Below are positions 1 to 64,000 of a stretch of DNA of 64,000 nt, piece by piece. The stretch is from Fodinibius sediminis (lineage in GTDB: Bacteria; Bacteroidota; Rhodothermia; Balneolales; Balneolaceae), in assembly GCF_900182555.1 (NCBI RefSeq), contig NZ_FXTH01000007.1:1-64000 (forward strand). The letters are read 5' to 3'. A model generated the notes under the pieces. It was not told the origin of the DNA. It did no database searches and was given only the letters and a program-made list of their open reading frames with translations. The position numbers were made by a program, and so were the translations under genes. Each line of letters opens with the position of its first letter. The stretch's first letter is position 1.

Positions 1-123
1 GCGCAACGAAATTCCGGTCAATTCGGCCGTTTCAGTCGCGGTTAAATCCAACGAAAAACATCGAATTAAATGCCGAAATTTGGCCTCAGAAATTCTTGAA
101 CGCTTGTAATACTTGTTATTCAT
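1..123 (-). mobile_element. IS1595-family transposase, N-terminal part (cut by window edge)
   Basis: Partial coding region: 41 codons are visible, from an ATG at 121-123 running off the left edge, with no stop. The peptide begins MNNKYYKRSRISEAKF and continues with LDLTATETAELTGISLR. This is the typical start of IS1595 (ISXO2-like) transposases, where a zinc-binding and helix-turn-helix segment precedes the DDE domain. The catalytic domain lies outside the window, so it cannot be said whether the element is intact. The start codon directly abuts a strong inverted repeat (125-163), and the neighbouring upstream gene appears to end inside that repeat. The family call rests on remembered N-terminal signatures. 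Confidence 0.75.
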
Positions 124-124
124 T

Positions 125-163
125 GTATAGCAATATGTTACAAACTTTTATAACATGCTATAC
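125..163 (-). repeat. Inverted repeat (13-bp stem) abutting the transposase start
   Basis: The arms are 125-132 plus 136-140 and 151-155 plus 156-163 (GTATAGCA/TGCTATAC and TGTTA/TAACA). They pair perfectly except for a 3-nt bulge at 133-135, and the loop is 141-150. In RNA read on the minus strand the hairpin would end one base before the transposase ATG. The stop codon of the upstream polysaccharide gene (148-150) lies in the loop. It may be part of the IS terminal region, or a structure that blocks translation of the transposase from read-through transcripts. Confidence 0.7.
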
Positions 164-1113
164 TTCATAAGACCCTTAATATATTGGCGGACTTCGGGGT
201 CCGGTGGGGTCTGTGTGACTAAATCCTGCTGATTATCATGAATTTGTCGTTTAAAATAGCGTCTTGCATAAACAGTCAGTAACACGGTCGTAAAGAACAT
301 TGCAATCCAGTGAGAGCTGTAAATATCCAGATTGAGTACTTCTATATTAAAAATAATGGAGAGCGTCCCTATCACAAAGATCACAAAAATAGAAATACGG
401 CGTTTTAGGGCATATAAAATACCTGAAGCCAATAACAACAGGCTGATTGACACCATATACATAACCCCCAACAACACCATAGTCCTCGGGTAAAATGGAA
501 TAATAATATTTATTAATACAATAAGGAGAGCAACTGCTGCTATGCTCCAAAGCCCTCCCTTAACGACTTTTTTAGTACATTCGTAGGCCAAAAAGTAATT
601 ATTACTGCTTGTGTAACCGGATATAACGTGACCGAGAACCTGAATAAACCCACCAGTGATAATGAATGCTACTATGGTACCGAACGCTATAATTGTCGCC
701 TGGGCCTCATTGAAGTCCAGCCAGGCCCAAAGCGAATAACGAAAGATAAATAAGGCGGCAATTTGGCTTAGAAGAGGTAATGAAAAAAGAAGACCCTCCG
801 AATAGTATTGTGAAAAAAATTTTATTTGTTCCCATAGCCCAAAAGCGTATGAAATCTCATCATCTGGAGAAATCTTATATGATTCTCCCTGCCGGAACTC
901 TTTTTTAAGGTCAACAGAAATTTGATCTGCCAAGCTGAAAATAGAATCATACCCAAACACTTTACGGGCATCTACTTCTCGAATTCCTAAGGACTCGATT
1001 GTGGCAGCAACGGCCCAAACACTGATAGGATTACCTATAAGCTCCTTAACTTGAGCCTTAAGTTGATCCTCGGAATCAATTGTAGCACTCTCTATATCAG
1101 ATTTCTCTACCAT
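148..1113 (-). CDS. PelG-like polysaccharide exporter, probably truncated
   Basis: A 321-residue protein with a soluble N-terminal region (about residues 1-95) followed by six to seven hydrophobic segments between about 104 and 285 and a short charged tail. The stretch around 150-185 (GGFIQVLGHVISGYTSSNNY) resembles the second and third helices of PelG/MOP-type polysaccharide flippases, which normally have about 12 membrane segments. The gene starts inside the end of the PelF-like glycosyltransferase gene (17-bp overlap), which suggests translational coupling and a shared role in polymer synthesis and export. Its stop lies inside an inverted repeat next to an IS1595 transposase, so the C-terminal half has probably been lost. 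The PelG relation is inferred from context and helix pattern. It could instead be a complete, shorter membrane protein. Confidence 0.5.
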   Translation of the reverse strand: MVEKSDIESATIDSEDQLKAQVKELIGNPISVWAVAATIESLGIREVDARKVFGYDSIFSLADQISVDLKKEFRQGESYKISPDDEISYAFGLWEQIKFFSQYYSEGLLFSLPLLSQIAALFIFRYSLWAWLDFNEAQATIIAFGTIVAFIITGGFIQVLGHVISGYTSSNNYFLAYECTKKVVKGGLWSIAAVALLIVLINIIIPFYPRTMVLLGVMYMVSISLLLLASGILYALKRRISIFVIFVIGTLSIIFNIEVLNLDIYSSHWIAMFFTTVLLTVYARRYFKRQIHDNQQDLVTQTPPDPEVRQYIKGLMKYSML

Positions 1114-2674
1114 ACCTCTCCAGGTCTTGAATCATTGTAATTACCGAATCCAACTCGATGGCATGGGCAGCAGGTTCATTTTCCTGATTATGCAACTGTT
1201 TATAAATTTCATGATAATTTGCTACTGATTCAGTAATGGTATAATTCTCTAATATTCGCGCCCGTGCTTTTCTTCCAAGTTTTCTTCGCAATTTATCATT
1301 GGTTAATAATTTTATAACTCCTTCAGCTAATGCTTTAGCGTCACGGGGTTTACATATAACTCCAGTATCACCAATTGCCTCGCTGACGCCTCCCACATCT
1401 GTCGCTACTACCGGGCGGCCGCAGCTCATCGACTCAATAACGGTATAGGGAAAGCCCTCGGAAATAGAGCTTAAAATTGAAATATCTCCCTCGTTAAAAA
1501 GCAGATTTGGGCTATCATTAAATCCTCCAAAAACAAAATGATCCTCTAATCCAAGCTGTTCAACCAGCTGCATGCATTTTTGGGTATATGTTTTATCCAC
1601 ATCGAGGCTTCCGTATAAAATATATTGAATATCAGGAATTTCACGACGGGCATGGTCGCATGAACGGATCATCGTTTCGATGTCCTTTAACGGAAATACC
1701 TGAGCTGCTGCAACTACAGTAGGGATACCTTTGGTGTGCTCCGGTTTGGAACGAGGATGGAATTTATCGGGATCCACGCCATTATAAATGGGTTGAATTC
1801 GATCTTCCCCGGCCTCAAAATCGCTTTCCCACTTTGCATGAACGGACGTTACCGGGGCAATTATGTCTGCATAGTGATAGGCGGTTCGCGTTATAAATGT
1901 GGCCAGATCGATAAGCATCTTTTTGGAAAAGTAGGACATTTCGGACTGACTCACATTAACCAGTCGCTCGCGAATGTATACTCCATGATCAGTAAGGACC
2001 ATGGGCGTGCCATATTCAAATTTTGCAGCTATAGACGCGATTGCCGGAAAACCGGCAAGGGTCGCATGGGTGGCGCTGACTTGCGGGAGCGGTACCGCAA
2101 GTGGCATCATGAAGTGATAGATCCACCGCATCCCGAAGGTAGCATCCTTCACACTGGGTTCTTCCTGGCGCTTAAGCTTGTTCCCCGCATTATATCTGCT
2201 CTTCAACTGCTTTTTGAATTCCGTCCATACTAAAGGACTGGACAGGGTTTCTTTATAGTCAAACGCCTGATAATACTTCCAGAATCCATAAATTAGCTCA
2301 CCAAATTCTTTTGGTGAACTAAAAGGATCAAATAACCGATGAATGAAATCACGGAACATCGGGAGAAATAAATTCCTTATAGCAGATTGGTCTGTTTGAA
2401 ATTTACGAAGAATATGCTCAGAAAATGGGGTTTGTTTGTCAAAATCGTGGACCGGTTCTGCCGATCCCCAAAGCGGTATATGAATAATGGATTTAATATT
2501 AGAGGACAAGGGATACCGGGATTCTACAAAAGGTAGTCCCGTTAATGGCAAAAGGATAAAATCAACCTCTTCCTCGAGCTCGCTGCACAGAATATGAGAC
2601 CACGTAGATACTCCCCCGCCCGAATAGGGGTAGGTTCCTTCCGTCTCAAATAGTATAAGTGGATTTGCAGCCAT
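1097..2674 (-). CDS. PelF-like family 4 glycosyltransferase
   Basis: A cytoplasmic GT-B glycosyltransferase of 525 residues. The N-terminus (ETEGTYPYSGGGVSTWSHIL) matches the start of PelF/DUF3492 proteins, which polymerise the Pel exopolysaccharide from nucleotide sugars. The C-terminal half is a standard GT4 domain with the E-x7-E donor-binding motif (EGFPYTVIE) followed by GRPVVATDVGG. It is the first gene of a two-gene unit whose second gene is a PelG-like membrane protein. Only this pair is present: no PelA/B/C/D/E homologues are visible, although the operon could have continued past the left edge before the IS arrived. The sugar substrate cannot be deduced. The start ATG lies at the border of a long AT-rich spacer that must carry the promoter. 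Confidence 0.8.
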   Translation of the reverse strand: MAANPLILFETEGTYPYSGGGVSTWSHILCSELEEEVDFILLPLTGLPFVESRYPLSSNIKSIIHIPLWGSAEPVHDFDKQTPFSEHILRKFQTDQSAIRNLFLPMFRDFIHRLFDPFSSPKEFGELIYGFWKYYQAFDYKETLSSPLVWTEFKKQLKSRYNAGNKLKRQEEPSVKDATFGMRWIYHFMMPLAVPLPQVSATHATLAGFPAIASIAAKFEYGTPMVLTDHGVYIRERLVNVSQSEMSYFSKKMLIDLATFITRTAYHYADIIAPVTSVHAKWESDFEAGEDRIQPIYNGVDPDKFHPRSKPEHTKGIPTVVAAAQVFPLKDIETMIRSCDHARREIPDIQYILYGSLDVDKTYTQKCMQLVEQLGLEDHFVFGGFNDSPNLLFNEGDISILSSISEGFPYTVIESMSCGRPVVATDVGGVSEAIGDTGVICKPRDAKALAEGVIKLLTNDKLRRKLGRKARARILENYTITESVANYHEIYKQLHNQENEPAAHAIELDSVITMIQDLERYGREI

Positions 2675-3550
2675 ACATTATATGTCTCATAAATCTTAAG
2701 CCAAGAAAAAAAACTCTTAAATACGTTTCTAAAGCATTGCTATCTGATCTCTATTCAATAAAATTGATTGTATTTTTTCAATTATAACTTGCAATTAAAA
2801 AGCAGGAATCAATTCACTTTCTACGACTATCCGTCAAAAAATAGTTAGCCATAATAATATATATGATTGAATCCTTCTTTTTTCATTTACAGTTTGCCAT
2901 ATAAAGAAATATCTTCTCATACTTTCTTAAAAGTTGTTATAAAATAGCACCTAATGATATATTAAAACACCTATTTTATATACTATCTATTTCATCCTTT
3001 CTTAATAGAAATTACGGCAAATTACTCCCTCTTTGAATTCCACAGATGTTAATGAATAAATAATACCAATTACCACACTTATCTATATATTTTTATATTG
3101 CTATACTAATATATTTATATCACCTAATTTTTTTAATCATTATTTACCTTATGACTAAATACAATATGTAAATGAATTCATTTTATACCAATATATAAAG
3201 TTCTGATAAGCCTAATATATTTGCTATTTATACGTCAACATATCAGAAAATAAGACATACTCCTATAGATCAGGGAGTATATTTACCAAATAGAATAGTT
3301 CAGGATTTTCCAGGTTTTAAGTTCAGCGTCTGCAGGTAAAACCCAGACCTCGACTCTCCTCCTGAAATTTAACTATCAGGGGCATCATTAAGGAAAACCT
3401 CCAATCTTACTTTTTAGTTTTGAAATGTACTCATATTATTTTATTGTCTTTGCAGTTTCACATGATCCCATGGAGCAATGTCCAAATATCCAGCAGTATT
3501 ACACAAGGCTCCAACTTTAAATAATAACGAACCCAAAAGCCGAAACAGCA
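2675..3550. other. 0.88-kb AT-rich intergenic spacer
   Basis: There is no convincing gene here. Bases 2690-3300 are strikingly AT-rich compared with the rest of the window, with many TATA-like runs and stops in all frames. The spacer separates the divergent pelF-like and TonB receptor genes and must hold both promoters. A short inverted repeat (ATACTCC at 3257-3263 and GGAGTAT at 3274-3280) lies inside. Bases 3300-3550 return to normal composition. I looked for a cobalamin (B12-box) element before the TonB receptor and saw none. Confidence 0.7.
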
Positions 3551-5614
3551 GTGTTGTTCTCCATTTCCATTCCATCCAACAGACGCAATCCCCTATGTTT
3601 AGTATTATGTCTGGTCGTTACCATGCTTACTCTTTCCAAACCTTCCACGGCCCAGATACAGCAGGATAGTCTGAGCATAGAGCTTGATCCTATTAATATT
3701 ACGGCTATTCGCTCTACCATTGGCGTGGCTGATGCCCCGCTCTCACTAAGTATCAGCAGCCGTGATTTGCAAACGGTCAATCACACCTCCTCCCTGTCCC
3801 TGAAAAGCATCGGCGATGAGTTGCCGGGCCTCTGGGTGGGCGACCGCCAAAACTACGCGCTCGGAGAACGCATAACAATTCGAGGACTGGGCTGGCGCGC
3901 GCAGTACGGCGTACGGGGCATACAGGTGGTACTCAATGATATGCCGCTGACCATTGCCGACGGACAGGCGATGACCAATATTATCGACCCCGCCTTTGTA
4001 CGACGGGCCGAACTGATTCGAGGTCCAGCCGCAACTTACTGGGGCAACAGCAGCGGTGGCGTGCTCTATCTGTCTACGGTTCCCAACTACGGCGCCGGGA
4101 ACCACGGCCGGTTTCGCAGCATGGCGGGATCGTATGGAACCTTCAAACAGGAAGGCGAATTCTCTGTTGCTTCTGAAAACCACCGGATGGCTGCTTATAC
4201 CAGCTACCTCACTTCCGACGGATACCGCGACTACAGTGCCGTGGATATTTTGCGTTCCGGCCTTACCGGTGCGGTAAAACTGACTTCCAGGAGCGAACTG
4301 AAATACCAGGGTGCCCTCGTCTATATGCCAAAGGCGCAGCACCCCAGCAGCCTCAGTGCGGAGGATGCCCGGGAAAATCCCACCATGGCTTCATCATATT
4401 TTCAAAATGCCAGGGCCGGCAAGGAAATTACGCAGGGCCAGGCGGGGCTGAGCTATATCCTGGATTCTTCTCTTGGTACCGTTAATGTCACCGGTTATGG
4501 TATCTATCGTGACCTGCAGAATCCCCTGCCTTTCGGTATTATAACGGTAGATCGCAATGTCGGTGGATTGCGGGCCACCCTCGACCAGACCACCGGACAG
4601 CTGGATCTGCAATGGGGCGGCGAGCTGAAAATACAACACGATGACCGCGTGGAATATGACCATGTTGGAGGAGGCGAACGCGGCGAAGTGACGGTCGACC
4701 AGCTTGAAAAGGTCAACAACCAGGCATTATTTGTCAACGGTACCTACAGCTTCGGTGCCATGAATCTATTGGGCGGGCTACGTTACGACCGGATGCACTT
4801 TTCAACGGATGCCCCTGCCCCCGATTTGTCGGGCGAACGAACTTTCGACTCCTTCAGCCCCAGCATAGGCCTCAGCTATCAGCCCCGTTCCTATACTGTA
4901 TATACCAACCTGAGTACTTCATTCCAGGCTCCGACCACCACTGAACTTGTTAATCGACCGGAGGGCGGAAACGGCTTTAATCCGAATTTAAAACCTGAAC
5001 GAACCGTAGGACTTGAAGCTGGAGTACGGCGCAACAGCGGTTCCTTCCAGTATGACCTGGCCCTCTATCACCTCTGGATCAACGATCTACTGTTTCCCTA
5101 TCAGCTTGAGGTGGATGGACCAACATTCTACCGCAACCAGGGTGAAACAGCGCATATGGGTATTGAAGGCTATGTGGGGTATCGATTTTCAAGAGACTGG
5201 AAGGTGACAGCAACGGCAAATATCATGGCTGCAGAATTCAAGGAAGCACAGACGCTGGAAGGAGAAGCACTGGACGGCAATACCATTCCCGGCATTCCCG
5301 ATCACCGTTTGAATTCGACCCTGCGCTGGTCGCCCGCTAATTTTTTGAGTTCCCTCTCATACGAATATGCGAGCAGTCACCCGGTAAACAACCTGAATAC
5401 CGAAGAAAATGAGGCCTACCATGTACTGGATTTCAAAGTTAGCTATCAGCTGCATTTCAATAGAAAGAACGTGATGCTGCAGCCGTTCATCAATATCAAC
5501 AACCTTCTGGATGAGCGGTACAACGGAACGGTCGCCATCAACAACCCCGGTGGAAACTATTATGAGCCTGCCCCTGGCCGCAATTGGCAGGCCGGCATGG
5601 CCCTTAACTTTTAA
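3551..5614 (+). CDS. TonB-dependent outer-membrane receptor
   Basis: A 687-residue outer-membrane receptor. It has an N-terminal signal peptide ending near STAQ and a TonB-box-like segment (LDPINITAIR). A plug domain follows, with RITIRGLGWRAQYGVRG and AELIRGPAATYWGNSSGGV, then a 22-strand type beta-barrel ending in the aromatic NWQAGMALNF. Such receptors import iron complexes, cobalamin or glycans using TonB energy. No SusD partner and no carboxypeptidase-like N-terminal domain are present, so a siderophore or cofactor substrate is more likely than a glycan. The reading frame opens with GTG at 3551; a TTG follows at once and a later ATG would shorten the signal peptide. The gene is convergent with the lactonase 25 bp downstream. 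The substrate is unknown. Confidence 0.9.
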   Translation: MLFSISIPSNRRNPLCLVLCLVVTMLTLSKPSTAQIQQDSLSIELDPINITAIRSTIGVADAPLSLSISSRDLQTVNHTSSLSLKSIGDELPGLWVGDRQNYALGERITIRGLGWRAQYGVRGIQVVLNDMPLTIADGQAMTNIIDPAFVRRAELIRGPAATYWGNSSGGVLYLSTVPNYGAGNHGRFRSMAGSYGTFKQEGEFSVASENHRMAAYTSYLTSDGYRDYSAVDILRSGLTGAVKLTSRSELKYQGALVYMPKAQHPSSLSAEDARENPTMASSYFQNARAGKEITQGQAGLSYILDSSLGTVNVTGYGIYRDLQNPLPFGIITVDRNVGGLRATLDQTTGQLDLQWGGELKIQHDDRVEYDHVGGGERGEVTVDQLEKVNNQALFVNGTYSFGAMNLLGGLRYDRMHFSTDAPAPDLSGERTFDSFSPSIGLSYQPRSYTVYTNLSTSFQAPTTTELVNRPEGGNGFNPNLKPERTVGLEAGVRRNSGSFQYDLALYHLWINDLLFPYQLEVDGPTFYRNQGETAHMGIEGYVGYRFSRDWKVTATANIMAAEFKEAQTLEGEALDGNTIPGIPDHRLNSTLRWSPANFLSSLSYEYASSHPVNNLNTEENEAYHVLDFKVSYQLHFNRKNVMLQPFININNLLDERYNGTVAINNPGGNYYEPAPGRNWQAGMALNF

Positions 5615-5639
5615 AAAGGTATTTTGAACAGCAGGGAGG

Positions 5640-6536
5640 CTATTTATTAATCCCTTCGGCCTTCATCGGTAATTTATATATGGCTGAGGGGGTCGTGATA
5701 AAGAGGGTCTTGTTACCATTCCCGCCCCAGGCCATATTGGTGGCCCGTACCGGCAGGTCGATCTTTTCAATCTGTTCACCGGACGAATTAAACACGTGGA
5801 TGCCGGCGGGCCCGGTACTGTATAGCCGTCCCTCCCTGTCCATCACCATTCCATCGGCAGAGCCGCTTTCGGCCGAAGCACCCACGCTCGCAAATAACTC
5901 GGGCTCTTCAAAGGTTCCGTCATCGGCTATCTCAAAGACCATTATATCCCCGGACTGAGAATCATTGACAAATATTTTCGACTCACTCTCATTTAGTACT
6001 ATTCCGTTGGGAGTCTGAAAGCCGTCAAAGAGCATTTCAGGCTCTTCTCCCTCGCGGAGAAGATAGACCCCGCTGAACATTAGTTCTTTATCACTGTCGC
6101 TTACGCCGAAAGGCGGATCCGTGAAATAAATACGGCCGTCCGAGGCTATCGTCAGGTCATTGGGACTATTGAATCGCTTGCCCCGGTAGCTGTCGGCCAG
6201 CAGCACCATTTTCTTGTCCGTGTTGACTGCAGAAACTTTCCCATCGTGCTGGACCAGGATGAGCCGGCCGGAGGAATCCATGGCTATTCCGTTGGAATGA
6301 CCCGAGGGCTTGAGGAAAATTTGTGACTCCATCGATCCGGGGATCCATTTATAGATCGTATTGGCGGGAATATCACTAAACAGCAGGTAGCCCTCGCTGT
6401 GCCAGAATGGTCCCTCGGTAAAAGAAAAGCCATTGGTAACTTTTTTGGCTTTATCGTCGGTTACGGTCTGCTGGGCAGCTCCAGCCATTGTCCACAATAG
6501 CATAATCCCTGATATCAATAAAAGTCTCTTGTCCAT
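5640..6536 (-). CDS. SMP-30/gluconolactonase-like exported protein
   Basis: A 298-residue six-bladed beta-propeller of the SMP-30/gluconolactonase/LRE family with a cleavable signal peptide (hydrophobic to about residue 21, ending AGAAQQ). Family marks are an N-terminal TEGPFWHSEGYLLFSD (metal-binding Glu), SPNDLTIASDGRIYFTDPPFG in the middle, and GSADGMVMDREGRLY towards the C-terminus. Such enzymes hydrolyse sugar lactones with a bound divalent metal. Export to the periplasm would fit the hydrolysis of aldonolactones made by periplasmic sugar dehydrogenases. A PQQ-type sugar dehydrogenase is encoded divergently 157 bp away, which supports this pairing. The substrate is not determined from sequence. 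Confidence 0.85.
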   Translation of the reverse strand: MDKRLLLISGIMLLWTMAGAAQQTVTDDKAKKVTNGFSFTEGPFWHSEGYLLFSDIPANTIYKWIPGSMESQIFLKPSGHSNGIAMDSSGRLILVQHDGKVSAVNTDKKMVLLADSYRGKRFNSPNDLTIASDGRIYFTDPPFGVSDSDKELMFSGVYLLREGEEPEMLFDGFQTPNGIVLNESESKIFVNDSQSGDIMVFEIADDGTFEEPELFASVGASAESGSADGMVMDREGRLYSTGPAGIHVFNSSGEQIEKIDLPVRATNMAWGGNGNKTLFITTPSAIYKLPMKAEGINK

Positions 6537-6693
6537 ACCGGTCCTCTTTACTGGTTACAGTTGTCGTCTTCTCCTTGTAGTCGAACGAAAAAAATCATAA
6601 TTCCCTGCAGTATAAAAAAATTATCTGGAATGAAATACCATCATAATTTATTATTAATGAGTTAATTGAAATTACCAACCTAAAATTAAGCAT

Positions 6694-7992
6694 ATGAAAT
6701 TGCTCAAAACAGGGATTATAATAGTCTTGGGATTCGTTATAACAAGTTGTGGAGGTTCTTCTCCTTCTTCTCAGACACTGAATTTTGCGGAAGACAATGG
6801 GGGAATCACCTTGCCTGATAATTTTAAAGCTGTAGTTGTTGCCGACAGTATAGGCCAGGCTCGTCATATAACAGCTGCTGAAAACGGGGATCTTTATGTA
6901 GCACTCTCTGAAAAAAAGAACGGCGGCGGAATTGCAGCCCTGCGTGATGAGGATGGAGATGGAAAAGCCGACCAGGTTGAATACTTTGGCCCGCATACGG
7001 GTACCGGCATTCAGTTGTACAACGGCTACCTGTACTCCTCTTCTGATACCTCCATCGTTCGTTTTCAGATGACGGACAACCAGCTGGCTCCGCAGGGAGA
7101 ACCGGAAATGGTAGTAGAAGGATTCCCCAACCAGAGTTCGCATGCCGCCAAATCGTTTACCTTCGACCAGTCCGGCAATTTATATGTCAATATTGGCGGA
7201 CCGTCCAATGCATGCCAGGAAGAACCGCGTACACCGGGCTCCCCCGGCCAGGATCCGTGTCCCCAGCTCGAGAATCACGGGGGTATCTGGCAGTTCGCCG
7301 CGGATGAGGCCGGACAGACCTTCCAGGAGGACGGCCAGCGCTACGCCACGGGGATCAGGAATTCGGTTGCCCTCGACTGGAACAATAATGCCGATCAGCT
7401 CTATGTTGTTCAGCACGGACGCGACCAGCTCAATACCCTGTGGCCCGACTATTTCAACGTTGAGCAGAATGCCGAACTTCCGGCCGAGGAGATGTTTGCG
7501 GTAAACGAAGGAGATAATTTTGGCTGGCCCTATGTCTACTACGACTGGCAAAAGGAACAAAAAATGATAGCCCCGGAGTACGGCGGTGACGGAAAAACAC
7601 CTGCTGAAGAAGATAACTATGAAAATCCCATCATCGCCTTTCCCGGCCACTGGGGACCGAATGATCTTCTCTTCTACAACGGAAGCCAATTCCCTCAGGA
7701 ATATATAAATGGTGCTTTTATCGCATTTCACGGAAGCTGGAACCGGGCCCCCGAACCGCAGGCAGGTTACAATGTTGTCTTTGTTCCCTTTGAGGGAGAA
7801 AACGTCAGCGGAGACTATGAAGTGTTTGCTGATGGTTTTAAAGGCCAGGAGACCCTGACCTCTCCCGGAGATGCCGAAGCACGTCCCACCGGCCTTGCCA
7901 TTGGTCCCAGTGGTTCGCTCTATGTGGCTGATTCTCAGAACGGTAAAATCTGGCGTATTGTCTACAGCGGTGGCGAGAACAGTCAGCAGTAA
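6694..7992 (+). CDS. PQQ-type sugar (sorbosone/aldose) dehydrogenase lipoprotein
   Basis: A 432-residue beta-propeller of the glucose/sorbosone dehydrogenase family. The N-terminus is a lipoprotein signal (MKLLKTGIIIVLGFVITSC, lipobox Cys19), so it should sit in the periplasm or outer membrane. Typical marks are ATGIRNSVALDWN, VVQHGRDQLNTLWPDYF and a late AFHGSWNRAP. Two internal cysteines occur near residues 172 and 189. The family oxidises aldoses or related sugars with PQQ, but no PQQ synthesis genes are in the window. The gene is divergent from the SMP-30 lactonase gene, and the two could form an oxidation/lactone-hydrolysis pair. It is closed by a strong terminator at 8091. Whether PQQ is really the cofactor is inference. 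Confidence 0.85.
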   Translation: MKLLKTGIIIVLGFVITSCGGSSPSSQTLNFAEDNGGITLPDNFKAVVVADSIGQARHITAAENGDLYVALSEKKNGGGIAALRDEDGDGKADQVEYFGPHTGTGIQLYNGYLYSSSDTSIVRFQMTDNQLAPQGEPEMVVEGFPNQSSHAAKSFTFDQSGNLYVNIGGPSNACQEEPRTPGSPGQDPCPQLENHGGIWQFAADEAGQTFQEDGQRYATGIRNSVALDWNNNADQLYVVQHGRDQLNTLWPDYFNVEQNAELPAEEMFAVNEGDNFGWPYVYYDWQKEQKMIAPEYGGDGKTPAEEDNYENPIIAFPGHWGPNDLLFYNGSQFPQEYINGAFIAFHGSWNRAPEPQAGYNVVFVPFEGENVSGDYEVFADGFKGQETLTSPGDAEARPTGLAIGPSGSLYVADSQNGKIWRIVYSGGENSQQ

Positions 7993-8090
7993 CAGTTTCT
8001 TCAGGCTGCAAGTCAGGCCTCTTGTCCCGGCGGGGCCTGAACAGCTAAAGGAATAGCTTTATTTACAGAGCAAACAGAGCTTTTCTTTTG

Positions 8091-8124
8091 AAGTGTGGGC
8101 CCTGGCCGGGCTCACACTTTTTTT
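8091..8124 (+). terminator. Rho-independent terminator after the sugar dehydrogenase
   Basis: A stem with arms AAGTGTG (8091-8097) and CACACTT (8113-8119) extends inwards through a G-T pair and GCCC/GGGC. It is followed by a run of seven T. It lies about 100 bp after the stop of the sugar dehydrogenase gene and before the CDF transporter gene. Confidence 0.9.
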
Positions 8125-8216
8125 ATGGAATAGATATTCTTTTTGGTACTCCCTTAAATTTACTATCATAAATTCAATTTTTGTTGTCACTAACATACTA
8201 AAAAAACAACCCCTCC

Positions 8217-9128
8217 ATGGCATCCGGATCCAAGAAAGTTGTATATGCGGCCCTCATCGCCAATGCATTTATCGCCGTCATAAAGTTCATTGCCGCAGCC
8301 ATTACCGGCAGTTCAGCAATGTTTTCCGAGGGCATTCACACTACCGTTGACACCGGAAACCAGATTATGCTTCTGCTGGGATTAAGAAGAGCAAAAAAAC
8401 AGCCTGATAAGCTGCATCCTTTCGGTTATGGTAAAGAAATTTATTTCTGGAGTTTTGTTGTCGCCATCATGGTGTTTGCCATTGGAGCCGGCATTTCCAT
8501 TTATGAAGGTATACACAGCGTGATGGATCCGCATCCCGTTGAAAATGCCATCGTGAGTTATGCTGTATTGGCCACGGCGATGGTCATTACTGGAATTGCC
8601 TGGTATTTTGCCTGGAGGGAGTTCATAAAGGTCAAAGGCGATCGCGGTTATTTTGAAGCCGTACAGAAAGAGAAAAATCCAACAACCTTTGTTGTCCTTT
8701 TTGAAGACTCGGCAGCCCTCCTGGGACTATGTGTTGCCATGGCCGGTATTGCAATCAGCCAGTGGACCGGAATGCCTGTCTTTGACGGTATCGCCTCAAT
8801 CATTATTGGTTTAATATTAGCCACCACCGCTACCTGGCTGGCTTATGAAACCAAAGGCCTGCTTATCGGAGAAAGTGCTGACCCACAGATTCTACGTGAA
8901 ATTGATGAAACTATCTCCACCTATGATAGTATAAAAAATGTCAACGAGGCTTTGACCCTTCACATGGGACCCAACTTTGTCTTGTTGAATCTCAGTGTGG
9001 ATTTTCAAGATGGGCTGACTGCAACAAAAATCGAAAATACCACCGAGGAGCTGACAATAGAAATTAAAAAAAGGTTCCCGCTTATAAAACGGGTTTTTGT
9101 GGAATCGGAAAACGCCAGCGATACATGA
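8217..9128 (+). CDS. Cation diffusion facilitator (CDF) metal transporter
   Basis: A 303-residue inner-membrane metal exporter. The N-terminal helix pair contains GSSAMFSEGIHTTVDTGNQ, the CDF signature region, with a metal-site His/Asp pair. HPFGYGKEIYFWSF follows, and a second pair lies near residue 165 (FEDSAALLG). About six membrane helices are followed by a cytoplasmic domain of about 85 residues. CDF proteins export Zn, Mn, Fe or Co in exchange for protons; the present residues resemble the group of about 300 aa seen beside FieF-like proteins, but the metal cannot be fixed. The start ATG overlaps an NcoI-like CCATGG. The last codons overlap the PagL-like gene by 4 bp (ATGA), so the two are probably co-translated. 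Confidence 0.88.
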   Translation: MASGSKKVVYAALIANAFIAVIKFIAAAITGSSAMFSEGIHTTVDTGNQIMLLLGLRRAKKQPDKLHPFGYGKEIYFWSFVVAIMVFAIGAGISIYEGIHSVMDPHPVENAIVSYAVLATAMVITGIAWYFAWREFIKVKGDRGYFEAVQKEKNPTTFVVLFEDSAALLGLCVAMAGIAISQWTGMPVFDGIASIIIGLILATTATWLAYETKGLLIGESADPQILREIDETISTYDSIKNVNEALTLHMGPNFVLLNLSVDFQDGLTATKIENTTEELTIEIKKRFPLIKRVFVESENASDT

Positions 9129-9808
9129 ACATCGGTACGCATAATTTGAATACCGTGGGCCTTTTATGCTTTTTCATTTGTGTCTTCTGGGGCCCCGTAA
9201 CCGTACAGGGGCAGGCGCCTGCTGCTGCCGACAGTGTCGCTGAACGACCGTCTTCTGAACCTGCCAGATATCAAAAGATGGTGCATCCGCTGCAGCATCG
9301 GAATGAAGTGTCACTTTGGGCAGGCTTTGCGTTTGATTCATTTAGGTTGTGGGGGAAAACGCAGGATGCACGAATCCGATCCCTGGGACTGCGTTACAAG
9401 CGCAAACTTTTAAATTACCGTAATATGATAGTGGAATACGGATTATCAACCAATCTTTATTCCAGCTATTCCTACCAGGGATTTGAACCATACAGATACC
9501 GGAGCACACTTTCCGGCTTCGGCATTTCTCCACTTGGATTTCAGGCAAATTTTATCACCGATCGGAAGGTTCAGCCTTTTATCAATACCTCGGCCGGACT
9601 AATGTTTATGGAAGCCCCCTTTCCCGATGACCGGGGAAAAAAACTGAACTTTACCTTTTATGCCGGCGGCGGTCTCGAAATCATGCTATCCCGATCTGTA
9701 TCGCTCTCGCTCGGCATAAAGTACCACCACCTTTCAAACGGCGATCGCGGACAAATCAACCCAGGTGTCGATTCCAATTTTTATTATACTTCCATCACCA
9801 TATTCTAA
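9125..9808 (+). CDS. PagL-like acyloxyacyl hydrolase (lipid A 3-O-deacylase family)
   Basis: A 227-residue outer-membrane protein with a signal peptide ending near VTVQGQ (residue 30). An eight-strand barrel follows. The C-terminal sequence HHLSNGDRGQINPGVD (201-216) carries the His-x-Ser-Asn motif of PagL, with His202 and Ser204 as catalytic candidates and Asp216 in place of the family's acidic residue. PagL removes the 3-O-acyl chain of lipid A and so alters outer-membrane permeability and immune recognition. The protein ends in an aromatic residue (TSITIF), as outer-membrane barrels do. It overlaps the upstream CDF transporter gene by 4 bp. The substrate in this organism is inferred from the family. 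Confidence 0.82.
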   Translation: MNIGTHNLNTVGLLCFFICVFWGPVTVQGQAPAAADSVAERPSSEPARYQKMVHPLQHRNEVSLWAGFAFDSFRLWGKTQDARIRSLGLRYKRKLLNYRNMIVEYGLSTNLYSSYSYQGFEPYRYRSTLSGFGISPLGFQANFITDRKVQPFINTSAGLMFMEAPFPDDRGKKLNFTFYAGGGLEIMLSRSVSLSLGIKYHHLSNGDRGQINPGVDSNFYYTSITIF

Positions 9809-9904
9809 CGGAAGATAGAATTATTTCAGGGACTGACTCGTTATAGGATAAACACAGTGCACAACAGGCGGGGTATCTTTGCCCCTGAAACCAAGGCAAT
9901 TTAC

Positions 9905-10498
9905 ATGATGAAGCTCTTACCGTATACGCTAATCTTTCTGGTGGTGGCTGTCCTCACAACCAACTGTAACAATACTGACCCCGACGAAAACAGGCACGCA
10001 GCCGGCATATCGATGACTGCGGGGCATCCTTTGACCCTGGAACAGGCCGATACGGTCAAGGAGGAATATGAAGTTGTGAAATCAGAAGCCGAGTGGAGGA
10101 CGATTCTCAGTTCCGGGGAATATAGAATCCTGCGTAAACGAGGCACAGAGCTGCCTTTTATTAACGAATATTACGATAACAAGGAGGAAGGTATTTATTA
10201 CTGCGGAGCCTGTGGACAACCTATTTTTACTTCTGAGACAAAATATAAATCCGGTACGGGGTGGCCCAGTTTTTGGCAGCCGATCGATCCATCAGCAATA
10301 GGCACAAGAGAAGATAACAGCTTGTTTATGACCCGGACGGAAGTGGTATGTGCACGCTGCGGCTCACACCTGGGACATGTTTTTGAGGACGGCCCGGAGC
10401 CCACGGGCCTTCGCTACTGCCTGAACTCACAGGCTCTTGACTTTGAAAAGATGGACCTTTCTTCCGTCGATGTCCGGAATCTTCCGGTTAAACAGTAA
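9905..10498 (+). CDS. msrB: Peptide-methionine (R)-S-oxide reductase, lipoprotein form
   Basis: Reduces the R-epimer of methionine sulfoxide in proteins. I start it at the ATG of 9905 because this gives a lipoprotein signal (MMKLLPYTLIFLVVAVLTTNC); an upstream GTG at 9857 would add 16 residues that spoil it. The mature part is a complete MsrB domain with Zn-binding CGACGQ and CARCGSH pairs, the GTGWPSFWQP motif, and the catalytic RYCLNSQAL near the C-terminus. The lipobox implies periplasmic or outer-membrane repair of oxidised proteins rather than a cytoplasmic role. No msrA is fused or adjacent. Confidence 0.92.
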   Translation: MMKLLPYTLIFLVVAVLTTNCNNTDPDENRHAAGISMTAGHPLTLEQADTVKEEYEVVKSEAEWRTILSSGEYRILRKRGTELPFINEYYDNKEEGIYYCGACGQPIFTSETKYKSGTGWPSFWQPIDPSAIGTREDNSLFMTRTEVVCARCGSHLGHVFEDGPEPTGLRYCLNSQALDFEKMDLSSVDVRNLPVKQ

Positions 10499-10696
10499 AT
10501 TGCATGATGCCCCCCCTGCACCTTATTGACCGGCAGATACAGAATCTTCAGCTCCAGTCCCATACCTTTCGTGCGGCACTCGGTCAGTTACGGTTTTCTT
10601 CGTGAACTGGTATTCCTTCAAAAATAGCTGTATCATTTTGAATCTATCATACCTATGGCTATTATTGCCTGCCTGAAAGAGATATTAACCACATGA

Positions 10697-13693
10697 ATGA
10701 CAAAACAGGTGCGAATGTTTTCAAATCACAGAGCAACCAATAGGACCTTAGGCCTATTTACCTTACTTGCTTCTCTGATCTTATACTTTGTTACGATGGC
10801 TCCAACGGCCAGCTTCTGGGATGCCGGTGAATTTATTGCCGTCGGTCACGGGCTTCAGGTAAATCACCCCCCGGGAGCCCCCTTCTATTCCCTGCTTGGA
10901 CGCCTGTTTTCAATGTTTATGCCCACTGGCTATGTAGCCGCAAGTATTAACTTTATCAGTGTTCTGAGTTCGGCTCTGACGGTTATGCTGCTCTATCTCA
11001 TTATCGTTCGTCTTGTACGTGAATGGAAAGGTACACCGGATGAAATGCTGCCTATTGAGAAGATTGGCATGTATGGCGGAGCCCTCATTGGAGCATTTAC
11101 GTTTGCCGTGACCGATACCTTCTGGTTTAATGCCGTCGAAGCTGAAGTTTATGCCGTCTCCATGTTTTTTACGGCAATAGTGGTATGGCTGGCTCTTGTC
11201 TGGGCCGAAAATCACGACAGACCCTATAATGAGCGGTGGCTCTTACTCATCGCCTATCTCTTCGGCCTGGCTCTTGGAGTGCACCTGCTGAACCTGCTTG
11301 CCCTGTTTTTTGTAACGCTGATCATTTATTTTAAAAAGAAGGAATTCGACATTGCCTCTTTTGCGGCATCCTCCGCCATTGCCGTGGCCTCTTTCCTGCT
11401 GATATATCCCTTTACCGTGCAGTCCCTCCCATCCATTATGGAGGGGATGACCCAGGCCAGCTACGGGCTTATCGGCCCCATTTTCTTTATGACTATTGTA
11501 GCCCTTTTACTTGGCTGGGGAGTATATTACACGCATAAAAATAATTATCGCATTGCCAATATTGTGTTTCTCAGCTATGCGCTCATCATTATTGGCTACT
11601 CTTCTTACGCACTTATTTTTATCCGTTCAACGGCCAACCCTCCCATTGATGAAAATGATCCCGAAACGGTGGAGGCTTTTATAAGCTATCTGGAACGTGA
11701 GCAATATGGGAATACCCCGCTTTTAACAGGACACACCTTCAGTAATGAAAAAGGAACGATTGACCGGGAACAGGAAGTATTCTTTCCGCGCAGGTACTCC
11801 ACCAGTCCCCAGCATATGCAGCAGTACGCCCAATATTCCAGCGATCTGGATTTCTTTCTCGGCTACCAGCTGGATCACATGTACCTTCGTTATTTCGCCT
11901 GGAACTTTATCGGCCGGGATTCCGATATCCAGGATGCAAGCTGGCAATCCGGGTTTTCTGAAACTGAGAATGAAGATAATCCAGCCCACAACAGCTATTT
12001 CTATATCCCCTTCCTGCTGGGATTATTCGGGATGATATTCCACTTCCAAAATGACTGGAAGCGAGCCCTGTCCGTGCTGGTGCTCTTCATTATGACCGGC
12101 TTTGCCATCATTGTGTTCCTTAATCAAACTCCCATGGAGCCCCGTGAGCGGGATTATGCCTATGTGGGATCCTTCTTTGCCTTCTCAATATGGATTGGAT
12201 TGGGCAGCATAGGACTTATTGAACTGGTCAAGGAATATCTCAAGTCCAGCAAGGTCGCCGCTTATGCATTACTTGGCCTTCTTTTCTGTGCCTCCCCCCT
12301 GCTGATGGGCGTGCAGAATTTCCAGGATCACGACCGCAGTGAGCGTTATGTTGCACCCGACTACGCCTACAATCTTTTGCAGTCAACAGCCCCCAATGCC
12401 ATCCTCTTCACCAACGGTGACAACGATACCTTTCCGCTTTGGTATATTCAGGAGGTAGAGGGCGTGCGCACCGATGTCCGCATTGTCAACCTGAGCCTGC
12501 TCAACACCGACTGGTATATCAAACAGCTCAGGGATCAATGGTCCCACGAATCCCCCCCCCTGCCCATCTCTCTGACCGATGATGAGATCGAGCAGATGAC
12601 CAGCAGCCTCTCGCTTCATCAGCCCGATACCATTAGCATTCCGGTCAACAAGGATCTGCTGAAGCAAGCTTTTTCAGGGGCTAATGAGTACAAGGAAACC
12701 ATTGGCGTAACCCCCGACACTTCACTTCAGATTTACAGCAAGGGCATTGGTTTTGGTATCCCTGTTGACTCTCTGGATGCCGAGGTAAGCTGGTACTTTG
12801 AAGGCCGTTCCGCAGGACAGGGACCGCAGGGCAACACCCGCTACTATACCCAGGTTCAGGATGAAGTCATCCTCGATATCCTGCGCAACAATAAATGGCT
12901 GAGACCCGTCTATTTTGCCAATACGGTCTCTTCCCAAAGTCAGCTGGGCTTACAGCCCTATTTCAGGTTCGAAGGCAAAGCGTTTAGAATCGTCCCCCAG
13001 CGACATGAGAACGCCGGATACGGGTGGATTGACCCCTCGATACACGCTAAAAGACTGGAGGATTTCCGTTTCCGCGGCTGGAATAATCCGGATGCCTACT
13101 TCGATGAAAATATACGCCGCATGCTCGGCAACTATCGCTTTAGCATTACTGAGCTGGCCTCCAGGTATAAAGAGATAGGCATGCCCGACAGCGCAAGCTA
13201 CTGGCTGAAGTGGGGGGAAGAACGTATTCCCTTCGACGTTACCGGCAACAATGTGAATTCCATCACACTTTATGCCTACAGCTATGCAAGCGCCGGCAGT
13301 GACAGCAGTGCCGTTGATCTTGCCCGAAAGGCTGAAAAACAACTTCTCGAAGACCTGAAATCGAATATGAATGACTTCGACAAGTTACAGCAGGAATTGG
13401 CAACCGTGGATACCGAGCTAAAATCTGCGAGAGAAAATGCCGACGTTGGCAGGCGTCAGGAACTGCAGAGCAGAATGCAGCAAATTTCCTCCCGCCGTCA
13501 AAGAATTACCCAGGATATCTCTTTTGCCATTAGTCATCTGACCATCGTGCAGCGCATCTACTTTATGACTGGCCGGGATGAACAGGCTATGCAACTTGCC
13601 GGGCAGGTAGACTCCATTACCGGTGGACGTGTTTCAATACCGACCAGCAGGGAAGAAAACAAAAAACAGTTTGATCAATTTCAGCTCGATTGA
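10697..13693 (+). CDS. DUF2723 (TMEM260-like) GT-C membrane protein
   Basis: A 998-residue protein with about 12 membrane helices in the first 530 residues, a large exported region, and a coiled coil near 890-940. The first loop has SFWDAGEFIAVGHGL and HPPGAPFYSLLGR, the DUF2723 signature. The Asp/Glu pair matches the catalytic loop of GT-C glycosyltransferases, and the animal homologue TMEM260 is a protein O-mannosyltransferase. A second conserved segment, TNGDNDTFPLWYIQEVEGVR, lies near residue 573. By analogy this could glycosylate exported proteins, but in bacteria the function is unproven. The 198-bp upstream spacer holds no clear gene. Confidence 0.85.
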   Translation: MTKQVRMFSNHRATNRTLGLFTLLASLILYFVTMAPTASFWDAGEFIAVGHGLQVNHPPGAPFYSLLGRLFSMFMPTGYVAASINFISVLSSALTVMLLYLIIVRLVREWKGTPDEMLPIEKIGMYGGALIGAFTFAVTDTFWFNAVEAEVYAVSMFFTAIVVWLALVWAENHDRPYNERWLLLIAYLFGLALGVHLLNLLALFFVTLIIYFKKKEFDIASFAASSAIAVASFLLIYPFTVQSLPSIMEGMTQASYGLIGPIFFMTIVALLLGWGVYYTHKNNYRIANIVFLSYALIIIGYSSYALIFIRSTANPPIDENDPETVEAFISYLEREQYGNTPLLTGHTFSNEKGTIDREQEVFFPRRYSTSPQHMQQYAQYSSDLDFFLGYQLDHMYLRYFAWNFIGRDSDIQDASWQSGFSETENEDNPAHNSYFYIPFLLGLFGMIFHFQNDWKRALSVLVLFIMTGFAIIVFLNQTPMEPRERDYAYVGSFFAFSIWIGLGSIGLIELVKEYLKSSKVAAYALLGLLFCASPLLMGVQNFQDHDRSERYVAPDYAYNLLQSTAPNAILFTNGDNDTFPLWYIQEVEGVRTDVRIVNLSLLNTDWYIKQLRDQWSHESPPLPISLTDDEIEQMTSSLSLHQPDTISIPVNKDLLKQAFSGANEYKETIGVTPDTSLQIYSKGIGFGIPVDSLDAEVSWYFEGRSAGQGPQGNTRYYTQVQDEVILDILRNNKWLRPVYFANTVSSQSQLGLQPYFRFEGKAFRIVPQRHENAGYGWIDPSIHAKRLEDFRFRGWNNPDAYFDENIRRMLGNYRFSITELASRYKEIGMPDSASYWLKWGEERIPFDVTGNNVNSITLYAYSYASAGSDSSAVDLARKAEKQLLEDLKSNMNDFDKLQQELATVDTELKSARENADVGRRQELQSRMQQISSRRQRITQDISFAISHLTIVQRIYFMTGRDEQAMQLAGQVDSITGGRVSIPTSREENKKQFDQFQLD

Positions 13694-13741
13694 TCAGCGG
13701 TGCCATAGAGACTTTAATTTCTTATTCTAAATTGCACGTTG

Positions 13742-13749
13742 TATATTTG
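13742..13749 (+). promoter_or_regulatory. Candidate Bacteroidota-type -7 promoter box
   Basis: TATATTTG matches the TAnnTTTG -7 element of Bacteroidota sigma-A promoters and lies 37 bp before the start of the 151-residue gene. A good -33 TTTG box at the usual distance is not evident, so support is partial. Confidence 0.35.
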
Positions 13750-13786
13750 ATCATTCTTTAATAGTTAGCGATAAAGCCACTGATTC

Positions 13787-14242
13787 ATGGTTCACGAGTT
13801 TACCAAGGAAAATATTGATGCTATTGCTGAGATCCTCCAAACACAGGCCAAGCCCCTGGGTAATGATGTCTACCGGCTGGAGGTCGTCAATGAAGAGGAA
13901 CCTCGCAGGCTCGCCCTGGAAATTCACCTGGGGCTGGATGTCAATGGAGAACGTCTGAATATGGTCTCGGTCTATGCCCAGAACACCTTTCTGCAGCTTC
14001 ATAACTGTACAGCCTTTATTGCCAGCGACATGCTGAAACAAGTCACCTTCTTCGGACGCCAGGATGACCGCACATCAGGACTGATCATTGAACAGGGAGC
14101 CGGTTGCAGCCTCTATGCCAATGTAAGCGAGACGATTTTAAACAGTGATTTCACCCAGCTTCCCGAAGATCTCATGATGTGTGCCATCGCCCTTTCTCTT
14201 ACCGAATCGATTGATCCCGACAGCTTTTCATTTGATGAGTGA
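13787..14242 (+). CDS. Conserved-looking hypothetical protein coupled to ybeY
   Basis: I do not recognise a named family. The 151-residue protein has no signal peptide or membrane helix, is acidic, and has an alpha/beta pattern: a helix (about 6-22), strands with VYRLEVVNEEE and ALEIHLGLDV, then FFGRQDDRTSGLIIEQGAGC and a final helix rich in acidic residues. The size and pattern recall type III chaperone-like or YbjN-like folds, but this is only a guess. Its stop overlaps the GTG start of ybeY (GTGA), so the two proteins are probably made together and it may have an RNA- or ribosome-related role. A candidate promoter lies directly upstream. Confidence 0.7.
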   Translation: MVHEFTKENIDAIAEILQTQAKPLGNDVYRLEVVNEEEPRRLALEIHLGLDVNGERLNMVSVYAQNTFLQLHNCTAFIASDMLKQVTFFGRQDDRTSGLIIEQGAGCSLYANVSETILNSDFTQLPEDLMMCAIALSLTESIDPDSFSFDE

Positions 14243-14691
14243 TCTTTGAGATGGCAGCCCCCTCTCACGCCAATATTGAAGTGTTCAACGAGACAGACAA
14301 CAGGCTTCCTATCTCCCGTGCCGACTGTCAGGCTATTGTCACTCTGATTATGCAGCACGAGGACTGTTCATTCCGCTTTGTGGAAGTCGTATATGTTGAT
14401 GAAGAAGAAATCATCCGCATCAATAAAGAATATCTGGATCGCGGCTATGTGACTGATATCATCTCCTTTCGATATGATGAAACAGACGACAATGAAGAGA
14501 TCGAGGGCACCCTGTTCTGCTGTCTGCCCCGCATTCGCGAACAGGCCCATGAATTCAATCAGTCTGAAAAAAAGGAATTTCAGCGCATTCTCATTCATGG
14601 GCTCCTCCACCTGGTTGGATACGACGATCAGTCAGACGACGATAAAAAAAATATGAGCTCCCGGGAAAATTTTTATCTTGACCATATATAA
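14239..14691 (+). CDS. ybeY: Endoribonuclease YbeY (rRNA maturation factor)
   Basis: A metal-dependent RNase involved in 16S rRNA 3'-end maturation and ribosome quality control. The 150-residue protein ends with the family motif HGLLHLVGYDD, in which two His are metal ligands. The third His of the E. coli motif (GYDH) is Asp here, as I recall for Bacteroidota homologues. The central strand region has YVTDIISFRYDE, which corresponds to the conserved TDVLSF-like segment. The start may be GTG at 14239, overlapping the previous stop, or ATG at 14251. It sits between the 151-residue hypothetical gene and a DUF445 gene. Confidence 0.88.
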   Translation: MIFEMAAPSHANIEVFNETDNRLPISRADCQAIVTLIMQHEDCSFRFVEVVYVDEEEIIRINKEYLDRGYVTDIISFRYDETDDNEEIEGTLFCCLPRIREQAHEFNQSEKKEFQRILIHGLLHLVGYDDQSDDDKKNMSSRENFYLDHI

Positions 14692-14761
14692 AGATGAAAC
14701 CTGAGCGGCCAGCCAAACGTAGGTTGTTGGGGAATCTGAAAGGAGGCTTTTAAAAAATCAT

Positions 14762-15928
14762 ATGAGTGAACAATCGCTGGATAGAGAGGATACAGGCCGG
14801 GCCCTGGAAGCCGCCCAAGAGAAAACCCAGCGGCAAGCCCGAAGACTGTGGCAGCTCCTGATCAAATACAGTAAAATAGATGAACTATCATCTTCAAAAG
14901 AGCCTGTTCACGAAGCCCCAGAGAGTGAACAGCGCTACAGTTCTACGGCGTTGACGCTTCTCTCCCTGGTTCCCTACCTACTTCTGGGAACGTTTATCAT
15001 CTCCTTTTTCTGGGATTTTGACGACCTGGCTCTGGAAGCCTTTGGATATACGCTTCAGTTCCAGGGACTTCTCCGGATTATAAGCGTCAGTGGGCTCATC
15101 GGTTTTTTCACCAACTGGCTGGCCATTACCATGCTGTTCAAACCAGCTCAAAAGAGGCCCATACTGGGTCATGGTCTTATTCCTGCCCAGAAGAACCGCA
15201 TAGCTTTCCGTCTGGCACGGGCAGTATCTGAGGATCTCATCAATCCTGAAATCATTAAAAAAAAGATAAGCGAATCGAATATCATCAGTAGGTACCGCGA
15301 ACAGTCTACCCAGTATGTCAAGGGTATTATTGATGATCCCGCCTTTCGCGAAGATCTCAAAAGCTGGGTCGTGGCCTATGTTGATGAAATGATTGCGGAC
15401 CCCGAAATACGAGGAGCTATTGCCCAGCGAATCCTGCGTCAAATCGAAGAAGCCATACATGATAAATCGTTTGAAAAGGTAGCCCTCAAAGCCTACTCTT
15501 TCATAAAGGGTCAGCAAATGCAGCATATCATTGAAGAGGCGCTGGTGCGGATTCCCACCTCCATAGAAAGTGGCCTGGACAAAGTGGATGATCTGCTCGA
15601 CCGGCTTCCCCGCAAGATAGATGATCACAGTGAGCCGATAGAAGATATCGTGACCACCCTTCTCTACAAGCTGATCAACCAGCTCAACGTGCACAAACTG
15701 GTGGAAGAAAACCTCCGTAATTACGACGAGCAGCGCATATCAGCCATCATCCAGAATGCGACGAATGAGCAATTGCGCTACATACAGTATCTGGGAGCAA
15801 TTTTGGGGCTCGTCGGAGGCTTCATTATCTGGGAACCCCTGTTGAGCATTATCCTCTTATGCGTAATTTTCCTAACGGTTTTGGGACTGGATCAACTGCT
15901 TTACAATTATTACGGGCATTCGCTATAA
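14762..15928 (+). CDS. DUF445 family membrane protein
   Basis: A 388-residue protein with a charged cytoplasmic N-terminus, two hydrophobic segments near residues 63-85 and 98-125 (with SVSGLIGFFTNWLAITMLF, the DUF445 signature), and a long helical soluble middle. A C-terminal hydrophobic hairpin lies at about 345-380. The GxxTNWLAxxMLF motif defines the YheB/DUF445 family, whose function is unknown. The family may act in spore or envelope processes in other phyla. An AGGAGG at 14741-14746 lies 15 bp before the ATG, rather far for an efficient ribosome binding site. The gene is convergent with the Nit1-type amidase gene (5 bp gap). Confidence 0.85.
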   Translation: MSEQSLDREDTGRALEAAQEKTQRQARRLWQLLIKYSKIDELSSSKEPVHEAPESEQRYSSTALTLLSLVPYLLLGTFIISFFWDFDDLALEAFGYTLQFQGLLRIISVSGLIGFFTNWLAITMLFKPAQKRPILGHGLIPAQKNRIAFRLARAVSEDLINPEIIKKKISESNIISRYREQSTQYVKGIIDDPAFREDLKSWVVAYVDEMIADPEIRGAIAQRILRQIEEAIHDKSFEKVALKAYSFIKGQQMQHIIEEALVRIPTSIESGLDKVDDLLDRLPRKIDDHSEPIEDIVTTLLYKLINQLNVHKLVEENLRNYDEQRISAIIQNATNEQLRYIQYLGAILGLVGGFIIWEPLLSIILLCVIFLTVLGLDQLLYNYYGHSL

Positions 15929-15933
15929 GTCCG

Positions 15934-16749
15934 CTACACTCTGCGGTGTTCCAACGACGGAATGCTTTCCCGAACTTGTTGAATACGTTTGGGATCAATA
16001 CGGGTATAGCCAATCCCCGGCTCCTGACCGGCATCAACCAGTATCTGTCCCCATGGATCAATGATCATGGCATGGCCCCATGTCTTTCGGTTATCCCCGT
16101 GGATTCCAGTTTGAGCGGGAGCCAAAACATAGGAAGCATTTTCAATGGCCCGTGCTCTCAGCAGCGGTTTCCAGTGATCCTGACCCGTCGTATAGGTGAA
16201 GGCAGAGGGGACAGACAAGACCTCGGCTCCGCGGCTGACCAAGAGCCGATATAGTTCCGGAAAACGAAGGTCATAACAGACCGATAATCCCCAGTTCCCG
16301 ATGGTCTCATCCCGGAAAACTACGGGCCGGGGGGAGCCTGCTTCTACATACTCTGATTCGCGGTATGCTTCCTCCCTGTTCAGCGTGACGTCAAAAAGGT
16401 GAATCTTGTCGTAGCTGGCCAGCCGTTTGCCTTCCGGGCTGTAGATTGTTGATCGGTTGAATACCTTCCCATTCTCAAGCGGAACAGGATAGCTGCCTCC
16501 CATCAGGAATATACCATACTCCTCTGCCGTTTCAGAGAGAAAGGAAGGAACCTTCTCAGCTATGGCAGGGGCCTGTTCCATTCGCATCGAGAGGCCGCCC
16601 AGGAAGGAAAAATTTTCAGGCAGTCCAACCACCCTGGCTCCCTGGCTGGCCGCCTCTGTAATATACTGGTACGCCTCCTCCAGATTCTCTTGCAGCTTTG
16701 TGCCGCTGTTCATCTGAATAATAGCCGCCCTGTAGCCGGCTGAAATCAT
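15934..16749 (-). CDS. Nit1-type carbon-nitrogen hydrolase (deaminated glutathione amidase-like)
   Basis: A 271-residue cytoplasmic nitrilase-superfamily enzyme. The Glu-Lys-Cys triad is visible: Glu45 in GLPENFSF, Lys115 in YDKIHLFD and Cys158 in VCYDLRFPELY. The last motif is characteristic of the Nit1/NitFhit branch, which hydrolyses deaminated glutathione made by side reactions of transaminases; omega-amidases are close relatives. No Fhit domain is fused. It is transcribed away from the RlpA gene 87 bp upstream on the same strand, so the two could share a transcript. The Nit1 assignment is moderately sure; exact substrate specificity is inferred. Confidence 0.85.
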   Translation of the reverse strand: MISAGYRAAIIQMNSGTKLQENLEEAYQYITEAASQGARVVGLPENFSFLGGLSMRMEQAPAIAEKVPSFLSETAEEYGIFLMGGSYPVPLENGKVFNRSTIYSPEGKRLASYDKIHLFDVTLNREEAYRESEYVEAGSPRPVVFRDETIGNWGLSVCYDLRFPELYRLLVSRGAEVLSVPSAFTYTTGQDHWKPLLRARAIENASYVLAPAQTGIHGDNRKTWGHAMIIDPWGQILVDAGQEPGIGYTRIDPKRIQQVRESIPSLEHRRV

Positions 16750-16836
16750 GATTGTTCGCTTTAAGTTACGATGAGCAGCTTTCTGCTGTAATATAGTTCT
16801 AAAGGCGGGGATACAGCAAATCCTGAAACCAATGCA

Positions 16837-17613
16837 TCAACCGGCGGTACGCTGTTTGACAAAACCGTCAAAATCGCTCTGTTCCTCCAGCCTGCGCTGT
16901 TTCCGGAATGCTTCTCTCCGGCTTGCAAACAGACCGTAAAACACCCCGTAATATACTTCCTCCTGTTGATGAATGACCTCAACGCGGGCTCCTTCTATCT
17001 CTCGGGCAAATGAAAGCGCTTTGCTACCGGTCTTGAAAAGCCCCAGCTGAATAGTGTAAATATGCCCCGTTGTATGTTTGGAAGACTGTTCCTCCCCCTC
17101 TCGCTCGGCCAGGTAAAGGTTGACATTTGCCACACCACTGGACATAAGTCTCAATTCTTTTGCCGCCTCCCTGGAAACGTCGATCACCCTGTTGCCGGCG
17201 TACGGCCCCCGATCGTTTACGCGAACCAGTGTCATGCGTCCATTATCGGTATTTTCCACCCACACAAGCGTATCAAAAGGCAACGTCGGATGCGCAGCTG
17301 TGAATGCATGCATGTCATAAGGTTCCCCGCTTGCCGTAAGCTTTCCATGAAAATTGGGTCCATACCAGCTGGCTTTCCCCCGGTCCAGCAGGGAGGAGAC
17401 TTCCGCTATGCGGTCATATTTTAAAATATATGTTTCGGGATCAAATAAAGACGCATGTCCAAGTTTGGGCATCTTCAATGAATCACCGGGAAGGCGATCA
17501 GGGACAAATGGCGTTACATGGAGGGCCGCTGCCTCTTCCCTGTTCCTCAGGTTGTCCACGATGCTGCAAGAGCTTACCAAAACGATACAAATTGGCAGTA
17601 CGATCAACCGCAT
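16837..17613 (-). CDS. rlpA: RlpA-like lytic transglycosylase lipoprotein with SPOR domain
   Basis: A 258-residue lipoprotein (lipobox in MRLIVLPICIVLVSSC). The middle (about 78-165) is a double-psi beta-barrel with GKASWYGPNFHGKLTASGE, FTAAHPTLPFDTLVWV and VNDRGPYAGNRVIDVS, containing the RlpA catalytic Asp. The C-terminus (about 183-255) is a SPOR domain that binds denuded septal peptidoglycan. RlpA cleaves glycan strands lacking stem peptides during daughter-cell separation. The two-domain layout and length are typical. The gene is 177 bp downstream of the NhaC antiporter gene on the same strand. Confidence 0.9.
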   Translation of the reverse strand: MRLIVLPICIVLVSSCSIVDNLRNREEAAALHVTPFVPDRLPGDSLKMPKLGHASLFDPETYILKYDRIAEVSSLLDRGKASWYGPNFHGKLTASGEPYDMHAFTAAHPTLPFDTLVWVENTDNGRMTLVRVNDRGPYAGNRVIDVSREAAKELRLMSSGVANVNLYLAEREGEEQSSKHTTGHIYTIQLGLFKTGSKALSFAREIEGARVEVIHQQEEVYYGVFYGLFASRREAFRKQRRLEEQSDFDGFVKQRTAG

Positions 17614-17790
17614 TTTTTGATTCGCGTATCTTTATGTTCGTATCTAACTAAAATTAATGGGCACAATATATCCCTCATTTTATAGAATAACTAACAACAG
17701 ATGTTCCTTCAACAACCTAGTCTGCAATTGCCGGGATCAGTCACTCCATCCTATTCCTTCTCAGGATATGGGTGAAACAGGCTGCCCGTC

Positions 17791-19338
17791 TCAAACAAAT
17801 AAGAAGACAGTGAAGGTATACAGTAGTCCCGATAGAATGGCCGCGGTTAAGGCCAGTGGGACCTGGCTTCTGACATGATCCATGAGATCACATCCTGTGG
17901 CCAGCGATGACAAAATGGTCGTATCTGATATCGGGGAACACTGATCCCCAAAAACACTCCCGCCCACCACTGCACCAAAACAGAGCGTGATAAAGAAAGG
18001 ATCCGGTAATACCGCCCACGCCAGCGGCATTGCCACAGGGAAAACCACGGCATAGGTTCCCCATGAAGTGCCTGCTGAAAAAGCAATGAACATGCAAAGC
18101 CCCATTAACATGGCTGGTAGTACAAGGGGGTCGATGGCCTGTCCTGCCAGTGCTACCACGTACTTGGCTGTTCCGACCGTTTCGGCTACTTCTTTTAATG
18201 AAACCGCCAATGCAAGTACTATAGCACCGATTGAAACTCCTTTGCAGCCATCGACGAATCCTTCCATGACCGTCTTGAGCGACATCCCTTTTGTCAATGC
18301 TATAAACATGCCACTCAGAACCGCCAATACAAAAGCTTCTGCTATCAGCAAGGTGGGCTCCTCGGTCTGTCCCATGAAGTAAAAGGTAATGATATAAGGT
18401 AAAATGGCCACTCCCAGCAAGGTCCCAATCGGTCCAAAAAAGTCCACCAGGCCCGGTTGATATGTCTCTGGAATATTCATTTTTGTCAACTCAGGGGAAG
18501 ACATCGGCTCTGCCCTGTCCCGGTCTTTTTGTCCGGTCTCTTTAACACGCCGTATAGCCTCACGCATTTGCCTGCCGGGCAGCCAAGGCAGCAGCTCCCA
18601 TGCAAAAAGAAGCGTCATAAGGAGAGCAAAGATACCATAAAAATTAAATGGCAGTGCCTGGAAAAAAAATGCAATGCCATCCTGGGTGGTCTCAAACAAC
18701 GGAATGGTACCCGCAACGAGACCCGCAATATAAATCGGCCATACATTGAACGGAATGATGGTTGCCGCCGGGGAAGCTGTAGAGTCGACCATATAGGATA
18801 ACTCTTCATGTGAGACGTTGTGTTTATCGGCAATGGGGCGCACAGTAGCGCCGGTCAGCACCGTACTGATGGTTCCTCCCTGATGAAAAACCAATCCCAT
18901 CATCCAGGTGAAGAATTTGGCACTCTTCCGGCCACGAACCAGGTGATGGCTTGCCCATTCTGCAAATCGTTCGGCTCCGCCTGTTCGGGTCCACATGCCT
19001 ATGAGTCCACCCAGTGACCATAGATAAACCAGCAGTATGAGAGCAAAGCCTTCGGTGCCGATGGAAGGAATCAGAAATTCCTGCACGACATTGAGCTCTC
19101 CGGCAATGACTCCTCCAAGTACAATGCCCACGAATAGAGCACTGATAACCTCCCGGGTCCAAAAAGCCAGGACAATGGCTACCAGGGGTGGCAGAACGGA
19201 CCAAAAGCCAAAATGGCCATTCTGCTCAGGTATTGAACCCGCAAAGAGGATCCCGAGAACGATCAGCAGAAAGGTAATGAACAGGTTTATCCAGTGTCCT
19301 TTTGCAATAAGATAAGTGCGCCCGTTGCTGTCTGACAT
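17791..19338 (-). CDS. NhaC-family Na+/H+ antiporter
   Basis: A 515-residue protein of about 11-12 membrane helices. It has FWSVLPPLVAIVLAFWTREV near the N-terminus, VDSTASPAATIIPFNVWPIY in the middle, and FSAGTSWGTYAVVFPVAMPL and VFGDQCSPISDTTILSS near the C-terminus, the conserved half-helix motifs of the NhaC/arsenite-permease-like clan. It should expel Na+ in exchange for protons at the inner membrane, as expected for a marine or halotolerant cell; some relatives exchange malate or arginine instead. No regulatory site is evident in the 86-bp upstream gap to the DapB-like gene. Confidence 0.88.
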   Translation of the reverse strand: MSDSNGRTYLIAKGHWINLFITFLLIVLGILFAGSIPEQNGHFGFWSVLPPLVAIVLAFWTREVISALFVGIVLGGVIAGELNVVQEFLIPSIGTEGFALILLVYLWSLGGLIGMWTRTGGAERFAEWASHHLVRGRKSAKFFTWMMGLVFHQGGTISTVLTGATVRPIADKHNVSHEELSYMVDSTASPAATIIPFNVWPIYIAGLVAGTIPLFETTQDGIAFFFQALPFNFYGIFALLMTLLFAWELLPWLPGRQMREAIRRVKETGQKDRDRAEPMSSPELTKMNIPETYQPGLVDFFGPIGTLLGVAILPYIITFYFMGQTEEPTLLIAEAFVLAVLSGMFIALTKGMSLKTVMEGFVDGCKGVSIGAIVLALAVSLKEVAETVGTAKYVVALAGQAIDPLVLPAMLMGLCMFIAFSAGTSWGTYAVVFPVAMPLAWAVLPDPFFITLCFGAVVGGSVFGDQCSPISDTTILSSLATGCDLMDHVRSQVPLALTAAILSGLLYTFTVFLFV

Positions 19339-19424
19339 AGAAAAATGTTAGTTAAAACTAAAAGCGGCGCCTGTTACACCCATTTGGCCATTAACTCTTG
19401 ATCACCTGAATCCCATCTACTTCA

Positions 19425-20426
19425 CTAAACGCAGAAACGCCCGGAAAAAGAAGGTACGGGAATTTCAAGCATGGTCTTCAGGCCCGACTCGGCCCTCAAT
19501 ACAGCAGAAATGGCATTGAGCGTGATTGCAGCTGTAGCAATATCCCCATTGATACCTCCCTCAATAACCGAAGTAAAAGACGGGGTTCCCACAATTTCTA
19601 TTTTATCATGGGATTTTTCCTCCCCTACAGCGGCACGGAAATGCAAAGTAATTTTCTCTTCTTCTCCTACATATCCTCTCCCATACTGCTCTACACCACT
19701 GGCTTGGCCCTGCCTGATATCTTTATAGCCCGAGCTAACCAATCGTGCTGCTACAACAGGATCCAATGTTTCTTCCACCCGATCCAATCTCCAGCATAAA
19801 GCCCGGGCTATCATATGAACCGATTCGGTCAGCCCGATATGCCGCAGGTGTCCATTCTTCTTTCTCTGTGAAAATTGTTTTGCCGTTAAACCCGCTCCGA
19901 TCTTCCTTTGAAAGGGTATTCGTCTGATGGAAGCGTCCTGCACACGGGTGACTTTGATCTGCTCAATATCCTGGCAAATCGAGCTCATGACTGCCGGAAG
20001 ATAATCCATTAAGAAGCCTGGGTTAACCCCTGTTCCCAGGCATGTTACGCCCGAATCACGGCACACCTTGTCAATTCGCTGGGCAATATCAGGTTGTGTT
20101 TGCCAGGGATAGGAAAGCTCTTCGCATGTTGATACGATATTCAGCTTTGCATCAGCAAGTTCGGCCAGCTGCGGCTCAATCCGTTCAAGGCTTGAGAAGG
20201 TGCTTACGACGGCAACGTCTGCTCCCCTACCCTTAATTGACGACGTTAGCTCTCTGCTGACGGGAATCCCCATGTGTGTACAACCGCAAAGCTCACCGAG
20301 GTCTTTACCCGCCTTTTCGGGGTCAGGATCCACGGCACCAACCAGATGAATTTCCTCCCTTTGGAGAGTGTTTTTTACTATTTTCTGCCCCAGCGGGCCT
20401 ACGCCAATTTGTACTATTTTTTTCAT
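19425..20426 (-). CDS. DapB/diaminopentanoate dehydrogenase-like NAD(P) oxidoreductase
   Basis: A 333-residue cytoplasmic dehydrogenase. The Rossmann motif GVGPLGQ lies at residues 8-14. CEELSYPWQTQP and GTGVNPGFLMDYLP follow, the segments shared by 2,4-diaminopentanoate dehydrogenases and DapB-fold reductases. The C-terminal domain is longer than that of true dihydrodipicolinate reductase (about 270 aa), so this is the 2,4-diaminopentanoate dehydrogenase-like branch (ornithine degradation in clostridia). No other ornithine-degradation genes are nearby, so its substrate is unknown. It lies upstream of the NhaC gene on the same strand and could share its transcript. Confidence 0.72.
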   Translation of the reverse strand: MKKIVQIGVGPLGQKIVKNTLQREEIHLVGAVDPDPEKAGKDLGELCGCTHMGIPVSRELTSSIKGRGADVAVVSTFSSLERIEPQLAELADAKLNIVSTCEELSYPWQTQPDIAQRIDKVCRDSGVTCLGTGVNPGFLMDYLPAVMSSICQDIEQIKVTRVQDASIRRIPFQRKIGAGLTAKQFSQRKKNGHLRHIGLTESVHMIARALCWRLDRVEETLDPVVAARLVSSGYKDIRQGQASGVEQYGRGYVGEEEKITLHFRAAVGEEKSHDKIEIVGTPSFTSVIEGGINGDIATAAITLNAISAVLRAESGLKTMLEIPVPSFSGRFCV

Positions 20427-20665
20427 CGCCTACCAGGTTGTTAATTTTATGGCCGCACGCCTCAAAAACAGAATTCAGACTGATAATTTCAGGTCGTTTG
20501 CTTCATTCCCTTCCTATCTCCCAACACATTATTTCCAATCAGCCATACTGTTTAGCTGCCAGTACCTCCCCTGCTTCCCCGGCCACGGGACTACCGCCGG
20601 CTCTGGCCAACAGTTACAATCTCATTCGTGCCATCAGCGCATCCGAAAAATGCCCATTGGCCGGA

Positions 20666-22990
20666 TTACTCCGATATCTTCTTCACCCAGTCCACCATGA
20701 CATCCTTCATTTCGGGTGAAAGCCTGTTGTAATCATCTGGCTCAAAGAGGGTAATATTACCTTCAGCTCCGTATAATTCGTATACTTTGGTCGCTTCCTG
20801 CACCGCCTGGCTAACATCATCCGATGATGCATACTGATCCCAGAGAGGAGAAATAACCAGTAAGGGTCGTGGAGCAATGGAAGCAAGAATCTCGTGATAA
20901 TCGTACGGAATACGATCTTCATTATCGATAAAGAAGCCCAATCGCGGGAGGAGGCCATGCAGGTGGGAATAGCGGTACAGGCCCTCGGCCGTTTTCCCGG
21001 GGTGGTCGGTTCGCATGGGAGTAAAACCTGAAGCTGATATCACGCCGGCAATACGCTCGTCAAGTGCCGCACTATACAGGCTGACCGTTCCTCCCAAAGC
21101 ATACCCACCGACAAATATTTTGTCGTCGTTCAGATAGTCCATGTTCTCCAGCTCATCAATAGCCCAGCCTACATCAGCAACCATGCGTCCCATCTTTGAC
21201 CAGTTTGGAAAACGTTCGTAGAAAAGTCGTCCTTCCTCTATCCGGGTTCCAAAACCTATTTGATCATACATATAGACGGCAAAACCCTGCTCGGTAAACC
21301 TGTTGATGATATCTCCCAGCCGCAGGTATCCCGTTGAATAGGTGTATTCATGGAGATATACCACCACGGGCAGATCATCGCTCAGCGGTTCTCCTTCTGC
21401 ATCTGCGGGATAAAACAGCTGGCCAAAAGACAGGCGCTCACTTCCAACAGATTCGGCAACATTGGGCGAGCCTACAACTGATCTCTTATAGTCCGGCTGC
21501 TTGTCCGGGCCCACCGATGGAGGCTCCTCACCCAGAGCCCACTTGACCCTGGACCTGATGTGAGCTTTTTTTCCCTCCCACTGTTCGGTATTATTTATCC
21601 TTTTCCGGCCCTCACCCTCCAGAATATTATCTATGCCTTTCGACTCATATTCAAGCGGATCGATCATCTCTCCGGAGAGCCCCAGCCATTTGGAAAAGGT
21701 ATAATCATAGTAAAGCTTGTTGTCCGGCTTGATATTTCCCCGGCCAAACACATAATCAAAAAAATCGAGGTACCGCTCCATATCACGGGCAGCTGGCGAA
21801 TGAAGCCCATCCCTAAGATCAATAGCCAATTTCTCTTCGGCCCCCAGAAAGTCGTATACCGTTTGGGCCGACCGGTAGGCCTGTTCAATACCCCAGGGAT
21901 CAGCCGCTGATTCCGTTATGGAAGATGTCAGCATTAACCCGCGCGGGGCAACCAGCGCCATCAGGGAGTTTTGATCAATGGGCAGCTTATGCTCCCGGCC
22001 GACAAAGAAACGAAGTCGCTGGCTAAGCCAGTGAGGCCGTCTTCTGGTGAGCAGTGCGATGGTCTCGTTATTATACTTGTCCGAGGTATAGCGAAACGGA
22101 TGCTCACCGCCGGTACCCCCGCTTATTGGTACCACCGCCTTGATTCGTTTGTCGTAGGCAGCCGCCCAGAGGGCAGCCTTCCCATTGCGCGACAGGCCGG
22201 TAAGGGCGATTTGTTTTTTATTCACAAAAGGCTGAGTATGCAAGTAATCAATGGCCCGTGAGGCTGACCACGCCCACCGCATGATGGCCGTAAAGTCATA
22301 CTCCGGCCACCAGGTATCGATATAGGTTTCACTGTCATCGGGCATGCCATACTTGGGATCCGTGCCGGCAAAGCGCACCCCGATATACCCTCTTCGCACG
22401 GCAGCTTGCACCCAGTCATACCGGTCTTCCTTCCATGGGCACAAAAACACCGGAAAAGGACCTTCTCCGGGAGGGATGAGCAGCGTGATATTAAGCTTTG
22501 CCTGGTGGTCAGGGCCAAAACGTAAAAGGACATCCTGTTCCGTCAGCTCCCCTACCTGGCGTTCTTCAAGCAACTCAGCCCTGAGATTACCAGGCGCTGG
22601 GGGCACAGGACCGGTAATCCAATGCTGGGCCTGTTCCTTTATCCACGCTCGCTTTTTATTCCACTGTTCGATGGTCTCCACCGGAATGTTTTCTCCACCC
22701 TCATCCAGAATCAGCGGATCCGGAAGAAAAGGAAGGGATGGCATCTTCCCAAAATTCGGCGGCAGCGCCCCGGTGCGTTCCACCCATGCCGTCCAGGTAG
22801 AATCAATGGGGGTCGGAGGCAGGGCCGTCGAAATTCGATCCTGATCAGGCGATAACACCTTCTGCAGCTGTTCCAGGTATTGTTGACGTGCAGCTTCTTC
22901 ACTCTGGCCATAAACGGTCGTGGTATATGCCCCCGCAAAAAATGAACAAAAGAAAATTATAAGTACTTGTACACTAAGTTTAGCCATCAT
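20666..22990 (-). CDS. Exported two-domain alpha/beta hydrolase, CE15/acetyl-xylan-esterase-like
   Basis: A 774-residue exported protein (signal peptide to about residue 28, YGQS) made of two alpha/beta-hydrolase domains. The first (about 90-420) has GLSRNGKAALWAAAYDKRIK, with nucleophile Ser267 in the G-x-S-R-x-G-K context typical of CE15 glucuronoyl esterases, and a candidate catalytic His397 (DGLHSP). The second (about 430-774) resembles acetyl-xylan esterase-type hydrolases, but the nucleophile elbow reads VGGYALGG: Ala631 replaces Ser, and the usual C-terminal His region reads FEPDDYNRLS, so it is probably non-catalytic. The protein likely cleaves ester links in xylan or lignin-xylan. 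It begins the carbohydrate region, 279 bp past galT. Confidence 0.75.
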   Translation of the reverse strand: MMAKLSVQVLIIFFCSFFAGAYTTTVYGQSEEAARQQYLEQLQKVLSPDQDRISTALPPTPIDSTWTAWVERTGALPPNFGKMPSLPFLPDPLILDEGGENIPVETIEQWNKKRAWIKEQAQHWITGPVPPAPGNLRAELLEERQVGELTEQDVLLRFGPDHQAKLNITLLIPPGEGPFPVFLCPWKEDRYDWVQAAVRRGYIGVRFAGTDPKYGMPDDSETYIDTWWPEYDFTAIMRWAWSASRAIDYLHTQPFVNKKQIALTGLSRNGKAALWAAAYDKRIKAVVPISGGTGGEHPFRYTSDKYNNETIALLTRRRPHWLSQRLRFFVGREHKLPIDQNSLMALVAPRGLMLTSSITESAADPWGIEQAYRSAQTVYDFLGAEEKLAIDLRDGLHSPAARDMERYLDFFDYVFGRGNIKPDNKLYYDYTFSKWLGLSGEMIDPLEYESKGIDNILEGEGRKRINNTEQWEGKKAHIRSRVKWALGEEPPSVGPDKQPDYKRSVVGSPNVAESVGSERLSFGQLFYPADAEGEPLSDDLPVVVYLHEYTYSTGYLRLGDIINRFTEQGFAVYMYDQIGFGTRIEEGRLFYERFPNWSKMGRMVADVGWAIDELENMDYLNDDKIFVGGYALGGTVSLYSAALDERIAGVISASGFTPMRTDHPGKTAEGLYRYSHLHGLLPRLGFFIDNEDRIPYDYHEILASIAPRPLLVISPLWDQYASSDDVSQAVQEATKVYELYGAEGNITLFEPDDYNRLSPEMKDVMVDWVKKISE

Positions 22991-23269
22991 TGCTTTTATT
23001 TTTAAATAATATCCCGGGTCCTTAGAACTACAAATATTAAGCTGACGCTACATGATTATTTATCCAGCCATGGGGAATACCCGGGTTGCGACAGAATCAG
23101 ATATAGAAATCCACTGGTTCATGCAGCAGGCATCCAGACACCCGCACATATACAAGCCTTCCCCTATCATCCCAAGCTTACCGCAGATTCATGGAAAAGC
23201 CACGGTCTGATAACCCCTCTTCAAATGAAAAGAATAAAAATATTGAATTCAAAACCCAAAGTGGCCAGG

Positions 23270-24325
23270 CTATCCTTCAGAAAGACTGTAATGCTTGCCA
23301 GGCATCTCCTTCAGCAACCGTGCACTGGCTTCCGGTGTGATATCACGCTGCGGATTACCCAGCATTTCGTATCCTACTCTGAATTTCTTGACGGTGGCAG
23401 AACGCAGCAGTGGTGGATAAAAATGGAGATGGAAATGCCATTCCGGGTGTTTCCGGCCGTCTGTTGGGGCCGGGTGAAAGCCCGCAGAGTATGGAAAGGA
23501 GACTTCGAAAATATTGTCATACCTGACAGTGATCTGTTTTATGATATCTGCCAGTCCATCTTTTTCCTCTTCAGTCATCCCTGTGAAACCGGCAAAGGGG
23601 CGCCGGCTTATCACCAGTGTCTCAAAAGGCCAGAATGCCCAGTAGGGTACAAGCACAGCAAAATAATCGTTCTCGACAATCAACCGTTCCTCCCGCTCCC
23701 GCTCGAGCTTCAGGTAATCGCCCAGCAGGGTCGTCCCATGCTCCTCATAATAATCTGACTGCCTCATCAATTCTTTTGCGGGTTCGTCCGGGATCGTTTC
23801 CTGCGCCCATATCTGTCCATGCGGATGGGGATTGCTGCACCCCATGATCGCTCCCTTGTTCTCAAAAATCTGCACATAATTAATATACTCGCGCTTGCCC
23901 AGCTCCTCGTATTCCGTGGTCCACAGCTCCACCACCTCCCTGATCCGGGCAGGCTCCATCTCCGGCAGCGTAAGATCATGACGGGGAGAAAAACAGATTA
24001 CCCGGCATATTCCCTTCTCTCCCCTGGCAACAAGCAGATTCTCCGTATTGCTTATCTCGGAAGGGGTATCGGGTTTCAACGCACTAAAATCATTGGTAAA
24101 AACAAAAGTGGATTCATAATCTGGGTTTCGGGCATCGCCAGCCCGCTCATTACCGGGACACAAATAGCAATCCGGATCGTATTCCACCTTTTGCTGTTCG
24201 GGCTTCTCTTCTGTTCGGCCCTGCCACGGTCTTTTGGACCGATGCGGGGATACCTGAATCCATTCTCCTGTCAATGGATTCAATCGCCGGTGGGGGTCGC
24301 TGGCAAGATCAAGTTCCATAATCAT
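23270..24325 (-). CDS. galT: Galactose-1-phosphate uridylyltransferase
   Basis: The second Leloir enzyme: it moves UMP from UDP-glucose to galactose 1-phosphate. The 351-residue protein carries the active-site [10 protein letters not shown], with His169 as the covalent nucleophile, a Zn-binding CYLC (53-56), and the C-terminal [11 protein letters not shown] and [16 protein letters not shown] stretches. Length and motifs are standard. The start ATG overlaps the galK stop by 4 bp (ATGA), making it the last gene of the SGLT-galK-galT operon. No galE or galM is in the window, so UDP-galactose must be recycled by enzymes elsewhere. Confidence 0.96.
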
Positions 24326-25506
24326 TCTTTCGTTTTAATTTCAGACACATCCATCAAATGGGTTCCATCAGAAATTTTAGTCTGGTATATTTGTAGGTGC
24401 TTCCGGGTCTTTTCCTGATACATCATGGTAATCTTCTTTTTGAACGTCTCCAAATGAACGTCTTCCACCAGGTTGATGGTGCAGCCCCCAAAACCGCCGC
24501 CCATCATCCGGGCACCGATCACTCCTTCGATGTTCCTTGTGGAATCAACCAGGATATCCAGCTCCGGACAGCTCACTTCATACTTGTCGCGAAGTCCGGC
24601 ATGTGACTGGTACATTCGCTGTCCAAAAGAAACAATATCGTTGTTATCAAGGTCCTTGCAGGCATTCAGAACCCGCTCATTCTCCTCCAGTACATAATTG
24701 CACCGTTTGTAGACCAAAGGTTCCATCAAGGCCTCGTGCTTCTTTAAAAAAGGCAGGGTAACATCCCGAAGGCTCTGAATGCCAGGATGGATCTTTTGCA
24801 GGATTCGAACCCCCTCTTCACACTGGGAACGCCTCACATTGTACTCAGATGAAGCCAATTCCCTTCGGATCTGTGTATCACACAAAACAATATGGAGATC
24901 AGGTCGATTGAGCGGATAGAATTCATATTCCAGTGAGCGGCAATCGAGTTTCATCGCATGGTTTTTCCGGCCGTTCAGGCTTATAAACTGATCCATGATG
25001 CCACACTGCACCCCTACAAACGCATTTTCAGCCTGCTGCGCAATACGGGCCATCTCCACAGGAGGGATCTCCCAGCCCAAAAGCCGTGTCAAGCCAAACA
25101 GCATCCCCCCCTCCAGCGCTGCGGAAGAGGATAACCCGGCTCCGATGGGGACATTCCCCCCGAATACACAGTTGATTCCCCTGCTTTCGTATCCCCGGCG
25201 GCGAAGCTGATCAATAACACCCAGCAAATAGTCCGGCCACCCTTTTCCCGATTTAGACAACTTTCCAGAAGTATCGGTCTCGTAATAGTCCTGCTGATCT
25301 GCGGCATAGAACCGGCTGTTATCCGTACCGCTGGGGGCCATGGCAAGAAAGATATACTTGTCAATGGCGGCGGGAAGGACAAAACCATCGTTGTAATCGG
25401 TATGCTCACCAATAAGATTCACCCGGCCCGGCGATTGTACTAGTATGGGGTCGCCCTCGAATCGACGGTGAAATTCGGTGATAATATGATGCTTTAAAGT
25501 CTGCAT
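24322..25506 (-). CDS. galK: Galactokinase
   Basis: Phosphorylates galactose at C1 with ATP (GHMP kinase superfamily). Started at ATG 25504-25506 (MQTLKHHII, 395 residues). An upstream ATG at 25554 would add 16 residues and overlap the preceding symporter gene's end, with no homology. Marks are [18 protein letters not shown] (galactose binding), [16 protein letters not shown] (ATP-binding GLSSSA loop) and [16 protein letters not shown] near the C-terminus. The 3' end overlaps galT by 4 bp. The gap to the symporter gene is about 31 bp, so the three genes are one transcription unit. Confidence 0.95.
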
Positions 25507-25537
25507 GATGCTATCGTTGAATCCGGGGAAACCATTA

Positions 25538-27175
25538 CTACCAGAAGACGGCATAAAGCACGGCTACCAGTACCAGGATAATATAGGATCCGATGTTAAA
25601 CGCCGGACTGGTTTTAAAGGTTTGAGCCGTAGTGTGAATGGCTTTGGGATCTTCATCGTAGGGATTGGTCGTCAGGCTCACCCCTGCTATAATTACAATC
25701 GTAAGAATTAATGTATAATACATCTGATCCAGAAACGGGAGACCCAGTGCCGGTATTTTCAGCAGCAGTGCTATGACAATGGATCCAAGAACCCCGTAGA
25801 TGGCTCCCTTGGTAGTGGTCTGTTTCCAGAATAGTCCCATCATGAACACCGCCAGAATGCCGGGACTGACCAGTCCGGTATACTCCTGGATATACTGGAA
25901 CACCTGTGGAACACTCTGCAGCTGGGGGGCCAGAAGAACCGCCGTAACAAGAGCAACCGAGGCGGTAATGCGTCCCATATTTACGGTCTGCTTATCGGTG
26001 GCATTCGGGTTGAAATAGGGACGATAAATATCCATGGTAAATATGGTTGCCACCGAGTTAAGCATAGACGCCAGCGAGGAAACAATAGCAGCAGCCAGCG
26101 CCGCTACAACCAGTCCCCTGAAACCGGGGGTGAGAAATACCTTGATGAGCCAGGGATAGGCATTATCGTACTCTATGCTCCCGTCGGGATTCGTGAATAC
26201 ATCCATAATTCCCGGAATCTGGGCCGTACCGGCCGGTTGCGTGTAGAGTACATAGACGATGATGCCCGGGATAACCACGATCAGCGGAATAATCAGTTTC
26301 AGGAAGGCCGCAAAGATAATCCCCTTTTGCGACTCTTTCAGCGATTTTGCAGCCAGGGTTCGCTGAATAATATACTGATTGAAGCCCCAGTAATAGAGAT
26401 TAGCCACCCATAATCCACCTATCAGCACCGCAATGCCGGGCAGGTTCTGAAATTCAGGATTTGAACGATTGAGAATCATATTAAACTTGTCACCTGCCAC
26501 CTCGTACAAATGGGCAAAACCATCGATAATTCCTCCACTGGGAGTTACATTATGCAGGGCAACAAAGGTAGTTACCAGCCCCCCCAGTACCAGCAGTCCA
26601 ACCTGCAGCACATCGGTCCAGGCCACAGCCGACAATCCTCCGTACAGGGAATAGGCAGCGGCTATTAATGCAAGACCAACCAGGGCATGAATAAGCAGGC
26701 TGCCGTCTCCCGTTCCCATAATGGTATCGAGTGCCTTGGCCCCCAGAAACATGACGGTTGTGAGGTTCACAAATACAAACAGACCAATCCAGAAAACCGC
26801 GAGGATGGTCTTCAGTGTCGTATTGAATCGCTGCTCTATAAATTCAGGGATCGTATAAATTTTCTTCTTGATAAAAATGGGAAGCAGGTATTTTCCCACA
26901 ATTAACAGTGTAACCGCAGCCATCCATTCGTAGGAGGCGATAGCCAGCCCCACAGCAAAACCGGATCCCGACATGCCAATAATCTGCTCGGCAGAGATAT
27001 TGGCTGCAATAAGCGATGCGCCAATAGCCCACCACGGCAGTGACTTCCCCGCAAGGAAGTAATCCTCTGCATTTTTCTGGTGCCCTTCCTTATCACGGGA
27101 CACCCAGAGGCCAATAGCAATAATGAGGGCGCAATAAAGCGAAAATACTACAATATCAAGAGTGGCAAATTCCAT
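25538..27175 (-). CDS. SGLT-type sodium/galactose (glucose) symporter
   Basis: A 545-residue solute:sodium symporter of about 14 helices, close in length to the structurally known vSGLT of Vibrio (543 aa). Sugar-site residues are in place: Gln64 in ANISAEQIIGMSGSG, Glu83, Asn266 and Gln267 in YYWGFNQYIIQRTLAAKS, and Lys293 in FLKLIIPLIVVIPGI. These match the galactose-binding positions of vSGLT, which supports galactose or glucose uptake driven by Na+. It is the first gene of an operon with galK and galT. Upstream, 95-108 bp before its start, lies a LacI-type palindrome (27270-27283) shared with the divergent dgo operon. Confidence 0.93.
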   Translation of the reverse strand: MEFATLDIVVFSLYCALIIAIGLWVSRDKEGHQKNAEDYFLAGKSLPWWAIGASLIAANISAEQIIGMSGSGFAVGLAIASYEWMAAVTLLIVGKYLLPIFIKKKIYTIPEFIEQRFNTTLKTILAVFWIGLFVFVNLTTVMFLGAKALDTIMGTGDGSLLIHALVGLALIAAAYSLYGGLSAVAWTDVLQVGLLVLGGLVTTFVALHNVTPSGGIIDGFAHLYEVAGDKFNMILNRSNPEFQNLPGIAVLIGGLWVANLYYWGFNQYIIQRTLAAKSLKESQKGIIFAAFLKLIIPLIVVIPGIIVYVLYTQPAGTAQIPGIMDVFTNPDGSIEYDNAYPWLIKVFLTPGFRGLVVAALAAAIVSSLASMLNSVATIFTMDIYRPYFNPNATDKQTVNMGRITASVALVTAVLLAPQLQSVPQVFQYIQEYTGLVSPGILAVFMMGLFWKQTTTKGAIYGVLGSIVIALLLKIPALGLPFLDQMYYTLILTIVIIAGVSLTTNPYDEDPKAIHTTAQTFKTSPAFNIGSYIILVLVAVLYAVFW

Positions 27176-27269
27176 AAGATGCAGAATTATAACTATGTGT
27201 CTGGATAATAATAGAAATGTCGCGCTATAAATGATCTGGAAGCTTTGACGATTTGAATATATAGCATTG

Positions 27270-27283
27270 TGTTATCGTTAACA
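27270..27283. promoter_or_regulatory. LacI-family-like operator between the divergent galactose operons
   Basis: TGTTA-tcgt-TAACA is a palindrome with perfect 5-bp arms and a CG centre, the form expected for a LacI/GalR-type operator. It sits in the 331-bp spacer between the SGLT-galK-galT operon (minus) and dgoD-dgoK-gntP (plus), so one site could control both. The rest of the spacer (27176-27506) holds no gene. The nearest LacI gene is at 33757-34779. The regulator-site link is inference. Confidence 0.5.
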
Positions 27284-27506
27284 AGTTTCAGCATTTATAT
27301 GCTATTTTGTTGCCTTTCATTTGAATGGCACAAAAAATTTACCTAATTAAGGACAGGCTGCCATTCAGTCAGCATTCGATCACTTTCGGTTTTCATCAAA
27401 TACAAATACAGCGGGATGGGGCGGAGAATGCGCGGGAGCTACTTTTTCCCGGTTTTGCAACTTAAATTTTCATCTTAACCTGCAGATAAGTTTCTAGAAG
27501 GATTTT

Positions 27507-28661
27507 ATGAGTAGCATTGAGGAAATAACACTCTATAAAGTGCCCCCCCGGTGGCTTTTCATAAAAATTACCACCTCCGACGGTATAGAGGGATGGGGGG
27601 AACCCATTGTCGAGGGAAAAGCGGATACCGTGGCGGCGGCCGTAAAAGAGTTCAGCCGCCAGCTGACTGGCATGGAGGCGGGAAATATCGAGGACATCTA
27701 TCAAGTAATGCACCGCGGAAGTTTCTATCGGGGCGGCCCCATCCTCATGAGTGCCATATCCGGTATTGAACAGGCACTCTGGGACATCAAGGGCAAGCGT
27801 CTTGATGTCCCGGTATATGAGCTCCTGGGTGGGGCTGTCAGGAATAAAATGAAGGTATATTCCTGGGTGGGCGGTGATGAACCCTCGGAACTGATTGAAG
27901 CCATCACCCAGCGGCAGAAGACCGGGTTCCGGCACGTAAAAATGAATGCCGTTGGCAAGGTCGACTGGATTGAAACTCCCCGGCAGATTGAAGCATCCGT
28001 CCAGAAAATCGCTCGGATCCGTGAGCACCTGGGATGGGATATTGAAATCGGACTCGATTTTCACGGGCGTGTTCGCAAGGCCATGGCCAAACGCCTGGTA
28101 ACAGCCTTGGATCCACTGAAACCGATGTTTATTGAAGAGCCCCTCTTGTCGGAGCATCTGGAGGCTCTCAAAGTTATCGCCCCTTATACAAGCGCCCCCA
28201 TTGCCACGGGCGAGCGTCTGTACGGGCGAGCCGGCTTCAAGCCTATCCTGGAACAGGGCTATGTGGATATTATTCAGCCCGACCTGAGCCACGCCGGGGG
28301 AATCTGGGAGACGCGAAAAATTGCGGCCATGGCCGAGACCTACGATATGGCCATTGCCCCGCACTGTCCCCTGGGCCCCATCAGTTTTGCGGCGGCACTG
28401 CAGCTTGATTTCTGCACCCCAAATGCCCTGATCCAGGAAACGAGCCTTGGCATACATTACCATGACGACAGCATGGACCTGCTGGACTACCTTGCAAATC
28501 CGGAAGTATTTGACATCCAGGATGGTTATATACATCGCACCTCCCTGCCCGGCCTCGGCATTGAAGTAGATGAACAGAAAGTCATGGAAGCATCCAGGAA
28601 GGGCCATGACTGGCACAACCCAGTGTGGCGCAATGAAGACGGGACGGTAACAGAATGGTAA
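27507..28661 (+). CDS. dgoD: D-galactonate dehydratase
   Basis: An enolase-superfamily (mandelate racemase subgroup) enzyme that converts D-galactonate to 2-keto-3-deoxygalactonate. In the 384-residue protein the Mg ligands are Asp184 (GLDFHG), Glu210 (FIEEPL) and Glu236 (ATGERL). The acid/base residues are His186 and His286 (APHCPLGP), exactly parallel to E. coli DgoD Asp183/Glu209/Glu235/His185/His285. The start has a good AGAAGGA ribosome-binding site 5 bp upstream. It is the first gene of the dgoD-dgoK-gntP unit; its stop overlaps dgoK by 7 bp. The gene for a galactose dehydrogenase that would make galactonate was not found nearby. Confidence 0.94.
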   Translation: MSSIEEITLYKVPPRWLFIKITTSDGIEGWGEPIVEGKADTVAAAVKEFSRQLTGMEAGNIEDIYQVMHRGSFYRGGPILMSAISGIEQALWDIKGKRLDVPVYELLGGAVRNKMKVYSWVGGDEPSELIEAITQRQKTGFRHVKMNAVGKVDWIETPRQIEASVQKIARIREHLGWDIEIGLDFHGRVRKAMAKRLVTALDPLKPMFIEEPLLSEHLEALKVIAPYTSAPIATGERLYGRAGFKPILEQGYVDIIQPDLSHAGGIWETRKIAAMAETYDMAIAPHCPLGPISFAAALQLDFCTPNALIQETSLGIHYHDDSMDLLDYLANPEVFDIQDGYIHRTSLPGLGIEVDEQKVMEASRKGHDWHNPVWRNEDGTVTEW

Positions 28662-29638
28662 ATTCTGCTCCAATATTTCATAAACGCCATTTCCTGAGCT
28701 GCGACTGGGGGACCTCCTCTTTTCGGCTGAGGCTCATTGCATCCGCATCAGGCAAAACGATCCATGCAATATCCGAGACCAAAGGAATAAAGAAGTTTTA
28801 TAAAAGTTGGAGCAGCAACCGGGACTCTTCGAAACGACTTGATTACTACCTTGCATTCCTGGGAAAACAAATAGAAGCGCTTGAACAATCCTGCTCTTCT
28901 GAGCTTGACAGAAGTATTCCCGTCATTATTTCGGGGATGGCTTCCTCAAGTATCGGCATGAAGGAACTCCCCTACTCCTCTTTACCCCTTAGCCTGGTTC
29001 ATCCCGAACTGAATATTCACCATGTACAACCATCGGAGCGTTTTAGCCGGGATGCCTATCTTGTTTCCGGGATATGTTCATCCAATGACGTTATGCGGGG
29101 CGAAGAGACGGAACTGCTGGGACTGGCCTCCCGATTGGCTTCAAAAAACGGGTTTTATATTCTGGCCGGCACCCACAGCAAGCACCTTAGGGTAAAGGAC
29201 AATCACCTCACAGCTTTTAAAACATATATGACCGGTGAACTTTTTGATTTGATCGCCTCAAAAAGTATACTTGCAAATTCCGTGGACATGAGATCCGACC
29301 CAGTACCGGGCCATGGATTTAAAGCCGGTGTTAAGGATGCCCAGCAGGAGAATCTTCTACATGCTCTATTTTCCATCAGGGCGCAGGACCTGCTTCACAA
29401 TACGGGAAAGCCCCGCAACCGGGATTATCTGAGCGGACTTTTAATAGGTACGGAACTCAGCGAAGTAGTGGCTTCGGAACCAGCACGGGTAATCCTCTGG
29501 GGCAACAGCAGGCTGCAACGGTACTATGCCGATGCTTTGGAGGTATTGGGCATCGATTTCATCCACCCGGCGATTAAAGGAGATGAAGATATAACGGCTT
29601 TGGGACAGCGCATTATTTTTAATCAAATTACAAATTAA
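28655..29638 (+). CDS. dgoK: 2-dehydro-3-deoxygalactonokinase
   Basis: Phosphorylates 2-keto-3-deoxygalactonate at C6 with ATP, the second step of the De Ley-Doudoroff pathway. The 327-residue cytoplasmic protein has the DgoK N-terminal SCDWGTSSFRLRLI (ATP-binding ASKHA-type phosphate loop), ISGMASSSIGMKELPY, and RGEETELLGL in the middle. It overlaps dgoD by 7 bp, so the two are probably translated together. GntP follows after 10 bp. Confidence 0.93.
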   Translation: MVNSAPIFHKRHFLSCDWGTSSFRLRLIASASGKTIHAISETKGIKKFYKSWSSNRDSSKRLDYYLAFLGKQIEALEQSCSSELDRSIPVIISGMASSSIGMKELPYSSLPLSLVHPELNIHHVQPSERFSRDAYLVSGICSSNDVMRGEETELLGLASRLASKNGFYILAGTHSKHLRVKDNHLTAFKTYMTGELFDLIASKSILANSVDMRSDPVPGHGFKAGVKDAQQENLLHALFSIRAQDLLHNTGKPRNRDYLSGLLIGTELSEVVASEPARVILWGNSRLQRYYADALEVLGIDFIHPAIKGDEDITALGQRIIFNQITN

Positions 29639-29648
29639 GCTAATCATT

Positions 29649-31010
29649 ATGATGGGAGAACCATTCTATTTACTGTTTATCACAGTCATTGCCATTGTCC
29701 TGCTGCTACTGCTGGTAATGAGACTCAAAATCCATGCCTTTGTTTCTCTGCTCATTGCCAGCGCCTTTGTGGGCCTGGGGGCAGGTATGGGCTTTGAAGA
29801 CGTTTTAAACAGCATACAGGAAGGGATGGGCGGCATTCTGGGCTTTATCGCGATTATCGTGGGGCTGGGATCCATCATTGGCAAACTCCTGGAAGTCTCT
29901 GGAGGTGCCGAAGCACTTGCCCGCAATATTGTACAGCTGTTCGGTGCTGAACGCACCTCCTGGGGATTGTCGCTCACCGGCTTTATTATTTCCATACCGG
30001 TATTTCTCGATGTGGGGTTCATTATCCTGGTACCCATTGTCTATGCCCTGGCGCGAAAGGCCAATAAGTCCACCCTCTATTACGCCATCCCCCTGCTGGC
30101 GGGCCTGGCTGTTACCCATGCATTCATCCCGCCTACGCCCGGTCCGACTGCAGTGGCAGAAATAATGGAAGTCTCGCTGGGCTGGGTGATCATCTTTGGG
30201 TTTGCCGCAGGAATTCCGGCGGCCATCCTGGCCGGTCCCCTGTTTGGTAAATATATCGGCAGCAAAATTGATGTCTCACCTCCCGAGTTCAGTGAATCAG
30301 GTAAAGCTACCGAAGAAGACAAGTGGGATTTTTTCATCATTCTCCTTGTTATTCTGCTTCCCCTCTTTTTGATTGTCAATGCCACTATTTTTGATATGCT
30401 CCAATCGAATCAAATGATTTCGGGTGGCACCTTCTGGCTCAACCTGATTCAGTTTGTCGGCCACCCTTTTATTGCCCTCATTATTGCGACACTCGTTGCA
30501 GCTTATTTCCTGGGCTATCGCAAAGGCTTTTCGGGCCGGGAGGTGCTTACCTTTTCAGACAAGGCGCTGGCCCCGGCCGGACTTATCATCCTGGTTACGG
30601 GAGCAGGCGGTGTATTCAAAGAAATTCTCATTGACAGCGGGGTTGGAGAAGCCCTGGCCCAAACGATCCTGGCCTACCAGGTAGCGCCTATTGTACTGGC
30701 ATACCTGCTGGCGGTTATCATTCGCGTCACACAGGGATCCGCTACCGTGGCCATGGTCACCTCCGCTGGAATGGTCGCTCCCGTAGTGAGCGAATTTGGG
30801 CTCTCAGCCCCGGAAAAGGCACTGATCGTAATCGCTATTGCCGCCGGTTCCACTATACTTTCGCACGTGAATGACAGTGGTTTCTGGCTGGTTAACAAAT
30901 ACCTCGGGCTGACGGAGAAACAGACCCTGCAATCATGGACCGTCATGGAGACCATCATCTCTGTTACCGGTTTTGCTATGGCTATACTGCTCTATTATAC
31001 GGTCGTTTAA
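29649..31010 (+). CDS. GntP-family gluconate/galactonate transporter
   Basis: A 453-residue inner-membrane symporter of about 12 helices with GntP-family segments: GFEDVLNSIQEGMGGILGFI, THAFIPPTPGPTAVAE near residue 155 and SHVNDSGFWLVNKYLGL near the C-terminus. The family takes up gluconate and related aldonates with protons. Its place directly after dgoD-dgoK suggests galactonate, made outside or in the periplasm, as the substrate. This would complement periplasmic sugar oxidation by enzymes such as the PQQ-type dehydrogenase at 6694. The gene ends 60 bp from the convergent aldolase gene. Confidence 0.9.
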   Translation: MMGEPFYLLFITVIAIVLLLLLVMRLKIHAFVSLLIASAFVGLGAGMGFEDVLNSIQEGMGGILGFIAIIVGLGSIIGKLLEVSGGAEALARNIVQLFGAERTSWGLSLTGFIISIPVFLDVGFIILVPIVYALARKANKSTLYYAIPLLAGLAVTHAFIPPTPGPTAVAEIMEVSLGWVIIFGFAAGIPAAILAGPLFGKYIGSKIDVSPPEFSESGKATEEDKWDFFIILLVILLPLFLIVNATIFDMLQSNQMISGGTFWLNLIQFVGHPFIALIIATLVAAYFLGYRKGFSGREVLTFSDKALAPAGLIILVTGAGGVFKEILIDSGVGEALAQTILAYQVAPIVLAYLLAVIIRVTQGSATVAMVTSAGMVAPVVSEFGLSAPEKALIVIAIAAGSTILSHVNDSGFWLVNKYLGLTEKQTLQSWTVMETIISVTGFAMAILLYYTVV

Positions 31011-31070
31011 GCAGCGGGAGAAAATCGTTCTTCCTTGGGATCCTGATCAGGGAAAACCGGAGCCGTATAT

Positions 31071-31709
31071 TCAGTCCTTTCGCTGTTGATCCACGACTGC
31101 AAGCGACTGACGGACGCGCTTGGTGATATCCTCGTAACGCCCGCCCGAGATAAGAGTACGCGGGGCCAACCACGATCCCCCCGCAGCAATGACCATCTCA
31201 CTGCTCACATAGGACGCCAGATTCGAGAGGCTAATTCCTCCCATCGGCAAAAATTTAATGCCTGTATGTTGATATGGACCACGAAGACTCCGGATATATT
31301 GAACGCCCCCCATATCAGAAACGGGAAAGAGCTTTAACGTCCGGAAGCCATGGCTCAGGGCCAACTCTATTTCGGAAGGCGTCATTACCCCGGGGATAAA
31401 GTTAAAATCAATGTTAAGCGCTCGTTTGACTACCTCCTCATTGATACCCGGCGACAATCCAAATTGGGCGCGGGATTCCCTTGCAGCCATCAGCTGCTCA
31501 GCCGATAAGATGGTACCGGCCCCCAACTGCATCTCAGGAAACTCTGCGGCAATAGCTGAGATAGCCTGTGCTGTTGTTTTGGTACGGAAAGTGACCTCCA
31601 TAACATTCAAGCCCCCTTCCAGGAGGGCCTCAGCCACGCGCAGGGCCGAATCAACCTCTGAGAGTGTAACCGCCGGGAGTAATTTTTTTTCAAGTACTTT
31701 ATTAAACAT
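31071..31709 (-). CDS. eda: KDPG/KDPGal aldolase (2-dehydro-3-deoxy-phosphogluconate aldolase family)
   Basis: Cleaves 2-keto-3-deoxy-6-phosphogalactonate (and/or phosphogluconate) to pyruvate and glyceraldehyde 3-phosphate. The 212-residue class I aldolase shows Glu38 in VMEVTFRT, Lys126 in TLKLFPV as Schiff-base lysine, GAGTILS, and FLPMGGIS for phosphate binding. It completes the galactonate pathway started by DgoD and DgoK, although it is encoded on the opposite strand, facing gntP. The 60-bp gap holds a CCTGATCAGG palindrome but no clear terminator. Whether it prefers the galacto or gluco epimer cannot be read from sequence; context favours galacto. Confidence 0.9.
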   Translation of the reverse strand: MFNKVLEKKLLPAVTLSEVDSALRVAEALLEGGLNVMEVTFRTKTTAQAISAIAAEFPEMQLGAGTILSAEQLMAARESRAQFGLSPGINEEVVKRALNIDFNFIPGVMTPSEIELALSHGFRTLKLFPVSDMGGVQYIRSLRGPYQHTGIKFLPMGGISLSNLASYVSSEMVIAAGGSWLAPRTLISGGRYEDITKRVRQSLAVVDQQRKD

Positions 31710-31886
31710 GATTAATGTGGGTGAACGTTAAAACAGGGTGATTGACACTCCATTATTAATGAACCAAATGCTTTTATGAAACTCCGGTACTTTGCATAGT
31801 GGATGTATTTCTCAATGTTGGTCCACAGCAACTGCAGCAAGTTATCAGCGCGGGCATGTCGCAGAGCAGCAGGACGCCTCAATAGG

Positions 31887-33707
31887 CTATTCCTCGATCA
31901 GCTGCTGATGAATTTCCTGCAGATGCTCAAAATCGAATTTAACTACTTCCCGGTCATAAGCCATCAGTCCATTCACCTCCGATTCCACATCGGTTGTTTG
32001 TGTATATACAGCCGCAGAGAGCCCCTCATCTTTAAGGGCGCGGAGTTCTTCAATCATGCGGTCGTAAGTCTCGTGCAATGTTGCTTTAGACTGTGAGGTC
32101 TCATAGTGGCTGGGAGCACGACTGAAATCCTGTATCCATAAATGATCTTTTACCACCAGTGCCTGTCCACCGAACTCCCCCAACACCGCAGCCCGGTTAT
32201 CTTCAGCATCCGGCATGTCCGGGCCTGGGTACTCATGCATGTCGATGACATCACCCACCTTTTGGTCATGCCAGCCGCTTGCATTATTTACCAACCGAGT
32301 GGGATCATAGTTTTTAGTCCATTCTACAATGTCCCGGGTCTGGAACTGTCCCCACCCCTCATTAAACGGAACCCACATAACAATGGAGGGATGGTTATAG
32401 CGGGCATCAATCAGCCGCTTGTACTCTTTCTTGAATTGCCGAGCCGACTCGTGGGTACGCCCCGGAATTTGCCCGGGTCGCATATCACCGCTGGGCATAT
32501 CCTGCCAGACGATGATCCCAAGCTTATCAGCCCAGTAATAGAAACGCTGAGGTTCCACCTTCACATGCTTGCGAAGCATATTGTACCCCAGTTTCTTTGT
32601 GATCTCAAGATCATATTTCAGAGCCTCGTCGGTCGGGGCTGTGTACAATCCATCAGGCCACCATCCCTGGTCAAGGGGCCCCAGCTGAAACAGCGGCTTG
32701 TTATTGAGAAACAGTCTGGTATACCCATCATCAGATTTGGCTATCGCTATTTTACGCATCCCGAAATAGCTGGATACCCGGTCTACAACCGTCCCCTCGG
32801 AATCCAGCAGCTCCACTTCCAGATCGTACAGGAAGGGTGTTTCAGGCGACCATAACCGGGGATCCTCCAACGGAATAATAAACGTCTGTGCGGGGTTGCC
32901 ACGGCTCTCGCCCACTGTATCACCTTCTTTCAGAGCTGCCACTCTTATTTTATGATCCGGAGACAGTCCCTCGGTCTCCAGCTCCACCTTCACCCTGCTG
33001 TTGTCAACATCTGGCGTTATTTTTAGATCACTGATGTATCCATGGGGAACATATTCCAGCCACACGGTCTGCCAGATACCTGTTACGGCCGTATACCAAA
33101 TACTCCTGGGATCATGTGTTTGTTTGCCCACCGGCTGGTGACCAAGGTCCGTGGGATCCCAGACGGTGAGTTCTATCTCCTGACCGCTGTCTTTCAGATA
33201 ATCTGTAATATCAAATGTAAACGAATCATACCCACCGCGGTGCTTGCCGACATAGCTACCATTAATGCGTACATCAGTTTCCCAGTCACTGGCACCAAAA
33301 TGGAGCAATACCCGCCCGTTTTCATGGGGATTGTCGACCCGGAAGGTTCTCCGGTACCAGACCCGGTTGGCCGCTCCAACCTTTTTCTTGATGCCCGAAA
33401 GGGCTGATTCCACAGGGTATGGTACCAGGATCTTGCGATTGTATTCTCCCCCATCATCCCCCTTACGGCTTATCTTAAAATCCCAGAGCCCATTCAGGTT
33501 CTGCCATTCCTCACGCTTCATCATGGGGCGCGGGTATTCAGGAAGAGCATTTTCAGGCCCGACCTCGGCAGACCATTTTGTCATCAGTGGTGATTCGGCC
33601 TGCTTCCAGGCTGTAGCTTGCGATTGTCCACTGGCAGTACCGGGCATCAGAAATCCAATGATAAAGAAAGCTGGAATAAAACAACGTATGTTATTCATGA
33701 TCTTCAT
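31887..33707 (-). CDS. Exported glycoside hydrolase family 2 enzyme
   Basis: A GH2 beta-glycosidase of about 606 residues. I place the start at 33707 (MKIMNNIRCFIP), giving a clean signal peptide ending TASGQ; a longer frame would run into the upstream regulator gene. Domains in order are a jelly-roll sugar-binding domain (about 60-215), an Ig-like sandwich and a TIM barrel. The acid/base Glu450 lies in FNEGWG and the nucleophile Glu511 in VLGEFGG. It is exported, so it acts on oligosaccharides in the periplasm or outside. The exact activity (beta-galactosidase, glucuronidase, mannosidase) is not fixed; the galactose/xylose neighbourhood favours galactosides or arabinogalactan. It lies 49 bp after lacI. 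Confidence 0.88.
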   Translation of the reverse strand: MKIMNNIRCFIPAFFIIGFLMPGTASGQSQATAWKQAESPLMTKWSAEVGPENALPEYPRPMMKREEWQNLNGLWDFKISRKGDDGGEYNRKILVPYPVESALSGIKKKVGAANRVWYRRTFRVDNPHENGRVLLHFGASDWETDVRINGSYVGKHRGGYDSFTFDITDYLKDSGQEIELTVWDPTDLGHQPVGKQTHDPRSIWYTAVTGIWQTVWLEYVPHGYISDLKITPDVDNSRVKVELETEGLSPDHKIRVAALKEGDTVGESRGNPAQTFIIPLEDPRLWSPETPFLYDLEVELLDSEGTVVDRVSSYFGMRKIAIAKSDDGYTRLFLNNKPLFQLGPLDQGWWPDGLYTAPTDEALKYDLEITKKLGYNMLRKHVKVEPQRFYYWADKLGIIVWQDMPSGDMRPGQIPGRTHESARQFKKEYKRLIDARYNHPSIVMWVPFNEGWGQFQTRDIVEWTKNYDPTRLVNNASGWHDQKVGDVIDMHEYPGPDMPDAEDNRAAVLGEFGGQALVVKDHLWIQDFSRAPSHYETSQSKATLHETYDRMIEELRALKDEGLSAAVYTQTTDVESEVNGLMAYDREVVKFDFEHLQEIHQQLIEE

Positions 33708-33756
33708 TTTTATAGTCAATAAAATCTGTTTCTGGATATAAACCGATGCATTGTCC

Positions 33757-34779
33757 CTATGAACAGCCACAGGATGAGCGAATCTTGAGCTCCGTTTGCA
33801 CCTCGAGGATTTCTTCTGGTTCATCCTTGTTCTCAATCGTCTGGATCAACTTCAGGGCGGCCAGCCTGCCAACCTCGTAGGCCGGCTGCCGTACCGTTGT
33901 CAGCGGTACCTTAAGCAGCTCGGCCCGGATATCATCGGTAAAACCCACAATGGCGATATCTTCAGGTATTGACAATCCCTTCTCGCTGATCGCCTGGATA
34001 GCACCAATGGCCGAAGGATCATTAACCGTAACTACAGCTTCCGGCCGTTCTTCAACGGGCAAAGCCAATAACTCCTGCATCGCATCATAGCCTGCCTCCT
34101 CCTGGAAGCCCCCCCGAACAATCCATTTCTCCTTAAGTGGAAGAGTGTGTTTTTCCATGGCATCCACAAACCCCATATAACGATCATGCCCCACTGAAAC
34201 ATCTTGAGGGCCACTGATATACGCAATCTTTTTAAATTTATGTTCAGTAATGAGGTGTTCGGTTATTTCTGTAGAACTTACCCGGTCATTCACACTCACA
34301 CAGCTGACTCCCATGTTCTCAATACAGCGATCAAAAAAAACAACCCGGGTGCCCGAATTAATTATCTCTTTGTAAAATGAAAAATCATCAACGGTCTGGG
34401 AAGAAGAGATGAGGATACCATCGACCCGCTGGGCCTGAAGGGCCCGGACCGCCTTTTTTTCCCTTGAAAATTGCTCATTGGCATTGGTCAGGAAAATCTG
34501 ATAGTCGGAATCATTGGTGACCTCCTCTATACCTCGCACCACTTCCGGAAAAAAGGCATGCGTAATTTCAGGAATAACCACCCCGATGGTATGTGTCTTA
34601 TTGGAAACCAGACTCTTGGCTACCTGGTTTGGCGTATATCCCATCCTTTTGGCCGTCTCAATGACTTTTTCTTTCGTTTTTTCATCCACATTCGGACGAT
34701 CATTGAGGGCACGGGACACCGTCATGGCCGAAACCCCAAGCTCTTCAGCAATATGTTTTAAGGTAACGTCAGAACTCAA
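33757..34779 (-). CDS. LacI-family transcriptional regulator
   Basis: A 340-residue repressor. It has an N-terminal helix-turn-helix and hinge (VTLKHIAEELGVSAMTVSRA, then GYTPNQVAKSLVSNKTHTIG) and a periplasmic-binding-protein-like effector domain, ending in a cysteine-rich SSCGCS tail. The start codon is TTG (34777-34779); the next ATG is inside the recognition helix. A GTTAAC palindrome lies a few bases upstream (34783-34788) and may be an autoregulatory half site of the TGTTA..TAACA type seen at 27270. It lies between xylA and the GH2 gene and probably controls the sugar genes around it; the effector sugar is unknown. Confidence 0.9.
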   Translation of the reverse strand: MSSDVTLKHIAEELGVSAMTVSRALNDRPNVDEKTKEKVIETAKRMGYTPNQVAKSLVSNKTHTIGVVIPEITHAFFPEVVRGIEEVTNDSDYQIFLTNANEQFSREKKAVRALQAQRVDGILISSSQTVDDFSFYKEIINSGTRVVFFDRCIENMGVSCVSVNDRVSSTEITEHLITEHKFKKIAYISGPQDVSVGHDRYMGFVDAMEKHTLPLKEKWIVRGGFQEEAGYDAMQELLALPVEERPEAVVTVNDPSAIGAIQAISEKGLSIPEDIAIVGFTDDIRAELLKVPLTTVRQPAYEVGRLAALKLIQTIENKDEPEEILEVQTELKIRSSCGCS

Positions 34780-34984
34780 AATGTTAACTTCTGTTTTTTG
34801 TTAATGAAAACAGCATATAATTATAATGTATATTCTACTTAAGTTATTGCAGTACATATATTTAATTAATAACTATACATCATTTTTTAAATGTACTCCC
34901 ATGCATCATACCCTGTAACTGCAGCTCAATTCAGCCAGCCTCGTTCGTTGCCTGAAGCTGTGGTTCAAAAGAAAACTGCGGATT

Positions 34985-36313
34985 CTAAATATACTGGTTG
35001 ATAATATTTTCCAGGTATTCCTGCCGACCGCTAATCTGTTCGGGTTCCCCACTTTCAACAGCCAAAGCCTTGAGCTTTTCCAAATCCAGCTCCCCCCGTT
35101 CAAAGGCAGCTCCCTGGCCTGTGTCAAAGGAAGCATAGCGCTGCTGGCGAATCTCACTGTACGGAGATTCTTCAAGAATACGATCCGCTGCCAGCAGTGC
35201 CCGGGCCATCACATCCATCCCACCGATATGACCGTAGAAGAGGTCTTCCAGGTCAGTTGAGTTGCGGCGAATTTTGGCATCAAAGTTGATGCCTCCTGTT
35301 TCAAAGCCTCCGCTTTCAAGTATAACCAGCATCGCCTGTGTTACCTCAAAAATATCAGCAGGGAACTGATCAGTATCCCAGCCGTTCTGATAATCCCCGC
35401 GGTTTGCATCAATGCTGCCGAGCATTCCCGCATCAGCGGCTACCTGCAGCTCATGTTCAAAGGTATGCTTGGCAAGAATCGCATGGTTTACTTCAATATT
35501 CACTTCAAAGTCGTCCTGCAGACCATATTCATTCAAAAATCCAATAACAGTGGCCGTATCGAAATCATATTGATGCTTCGTGGGTTCCATCGGCTTGGGT
35601 TCTATAAGAAAGGTTCCATCAAAACCATTCTTGCGCCCGTAATCCCTGGCGGTATGCAGGAATTGCGCCAAGTGGTCACGCTCCCGCTTCATGTTTGTGT
35701 TTAGCAAGGACATATACCCTTCTCTACCGCCCCAGAATACATAATTTTCACCATCCAGTTCAATGGTGGCATCTATGGCATGTTTCACCTGGGCCGCCGC
35801 ATGGGCAAGTACATTAAAATCCGGATTTGTGGCAGCACCGTTCATATAGCGGGGATGGCTGAACAGGTTTGCTGTGCCCCAGAGCAGTTTCACACCACTT
35901 TCCTCCTGTTTCTCCTTGGCATACGACACCATCTTTTCTAGACGCTGCTGAGTCTCGGCAATACTATCGCCCTCATCCACCATATCTACGTCATGGAAAC
36001 AGTAATAAGGAACCCCCAGCTTGGTAAAAAACTCAAATGCAGCGTCCATCTTGGCCCGGGCTCGATCCATCGGATCACTATACTTCATCCATGGCCATCG
36101 TCGGGTACCCGTTCCAAACGGATCCCCCCCACGTTCGCAGAGAGTATGCCAGTAAGCTACTGCAAAACGAAGGTGCTCCTGCATGATTTTATCGCCTACT
36201 TTACGGTCGGCGTCATAATATTTAAAAGATAATGGGTTGGTTGAATCTCTACCCTCATAGGGAATTTGATCGATATCCGGAAAATAGGAGATGCTGCCTG
36301 TTGTAATATTCAT
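34985..36313 (-). CDS. xylA: Xylose isomerase
   Basis: Converts D-xylose to D-xylulose. The 442-residue TIM-barrel enzyme (class II length) shows the catalytic YCFHDVDM His region, [10 protein letters not shown], the metal-binding [32 protein letters not shown] and [20 protein letters not shown]. All expected Glu, Asp and His metal ligands appear present. It follows xylB by 18 bp on the same strand, so they are one operon. A 205-bp AT-rich gap separates it from the LacI gene downstream. No xylose transporter is in the window. Confidence 0.96.
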
Positions 36314-36331
36314 AAATCCAATAATGTTAAG

Positions 36332-37840
36332 TTAATACGTACTTGATGTTTTATTTTTTAATTCCTTGTCCAGCAGTTCAGCCCAGCGCTGGTAGGCATC
36401 CTGATAGGCAGGCTGCAGATCAGGGTCTGGCTCGAGTGTTTCTGTTTTTTGCAATCCACGGAAGGCCTCCCCCCGATTCTCATAAATGCCCATACCTAGA
36501 CCTGCTCCTATTGCAGCTCCCAACGCCCCACTGCTCTCGTACAACTCCACAGAAAGGTCCGTGCTATTTGCAAAAGCCTGACGAAAAACCGGACTCAGAA
36601 ACATGTTGCCTCTGCTGACCCGGATCCTGCGAATATCCATTCCCATCTGTCGCATAAGCTGAAGACCATAATTCATGGAAAAAGCTATCCCTTCCTGCGA
36701 TGCCCGAATAACATGAGCCGGGCCATGACGGTTAAAATCAACATTTTTTAACTGGGCACCCACCGACTGTTGCTGCAGTATGCGTTCAGGACCGTTACCA
36801 AAAGGAAATACGGTTACGCCCTCGGAACCCACATCAACGGTTGCGGCCCGTTCATTCATCTCATCGTAGCTGTATTCTCCATGAAATAGTTCATTCTTCA
36901 ACCAGCTGTTCAGAATGCCTGTACCATTGATACATAGCAAAACTCCATAGCGTGCCTGCTTCTCGTCATGATTCACGTGTACAAAAGTATTTACCCGGGA
37001 GAGCTCGTCGTACAACGGCTGGTCGGTCACCCCGTAAATAACCCCGGATGTGCCCGCCGTTGCAGCAGCCTCCCCAGGGTTCAGTACATTCAGTGAAAGC
37101 GCATTGTTGGGCTGGTCACCCGAGCGGTACCCCACAGGGATCCCTGCACGCAACCCCAGTTGCCGGGCTGCTTCGGGCGTCAACTCGCCGGACACGGCAA
37201 AATTTGGATCATGATCCGGCAAAAGCTCTGGTGAAATGTCATAGTAATCCAGTAATTCTGTTGCAATATCCCCGGATTGATAATCCCAAAGAATAGCCTC
37301 CGACAAGCCTGATATTGACGTGCGAACCTTCCCGGTCAGCTTCATTGCGATGTAATCACCGGGAAGCATCGCTTTGTGAATATCAGAGTACAGTTCAGGC
37401 TCATGTTCTCTGACCCATCGAAGCTTGGAAGCCGTGAAGTTACCGGGTGAATTCAGATAATGCTCCAGGCAGTATGATCCTCCGAGATCATTAAAGGCTT
37501 TATCACCAATCTCTACTGCCCGCCCGTCGCACCAAATAATCGCAGGGCGCAGCACGTTCTGTTGTTTGTCCACCAGCACCAGGCCGTGCATCTGGTAGGC
37601 AATTCCAATGCCCTGTATGGCTTCCGGATCAGCTTCTTCTGCTTCGAGCAGCGAGGCTGTCACACGGCCGATATGCGTCCACCAGGTTTCCGGATCCTGT
37701 TCAGCCCAGCCCTTGTATGGAGCCTCTATAGAGAGTTCATCTTGCGGAGAGGTTGCCGAAGCTATTTCTTTCCCTGACTCTACATTCACTAACGAAGCTT
37801 TGATGGATGAGCTCCCAACATCATACCCTAATAATTGCAT
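36332..37840 (-). CDS. xylB: Xylulokinase
   Basis: Phosphorylates D-xylulose to xylulose 5-phosphate, feeding the pentose phosphate pathway. The 502-residue FGGY-family kinase has the N-terminal phosphate loop LLGYDVGSSSIKASLVN, QMHGLVLVD, the catalytic-Asp region SGDQPNNALS, TAGTSGVIYG, and a C-terminal SGALGAAIGAGLG. It is the first gene of the xylB-xylA unit. Upstream, 355 bp contain no other clear gene. No TGTTA-type operator was seen directly upstream, so control by the nearby LacI protein is only possible. Confidence 0.94.
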   Translation of the reverse strand: MQLLGYDVGSSSIKASLVNVESGKEIASATSPQDELSIEAPYKGWAEQDPETWWTHIGRVTASLLEAEEADPEAIQGIGIAYQMHGLVLVDKQQNVLRPAIIWCDGRAVEIGDKAFNDLGGSYCLEHYLNSPGNFTASKLRWVREHEPELYSDIHKAMLPGDYIAMKLTGKVRTSISGLSEAILWDYQSGDIATELLDYYDISPELLPDHDPNFAVSGELTPEAARQLGLRAGIPVGYRSGDQPNNALSLNVLNPGEAAATAGTSGVIYGVTDQPLYDELSRVNTFVHVNHDEKQARYGVLLCINGTGILNSWLKNELFHGEYSYDEMNERAATVDVGSEGVTVFPFGNGPERILQQQSVGAQLKNVDFNRHGPAHVIRASQEGIAFSMNYGLQLMRQMGMDIRRIRVSRGNMFLSPVFRQAFANSTDLSVELYESSGALGAAIGAGLGMGIYENRGEAFRGLQKTETLEPDPDLQPAYQDAYQRWAELLDKELKNKTSSTY

Positions 37841-38195
37841 CTGCTGTATAAACCGAATATTAATGATTGATGGAACTGAATCTAATACGTATGAAGCTGC
37901 CTTCCCTTCGTCCTCCTCGCTGCGAGGTGACCCTTCAAATTTGCTGCTTCATCTTCCATTTCTGTGCAGGTACCAACCAAAAATAACGGAATGCCGGAAT
38001 AATGCAAGAGCCGCCCTGTTTTGTCTTTTGGATTTCGACACACAGGCCTTCTCTATGGGGACGGGGCTCCTGAATAACCAGACCATTACCCATATGATGA
38101 AAAAATTGGAAAGTGCCCGTAAATGAGATATCATTTTAACTCTGGCTACCCTGATAAAGCGGGTGGGCCTTACGAAAATCCATAAATGAACCTCT
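37841..38195. other. Intergenic spacer between xylB and the SGNH hydrolase gene
   Basis: Divergent spacer that must hold both promoters. A short frame in 38040-38126 encodes a peptide (NNQTITHMMKKLESARK) that looks slightly like a MarR recognition helix, possibly a decayed gene remnant, but the support is weak. I see no RNA gene or riboswitch. Confidence 0.5.
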
Positions 38196-38882
38196 ATGCG
38201 ATATAGAAAACTATTATCAACCATACTGCTGCTTGCTTTTTTCAATGCTGCAGCCGCACAGCAAACAGAAGAACCGGATCCCGACCCCCTCCGATTTGAG
38301 GAACAGATTGAGCAATTCAAAAACTGGGACCGAAAAAACAGCACGCCTACTGATCCCATTCTCTTTGTGGGAAGCTCCAGCATCCGGCTGTGGGATACCG
38401 CTGTCGCCTTTCCGGATCTGGCTGTCCTGAACCGAGGCTTTGGTGGATCCCATACTTCTGATGTACAGTACTTTTACGAAGATCTCATTGCTCCATACAA
38501 CCCGAGTCTCATTGTATTTTATGAAGGGGATAATGACATTGCAGCAGGAAAACCGGTTGAACAGGTAATGTCTGATTATCAACAGCTGGTCCAGCGTATA
38601 CTTAAAGATAAACCCAATGTTAATTTTCTCTATGTTCCCATCAAGCCCAGCAGCAGCCGGTGGGATCAGTGGCCCAGGATGGATCAGCTAAACCAACAAA
38701 TAAAGGAATATAACAGTACCCACGCCCGGCTGCACTACGCAGACCTGGCAACGCCGGTACTGAACGAAAACGGTCTGCCGGATAACCGACTTTTTCTGGA
38801 TGACCAGCTCCATCTGAACAAGCAGGGATATGACAAATGGAATGATGCTATTCGTCCGGTATTGAAGAGGCTTGTGAAATGA
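38196..38882 (+). CDS. Exported SGNH/GDSL hydrolase
   Basis: A 228-residue protein with a signal peptide (cleavage after AAAAQ). The SGNH blocks are present with variations: block I reads FVGSSSIR (nucleophile Ser61, Ser replacing the Asp of GDS), block II RGFGGSHTSD, block III YEGDNDIAAG (GxND) and block V DDQLHLN with Asp203 and His206. Such enzymes are esterases: acetylxylan esterases, lysophospholipases or PAF-acetylhydrolase-like. In a cluster with xylose, CE15 and other esterase genes, deacetylation of plant-type polysaccharides is plausible, but no substrate is shown. Confidence 0.85.
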   Translation: MRYRKLLSTILLLAFFNAAAAQQTEEPDPDPLRFEEQIEQFKNWDRKNSTPTDPILFVGSSSIRLWDTAVAFPDLAVLNRGFGGSHTSDVQYFYEDLIAPYNPSLIVFYEGDNDIAAGKPVEQVMSDYQQLVQRILKDKPNVNFLYVPIKPSSSRWDQWPRMDQLNQQIKEYNSTHARLHYADLATPVLNENGLPDNRLFLDDQLHLNKQGYDKWNDAIRPVLKRLVK

Positions 38883-38981
38883 AACAATAAGTTAATGCCC
38901 TGGTTCAGCATTTTTAAAAAATTTTTCAATACTTTGAAGTACAATAAGTTACAAACATCAACCAATCAATAATAAAGACCC

Positions 38982-39434
38982 ATGCTACCCTCTTTACTCC
39001 TAAGTTCAACCTTTGCAGTTGCTTCCATTGCAGCCGTAAAAACCCTCAAACTAAATTTTGACCATTACTCCATAACTGTAGAGGATCTTGACCGGAGTGC
39101 ACATTTTTATAAAACCATCTTATCCCTGCCCGAGATTGAAAATAAAACTGAAAAAAAAACCATTCGATGGTTTAGCATGGGAGAACATGCCGAACTTCAC
39201 CTCATCCAGGGGAATACGGAAAATATCAAGATGATTCAGCGTGTGCATCTTGCCCTTGCCACTTCCAACCTGGAGGCCCTCATAGCAAACCTTGAAGAAC
39301 ATGATATTTATTTTGCCAGCGCCTATGGAAAACCCAATACCTATAATACGCGGCCGGACGGGGTTCGACAAATTTATTTCCAGGATCCCGACGGATACTG
39401 GATTGAAGTCAATGATGTTGCGGCTGCCAGCTAA
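38982..39434 (+). CDS. VOC-family (glyoxalase/dioxygenase-fold) protein
   Basis: A 150-residue protein with two beta-alpha-beta-beta-beta modules. Likely metal ligands are His28 (NFDHYSITV), Glu71 (AELHLI), His89 (RVHLALA) and Glu142 (YWIEVND), arranged as in glyoxalase I. The first 20 residues (MLPSLLLSSTFAVASIAAVK) look like a short signal peptide, which is unusual for this family, so it could be exported. VOC proteins range from glyoxalases to antibiotic-resistance proteins and dioxygenases, and the substrate is unknown. It lies after the SGNH hydrolase gene (99-bp gap) and is convergent with an esterase gene. Confidence 0.8.
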   Translation: MLPSLLLSSTFAVASIAAVKTLKLNFDHYSITVEDLDRSAHFYKTILSLPEIENKTEKKTIRWFSMGEHAELHLIQGNTENIKMIQRVHLALATSNLEALIANLEEHDIYFASAYGKPNTYNTRPDGVRQIYFQDPDGYWIEVNDVAAAS

Positions 39435-39463
39435 AGCTTAACACAACCGCCAGGTCGGATCTC

Positions 39464-40369
39464 TCAATCAGACAACAGTCCCCGGCTTTCCATCCAAAGC
39501 TCGCATAAAAGGGGCCACTGCGAGAGCTCCGGATCATCCGGGGCCAGACCAAAGCCGTGTGGACCATCCTCAAATAAGTGCATCTCTGCCGGCACCTGGT
39601 GCTCAAGGAGCGACTTATAAAACTTCAGGCTGTTTTGCACCGGTACCCCTTTATCATTTGTGCCATGGACCAGGAAGGTGGGTGGCGTTCTTTGCGTAAC
39701 CTGTATTTCGTTGGAAAGCTGCTCCACAAGCTCATCACTTGGATCTGTCCCCAGAAGGTTGTTGCGCGACCCCTGGTGCGTATAATCTGTTTTCATGGTA
39801 ATGACCGGGTAAATCAATATCATAAAATCGGGACGTGAACCAACCTGTTCTACCGGGCGATCCGCATCAATGCGGCCGTCTGTGAAGTGTGTTCCCGCCG
39901 TCGAGGCCAGATGTCCCCCCGCCGAGAAACCGAGAATACCAATCCTGTCTGCCTCGATCCCCCATTCCCCGGCCCTGGAACGCACCATGCGGATCGCTCT
40001 TTGGGCGTCATTCAATTGATTGGGATGGTTGTACCGACTGCCAAGACGATATTTAACAATAAAAGCGGCAATACCAAGATCATTCAGCCATTCAGCCACC
40101 TGCCTACCCTCATGATCCATAGCCAGGTGAGCATATCCGCCCCCGGGGAAAATGACAACACCTGTTCCGACGGCTTTCTCCTCCTCAGGCAAGAACACAG
40201 AAAGTGCCGGCCTGTCAAGATCCGTACTCCCCTTGGCTCCAGGCGTCCCATCCGGCCAAAGCAAAAGCTGCTCTGTCACATTTCCCTGTGCCATCGCCCC
40301 GGACGGTATTAAAAGCCCTGTTAATATCAGAATTATTCCAGCTGAGAAAAGACGGTTTCCCATTTTCAT
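39464..40369 (-). CDS. Exported alpha/beta hydrolase (BD-FAE / acetyl esterase type)
   Basis: A 301-residue protein with a signal peptide (cleavage near SGAMAQG). The fold marks are an oxyanion loop VVIFPGGGYAHL, nucleophile elbow ILGFSAGGHLAST, an acid region HGTNDKGVPVQNS and the catalytic His in EDGPHGFGLA. This arrangement matches bifunctional feruloyl/acetyl-xylan esterases (BD-FAE) of polysaccharide loci. Export and neighbouring xylose genes support a role in removing acyl groups from xylan-like glycans. It is convergent with the VOC gene (29-bp gap). Specificity is inferred. Confidence 0.87.
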   Translation of the reverse strand: MKMGNRLFSAGIILILTGLLIPSGAMAQGNVTEQLLLWPDGTPGAKGSTDLDRPALSVFLPEEEKAVGTGVVIFPGGGYAHLAMDHEGRQVAEWLNDLGIAAFIVKYRLGSRYNHPNQLNDAQRAIRMVRSRAGEWGIEADRIGILGFSAGGHLASTAGTHFTDGRIDADRPVEQVGSRPDFMILIYPVITMKTDYTHQGSRNNLLGTDPSDELVEQLSNEIQVTQRTPPTFLVHGTNDKGVPVQNSLKFYKSLLEHQVPAEMHLFEDGPHGFGLAPDDPELSQWPLLCELWMESRGLLSD

Positions 40370-40538
40370 ACAGTCCCCTTACTTATTGAAAGTGGAATTA
40401 AAACTTCACCTATGTTATCATAAAAAATTGAGAAAGCCAACAAGAGCAGCTTTGCTTCCCCCGAAACAGAATCAAAGCACGAATTGATATATAATCATTA
40501 TAGATCATTGCCATTACTAATTGCCTGGCAATGAATAC

Positions 40539-41705
40539 CTATATTTCCTGTTTGAACAATTTACTAAGTACCTCTAAGCCCCGCTGTGTGACCCCCCGTT
40601 GTTTCCAGCGTCCTCGCTCCACCTGGTCGCAGTGGGCCAGGTCTTCTTCGTAGTGATCGACCAGAATGCTTGAAAGCTGCGTACTCAATGCAACCATGTT
40701 AATCTCATCATCCTTAAGCATCGAACGGTGATTAAAATTGGCCGAGCCTATGCAGGAAACATAATCATCCACAATGATCACCTTGGAATGCAGCATGGTT
40801 TTCTGATATAACCAAAGGTGTACACCCGCGTCCAGCAAATCATCAAATCGATCGCTTCCGGCTATGTTGGCAACCCGCTGATCGGTATGCTTCCCGGGTA
40901 TCATGATATGGATGTCCACTCCCCGGCTTGCTGCATCACAAAGAAGGCGAACCATGGATTCATTGGGATTAAAATAAGCCGTAGTAATCTTGATGCTATC
41001 CCGGGCCAGCCCAAGCAACGTTTCATAGAGGATTACAATGTCGCTCCAGCGTACGGAGGCGGAGGTTCGAACAACCTGCAGTGGTATCTCATGTACACCC
41101 GATGCAGTGTCGGTCTCCCATCGCCCGTTATTCGAATAATCCACAAGTTCTCTATTAAGCTGATAACCCGTTTCTATCCAGTTTTCAAGGAACGCTGACT
41201 GCAGCCCCAGCACAGCGGGGCCCTGAATGCTGAAATGCGTTTCCCGCCATTCAGACGGGTCTCGGGCATCCCCCTCCCACTCTTCGGCAATGCCCACCCC
41301 CCCTGTGAAGGCCACCTGGCCGTCACAAATCAGTAGTTTCCGGTGGGTCCGATTATCAGTTTTCCATACCTTCCACTGCTTAAACGGTCGAAACCATTCA
41401 AAACGGACACCGCTCTCTTTCATCAGATCAACCAGTTCATCCCGTATGAAAGCCCCTCCAAAGCTGTCCAGGATCACCCGCACATCAACTCCCTCCTCAG
41501 ATTTTTGAGCCAGCTTGCGGGCAAAACGATCGGCGATATCACCCTTCCAGTATACAAAGGTCAGGAAATCGATCTGATGGCGCGCCCTATCTATGGCATT
41601 GAGCATCGCGGGAAATATTTCGACACCATTTTTCAAGACTTGAATAGTATTGTCTGTTGAGAAAGGAGTGCCGACGGTGCGTTCCAAAATTTCTTTATAA
41701 TCCAT
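40539..41705 (-). CDS. Cardiolipin synthase-like phospholipase D family protein
   Basis: A 388-residue enzyme with two HKD motifs: HRKLLICD from His121 and HSKVIIVDD from His306, followed by GSANFNHRS. The motifs fit bacterial cardiolipin synthases of the ClsB type, which join phospholipid head groups via a phosphohistidine intermediate. It lacks the N-terminal membrane helices of ClsA, so it should be peripheral or cytoplasmic. It stands alone; the upstream spacer is 457 bp. Other PLD-family roles (nuclease, phospholipase) cannot be fully excluded. Confidence 0.88.
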   Translation of the reverse strand: MDYKEILERTVGTPFSTDNTIQVLKNGVEIFPAMLNAIDRARHQIDFLTFVYWKGDIADRFARKLAQKSEEGVDVRVILDSFGGAFIRDELVDLMKESGVRFEWFRPFKQWKVWKTDNRTHRKLLICDGQVAFTGGVGIAEEWEGDARDPSEWRETHFSIQGPAVLGLQSAFLENWIETGYQLNRELVDYSNNGRWETDTASGVHEIPLQVVRTSASVRWSDIVILYETLLGLARDSIKITTAYFNPNESMVRLLCDAASRGVDIHIMIPGKHTDQRVANIAGSDRFDDLLDAGVHLWLYQKTMLHSKVIIVDDYVSCIGSANFNHRSMLKDDEINMVALSTQLSSILVDHYEEDLAHCDQVERGRWKQRGVTQRGLEVLSKLFKQEI

Positions 41706-42162
41706 CCTTTATCCGCCTCATCATTAACTTTGTAATTGGGTGTAGCTTTAAAAGCTTAAACTGATAAAACAAGTATATCTCATTTTTTGTGTTCCCTGCA
41801 TATTTTTTACTTGAATTGGTCTACCCTGTTCCCGTGAACGTCATCAGTGAATCTCTATTTCCGCCAGCCTGCCGTACTCCGATTGATTGGCTGAAAATCT
41901 ATAGGTCCCTGATTTTTAAAATAACAGCACTGTATAGAAAGGAAATAAGCAGAAATAAAAATAGGGAGAATGAGGGCCGTTATTGAAAAAACCTTTTTCC
42001 CCGGCCTGTGCGATACCATTAATTGAATCTGTATCTGTCCTCAGCAGCTCTGCTTCCTACCCCTATATAACATCCCAACACTTATTTTAGTTTAGGCTGT
42101 TCTATAAAGTTCTTATCTTCTGCCCAATTTATCTCCGTTAATTCTGCTGTACTATTTTTCTC
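41706..42162. other. Intergenic spacer between the cls-like and MFS genes
   Basis: Divergent spacer of 457 bp with AT-rich stretches. A 65-codon frame (41789-41986) has no homology that I recognise and poor coding character, so I do not call it. No RNA gene, riboswitch or strong promoter motif was seen. Confidence 0.5.
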
Positions 42163-43374
42163 ATGAGAAATTACCTGCAATTTGTCCTCAGGGAACATCG
42201 CCTGTTGTCGTTCGGCTTTACGTTCACCTTCTTCTCCAGCTTTGGCCAGACATTTTTAATCTCACTGTTTGTCCCCTTCTTCCTTACGGCATTTAATCTT
42301 ACAAATGCAAGTTTTGGATCCCTGTATTCCCTGGCTACCCTGAGCAGTGCACTCACCCTCCCCTTTGCTGGAAAATGGATTGACCATCTTCCCCTCAAAA
42401 AATTCAGTCTGATGGTTGCCATGGGACTCATGCTTGCCGCATTCACGGTATCAATCTCCTGGCATGTCATTGTACTCTTTATTGGACTATTATTGTTGAG
42501 ACTCTCGGGACAGGGGCTCAGCGGACACACCGCCCAAACCGCCATGGCAAAATTTTTCCGGCTGCAGCGAGGCAAGGCCCTGAGTATTGCCAATCTGGGG
42601 TACCCCATGGGCGAGGCTGTCCTGCCACTCATCATCACTGCCCTTATCCCCATCCTGAGTTGGAGAGGTGCATGGGGAGGCATCTCTGTTGCCATAGGCA
42701 TTCTTCTTATTCCTTTTATACTGAATATTCTCAGCGGAAAAACAGAAGAGTTGACCACCCCCGATACGGGGTCGGGCGATGACGAAAGTTCACCGGCCAA
42801 CTACAACCTGGTCCTGTCAGACAAACGATTCTACCTTTTATTGCCCGCCGTACTGCTTCCCTCTTTTTGGGTGACAGGGCTCTTTCTCTACCAGGTGGCT
42901 ATTGCTGAACAGCTGGGATGGTCAGCAACGCTCATCGCATCTGCCTTTGTCGCCTTCGCTATAGCCCGTATCATAAGCTCACTGGGGGTTGGCCCCGTTA
43001 TTGACAAACTCAGCGCTCGTCAGCTTTTCCCCTATTACCTGCTTCCCATGGGTGCTGGGTTCCTAACGGCTTACTTCCATACCGGTGCCTGGTCGGCCTT
43101 TGGATACATGTTTTTACTCGGCATGACGATGGGATTTGGTGGCAGCATCAAGTCTGCTCTCTGGGCAGAAATGTATGGCGAAGACTCTGTAGGCACCATT
43201 CGCAGCCTTTTTTCTTCGGTTATGGTTTTAAGCACGGCGCTGAGCCCCTTTTTAATGGGATGGCTTATAGATCATGCAGTAGCCATGACCAGTATATTAC
43301 TGAGTGCTGTTACCAGTGTGGTATTGGCAAGCGGGCTGGCCCTGCTGGCTTTTCAAGAAAAGTTCTGGAGCTGA
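42163..43374 (+). CDS. Major facilitator superfamily transporter
   Basis: A 403-residue protein with 12 predicted helices and the MFS motif-A-like PFAGKWIDHLPLKKFS between helices 2 and 3, repeated as VGPVIDKLSARQL in the second half. A region SGQGLSGHTAQTAMAKFF resembles the monocarboxylate/oxalate-formate antiporter branch. The solute is unknown. It starts after a 457-bp divergent spacer and is followed by the convergent DUF3307 gene (32-bp gap). Confidence 0.85.
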   Translation: MRNYLQFVLREHRLLSFGFTFTFFSSFGQTFLISLFVPFFLTAFNLTNASFGSLYSLATLSSALTLPFAGKWIDHLPLKKFSLMVAMGLMLAAFTVSISWHVIVLFIGLLLLRLSGQGLSGHTAQTAMAKFFRLQRGKALSIANLGYPMGEAVLPLIITALIPILSWRGAWGGISVAIGILLIPFILNILSGKTEELTTPDTGSGDDESSPANYNLVLSDKRFYLLLPAVLLPSFWVTGLFLYQVAIAEQLGWSATLIASAFVAFAIARIISSLGVGPVIDKLSARQLFPYYLLPMGAGFLTAYFHTGAWSAFGYMFLLGMTMGFGGSIKSALWAEMYGEDSVGTIRSLFSSVMVLSTALSPFLMGWLIDHAVAMTSILLSAVTSVVLASGLALLAFQEKFWS

Positions 43375-43406
43375 GTTTAGGGATCCCCGTGGAAATACCT
43401 CTAACC

Positions 43407-44150
43407 TCAGAGCAAAATTTTCACTCCCCACCCTGTAATCAGTGCCAACAGTGTTGAGAGCAGCGTTCCAATGAGTACATACTCTGCAAAAGGCCGGTCG
43501 TCCTTGAAATTGCTGAAACGGGTTACACCTTTGGCGGCCAGAATGAAACCAATGGCACTGTACTGATTCAGCAGCACAAAAATGACAATGAAAATACGCT
43601 CCAGAAGGCCGATAAGCCGTCCCATGCTGTACTCTTCATTACTGACTTTATCCTCCTGTGTACCCAGAGACGCCAGCCCCATCACCTTGAGCATATAGCG
43701 CAGCACAATATTCATTTCATTGATGACCAACAGGATCCCCGCCCCCACCACCTGTATGACATTGACCGTGTCCATTGATATCCGACCATCGGGAAGGACC
43801 ATCCATGATACGAAATCTATGGTCTTTTCGGCAGACGCCCCCCCTCTGAGATCGAGCAGCGGACTGCAGAGAATAGCCGATATCACCAGCTGGTATCCCA
43901 AAGTGATCGCCCGGTTCCGGTTGAGTTTCTCCAGATTCCCCTCCATGAATTTCATCACCACCGGATAGGTAGCCAGGTGGATACCCAGCAACAGCCAGCT
44001 CCAGTTTAGCTGAAGAAACAGGAGCACAAAAAGGGGAACCACGCCAATAATAATCAGATCCTTTCCTGTGGCTCCATTATCCCGGAAGATAAGGCGAAGA
44101 CGCGCCAGCAGTGTCAAATTTACAATGGTCAGAAAAATAGCGTAATTCAT
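43407..44150 (-). CDS. DUF3307-like membrane protein paired with SatD
   Basis: A 247-residue membrane protein with about 7 hydrophobic segments. The C-terminal part (GRLIGLLERIFIVIFVLL, then GFILAAKGVTRF and FAEYVLIGTLLST) is the conserved half of DUF3307 proteins, whose function is unknown. It starts with an ATGA 4-bp overlap with the satD stop, so the two are translated together. This pairing suggests that SatD signals to, or is controlled by, a membrane partner. Nothing in the sequence shows transport activity. Confidence 0.75.
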   Translation of the reverse strand: MNYAIFLTIVNLTLLARLRLIFRDNGATGKDLIIIGVVPLFVLLFLQLNWSWLLLGIHLATYPVVMKFMEGNLEKLNRNRAITLGYQLVISAILCSPLLDLRGGASAEKTIDFVSWMVLPDGRISMDTVNVIQVVGAGILLVINEMNIVLRYMLKVMGLASLGTQEDKVSNEEYSMGRLIGLLERIFIVIFVLLNQYSAIGFILAAKGVTRFSNFKDDRPFAEYVLIGTLLSTLLALITGWGVKILL

Positions 44151-44788
44151 GCTTCTATCTGTTGATTAATAAATTCCGATATATTATCCGTCAGCTCACT
44201 GACAACCTCCAGTGCCCCGGCTTCCTTGTTCTTGTAAAATGCCGGTGATGAAATACTCAATTGGCTGGCAATTTCCTTGTAATCATGGCCCTCCTTCAGC
44301 AGGTGTAAAATAGCCAGCCGGTTCTTCTTCCACGTTTCTACCTCATGCGACAGTAGCTGCAGGCTGTTATTAATAAGCTTCAACACCGTATTCTGTTCCT
44401 CTTCAAACCGAAGATGAAACAGGAAACCGCTTTCTTTCAGCTGTTCCATCCCTTTTCGGGCTTCATGAAAAGCCGGCCCGTCCATCCCAATAGCCTGCGT
44501 GGTATTCAGAGGGGTCGCAATGGTACCTATCCCCAGGGAGAAGCGAACCCGGACCGGGTACAGTGCCGATAGAATACGGAACAGCTGTACAAAAAGCCCA
44601 TCGGCCTCCTCAAATACGGCCTGGAACTCATCACCCAGCGTGATGGTATAGGGCGAGGCCGGCGCCTGCTCCATCTGATTCAGATCATCCAGTGTTTGCT
44701 GCAAATTATCCTGCAGGGCTCCGCGCTCCTCCTCCTTGATTTCCTTCGAAGATTCAATATCTGCTATGAGTACCAATCGTCGTTTCAT
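44147..44788 (-). CDS. satD: SatD family protein with cyclase-like marks and a C-terminal HTH
   Basis: A 213-residue protein of the SatD family, named after streptococcal secretion/acid tolerance genes; biochemical function is unknown to me. The N-terminal domain carries LVLIADIESSKEI, YTITLGDEFQAVF and VRFSLGIGTIAT. The order and spacing of ADIxxS, GDEF and a basic strand resemble class III nucleotide cyclases and GGDEF domains. The C-terminal part (about 155-195) reads as a helix-turn-helix (LLKEGHDYKEIASQLSISSP). The gene is the first of a two-gene unit with the DUF3307 protein and is preceded by three regularly spaced palindromes (44810-44882). The cyclase relation is an inference from motifs only. 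Confidence 0.8.
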   Translation of the reverse strand: MKRRLVLIADIESSKEIKEEERGALQDNLQQTLDDLNQMEQAPASPYTITLGDEFQAVFEEADGLFVQLFRILSALYPVRVRFSLGIGTIATPLNTTQAIGMDGPAFHEARKGMEQLKESGFLFHLRFEEEQNTVLKLINNSLQLLSHEVETWKKNRLAILHLLKEGHDYKEIASQLSISSPAFYKNKEAGALEVVSELTDNISEFINQQIEA

Positions 44789-44809
44789 AAAAAATCCTTT
44801 TCCTATATA

Positions 44810-44882
44810 TAACTAAAATAGTTTAAATATCAAATTTTTAACCATATTGGTTATATAGTTATAATTATAACCAAAAAGGTTA
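44810..44882. promoter_or_regulatory. Three-site operator array, exact 29-bp spacing
   Basis: Three 15-bp sites of the form TAACY-N5-RGTTW lie at 44810-44824 (TAACT AAAAT AGTTT), 44839-44853 (TAACC ATATT GGTTA, perfect arms) and 44868-44882 (TAACC AAAAA GGTTA, perfect arms). Their centres (44817, 44846, 44875) are exactly 29 bp apart, just under three DNA turns. Half sites of sites 2 and 3 also form an outward palindrome, GGTTATA/TATAACC. The array lies 22-94 bp upstream of satD and in the spacer shared with the divergent UPF0182 gene. It probably binds a dimeric regulator cooperatively, perhaps SatD itself through its HTH. Confidence 0.7.
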
Positions 44883-45069
44883 TAGAGATACGGCTGTAAA
44901 CAAACCTATTCATTGATGCACCCAGCTTATATAGAGGGTCGAACTATGCCTGATATCAAAATGTGCTTAAATTCTGCATTCTCTGAAAAGCTTACTATCT
45001 TATGTGTCATACGACTACGTACGATTGGTACCATTGTTATGCCCAACGCTATTTGATTCTGAATTATTT

Positions 45070-47790
45070 ATGAACCGTATTTTTCGTTCTTCCAAACTTC
45101 TTTTTGGCATTCTGTTCCTTGTTTTAAGTGGAATCCTTATACTCAGCGGCTTTTCCGACTGGATCGTGGAATGGCTCTGGCTCGATAACCTGGGATATGA
45201 ACAAGTCTTCTGGACCATAAAACTGACACAGGTTCTGTTGCTGGCAGCCGCACTGGCCGTGGCCCTGGGCTATGTATTGCCCAACATGAACATACTTGCC
45301 AAAAAATTCGGAACGATGAGCTTCGGGAACTCTCCTCTCGCCCAGCTTAACCTCCACCAGATCAGCAGCAGGAAAATCCGGAATGTTTTTATGGGTATTG
45401 GCGCCATTTTCAGCCTGTTCTTTTCCCTCGCCTTCTTCATGCGATGGGACACCTACTTCCGGTTTCACTGGGATGAAACCGTTGGGCAGCTTGACCCGAT
45501 CTTTGGGAATGATATTGGTTTTTACCTGTTTCGGCTGCCGTTTATCGAACTTATACAAAACAGCCTGACTTCCCTCGTCTTCTTTGTTACTATTATCCTG
45601 ACCATTCTGTACATCTACTCCGGGGCCATTTCCTTCGGCTCCCAGCGAAACATTATGATACCCGCCGACATAAAAAAGCAGCTCGGGCTCAATTTCGGGC
45701 TCTGGTTTTTGCTGCTCTCCTGGGGTTTTTACCTGGAACGCTATAACCTTCTGTACAACGATAATGGAACGGTTTACGGGGCCAATTATGTAGACATTAA
45801 CATCAAGCTGCCGGTGCTCTGGATTATTGCCATCCTCTGTTTCATTCTGGCCCTGCTCTCATTTTACCAGCTGTATAAGAACCGTCTGAAGTGGCTGGCG
45901 GGGACTGGCATTACGACCCTGCTGCTGGGAGGCTTAGGACTGAATATTCTGCCCGGCGCCATCCAGAGTTTTAAAGTAGACCCCAGTGAACTGCAGCTCG
46001 AGACCCCCTACATAGAGCACAGCATAGAACAGACGCGAACAGCCTACAGCCTGGACAAGATGAAAACCCGGTCCTACAGTGCTCAGCCGGCCGAGAGGAT
46101 GTCGTGGGCCACAATCGACAAGAACGAGGAAACCATTGAAAATATCCGTCTCTGGGACCCCCGGCTGCTTATACAGACCTACCGGCAATTGCAGGAGATC
46201 AGGCTCTACTACCAGTTCTATAACGTCGACGTTGATCGCTATCATACCAACGAAGGATACATGCAAATGATGGTATCAGCCCGGGAGCTTTCCGAGGAAA
46301 TGCCCGAACAGTCGGACACCTGGGTTAACCGTAGGCTTCAATACACCCACGGCTATGGCATGGTTATGAGTCCGGTCGCCCAGGAGGGGTCCCAGGGCGA
46401 TCCGCGCATGGTTATCAAGGACATCCCTCCAGTCAGTGAAATCAATCTCCAGGTTGAACAGCCCGCTATTTATTTTGGCGAACACAATGCCGACTACAAG
46501 ATTGTGGATACCAACATCCGGGAACTGGACTATCCAAGGGGCGACAAGAATATTTATACCAACTATAAAGGCGAGAGCGGTGTATCCATCAACAACTTTT
46601 TTGAGCAACTGCTGTTTGCCTGGAACTTCAGCGACCTCAACATTCTACTGACGGACTATATCAATGACAACAGTAAAATTCTCTTCTGGAAGAAAATTGA
46701 GGAGCGGGTCAAGCGCATAGCCCCCTTTCTGCGCCTGGAGGACGATCCCTACCTGGTACTGAATGAGGGCAAACTCTACTGGATCCAGGACGCCTACACC
46801 ACGTCGCCTGACTACCCCTACTCCGAACCATATAATGATGAATACAACTATATACGTAACTCAGTGAAGGTCGTTGTCGATGCCTACAACGGTACCACTG
46901 ACTTCTTTGTATCAGATGAAGATGATCCTATTCTGAAGGTTTATCGTGATATTTTTCCCGGCATGTTTAAATCCCTGGAGGAAATGCCCGACGGCCTTCG
47001 TTCCCATCTGCGCTATCCCATTCACATCTTCGAGGCCCAGATGGACAAGTACAACAAATACCACATGACCAATCCGCAGGTATTCTATAACAACGAGGAC
47101 CTTTGGACGCGACCCAATGAAACCTATGCCGGACGATCCATCACCATGGCACCGTATTATGTGCTAACAAAGCTGCCCGGCCAGGAAGAACTGCAATATC
47201 TGCTGATTAGTCCGCTCACTCCGAACAACCGCGACAACATGATCGGCTGGATGGCGGCAAATTCTGATTTTCCAAATTATGGGGAAGTTTCGGTCTTTGA
47301 ACTCCCCAAGGATCGCCTTATCCTGGGGCCGGCCCAGATAGAAGCCCGCATTGACCAGGATACCGAAATATCTCGCCAGCTAGCCCTGTGGGATCAGCGC
47401 GGATCGCGGGTTATTCGGGGTAACCTGATGATTATTCCTATTGAAGATTCTTTCATCTATGTAGAGCCGGTCTTTCTTATAGCTGAAGGAGTGGATATTC
47501 CGCAGCTGCAGCGTGTGATCGCTACCTCGGGCGATAAAATTGCCATGCAGCCCACCCTGCAGCAATCCATCGAAGCCCTGTACGGCAAACGGGAACAACG
47601 TGTTGCTGCTCCTGCTGACTCTGCCGCGGCTGTACCAGGGGTACCTCTGCCCGCAGATACTTCCAGCGCAGCACTTTCACAGCTCAGAACCCTCTGGGAG
47701 GAAGCGAATGAAGCCATGCAGAACGGAGACTGGACGCTCTTCGGTGAAAAAATGAATGAAATCGAGAACCTGCTGAACGAAAACCAGTAG
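45070..47790 (+). CDS. UPF0182 family membrane protein
   Basis: A large protein of about 906 residues (start at the ATG of 45070, MNRIFRSSKLLFG; an upstream GTG at 45004 adds 22 poorly hydrophobic residues). The first third has about 7 membrane helices with DWIVEWLWLDNLGYEQVFWT and FGNDIGFYLFRLPFIEL. The rest is a large soluble domain with PDYPYSEPYNDEYNYIRNSVK, VVVDAYNGTTDFFV and SLEEMPDGLRSHLRYPIHIFE, the hallmark of the UPF0182/COG1615 family. Its function is unknown. The C-terminal 40 residues form a helical tail (LRTLWEEANEAMQNGDWTL). It is divergent from satD, sharing a spacer with the palindrome array. Confidence 0.92.
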   Translation: MNRIFRSSKLLFGILFLVLSGILILSGFSDWIVEWLWLDNLGYEQVFWTIKLTQVLLLAAALAVALGYVLPNMNILAKKFGTMSFGNSPLAQLNLHQISSRKIRNVFMGIGAIFSLFFSLAFFMRWDTYFRFHWDETVGQLDPIFGNDIGFYLFRLPFIELIQNSLTSLVFFVTIILTILYIYSGAISFGSQRNIMIPADIKKQLGLNFGLWFLLLSWGFYLERYNLLYNDNGTVYGANYVDINIKLPVLWIIAILCFILALLSFYQLYKNRLKWLAGTGITTLLLGGLGLNILPGAIQSFKVDPSELQLETPYIEHSIEQTRTAYSLDKMKTRSYSAQPAERMSWATIDKNEETIENIRLWDPRLLIQTYRQLQEIRLYYQFYNVDVDRYHTNEGYMQMMVSARELSEEMPEQSDTWVNRRLQYTHGYGMVMSPVAQEGSQGDPRMVIKDIPPVSEINLQVEQPAIYFGEHNADYKIVDTNIRELDYPRGDKNIYTNYKGESGVSINNFFEQLLFAWNFSDLNILLTDYINDNSKILFWKKIEERVKRIAPFLRLEDDPYLVLNEGKLYWIQDAYTTSPDYPYSEPYNDEYNYIRNSVKVVVDAYNGTTDFFVSDEDDPILKVYRDIFPGMFKSLEEMPDGLRSHLRYPIHIFEAQMDKYNKYHMTNPQVFYNNEDLWTRPNETYAGRSITMAPYYVLTKLPGQEELQYLLISPLTPNNRDNMIGWMAANSDFPNYGEVSVFELPKDRLILGPAQIEARIDQDTEISRQLALWDQRGSRVIRGNLMIIPIEDSFIYVEPVFLIAEGVDIPQLQRVIATSGDKIAMQPTLQQSIEALYGKREQRVAAPADSAAAVPGVPLPADTSSAALSQLRTLWEEANEAMQNGDWTLFGEKMNEIENLLNENQ

Positions 47791-48123
47791 AACGGCCCTT
47801 TCGGGCGGCGGGCCTCACCGATCGCATGAAGGAACGTTCGACTTTGCCTCGTTCAAATTGACCTCGACAGCAACAATAACGGCCACCGGCTTCCCCGGGA
47901 GATCAATCCAGGCCCTGTTTCCCATAACAGCTCCCGCTTACATTCGTGAGTGGCTTTAGAGTAGCCGCCGGGGGTTTTATGGTGAAAAGTCTTACTCCGG
48001 GGAGCATTCAATTCCATATGAAAAATAAAGGCAAAAGGAGCTGTGCCTCTTTTCTAATTTTTATATCTTTAGAGGCTAAAATCAAAGAATCATCTTTTTT
48101 AAAGTACACAGATAGATTGCTTA
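47791..48123. other. Spacer and leader region before thrS
   Basis: A 333-bp spacer without a gene. Directly after the UPF0182 stop is a GGCCC/GGGCC hairpin (47794-47814) without a T run, perhaps a weak terminator. The rest holds the thrS promoter or leader; no T-box, riboswitch or tRNA-like fold was recognised. Confidence 0.5.
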
Positions 48124-50064
48124 ATGCCTGAACAAATTGCTATTACATTTCCTGATGGAACTGAAAAAAAGTTTCCAAAGGGAACAACCGGACGTGAAAT
48201 TGCAGAGTCAATATCCATGGGCCTTGCCCGTGAAGCGCTCAGTATCACCCTTGATGATGAGATCATGGATCTCAGCCGTCCCATCCGGGAAAGTGGAACC
48301 ATTACCATTAACACCTGGGATAGCGAGGATGGAAAATATACGTTCTGGCACTCTTCTGCTCACCTGCTGGCCGAAGCCGTACAAGAGCTGTATCCTGACG
48401 CAAAGTTTGGGATTGGTCCCCCCATTGAGAAGGGATTTTACTACGATATCGATTTCGGTGACCAGACAATCAACCAGGATGACCTTGACAAAATAGAAGA
48501 CAAAATTATTGAACTGGCTCGCAACAAGTCTGTATTTAAACGTAAACATGTTTCCAAGCAGGAGGCTCTTGAATTCTATAAAGGCCGGGATAACGAGTAT
48601 AAAATCGACCTGATTGAAGAGCTGGAAGACGGGGACATCACTTTTTACACCCAGGGACACTTCACGGACCTCTGCCGCGGGCCGCATATCCCGAATACGG
48701 GACGCGTTAAAGCAGTAAAACTGACCAGCCTGGCCGGCGCTTACTGGCGCGGAGACGTTGACAGCAAGCAGCTGACCCGTATTTACGGTATTACCTTTCC
48801 CAAGCAAAAGCTGCTAAAGCAGTATCTCAAGCAGGTTGAAGAGGCCAAGAAGCGCGACCACAAGAAACTTGGGAAAGAGCTGGAGCTCTATATGATTGAT
48901 TCCATGATCGGCCAGGGGCTGCCCGTCTGGTTGCCCAATGGCACAATTATCCGCCGCGAACTTGAAGCTTTTCTTCGCGACGAGCAGAAAAAGCGCGGCT
49001 ACCAGGAAGTTATAACCCCCCATATTGGCAATCTTGACCTCTACCGAACTTCTGGTCACTTCCCCTACTACCGCGAGTCGCAGTACAACCCTATTCAGGT
49101 GGAAGATGAGGAATACCTGCTTAAGCCGATGAACTGCCCACACCATCACCGCATCTACTCCAACAAACTGCACAGTTACCGTGACCTTCCGCTGCGACTG
49201 GCTGAATTCGGTACCGTCTATCGCTTTGAACAATCAGGGGAGCTGAGCGGCATGTCGCGCGTTCGTGGATTCACCCAGGACGACGCTCATATCTACTGCA
49301 CCCATGATCAGCTAAAGGATGAAATAAAGAACTGTATTGATCTCACGGAACTGGTTTTTGGTACCTTCGACATGCCTGTCGATATCCGTCTCTCCTTCCG
49401 GGATGACAATGATGAAAAGTACGGCGGAAAAACGGATTACTGGGATCGTGCAGAACAGGAAATCAGGGAGGTCGCCGATGAAGAAGGGCTTGACTATACC
49501 ATCGGCCGCGGCGAGGCCAGTTTCTATGGCCCCAAAATTGACTTCATCATTCGCGACGCCATCGGGCGTAAATGGCAGCTCGGCACCATACAGGTAGATT
49601 ACGTCATGCCCGAACGCTTTGACCTGACCTACGTGGGGTCCGACAATGAACGGCATCGTCCCGTTATCATTCATCGTGCTCCGTTCGGATCCATGGAACG
49701 CTTTACCAGCATCCTGATCGAACATTTTGCCGGTGACTTCCCGGTATGGCTTGCTCCACAACAGGTACAGATCATCCCAGTTTCAGACGATTTTAACGAC
49801 TATGCCTTTGAATGCGCCTCTCGTCTTGAAGATCACAACGTTCGCGTCAAAGTGGATACCCGGAGTGAACAGATAGGAGGAAAAATCCGGGATGCTGAAA
49901 CGAGCAAGATCCCATATATGTTAATTGTAGGCAGTGAGGAAGAATCAGCTGGTACAGTTTCGGTGCGACGTCACAAAGAAGGTGACATCGGAACTTTTGA
50001 TTTTTCTAAATTTATTTCTAATCTCACAACAGAGATTGATCAGAAAGAAGTACCTAAACACTAG
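48124..50064 (+). CDS. thrS: Threonine-tRNA ligase
   Basis: Charges tRNA-Thr with threonine. The 646-residue class II synthetase has the N-terminal TGS domain (about 1-61), a second editing domain with HSSAHLLAEAVQELYP and a DLCRGPHI metal motif, and a catalytic core with MNCPHHHRIY, FRYEQSGELS-like YRFEQSGELSGMSRVRGF and HRAPFGSMERF. A C-terminal anticodon-binding domain ends the protein. Length is standard. It begins the translation block thrS-infC-rpmI-rplT, the gene order also found in E. coli. The infC gene lies in the same frame after a 30-base gap. Confidence 0.97.
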   Translation: MPEQIAITFPDGTEKKFPKGTTGREIAESISMGLAREALSITLDDEIMDLSRPIRESGTITINTWDSEDGKYTFWHSSAHLLAEAVQELYPDAKFGIGPPIEKGFYYDIDFGDQTINQDDLDKIEDKIIELARNKSVFKRKHVSKQEALEFYKGRDNEYKIDLIEELEDGDITFYTQGHFTDLCRGPHIPNTGRVKAVKLTSLAGAYWRGDVDSKQLTRIYGITFPKQKLLKQYLKQVEEAKKRDHKKLGKELELYMIDSMIGQGLPVWLPNGTIIRRELEAFLRDEQKKRGYQEVITPHIGNLDLYRTSGHFPYYRESQYNPIQVEDEEYLLKPMNCPHHHRIYSNKLHSYRDLPLRLAEFGTVYRFEQSGELSGMSRVRGFTQDDAHIYCTHDQLKDEIKNCIDLTELVFGTFDMPVDIRLSFRDDNDEKYGGKTDYWDRAEQEIREVADEEGLDYTIGRGEASFYGPKIDFIIRDAIGRKWQLGTIQVDYVMPERFDLTYVGSDNERHRPVIIHRAPFGSMERFTSILIEHFAGDFPVWLAPQQVQIIPVSDDFNDYAFECASRLEDHNVRVKVDTRSEQIGGKIRDAETSKIPYMLIVGSEEESAGTVSVRRHKEGDIGTFDFSKFISNLTTEIDQKEVPKH

Positions 50065-50094
50065 ATTAATTTTAATAAAACAACAGAGGTTACT

Positions 50095-50655
50095 ATCGCA
50101 AGACGCAGAAGACGACGACCACGGGGCAATGATGATCGTCCCAATGCTAACGAAGAAATTCGAGCATCCAAAGTTCGGGTCATTCATCCCGAAAATGTAG
50201 AAAAGGAACACGAAGTTGTTCCTATCGACCGTGCACTGGAAATAGCCGAATCCTACGGATTAGACCTTGTCGAAGTTGCACCCAATGCCAAGCCTCCCGT
50301 TTGCAAGGTGCTTGATTTTGGCAAGTATATGTACAAGAAAAAGAAGAAAGAGAAAGAGGCTAAAAAGAAACAGCATACTGTTCAGGTTAAAGAGCTTCGT
50401 TTCCGCCCGAATACGGACGACCACGATCTGAATTTTAAAACTCGCCATGCCCGGGGCTTCCTCGAAGATGGTGACAAGGTAAAAGCTACTGTTCAGTTCC
50501 GCGGCCGCGATATGCTCTATACCGACCGGGGTAAAGAACTTCTTATGGATTTGGCTGAAGAATTGAGTGACATCAGTGACATTGAAACCAAGCCCAATAT
50601 GGAAGGGCGACGAATGATTATGATGCTCGCTCCCACCGGAAAAGGCGGTTCATAG
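50095..50655 (+). CDS. infC: Translation initiation factor IF-3, with AUC start
   Basis: IF-3 binds the 30S subunit and checks start-codon pairing. The first ATG in frame (50308) would cut off about 71 residues of the N-terminal domain. The frame extends back, without a stop, to the thrS TAG. The family start (basic residues, then [16 protein letters not shown]) is in place only if translation begins at ATC 50095-50097, preceded by AGAGGT (50085-50090) four bases upstream. This gives 186 residues, a normal length. A non-AUG start (AUU in E. coli) is the classical autoregulatory device of infC, because IF-3 itself rejects such codons. The C-terminal domain ([15 protein letters not shown]) is intact. 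Confidence 0.93.
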
Positions 50656-50697
50656 CTACCAAGGGTGTACATTCTTATTTCTACGACTACCGGATAA

Positions 50698-50724
50698 GAG
50701 GACCGGTCCTCACCCCGGGAGGGG
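50698..50724 (+). promoter_or_regulatory. Twin GC-rich hairpins in the rpmI leader
   Basis: In the 164-bp gap between infC and rpmI, the perfect 14-bp palindrome GAGGACCGGTCCTC (50698-50711) is followed at once by CCCC-GGGA-GGGG (50713-50724), a hairpin with a GNRA loop. Neither is followed by a T run (though AATTTTG follows the second), so it is not a standard terminator. It could be a leader bound by L20 for autoregulation, as known in other phyla. Confidence 0.45.
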
Positions 50725-50819
50725 AGGGAATTTTGTTTGTAATACAGGTTTATTCTGTAAACTATATTCACTATCTTTCAAGCCTTTTAATTTCAAGAAA
50801 TGTTCATAGGTGTTTTACT

Positions 50820-51017
50820 ATGCCAAAGATGAAATCCAACAGTGGGGCCAAAAAGCGCTTCAAAAAGACCGGTTCCGGTAAATACAAGCGTAAAAAGGCT
50901 GGAAAACGCCACATCCTCACAAAAAAACGAAGTAAAAGAAAGCGTAAACTCGGCAAAGCTACCACGGTCGATAAGACCCAGGAGAAGGATGTCGAACAAA
51001 TGCTTCCATACAAATAA
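50820..51017 (+). CDS. rpmI: Large-subunit ribosomal protein bL35
   Basis: A 65-residue, strongly basic ribosomal protein starting [20 protein letters not shown], the typical bL35 N-terminus, and ending [11 protein letters not shown]. Upstream in-frame start codons would add non-homologous residues. It is followed by rplT after 32 bp; infC lies 164 bp upstream with the hairpin region between. It binds 23S rRNA within the 50S subunit. Confidence 0.96.
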
Positions 51018-51049
51018 CATTATTTATTAATCCTTAAACATTAGATAAA

Positions 51050-51397
51050 ATGCCACGTTCAAGAAACAAGGTGGCTTCCCGTCGCCGTCGCCGCAAGATT
51101 TTAGATCAGGCGAAAGGTTACTGGGGCAAGCGTAAAAATGTTTATAAATTTGCTAAGAATGCGGTAGAAAAAGGGATGCTGTACCAGTATCGCGACCGCA
51201 AAGTTCGCAAACGTGAATTCAGGAAGCTCTGGATCACACGCATTAATGCCGCTGCCCGTCAGAACGATACGACCTATTCGAGATTGATGGGGGCCCTAAA
51301 TAAGAAAGATATTGAGATCAACCGCAAGGTTTTAGCCGATCTTGCCGTCAATGATCCGGATGCATTCAGCGCTATTGTTGAAGAAGCAGCCAACTAA
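51050..51397 (+). CDS. rplT: Large-subunit ribosomal protein bL20
   Basis: A 115-residue protein binding 23S rRNA early in 50S assembly and, in several phyla, repressing the infC-rpmI-rplT messenger. It starts [18 protein letters not shown] and includes [20 protein letters not shown] and [20 protein letters not shown], all typical. It ends just before a Rho-independent terminator. Confidence 0.97.
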
Positions 51398-51416
51398 TAG
51401 CAGCTCCATATTTTCA

Positions 51417-51460
51417 AGCCGGTCCTCCTTTCATCAAGGATGGTCCGGCTTTTTATTTTA
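51417..51460 (+). terminator. Rho-independent terminator after rplT
   Basis: The arms are AGCCGG (51417-51422) and CCGGCT (51445-51450), with an inner TCCT/AGGA pairing and a following TTTTATTTTA. It closes the thrS-infC-rpmI-rplT unit. Confidence 0.85.
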
Positions 51461-51575
51461 TTGAAGGAATTTACTTAATTGGATAGCTTGCACTGCCCTC
51501 GTGATGGCATATCATAGAGCGCAGACAGTCTTTTATTTTAAAAAAGAAAAATTTTCGATCGATCATAGATTACTC

Positions 51576-52583
51576 ATGCTGGATGATATAAAAGCACTGA
51601 AAGAAAAAATTGCCCAGGTCAACATCGCCGATGAGAAAGATCTGGAGGCTTTCCGCCTGGAATTCTTGTCCCGGAACGGTAAAATACCTGCTATGTTTTC
51701 GCGTATGGGGGAGGTGCCCAATGAAGACAAGGCTGAAGTAGGCAGGGCAATGAATGAAGTAAAAAACTTTGCCCGCGAAACCTTTGAGACCCACAAAGAA
51801 AGATTAGAACGAAAGGAGGAAGTCATTCTCAAGGCCACCGACGATCTTTCCCTTCCCCCTGCCCCCTGTCCGACAGGATCCTACCATCCGCTGACACAGA
51901 CACTCGAAGAAATGAAGGATATTTTTTATCGCCTCGGCTTCTCTATTGCAGATGGACCGGAAGTGGAAGACGATTTTCATAACTTCACGGCGCTTAACTT
52001 TCCGCCCAACCACCCGGCCCGTGACGAACAGGACACCTTTTTTATTCGGAAGAGTGATGATCCGGACATTGATGATCTGGTTCTTCGCACCCATACCTCG
52101 CCTGTTCAGATACGGCTAATGCAGGAAAAAAAACCGCCGATACGTACCATCATGCCGGGACGTGTATACCGAAATGAAGCTGTTTCACCCAAATCATACT
52201 TCCTGTTCCACCAGGTTGAAGCCCTGTACATCGATACGGATGTAAGCGTTGCCGAGCTTAAAGAGACACTGATCAGCTTTGCACGACTCATGTTTGGAAG
52301 TGATGTTAAATACCGATTGCGGCCGGGTTATTTTCCATTCACCGAACCCAGTCTTGAGATGGATATATGGTGGGAGACCAACGGCGAAGGACGCTGGCTT
52401 GAGATCCTGGGATCCGGCATGGTCGATCCCAATGTGCTCAAAGCTGTAGACATTGACCCGGAAGAGTATACTGGTTTCGCCTGGGGTATGGGGGTAGAAC
52501 GCATTGCACTGCTTCGTCACCAAATCGATGATATTCGCATTTTCTACGACAATGATATTCGATTTTTAAAACAATTCCATTAA
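51576..52583 (+). CDS. pheS: Phenylalanine-tRNA ligase alpha subunit
   Basis: The catalytic subunit of the (alpha-beta)2 enzyme that charges tRNA-Phe. I start it at ATG 51576 (MLDDIKALKEKI), giving 335 residues; earlier in-frame ATGs add a non-homologous stretch. Marks are the N-terminal coiled coil, FLSRNGKIPAMFSRM, PPAPCPTGSYHPLTQT, motif 2-like PIRTIMPGRVYRNE and the motif 3 region GMGVERIALLRH. The beta subunit gene follows after 116 bp. Confidence 0.96.
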   Translation: MLDDIKALKEKIAQVNIADEKDLEAFRLEFLSRNGKIPAMFSRMGEVPNEDKAEVGRAMNEVKNFARETFETHKERLERKEEVILKATDDLSLPPAPCPTGSYHPLTQTLEEMKDIFYRLGFSIADGPEVEDDFHNFTALNFPPNHPARDEQDTFFIRKSDDPDIDDLVLRTHTSPVQIRLMQEKKPPIRTIMPGRVYRNEAVSPKSYFLFHQVEALYIDTDVSVAELKETLISFARLMFGSDVKYRLRPGYFPFTEPSLEMDIWWETNGEGRWLEILGSGMVDPNVLKAVDIDPEEYTGFAWGMGVERIALLRHQIDDIRIFYDNDIRFLKQFH

Positions 52584-52699
52584 ATAACATTTTATAAAAA
52601 CGCAGATCGCGCGGATCAAGGTCAGCTGGGGTACCACTCTGCATCGATACTGACCGTTTAGCCCAATACGGTTCGCGGATCATCAAATTCAGCTATTCA

Positions 52700-55108
52700 A
52701 TGAAAATTTCATACAATTGGCTAAAAGAATTTATCAATCTTGAGCTCTCGCCTGAAGAAACGGCAGAAAAACTGACGCTTATCGGGCTTGAAGTGGAAAA
52801 CGTCATCCCCTACGGAAGCAACCTTGAAGGGGTGGTTGTAGGCGAAGTCCTGGACGTCAGGGACCACCCGAATGCCGATCGCCTTCGTATCTGCGATGTT
52901 CAGGTCGATGATGAAAAGCTTCAGATCATTTGCGGGGCAGACAATGTCGCAGCCGGGCAGAAAGTACCCGTCGCTACCGTAGGCACTACCCTGCCTGTTG
53001 AAACTGATGACGGCAAGCCTTTTACCATTAAGATAGCCAAACTTCGCGGGGTTGAGTCCAGAGGAATGATTTGTGCTGAGGATGAACTGGGACTGGGTGA
53101 TGATCACAGTGGTATTATGGTTTTGGAAAAAGAGCTCAGGCCGGGACAGCCGCTGCACGAGGCCATGGAACTGTACCAGGATACGATTATCGATATTGAG
53201 CTGACCCCGAATCGGCCAGATGCAACCTGCCACCTGGGGGTGGCGCGCGACTTGTCAGCCGCACTGAACCTCAAGCTGTCCAAGCCTTTTGAAACGGAAT
53301 TTGAGCAATCCCAGCAGCTTGATGAAATTTCCATTAGTATTGAATCTCCGGAAAAATGCCACCGATATGTCGGAAAACTGGTCAAAGGGGTCCAAATTGA
53401 TGAATCGCCCAGCTGGCTAAAAAATCGCCTCAAAGCGATTGGGATACGTCCGGTGAATAATATTGTAGATATTACCAACTACGTGATGTTCGAGCTGGGC
53501 CAACCCCTCCATGCCTTTGATTCCGACAGAATTAACGGGAACGAGATTATAGTCAGAGATTTTGAAGAGCCAGTTGAATTTGAGACCCTGGATCATATTC
53601 AACGGAAATGTTCGCCCGGTACCCTTTTCATCTGTGATGGACGGGGGCCGGTCGCTATTGCGGGAGTCATGGGCGGGGTTGACTCTGAGGTCAGTGATGA
53701 AACACAAAATGTGCTGATCGAAAGTGCCTATTTTGATCCCGCCTCCATTCGGAAAACAGCTAAGGAGCAGGTCCTGCAGACCGATGCCTCCTACCGATTT
53801 GAACGCGGCATCGACCCGCAGCTGCAGCGCATTGCCGCAGAACGGACTGCAGAACTCATCGCTGATATTGCGGGAGGAACCGTTGCGAAAGGCTGCACGG
53901 ATGTACATCCAGTAGAAACCAAAGCCTCTACGCTTACACTGCGAAAATCATATGTCAACCGTCTCCTGGGAACAGACTTCACTTTAGAAGATATTGATAA
54001 CCTATTGGAGGGCCTAGAATTAGATATTTTAGAGAAAACAGAAAATGCTCTTAACTACCGTATCCCTACATTCAGGCCTGATCTTGAGCGGGAGGTCGAT
54101 CTTATTGAGGAAGTGGGTCGTCTTTACGACTATAACAACATCCCGTCCCCCGAGCACGGGAAGTTCACTTCTCCCGAACCCATAACCGACTGGGAGCGGC
54201 TCCTTGCCAAAACCAAGGAATCGGCTAAGGGTCTGCAATACCGGGAGATCTATTCGAACTCGCTTATGCCGAAAGAAGAAGCCGAATGGCTGGGTGAACT
54301 TGATGAAATGATCCATACGCTGAATCCCATTTCAAAAGAGATGACAACACTCCGCCCTTCTCTCCTGTACGGCTTTCTTAAGGCGGCCGCCTATAATTTT
54401 AACCGCAAAGCGCAACAGATACGTTTTTTTGAAGTAGGGAATGTTTTTTCCAAAACGGAAGAGGGAACCTATCATCGGGGAATCAGTGAACAGACCAATA
54501 TCCTGTTTGGGCTGGCGGGTTTCAAAACCATTGAGCACTGGAAAACTGAGTCGGAGCACTACGATGCTTTTGACCTCAAAGCTTCTATTAACGGCTTTTT
54601 CGAGCAACTTGGACTTGCTGATGATATTCATAGCTCGGTTGATGACGAGAACGTTCTTCATTACCGTTTGGCGGGCAAGACCATTGGCCGGCTTCACCAG
54701 GTTTCAGCGGATATGCTCGAACACTATGATATCAAGTTACCTGCGATCATTGCAGAATTCTCGCTGACGGAAATATTCAAGATTCGACAAGAAACAGGAA
54801 GTCGGTCCTATGAACCGGTCTCCAAGTTTCCCTCTTTTGAATTCGACTTTGCCGTTATCGTGGATCAGTCAATTCGGGCAGGCGATCTTTTAAATACAAT
54901 CGAAGAGACCGCAGGTGCCGCTCTGGAAGAGCTGCAGGTTTTTGATGTTTTTGAAGGTGAATCACTGGGCGAGCGGAAAAAAAGCCTGGCTTTTCGACTT
55001 TCCTTCTTAGATAAAAACAAAACATTGACTATCAACGAAGTAGAACCTATTATTAATAAAGTTGTTAAGGTTCTTGAAAATCAATATTCAGCTAAACTTC
55101 GATCATAA
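52700..55108 (+). CDS. pheT: Phenylalanine-tRNA ligase beta subunit
   Basis: A large 802-residue subunit. The domains in order are a tRNA-binding EMAP-like domain (about 39-150, VGEVLDVRDHPNADRLRICD), the B1/B5 helix-turn-helix and B3/B4 editing domain (VDITNYVMFELGQPLHAFD and GVMGGVDSEV), a catalytic-like core and a C-terminal anticodon-binding domain (FPSFEFDFAVIVDQS). It corrects tyrosine mischarging and holds the alpha subunits. The 116-bp upstream spacer has GGTCAG/CTGACC inverted arms (52620-52655) and a repeated CGCGGATCA. A small zapB-like gene begins 3 bp after the stop. Confidence 0.96.
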   Translation: MKISYNWLKEFINLELSPEETAEKLTLIGLEVENVIPYGSNLEGVVVGEVLDVRDHPNADRLRICDVQVDDEKLQIICGADNVAAGQKVPVATVGTTLPVETDDGKPFTIKIAKLRGVESRGMICAEDELGLGDDHSGIMVLEKELRPGQPLHEAMELYQDTIIDIELTPNRPDATCHLGVARDLSAALNLKLSKPFETEFEQSQQLDEISISIESPEKCHRYVGKLVKGVQIDESPSWLKNRLKAIGIRPVNNIVDITNYVMFELGQPLHAFDSDRINGNEIIVRDFEEPVEFETLDHIQRKCSPGTLFICDGRGPVAIAGVMGGVDSEVSDETQNVLIESAYFDPASIRKTAKEQVLQTDASYRFERGIDPQLQRIAAERTAELIADIAGGTVAKGCTDVHPVETKASTLTLRKSYVNRLLGTDFTLEDIDNLLEGLELDILEKTENALNYRIPTFRPDLEREVDLIEEVGRLYDYNNIPSPEHGKFTSPEPITDWERLLAKTKESAKGLQYREIYSNSLMPKEEAEWLGELDEMIHTLNPISKEMTTLRPSLLYGFLKAAAYNFNRKAQQIRFFEVGNVFSKTEEGTYHRGISEQTNILFGLAGFKTIEHWKTESEHYDAFDLKASINGFFEQLGLADDIHSSVDDENVLHYRLAGKTIGRLHQVSADMLEHYDIKLPAIIAEFSLTEIFKIRQETGSRSYEPVSKFPSFEFDFAVIVDQSIRAGDLLNTIEETAGAALEELQVFDVFEGESLGERKKSLAFRLSFLDKNKTLTINEVEPIINKVVKVLENQYSAKLRS

Positions 55109-55111
55109 TAT

Positions 55112-55375
55112 TTGATAGTGCTATCAGATAACAGTCCATATAAGAAGGAATTTTTTCGATTACTCAATAAAATTCGTTCAGAGGTTGAATCTCTGAACGG
55201 AAAGATTGAGGAGTTAGAGCAGGAAAACCGTCAGCTCAAATCAAAGCTTCGGGAAATTGAAGAAGGCCAAGCAGATATCTTTTCCGAAGTTTCAGAATCA
55301 GAACGGCTGGCCATACGCCACCAGGTGTTGGGATTGATTTCAAAAATTGACAATCATCTTGAAGACAACAAATGA
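55112..55375 (+). CDS. Small coiled-coil protein, possibly ZapB-like
   Basis: An 87-residue protein whose core (about 16-55) is a heptad-rich coiled coil with LNGKIEELEQENRQLKSKLR, as in ZapB and similar division proteins. No signal peptide or membrane helix is present. It sits between pheT (3-bp gap) and zapA (4-bp ATGA overlap), a position often taken by small hypothetical genes linked to ZapA. The start is a TTG at 55112 (or GTG 55118); no ATG is available nearby. The ZapB link is inferred from neighbour and fold, not from identity. Confidence 0.6.
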   Translation: MIVLSDNSPYKKEFFRLLNKIRSEVESLNGKIEELEQENRQLKSKLREIEEGQADIFSEVSESERLAIRHQVLGLISKIDNHLEDNK

Positions 55376-55665
55376 AATCTGTAAAAGTCACCATCTTAGG
55401 AAAACAATACCCGCTGAAGGTTGAAGATTCTGAAGAAGAAACCATCCAGCGTATTGCCCATTATGTAGACGACAAATTTCGGCAATACAAGAAAGAGCTC
55501 AACAAGCAGCCCGATACCACCGTGATGTCACTGGCAGCTCTTGCCATCGCCGAAGAGCTGTTTGAGGAACGCAAACAAAACAGAGAGCTCAACCAGCAGG
55601 AGAAAAAAGTGATGGACAAGGTCAATGAATCGCTGGAAGAGTTTGTCGACGAAATAGTATCCTGA
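55372..55665 (+). CDS. zapA: Cell division protein ZapA
   Basis: A 97-residue FtsZ-associated protein that bundles FtsZ filaments at the division ring. It begins KSVKVTILGKQYPLKVEDSE, a typical ZapA beta-hairpin start, followed by IQRIAHYVDDKFRQYKK and the helix VMSLAALAIAEELFEERKQN. The C-terminus forms a coiled coil. It overlaps the small ZapB-like gene by 4 bp. No gene for RNase Y lies between it and the phosphoesterase gene, although such an order (zapA-rny-ymdB) occurs in relatives, as I recall. Confidence 0.9.
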   Translation: MKSVKVTILGKQYPLKVEDSEEETIQRIAHYVDDKFRQYKKELNKQPDTTVMSLAALAIAEELFEERKQNRELNQQEKKVMDKVNESLEEFVDEIVS

Positions 55666-55751
55666 CCAAAATCTCATTCTGAGAAAGGCGTTATTATCCT
55701 TACCTTTCGGCTTTTAATTCAGCAAGGTCCCCTTGTTCAAATGTACAGTCT

Positions 55752-56573
55752 ATGTCAAAAGAATTGGTAAACATCCTTTTTGTAGGAGATATTGTCGGCG
55801 AACCCGGCCTCAGCCTGTTGGAGACCATCTTGCCCAGCCTGATTAAAAAGCATGATGCTGATTTTGTCATCGCCAACGGCGAGAATTCCCACAAGGGCAA
55901 AGGCATCAACCGCTCCATCATTCAACGGCTCTACAACCTTGGCGTCCACGTGATTACGGGCGGGAATCATTCTTTCGCAAAATGGAAAGTTTTTGACTAT
56001 ATGAAAGAAGATGGCAACATCCTCCGGCCCATGAATTACCCGACCGGCAACCCCGGGTATGGTTTTGGCATATATAACATAGACGGGATCGATCAGAAGA
56101 TAGGCGTGCTAAATTTACAGGGGCGGACATTTATGAATCCCATTGACGACCCCTTCTCTACCGCCGACTGGGTTATCGACCGCATGAAGGAGGAAACCGA
56201 CGTCATTTTTGTAGATTTCCATGCAGAAGCGACAGCAGAAAAATTAGCACTTGCATGGCACCTAGATGGAAAAATATCAGTATTTGTGGGTACCCACACC
56301 CACATACCCACCAATGATGCCCGACTATTCCCAAAGGGAACGGGCTACATCAGCGACGTGGGCATGACCGGCTCTTTCGATTCTGTGCTGGGGATGGATA
56401 AGAACACCTCCATGAAGCGCTTTAAGCTTGGCACCCCCCATCGGTATAAGCTTGCCAACGGCAATAATCATCTGTGTGCAATTACAGCTCGCGTTGATAC
56501 CTCCACGGGACATTGCCACCAGATTGAGCCCATTATTTATCCCGCTTTCCAAACGACCAAGGCTGAATCCTGA
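55752..56573 (+). CDS. ymdB: YmdB/TIGR00282-family metallophosphoesterase
   Basis: A 273-residue binuclear-metal phosphodiesterase. Five conserved blocks are present: FVGDIVGEPG, NGENSHKGKGIN, TGGNHSFAKWKVFDY, FVDFHAEATAEK and VGTHTHIPTND. The Bacillus protein hydrolyses 2',3'-cyclic nucleotides and influences biofilm and RNA processing via RNase Y. The gene lies 86 bp after zapA and is followed by lolD after 7 bp. Whether it acts on RNA metabolism here is inferred. The start ATG at 55752 gives the full family length. Confidence 0.92.
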   Translation: MSKELVNILFVGDIVGEPGLSLLETILPSLIKKHDADFVIANGENSHKGKGINRSIIQRLYNLGVHVITGGNHSFAKWKVFDYMKEDGNILRPMNYPTGNPGYGFGIYNIDGIDQKIGVLNLQGRTFMNPIDDPFSTADWVIDRMKEETDVIFVDFHAEATAEKLALAWHLDGKISVFVGTHTHIPTNDARLFPKGTGYISDVGMTGSFDSVLGMDKNTSMKRFKLGTPHRYKLANGNNHLCAITARVDTSTGHCHQIEPIIYPAFQTTKAES

Positions 56574-56580
56574 GCAAGCC

Positions 56581-57258
56581 ATGATTATTCTTGAGGCAAA
56601 AGATATTACCAAAACGTACGAGGAGGAGGGCCAGAAACCACTGACTGTCCTTAATGACGCCTCAATAGCGATTGAAAAGGGCTCCATTCTAACTGTTGTG
56701 GGAGCCAGCGGCTGCGGCAAAAGTACCCTCCTCCATATTTTGGGCGGACTTGATCAACCCAATGCGGGCACGGTTTCCTGGGACGGAACCTCCATTTATG
56801 CAATGAAACGCGAAGAGCTGGCTCGCTTCCGCAATAAAAACATGGGCTTTGTATTCCAGTTCCACCATCTGCTGCCTGAATTTACCGCCCTCGAAAATGT
56901 GATGATGCCCGCGCTGATCAAAGGCACCCCACCCGGGGCTACCAAGGAAAAAGCCCAGCTCCTTCTCTCTGATTTTGGCATCCTCGAGCGAGCTGAGCAC
57001 CGGCCCTCGCAACTTTCTGGGGGTGAGCAGCAGCGGGTGGCCATGGCAAGAGCCCTGATCAATGACCCCGACCTGATTCTTGCCGACGAACCTACCGGGA
57101 ATCTGGATGAGCGCAACACAGACATGCTGCTGGATTTTCTGTTCAACCTGCGGCAGGAACGCGAGCTCAGTATTCTGCTGATAACCCATGAAAAAAATAT
57201 TGCCGAGCGTTCGGATGTCATCTATGAACTATCGCACGGTAAATTACACGCACTTTAG
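56581..57258 (+). CDS. lolD: LolD-like ABC transporter ATP-binding protein
   Basis: A 225-residue ABC ATPase. The start is ATG 56581 (MIILEAKDITKTYEEE), since the longer open frame overlaps the preceding gene. Marks are Walker A GASGCGKST, the Q-loop region FVFQFHHLLPEFTA, signature LSGGEQQR and Walker B LILADEPTGNLDE. The LLPEFTALENVMMP segment fits the LolD branch, which drives release of lipoproteins from the inner membrane with LolC/LolE. No permease gene is adjacent, so the partner must lie elsewhere. MacB or FtsE-type alternatives are less likely. Confidence 0.88.
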   Translation: MIILEAKDITKTYEEEGQKPLTVLNDASIAIEKGSILTVVGASGCGKSTLLHILGGLDQPNAGTVSWDGTSIYAMKREELARFRNKNMGFVFQFHHLLPEFTALENVMMPALIKGTPPGATKEKAQLLLSDFGILERAEHRPSQLSGGEQQRVAMARALINDPDLILADEPTGNLDERNTDMLLDFLFNLRQERELSILLITHEKNIAERSDVIYELSHGKLHAL

Positions 57259-57324
57259 ATTTTGCTATCATCCAAAACAATCATATTTTTATCGACCTGT
57301 AATTAAGATTAACAACGATTTATC

Positions 57325-58014
57325 ATGTCCAAGAAACAGATACGAGAAGACTTAGAACGGGATCCGCTCCTGGAAACATTTTCCAAGGCCCAGAGCTTTT
57401 ATGATAACAACAAAACAACCGTCATCGGCGGTGTGCTCGCCGTTGTGCTGGCCATTGGCGGGCTAGTCGGCTATTACTATTATTCCGAAAACCAGGAAGA
57501 AAAAGCACAGCAGCTCATGGCTGATGCTTCAACTTATTATATGAACGGCGACTACGAAAAAGCCTTGCGTGGCTCAGATACAGATTTTACGGTGGGCTTT
57601 GAACAGATCATTAATAATTATTCGGGTACTGAAGCCGGTAATCTGGCCCACTACTATGCTTCTGTCAGTGAATATAACCTCGGAAATGTCGAGCAGGCTA
57701 TCTCCTATATCGAAGAATATGAGGTTCCAGAGGGTATCCTCGGCGTGGGCCCGATCTCGTTTCAGGCGGTACTGATGACGGATGCCGGCAATCATCAGAA
57801 AGCGGCTGAACTCTATGTTAAAGCTGCCGAATGGGATAAGAACGATTCCACCACCCCATACAATTACCTGGAGGCTGCCAATGCCTATTATGATGCAGGC
57901 AATAACGAAGAAGCCCGGAAATATGCACAGCTGGTAGTAGAACAGTACAGCAATAGTTCACAGGTTGCAGCGGCCCAGCGTCTGCTGGGGACACTTGCCG
58001 TAGCGGCTGAATAG
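57325..58014 (+). CDS. Single-pass membrane TPR protein (YfgM-like)
   Basis: A 229-residue protein with a short charged cytoplasmic start, one membrane helix (about residues 34-54, TVIGGVLAVVLAIGGLVGYY) and a soluble domain of tetratricopeptide-type helices (about 60-225, with AGNLAHYYASVSEYNLGN, NHQKAAELYVKAAEWDK and GNNEEARKYAQLVVEQYSN). The topology resembles YfgM, which assists exported-protein folding near the translocon. The periplasmic side faces out, so it is likely an assembly or chaperone factor. It closes the block with a bidirectional terminator. Confidence 0.85.
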   Translation: MSKKQIREDLERDPLLETFSKAQSFYDNNKTTVIGGVLAVVLAIGGLVGYYYYSENQEEKAQQLMADASTYYMNGDYEKALRGSDTDFTVGFEQIINNYSGTEAGNLAHYYASVSEYNLGNVEQAISYIEEYEVPEGILGVGPISFQAVLMTDAGNHQKAAELYVKAAEWDKNDSTTPYNYLEAANAYYDAGNNEEARKYAQLVVEQYSNSSQVAAAQRLLGTLAVAAE

Positions 58015-58045
58015 TCAAACCAAGATAACCATATTCTTCTATTAC

Positions 58046-58087
58046 AAAAAAAAAGGATCCATTCGCAAGAATGAATCCCTTTTTCTT
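58046..58087. terminator. Bidirectional terminator between convergent genes
   Basis: A ten-base stem (GGATCCATTC with GAATGAATCC, one mismatch) and a GCAA loop lie between an A run on the left and a CTTTTTCTTTTCTT run on the right. It should end both the TPR gene and the opposing Gfo/Idh/MocA gene. Confidence 0.88.
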
Positions 58088-58133
58088 TTCTTATTTGTCA
58101 TCGAGGCAACAACATGCCCCGGGCCTCCGATGC

Positions 58134-59297
58134 TCAGTCACTGGCCGGCGGGTCATACTTCATATCCACCCATGTTTTCTTTTTACCACTCTCAACAGCC
58201 TTGTGAATAAAGTGAACACCCCGGGCGCCATCCTGAACAGTTGGAAAATCCAGTGATAATTCGTCCGGCTCCTCCCCCTTAAGGCGTGCTGCGAGCACAT
58301 CCGCCACATTGGAATAGATATTCGCAAAGGCTTCAATGAATCCTTCGGGATGTCCCGGGGGGATGCGGTTCCCGGCTTCGGCTGCTTCCGACAGGTACGG
58401 GTTTCCACGCTTGTAGATTTCCTCGGGACCGTCTGAATATTTCACATGCAGGTAGTTTGGATTCTCCTGCGACCACTCGAGTGCGGCCTCATCGCCGTAT
58501 AAACGGATATTCAAATCATTTTCATCGCCCACAGAGATTTGTGACACATAAAGGATACCACGCAGACCCTCTTCGTAGTGCACCAGCATATTGGCATCGT
58601 CTTCAAGCTCTCGTCCCTCTCCAAAACTGTGGATATCGGCATAAAGTTCTTTCATCTGCTGGCCGGTGATATATTCCACCAGGTTTTCCGCATGGGTTCC
58701 AATATCCCCAATCGCCGAGGAAATACCGGCTTTGTCAGGATCCAATCGCCAGATTTCATCATCATTGGTGTCTGAAAGCCAGCCCTGGGGATATTCCACA
58801 ACCACCTTGCGCAGGTTTCCCAATTTGCCATCAGCTACCATCTTCCTGGCTTCCTTTACCATGGGATAGCCGGTATAATTATGCGTCAAGGCGAAAATGA
58901 TGTCATGGTCGCTGACCAGGCGGCACAGCTCTTCAGCTTCCTCAATGGTATTCGTCATTGGCTTGTCGCAAACAATGTGAATGCCCGCTTCAATAAAGGC
59001 CTTGGCCACCGGAAAGTGCATGTGATTCGGGGTGGTAATGCTTACAAAATCGATACGCTCTGCAGCGGGGAGTTCGGATTCTTTTTCAGCCATTTCCTGG
59101 TAGGAATCATAAACCCGTTCCTCCGAGAGATGCAACTTCCTGCCCATTTTTCTAGATTTTTCAGGCTTGGATGAGAATGCCCCTGCAACCAGCTCGATCT
59201 TCCCGTCCAGAGCAGCTGCCATGCGGTGCACCTCACCAATAAATGCACCGGGACCGCCACCGACCATTCCGTAACGAATCTTTCGATCTAAATCCAT
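58134..59297 (-). CDS. Gfo/Idh/MocA family oxidoreductase
   Basis: A 387-residue cytoplasmic NAD(P)-dependent dehydrogenase. The Rossmann domain begins YGMVGGGPGAFIGEVHRMAA, with DFVSITTPNHMHFPVAKAF and the catalytic HIVCDKPMTNTIEEAEEL (EKP-type Lys). The GDIGTHAENLVEYITGQQM segment is typical of the C-terminal alpha/beta domain. Such enzymes oxidise or reduce sugars, inositols and related 3-keto compounds. It is divergent from a GMC oxidoreductase/subunit-3 pair, a combination often seen in 3-keto-sugar metabolism. The substrate is unknown. Confidence 0.9.
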   Translation of the reverse strand: MDLDRKIRYGMVGGGPGAFIGEVHRMAAALDGKIELVAGAFSSKPEKSRKMGRKLHLSEERVYDSYQEMAEKESELPAAERIDFVSITTPNHMHFPVAKAFIEAGIHIVCDKPMTNTIEEAEELCRLVSDHDIIFALTHNYTGYPMVKEARKMVADGKLGNLRKVVVEYPQGWLSDTNDDEIWRLDPDKAGISSAIGDIGTHAENLVEYITGQQMKELYADIHSFGEGRELEDDANMLVHYEEGLRGILYVSQISVGDENDLNIRLYGDEAALEWSQENPNYLHVKYSDGPEEIYKRGNPYLSEAAEAGNRIPPGHPEGFIEAFANIYSNVADVLAARLKGEEPDELSLDFPTVQDGARGVHFIHKAVESGKKKTWVDMKYDPPASD

Positions 59298-59479
59298 AAT
59301 TGAGTAAAATTTAGCTTCTTTAACATTATTTTATCTGTGTTTTAATAAGCACTTTTGGTCATTAAATTGCAAAAAAAATAGCAACCGCGAAAAATCCCAT
59401 AAACTGATGCAAAATTCTTGCAAATATGCTTTCGCTCATCTATGTTAGCATAGCAAGATATTTAATTCAAAATAAGATC

Positions 59480-61198
59480 ATGGAAAATAAGAACTATTAC
59501 ATTTCTAACCCCCCGGAGGAATACGATGCTATTGTTATAGGATCAGGTATTTCCGGCGGATGGGCCGCAAAAGAGCTGACAGAAAAGGGACTCAAAACCC
59601 TGGTCCTGGAACGGGGCCGCGATGTGAAGCATGGGGAGGATTATGACACAGAGCATATGCCGCCCTGGGAAGCTAAATTCCGGGGGCAGGGCGATCGTAA
59701 GCTTCTTGAAGAGGAATATCCCATGCAGCTTCGATCAAATGTAATAAATGAATATAATTATCACTTTTTCGTCAATGATAAAAAACATCCCTATCAGACG
59801 GATGATGAAAACCCGTTTTTATGGGTTCGCGGCTACCAGGTTGGAGGACGCTCTCTGACATGGGGCCGGCAGACCTACCGCTGGAGTGATCTCGATTTTG
59901 AAGCCAATCGCAGAGAAGGCATTGCGGTGGATTGGCCTATCCGCTATAAGGATATTGCTCCCTGGTATGATTATGTAGAAGAATTTATTGGTGTCAGTGG
60001 ACAGGCCGAGGGCCTTGAGCATCTGCCCGACAGCAAATTTCTGCCCCCCATGGATCTCAATTGTGTTGAAAAGGATGTCAAGGAGAAAATTGAAAGCAAT
60101 TTTGAGTATCGGCATATGACCATTGGCCGATGTGCGGTATTGACAGAACCTCACAAAGGCCGTGGCGCCTGTCACTACTGCGGACCCTGTTCAAGGGGTT
60201 GCAGCGTGGGCGCCTACTTTTCGAGCCAAAGCAGCACTCTCCCTGCCGCCCGTAAAACCGGTAACCTTACCCTGCGGCCGAACAGTATTGTACACAGCAT
60301 CATTTATGATAAAGAAACAAACCGTGCCACCGGCGTGCGTGTCATCGATCGGCTGACCAAGGAATCCAGGGAATTTCATGCCAAGGTTGTCTTTTTGAAT
60401 GCGTCTGCCCTGGGCAGCACCCAGATTATGCTCAATTCAACCTCGGATGCTTTTCCCAATGGCATCGCTAACTCCAGCGGGGTTCTGGGACATTACCTCA
60501 TGGATCATCACTTTCGCGTAGGAGCTTCAGGTCTCTTTGAAGGCTATGAAGATAGCTACTACCATGGAAACCGCCCCAACGGTATCTACATCCCGCGGTT
60601 CCGTAACATCAACGAGCAGACCAAGCAGGATAACTTTGTACGGGGGTACGGCTTCCAGGGTGGTGCATCACGACCAAGCTGGGGACGGGGTACTTCCATG
60701 CAGGGCTTCGGAAAAGATTTTAAGAAAAAACTCAGGGATCCCGGACCCTGGCATTTCGGGATGACCGCCTTCGGTGAAATTCTTCCGTATGAAGACAACC
60801 ACGTAAGGCTGAGCCCCGACAAGACCGATGACTGGGATATTCCCCAGCTTGAAATTCATGCCTCTATCAAGGAGAATGAAGAAAATATGCGCGAGGACAT
60901 GGCGCAAACCGCCGTGGAAATGCTGGAGGCTGCAGGTGGTAAAGATGTCAGTCCCTACTTCGGCGAGTACCTGGTGGGCGAGGGAATCCATGAGATGGGA
61001 ACCGCACGCATGGGACGGGATCCCGAAACATCCGTTCTCAATGCTCATAACCAGACGCATGACGTGCCAAACCTTTTTGTCACCGATGGGGCCTGCATGA
61101 CGTCAGCAGCCTGCCAGAACCCATCACTGACGTATATGGCCTTGACCGCCCGGGCCGTTGATTTTGCCGTGAATGAAATGAATAAAGGAAATCTCTAA
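59480..61198 (+). CDS. GMC-family oxidoreductase with iron-sulfur-like cysteine cluster
   Basis: A 572-residue FAD-dependent dehydrogenase of the large-subunit type paired with a gluconate 2-dehydrogenase subunit 3. The start is ATG 59480 (MENKNYYISN). It has the FAD-binding DAIVIGSGISGGWAAKEL (about 16-33) and a C-terminal GIHEMGTARMGRD and SAACQNPSLTYMALT, containing the His/Asn active-site pair. Residues 231-241 (CHYCGPCSRGC) place four Cys in a CxxCxxCxxxC pattern, as in FAD glucose dehydrogenases carrying a 3Fe-4S cluster. It likely oxidises sugars or glucosides (perhaps at C3) and passes electrons on. No cytochrome partner is encoded nearby. Confidence 0.88.
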   Translation: MENKNYYISNPPEEYDAIVIGSGISGGWAAKELTEKGLKTLVLERGRDVKHGEDYDTEHMPPWEAKFRGQGDRKLLEEEYPMQLRSNVINEYNYHFFVNDKKHPYQTDDENPFLWVRGYQVGGRSLTWGRQTYRWSDLDFEANRREGIAVDWPIRYKDIAPWYDYVEEFIGVSGQAEGLEHLPDSKFLPPMDLNCVEKDVKEKIESNFEYRHMTIGRCAVLTEPHKGRGACHYCGPCSRGCSVGAYFSSQSSTLPAARKTGNLTLRPNSIVHSIIYDKETNRATGVRVIDRLTKESREFHAKVVFLNASALGSTQIMLNSTSDAFPNGIANSSGVLGHYLMDHHFRVGASGLFEGYEDSYYHGNRPNGIYIPRFRNINEQTKQDNFVRGYGFQGGASRPSWGRGTSMQGFGKDFKKKLRDPGPWHFGMTAFGEILPYEDNHVRLSPDKTDDWDIPQLEIHASIKENEENMREDMAQTAVEMLEAAGGKDVSPYFGEYLVGEGIHEMGTARMGRDPETSVLNAHNQTHDVPNLFVTDGACMTSAACQNPSLTYMALTARAVDFAVNEMNKGNL

Positions 61199-61282
61199 CA
61201 TAGTACATTTGAGTTTCTGGGGCCTGAATCTCCCGATGACTGCCTCAGTTGCCCGTTTACTATTTAAACCCAAGAACCAACT

Positions 61283-61864
61283 ATGGACAGACGTGAAGCC
61301 ATAAAACGACTTGCCTTTTTGAGCGGGGGAGCCCTCTCTCTTTCCACCGTCGCCGGTATCATGGGCGGTTGTACAAGTAAGAGCAACAGTAGCGGAAGTT
61401 TCTCCCCTCAAACATTGACCGATGCGCAAAATGATCTGGTTATCCAGTTGTCCGAGCGCATTATTCCTGCTACTGATACACCCGGTGCCCAGGCAGCCAG
61501 GGTCAATGAATACATCGACTTGATGCTTACAGAGTGGAATACCAAGGAAGAACGGGAACATTTTCTCGACGGACTTGATCGCGTCAATGAACTCAGCAAC
61601 CAGCAGTACGACCATGATTTCATCGACCTTGAAGAAGCGGATCAGATTGCCCTGCTGGAAGAACTGGAACAACAGGCCCTTGATGAGCCGAATCCTGTGC
61701 CCGACTCCGATCTCAAGCCCTTCTTTGACATGATGAAGGAGTTCACCGTCGTCGGATATTATACTTCTGAGATCGGTGCTTCAGAAGAATTGAATTTAAA
61801 CCTTATCCCGGGCTATTACGATGCCTGTCTCCCCTACTCCGAAGTGGGACGTGCATGGTCGTAA
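61283..61864 (+). CDS. Gluconate 2-dehydrogenase subunit 3 family protein
   Basis: A 193-residue small subunit with a Tat-like signal (MDRREAIKRLAFLSGG), followed by a hydrophobic stretch and a lipobox-like GGCTSK. The mature part has QNDLVIQLSERIIPATDTPG and AGAARVNEYIDLML-like AARVNEYIDLMLTEWN, typical of this family, and the C-terminal GYYTSEIGA and YDACLPYSEVGRAWS. In known systems it guides assembly and Tat export of the GMC large subunit (hitchhiking, since the large subunit lacks its own signal). It is 84 bp after the GMC gene in the same unit. Confidence 0.9.
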   Translation: MDRREAIKRLAFLSGGALSLSTVAGIMGGCTSKSNSSGSFSPQTLTDAQNDLVIQLSERIIPATDTPGAQAARVNEYIDLMLTEWNTKEEREHFLDGLDRVNELSNQQYDHDFIDLEEADQIALLEELEQQALDEPNPVPDSDLKPFFDMMKEFTVVGYYTSEIGASEELNLNLIPGYYDACLPYSEVGRAWS

Positions 61865-61950
61865 CCCATAGGCCCCTCACCTTTTGAAGCCATCCTGCTG
61901 GTCATTGCTCACAAGTGGGGTGGCTTTACTGCATCCATGATGTGATAGTA

Positions 61951-63666
61951 TCACCAGGATATGGAGGGGACAATGCTTATTTCCCTAATCAAATAGGGCT
62001 CACTCTCATTACCGAGTTCATCGACCAGCGAAACAGCTGCCCCGGTAAATGTCCCATGGCCATTGGTTTCCGGCAATCTGATATTTTGCTGTGATCCCGG
62101 GTAGATCGCTATTTCCCAGTGCGATCCGTATCGCTTCTTGACAACCCACAGCCAGGGCTCTTTCTCCCCGCGATCGTCCGGGTACGCACGTAGCAGAAAT
62201 TGATCATCCATCTTCAGGGCCTGCACATTCGGACGTTTTGGCAGTGAGTCTGTCAGCCAGTGCGTAGCCGGTACCAGGGCTTCACCAGGATAAAGCCCGG
62301 CAAGCGGAGGATTGCTGTTTCCATCGGGCATCAGGGCCTTCATGCTAAAGTGAATACTTCCGCTTGCTCCGGGGTGACTGCGGGCAATCTGCACCTGTTG
62401 TTCAATTTCCCGCTCGGGCCATGCATTGGATTTGGATTGAAGGCGGCTCGTATAGATACCCGGCCACAAGTGCCGTTCTTTGTTATTTTGCTGATGCCAC
62501 CATTCCAGCAGAACGGGAAAACTCTGGGCTTCCTGGGCTACAGGCCAATATAACTGGGGGGCCAGGTAATCGACCCATCCCTCCTGCAGCCATTTCCGGG
62601 CATCGGCGTAAATTCTGTTGAAGGCATCCAGCCCCTTGATTTGTTTGGGATGACCCGGCCGCCAGATGCCGAACGGCGATATTCCAAAGCGGATGTGGGG
62701 ATCAATAAGCTTAATCTCACTGTTCAAACGTTTAATAAAATCATTGACATTCTCTCTCCGCCAGTCATCCCGCTGCCGGCCTCTGTTTCTTTTCCTGTGC
62801 CGACCAAAAGAATGTCCGTCGGGGAAAGGAAGAAATTTTCCATTTTCCATGCGCTTTGGATAGGGATAGAAATAATCGTCCAGGTGAACCCCGTCAATGT
62901 CATAGCGCCGGACAACATCAGTGATAATATTGATGGAATACTGTTGAACCTTTTCTTGTCCCGGATCCAGCCACAAATAATCACCATACTGTACCACCAT
63001 CTCTGGATGGAGATTTTTGATATGATCAGGAGCCAGTCCGCTATCCGCAGACGGATGGTAGGCACGGAAAGGATTAAACCAGGCATGCAGTTCCAAGCCC
63101 CGCTGGTGAGCTTCCTTTACTGCAAACTTCAGCGGGTCATAGAAAGGTTCCGGAGCCTTGCCCTGGCGACCGGTCAGGTATTCAGACCAGGGCTCAAAAG
63201 GCGAATGATAAAAGGCGTCTGCAGCAGGTCGTACCTGCAGGATTATGGCGTTCATATTCATTCCCACAGCGCGATCCATCATCGTTTTGAGCTCCTCTTT
63301 CTGATGGTCCACGGAGAGTCCCGGCTCTGAGGGCCAGTCAATATTATCCACCGTAGCGATCCAGACCCCTCGGAATTCACGAGGGGTTTCAGGAAGGTTG
63401 TTATAAGGAGCCCGAAGTGTGTAAGTGGCATAAGGAGCCGCAGGCTCCTCCGGCAACTGCTCCCCCGGGGGTTCCTCATCAGCTGAATCATCCTCCGACG
63501 GTGTCTCAGGCTCAACCTGTTCAGGCTCTTTTTGAGAACCTTCTGTTATAACAGCTCTGGGAGACGAACACCCCAGGAAAAGAACCATAAGCATGGCTAA
63601 CAGGATCCATCCCGATACCTGCGCCTTTCTATTGGATATATTCTGGCCAGAACCCTGATTACTCAT
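61951..63666 (-). CDS. GHL10/DUF187-type glycoside hydrolase lipoprotein
   Basis: A 571-residue outer-membrane or periplasmic lipoprotein. The lipobox is LFLGCSS near residue 33 after an unusually long n-region (an alternative start at Met25 is possible). A Pro/Glu-rich linker (about 45-80) joins it to a TIM-barrel domain with EFRGVWIATVDNIDWP, NAIILQVRPAADAFY, LHAWFNPFRAYH and VHLDDYFYPYP, the PF02638-type signature also found in YngK. A C-terminal beta domain follows. These proteins are probably glycoside hydrolases acting on peptidoglycan or envelope glycans, but activity is not established. It is convergent with the subunit-3 gene (86-bp gap). Confidence 0.88.
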   Translation of the reverse strand: MSNQGSGQNISNRKAQVSGWILLAMLMVLFLGCSSPRAVITEGSQKEPEQVEPETPSEDDSADEEPPGEQLPEEPAAPYATYTLRAPYNNLPETPREFRGVWIATVDNIDWPSEPGLSVDHQKEELKTMMDRAVGMNMNAIILQVRPAADAFYHSPFEPWSEYLTGRQGKAPEPFYDPLKFAVKEAHQRGLELHAWFNPFRAYHPSADSGLAPDHIKNLHPEMVVQYGDYLWLDPGQEKVQQYSINIITDVVRRYDIDGVHLDDYFYPYPKRMENGKFLPFPDGHSFGRHRKRNRGRQRDDWRRENVNDFIKRLNSEIKLIDPHIRFGISPFGIWRPGHPKQIKGLDAFNRIYADARKWLQEGWVDYLAPQLYWPVAQEAQSFPVLLEWWHQQNNKERHLWPGIYTSRLQSKSNAWPEREIEQQVQIARSHPGASGSIHFSMKALMPDGNSNPPLAGLYPGEALVPATHWLTDSLPKRPNVQALKMDDQFLLRAYPDDRGEKEPWLWVVKKRYGSHWEIAIYPGSQQNIRLPETNGHGTFTGAAVSLVDELGNESEPYLIREISIVPSISW

Positions 63667-63718
63667 GAATAATTATAATACTAATGATTTTTAGCCATCT
63701 TTCCTGGTCTGTCTTCAT

Positions 63719-63741
63719 CTTGGGTATCCGTACCACCCAAG
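63719..63741. repeat. Inverted repeat between the GHL10 and UnbV genes
   Basis: CTTGGGT (63719-63725) and ACCCAAG (63735-63741) form a 7-bp stem with a 9-base loop. There is no T run in either direction, so a terminator is doubtful; its role is unknown. Confidence 0.4.
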
Positions 63742-63840
63742 TGCCCCAGCTCGCCAAAGTGATCCAGAATGCTTTAACAAGCAGAAAATGTCTCGGTATA
63801 CCCTCAAGGCCGTTCAAAATATCATAAATTTCTCCCTATT

Positions 63841-64000
63841 TTAATAGCGAAATGTGTAAGCCCTCCCCTCTTCAGACAGTTCTCTGATTTCTGTGGTACC
63901 GTCAAACCAGCGTATTTCCAATGAAGACGCCTTTTCCTCTGTTCCCAAAACCTGAGCAGCACTGTGCTGCGAGCGATATCCTGAGCCCGCCTGTATTTCC
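63841..64000 (-). CDS. C-terminus of an ASPIC/UnbV (CRTAC1-like) protein, partial
   Basis: The 53 last codons (63999 down to the stop at 63841-63843) of a gene that starts beyond the right edge. The peptide has QAGSGYRSQHSAAQVLG then SLEIRWFDGTTEIRELSE, matching the ASPIC/UnbV domain that ends FG-GAP repeat proteins (xSGY.SQ, ..IRWxxG). Such proteins are secreted or surface glycan- or ligand-binding proteins. No start or full domain composition can be given. Confidence 0.75.
   Translation of the reverse strand, partial: EIQAGSGYRSQHSAAQVLGTEEKASSLEIRWFDGTTEIRELSEEGRAYTFRY

Follow-up and report, generated by a model that had tools for sequence, protein, structure and literature searches.

The region in front of satD in Fodinibius sediminis holds three evenly spaced palindromes, which raise the questions of which gene they serve and which protein reads them. 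The window analyzed here is a stretch of 64,000 nucleotides (positions 1 to 64,000 of contig NZ_FXTH01000007.1, assembly GCF_900182555.1, forward strand). The name of the SatD family goes back to an acid-tolerance phenotype in Streptococcus mutans (cited in PMC11323703). The literature searched described neither a SatD operator nor DNA binding by SatD, in agreement with an earlier note on this DNA, made from the letters alone, which knew of no described operator for satD-DUF3307 pairs.

Three palindromes between satD and a UPF0182 gene

The palindromes have the form TAACY-N5-RGTTW, with centres at 44817, 44846 and 44875, and both steps are exactly 29 bp (Table 1). The end of the array lies about 20 bp upstream of the satD ATG (44788, minus strand). 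The earlier note had reported these sites, and their coordinates, their arms and both 29-bp steps were reproduced. With one mismatch allowed, a single site is not rare, since 15 matches were found in the window compared with 18.9 expected, and the case therefore rests on clustering, spacing and conservation and not on the single site. TAACY-N5-RGTTA occurs at 11 places in the 4.43-Mb genome, two of which belong to this array, while the paired form AAC-N7-GTT-N16-AAC-N7-GTT has its only occurrence in that genome here.

Table 1. Features of the satD locus, with positions in the window.
Feature	Position	Strand	Centre	Sequence	Remarks
Partner membrane protein	43407..44150	minus			247 aa; 4-bp overlap of its start with the satD stop; C-terminal core shared with DUF3307 proteins
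satD	44147..44788	minus			213 aa; N-domain weakly resembling cyclases; helix-turn-helix at aa 155-186 (C-terminal); proposed autorepressor
Conserved element	44804..44813	minus		GTTATATATA	Between O1 and the satD start, overlapped by O1; near-invariant alignment columns
Operator O1 (nearest satD)	44810..44824		44817	TAACTAAAATAGTTT	One arm mismatch; kept in relatives
Operator O2	44839..44853		44846	TAACCATATTGGTTA	Both arms perfect; kept in relatives
Operator O3 (farthest from satD)	44868..44882		44875	TAACCAAAAAGGTTA	Both arms perfect; kept in relatives

An array was present upstream of satD in nine of the ten genomes of the same genus that have this SatD, the closest named SatD proteins being those of Fodinibius roseus and F. 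salsisoli. The exception (genome G010, loci L018 and L118) has an ORF of 174 aa between satD and UPF0182 and no array; the second satD of that genome (L098) is preceded by a 28-bp array. Across 29 relatives, all places with the paired form were upstream of satD except two, one in Fodinibius and one in a more distant genome, and these two look like chance occurrences. The check set by the earlier note, for absence of the motif or the spacing upstream of satD orthologues in relatives, was run and found neither to be absent. Clustering, spacing and conservation thus support the regulator-binding array predicted from the three sites, and they are consistent with the suggestion that its occupation would be cooperative.

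In Fodinibius the UPF0182 gene is divergent from satD and the array lies between the two, an arrangement from which joint control of both genes had been proposed. It is very unlikely, however, that the array is a shared control region, because UPF0182 adjoins satD only in Fodinibius and the array occurs without it elsewhere, while nine UPF0182 loci away from satD, elsewhere in the family, showed no array. Even within Fodinibius, the distance to satD is short and stable (approximately 20-45 bp), whereas that to UPF0182 amounts to 135-325 bp. Co-regulation of UPF0182 was therefore rejected, as the array tracks satD and not UPF0182.

Geometry of the array across the SatD family

The spacing was analyzed in 82 distinct SatD genes from Bacteroidota by a motif-free lag test, in which the 150 bp upstream of each gene were compared with themselves at shifts of 15-69 bp (55 lags) and the best self-match over 30 bp was recorded. 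A best lag of 29 bp was recorded for 47 of the 82 upstream regions and one of 28 bp for 16.5, together 77%, and several of the remaining regions had a best lag of double 28/29 bp. Lags of 28/29 bp were found at only 1.5% of 78 other ORF starts in the same loci, in 1.6% of the tests inside satD and in 2.8% of those in the region from -450 to -300. Among 31 representatives less than 50% identical to each other, the proportion with a lag of 28/29 bp was 61%.

As a second method, palindrome runs were fitted at a free period of 20-44 bp to 90 satD genes, which gave 29 bp in 54 and 28 bp in 21 of them. The fitted arrays usually consist of two to four sites of 21-22 bp, and the centre of the last site commonly falls some 17-50 bp before the start codon; for the window itself, this fit counts distances from a TTG 12 bp inside satD. 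A few automatic fits took a wrong dyad or period (e.g. L022, L028, L013) and were counted as program output, although 29-bp sites are visible by eye at these three loci. About 15% of the satD genes had no clear array (e.g. L018, L096, L101, L110, L138, L142), and at least one of these genes is explained by its position behind another gene.

Outside Bacteroidota, satD genes with an array are carried by alpha- and gammaproteobacterial and by haloarchaeal plasmids. Upstream of the haloarchaeal plasmid genes (Halorientalis, Haloplanus, Natronosalvus), GTTCGCC-type or TACAACC-N-GGTTGTA sites recur every 29 bp, and in front of satD in Agrobacterium and Sphingomonas the step is 28 bp and the sites are of the ACCC type. 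Vibrio lentus has three TTAGCC-N-GGCTAA sites before satD, also with a step of 28 bp, and two TGTAAC sites at this distance precede satD of Pseudoalteromonas. At two of the haloarchaeal plasmid loci (L134, L135), two pairs of 29-bp-spaced palindromes were seen, one beside the ATG and the other about 60 bp further up. On an Agrobacterium pAt plasmid (L136), satD lies near annotated genes for an antitoxin and a nucleotidyltransferase-HEPN protein.

No clear array was found upstream of satD in Fusobacterium vincentii (L138), where the SatD protein of about 265 aa has an apparent insertion before the helix-turn-helix and a DUF3307-like membrane protein comes next, and none was found upstream of a Segatella copri plasmid satD (L142). 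The latter locus encodes a SatD-like protein below Pfam detection and has a DUF3307 gene and an IS1182 transposase as neighbours. No SatD relative was detected in three scans of viral contigs, and no SatD in the phage records or in the control genomes.

Between clades the half-sites are unrelated (e.g. TAACC, TGTTTCA, ATATCG, GTTCGCC, ACCC, TTAGCC) and the step alone is kept; it is the geometry that is conserved and not the half-site sequence. TAACY-N5-RGTTW, though present in the window, is consequently only the local version of the motif. The conserved spacing expected by the earlier note was borne out in close relatives and in the family-wide tests, but the note had described a local array and missed a feature of the SatD family that extends across phyla and domains. 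The array should accordingly be seen as a rule of the whole family and not as a property of one promoter.

SatD as the likely reader of its own array

The occurrence of the array across phyla and domains with clade-specific half-sites suggests SatD itself as the candidate binder. The SatD of the window belongs to PF16264 over its full length (residues 5-194, E 1e-26, 94.4 bits against a curated cut-off of 29). Its C-terminus matches HTH_23 with an E of 3e-4, below the curated cut-off of that family; Sigma70_r4_2 and HTH_23 match in 7-8 of 8 SatD relatives, and a SatD profile finds solved helix-turn-helix proteins with E values of 5e-7 to 7e-5.

Genomes with two SatD proteins offer a comparison within one cell. 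In six such genomes in which both arrays were fitted, the distance between the two operators was 0.41-0.59, and the distance of each paralogue array to the operator of the nearest SatD relative was 0.00-0.10 for 11 of the 12 arrays and 0.23 for the twelfth. Over 61 genes, operator distance rose with recognition-helix distance when the N-domain was controlled for (partial Mantel r 0.31, permutation p 0.0005), a modest partial correlation that has to be read in light of the phylogeny shared by operator and recognition helix. Since the array tracks satD, the paralogue operators match those of their own orthologues and the protein has a C-terminal helix-turn-helix, SatD is the likely reader of its own array, with the caveat that the membrane partner is present nearly as constantly as SatD.

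Helix-turn-helix regulators with tandem operators are common, and another regulator, either global or encoded elsewhere, could bind the array and control satD. We regard this as improbable, given that two SatD paralogues of a single genome differ in their arrays, which resemble those of the respective orthologues, that Bacteroidota, Proteobacteria and haloarchaea keep the array with no obvious common regulator but SatD, and that the paired sites were not found elsewhere in the genome. The attribution should hence shift from satD and UPF0182 jointly to satD alone, presumably controlled by SatD itself.

The position of the array relative to the promoter bears on the sign of this control. The conserved element overlapped by O1 is a candidate -10/-7 promoter box, and a sigma-70 scan called no promoter on the satD (minus) strand. 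In Fodinibius, a conserved GTTATATA stretches from the proximal site to the region before satD. A group of Bacteroidota satD genes has a -7 box TATATTTG exactly at -12 from the ATG, and this box is overlapped by the last operator wherever arrays of that group were fitted. TAnnTTTG occurs within 60 bp of the start in 22 of 90 satD genes compared with 5.5 expected. As operators lie over or beside a promoter box, occupation of the array should block the promoter, which makes repression the likely sign.

Taken together, these features of the DNA and the protein make it probable, in our judgment, that the array serves satD as an autoregulatory operator and mediates cooperative autorepression of the operon formed by satD and the membrane-protein gene. 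We infer that a SatD dimer would bind each palindrome through its C-terminal helix-turn-helix and that dimers on neighbouring sites, separated by one step of 28 or 29 bp, would touch, a contact that is suggested by the constant step. The promoter would thereby be filled cooperatively and the two-gene operon repressed. A step set by protein-protein contact would be kept, while the half-sites would drift with the recognition helix. What counts against this proposal is that 28-29 bp correspond to approximately 2.7 helical turns, which is not a whole number and is unusual for simple side-by-side cooperativity; successive dimers would have to wind round the DNA instead of occupying one face.

The same step of about 2.7 turns, with sites that wind round the DNA, would suit a SatD that activates the promoter or forms a nucleoprotein filament for another purpose, for example partition or copy-number control, and some satD copies are indeed on plasmids. 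Most copies, however, are on genome contigs without plasmid signs, and the array overlaps or adjoins the promoter box, no more than about 50 bp from the start codon, so that we consider such a role unlikely.

Palindromes can also fold in RNA, and we asked whether those of satD might form hairpins or an attenuator in its leader. The predicted folding energy was slightly better than that of shuffled sequences (z -1.44), but 17 of 200 shuffles folded equally well or better, an unremarkable result that leaves RNA structure unsupported. An RNA role would give no reason for an exact period of 28/29 bp, and in the group with TATATTTG at -12 the array would precede or cover the promoter and be left out of the transcript. 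An RNA element is thus scarcely credible, and autorepression through DNA sites is the reading that we retain.

The closest known parallel is the cooperative helix-turn-helix autorepressor with tandem palindromic operators, as exemplified by CI of phage lambda at its three operators. As in that type, the promoter of satD carries dyad-symmetric sites at a constant step, at least two and commonly two to four of them, on which cooperative dimers would be expected. The satD array differs in that its 28-29-bp step is kept in both bacteria and archaea, with half-sites that are unrelated from one clade to the next, and SatD differs in its possibly cyclase-like sensor domain and its membrane-protein partner.

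The membrane-protein partner and the SatD N-domain

A membrane-protein ORF directly follows satD in 74 of the 82 loci. The partner comes in two types, a DUF3307-type protein of 230-250 aa and a small one, about 105-115 aa long, that has about three membrane segments, and both types share the core GxxER...K...R...YxLxG(T/N), which was found near 69 of 82 satD genes and on the opposite strand in none of the 82. The small protein replaces the partner of about 240 aa at loci L063, L036, L071, L080, L066, L061 and L065, where the core reads GxxER...K...R...YxLxG(N). The partner in the window has no Pfam match, and the N-terminal domain of DUF3307 (PF11750) was not detected in it even at an E of 10, while PF11750 matches were obtained for the partners of Vibrio, Halorientalis and Segatella. 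Because 68 aa of the C-terminal part of the window's partner align at 41% identity with a protein annotated as DUF3307 (E 2e-14), and it also carries the core motif, the description of this locus as a satD-DUF3307 pair was right in substance.

The N-domain of SatD (residues 1-130, window 44402-44788) may give a clue to what the protein senses. A profile of 45 SatD N-domains had its best match among solved structures in the class III adenylate cyclase Ma1120 (PDB 4wp8, E 0.007); cyclase structures in this PDB search ranged from 0.007 to 0.04, and 14-3-3 proteins appeared in the same search at an E of 0.017 and worse. The alignment with Ma1120 runs through D10, G52-D53 and an R-x-x-I-x-x-G stretch. 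In 45 diverse SatD proteins, D10, G52 and D53 do not vary, and they correspond to the two metal-binding aspartates of class III cyclases, an Asp in strand 1 and a Gly-Asp about 43 residues further on. The SatD N-domain thus shares aligned Asp, Gly-Asp and R-x-x-I-x-x-G motifs with class III adenylate/guanylate cyclases (Ma1120; PF00211), from which it differs in being shorter, in matching marginally and in having no cyclase match in Pfam; any catalysis would be putative. A comparison of SatD with cyclases of relatives by hhalign was weak (probability 10%), the genome itself contains no match to the Guanylate_cyc family, and an AlphaFold model of SatD built from four sequences was too poor for use (pLDDT 43). 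We take cyclase ancestry of the N-domain as a lead only. If it is right, a nucleotide is the obvious candidate for an inducer, and one bound by the N-domain may, with low confidence, be the likeliest; this too is a lead.

A possible palm-domain protein beside a membrane protein recalls, by analogy, the Panoptes system (mCpol with a 2TM effector; PMC12657218, PMC12657230). The satD partner differs in having 2-8 predicted membrane segments and is not known as a 2TM effector. Panoptes proteins are not known as helix-turn-helix autorepressors. PADLOC gave no match for SatD and partner of the window or for a haloarchaeal pair, and only weak matches in the helix-turn-helix region for the Vibrio SatD.

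A more speculative reading, which we put forward as doubtful, is that SatD and its partner form a widespread bacterial and archaeal two-gene module, in which a cyclase-fold protein that binds or makes a nucleotide restrains a harmful membrane protein. Restraint would be exerted by repression of the operon through the 28/29-bp array, perhaps together with a nucleotide signal, in a design resembling a toxin-antitoxin pair or a decoy-nucleotide defence. If true, this would explain why satD has been reported as essential yet accessory in Streptococcus pyogenes (PMC11323703).

Autorepressor operator arrays are known; what is notable here is a geometry kept across two domains of life while the half-sites change freely. 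For SatD, a widespread family whose function has hardly been treated in the literature, the array suggests a concrete role as a DNA-binding autoregulator, with predicted binding sites in about 70 genes, and it links the uncharacterised family of DUF3307-type membrane proteins to a possible nucleotide-sensing repressor. The fixed spacing, the drifting half-sites and the pairs of paralogues in the same cell amount to a natural experiment on the recognition code of the helix and on why a step of 28-29 bp is kept.
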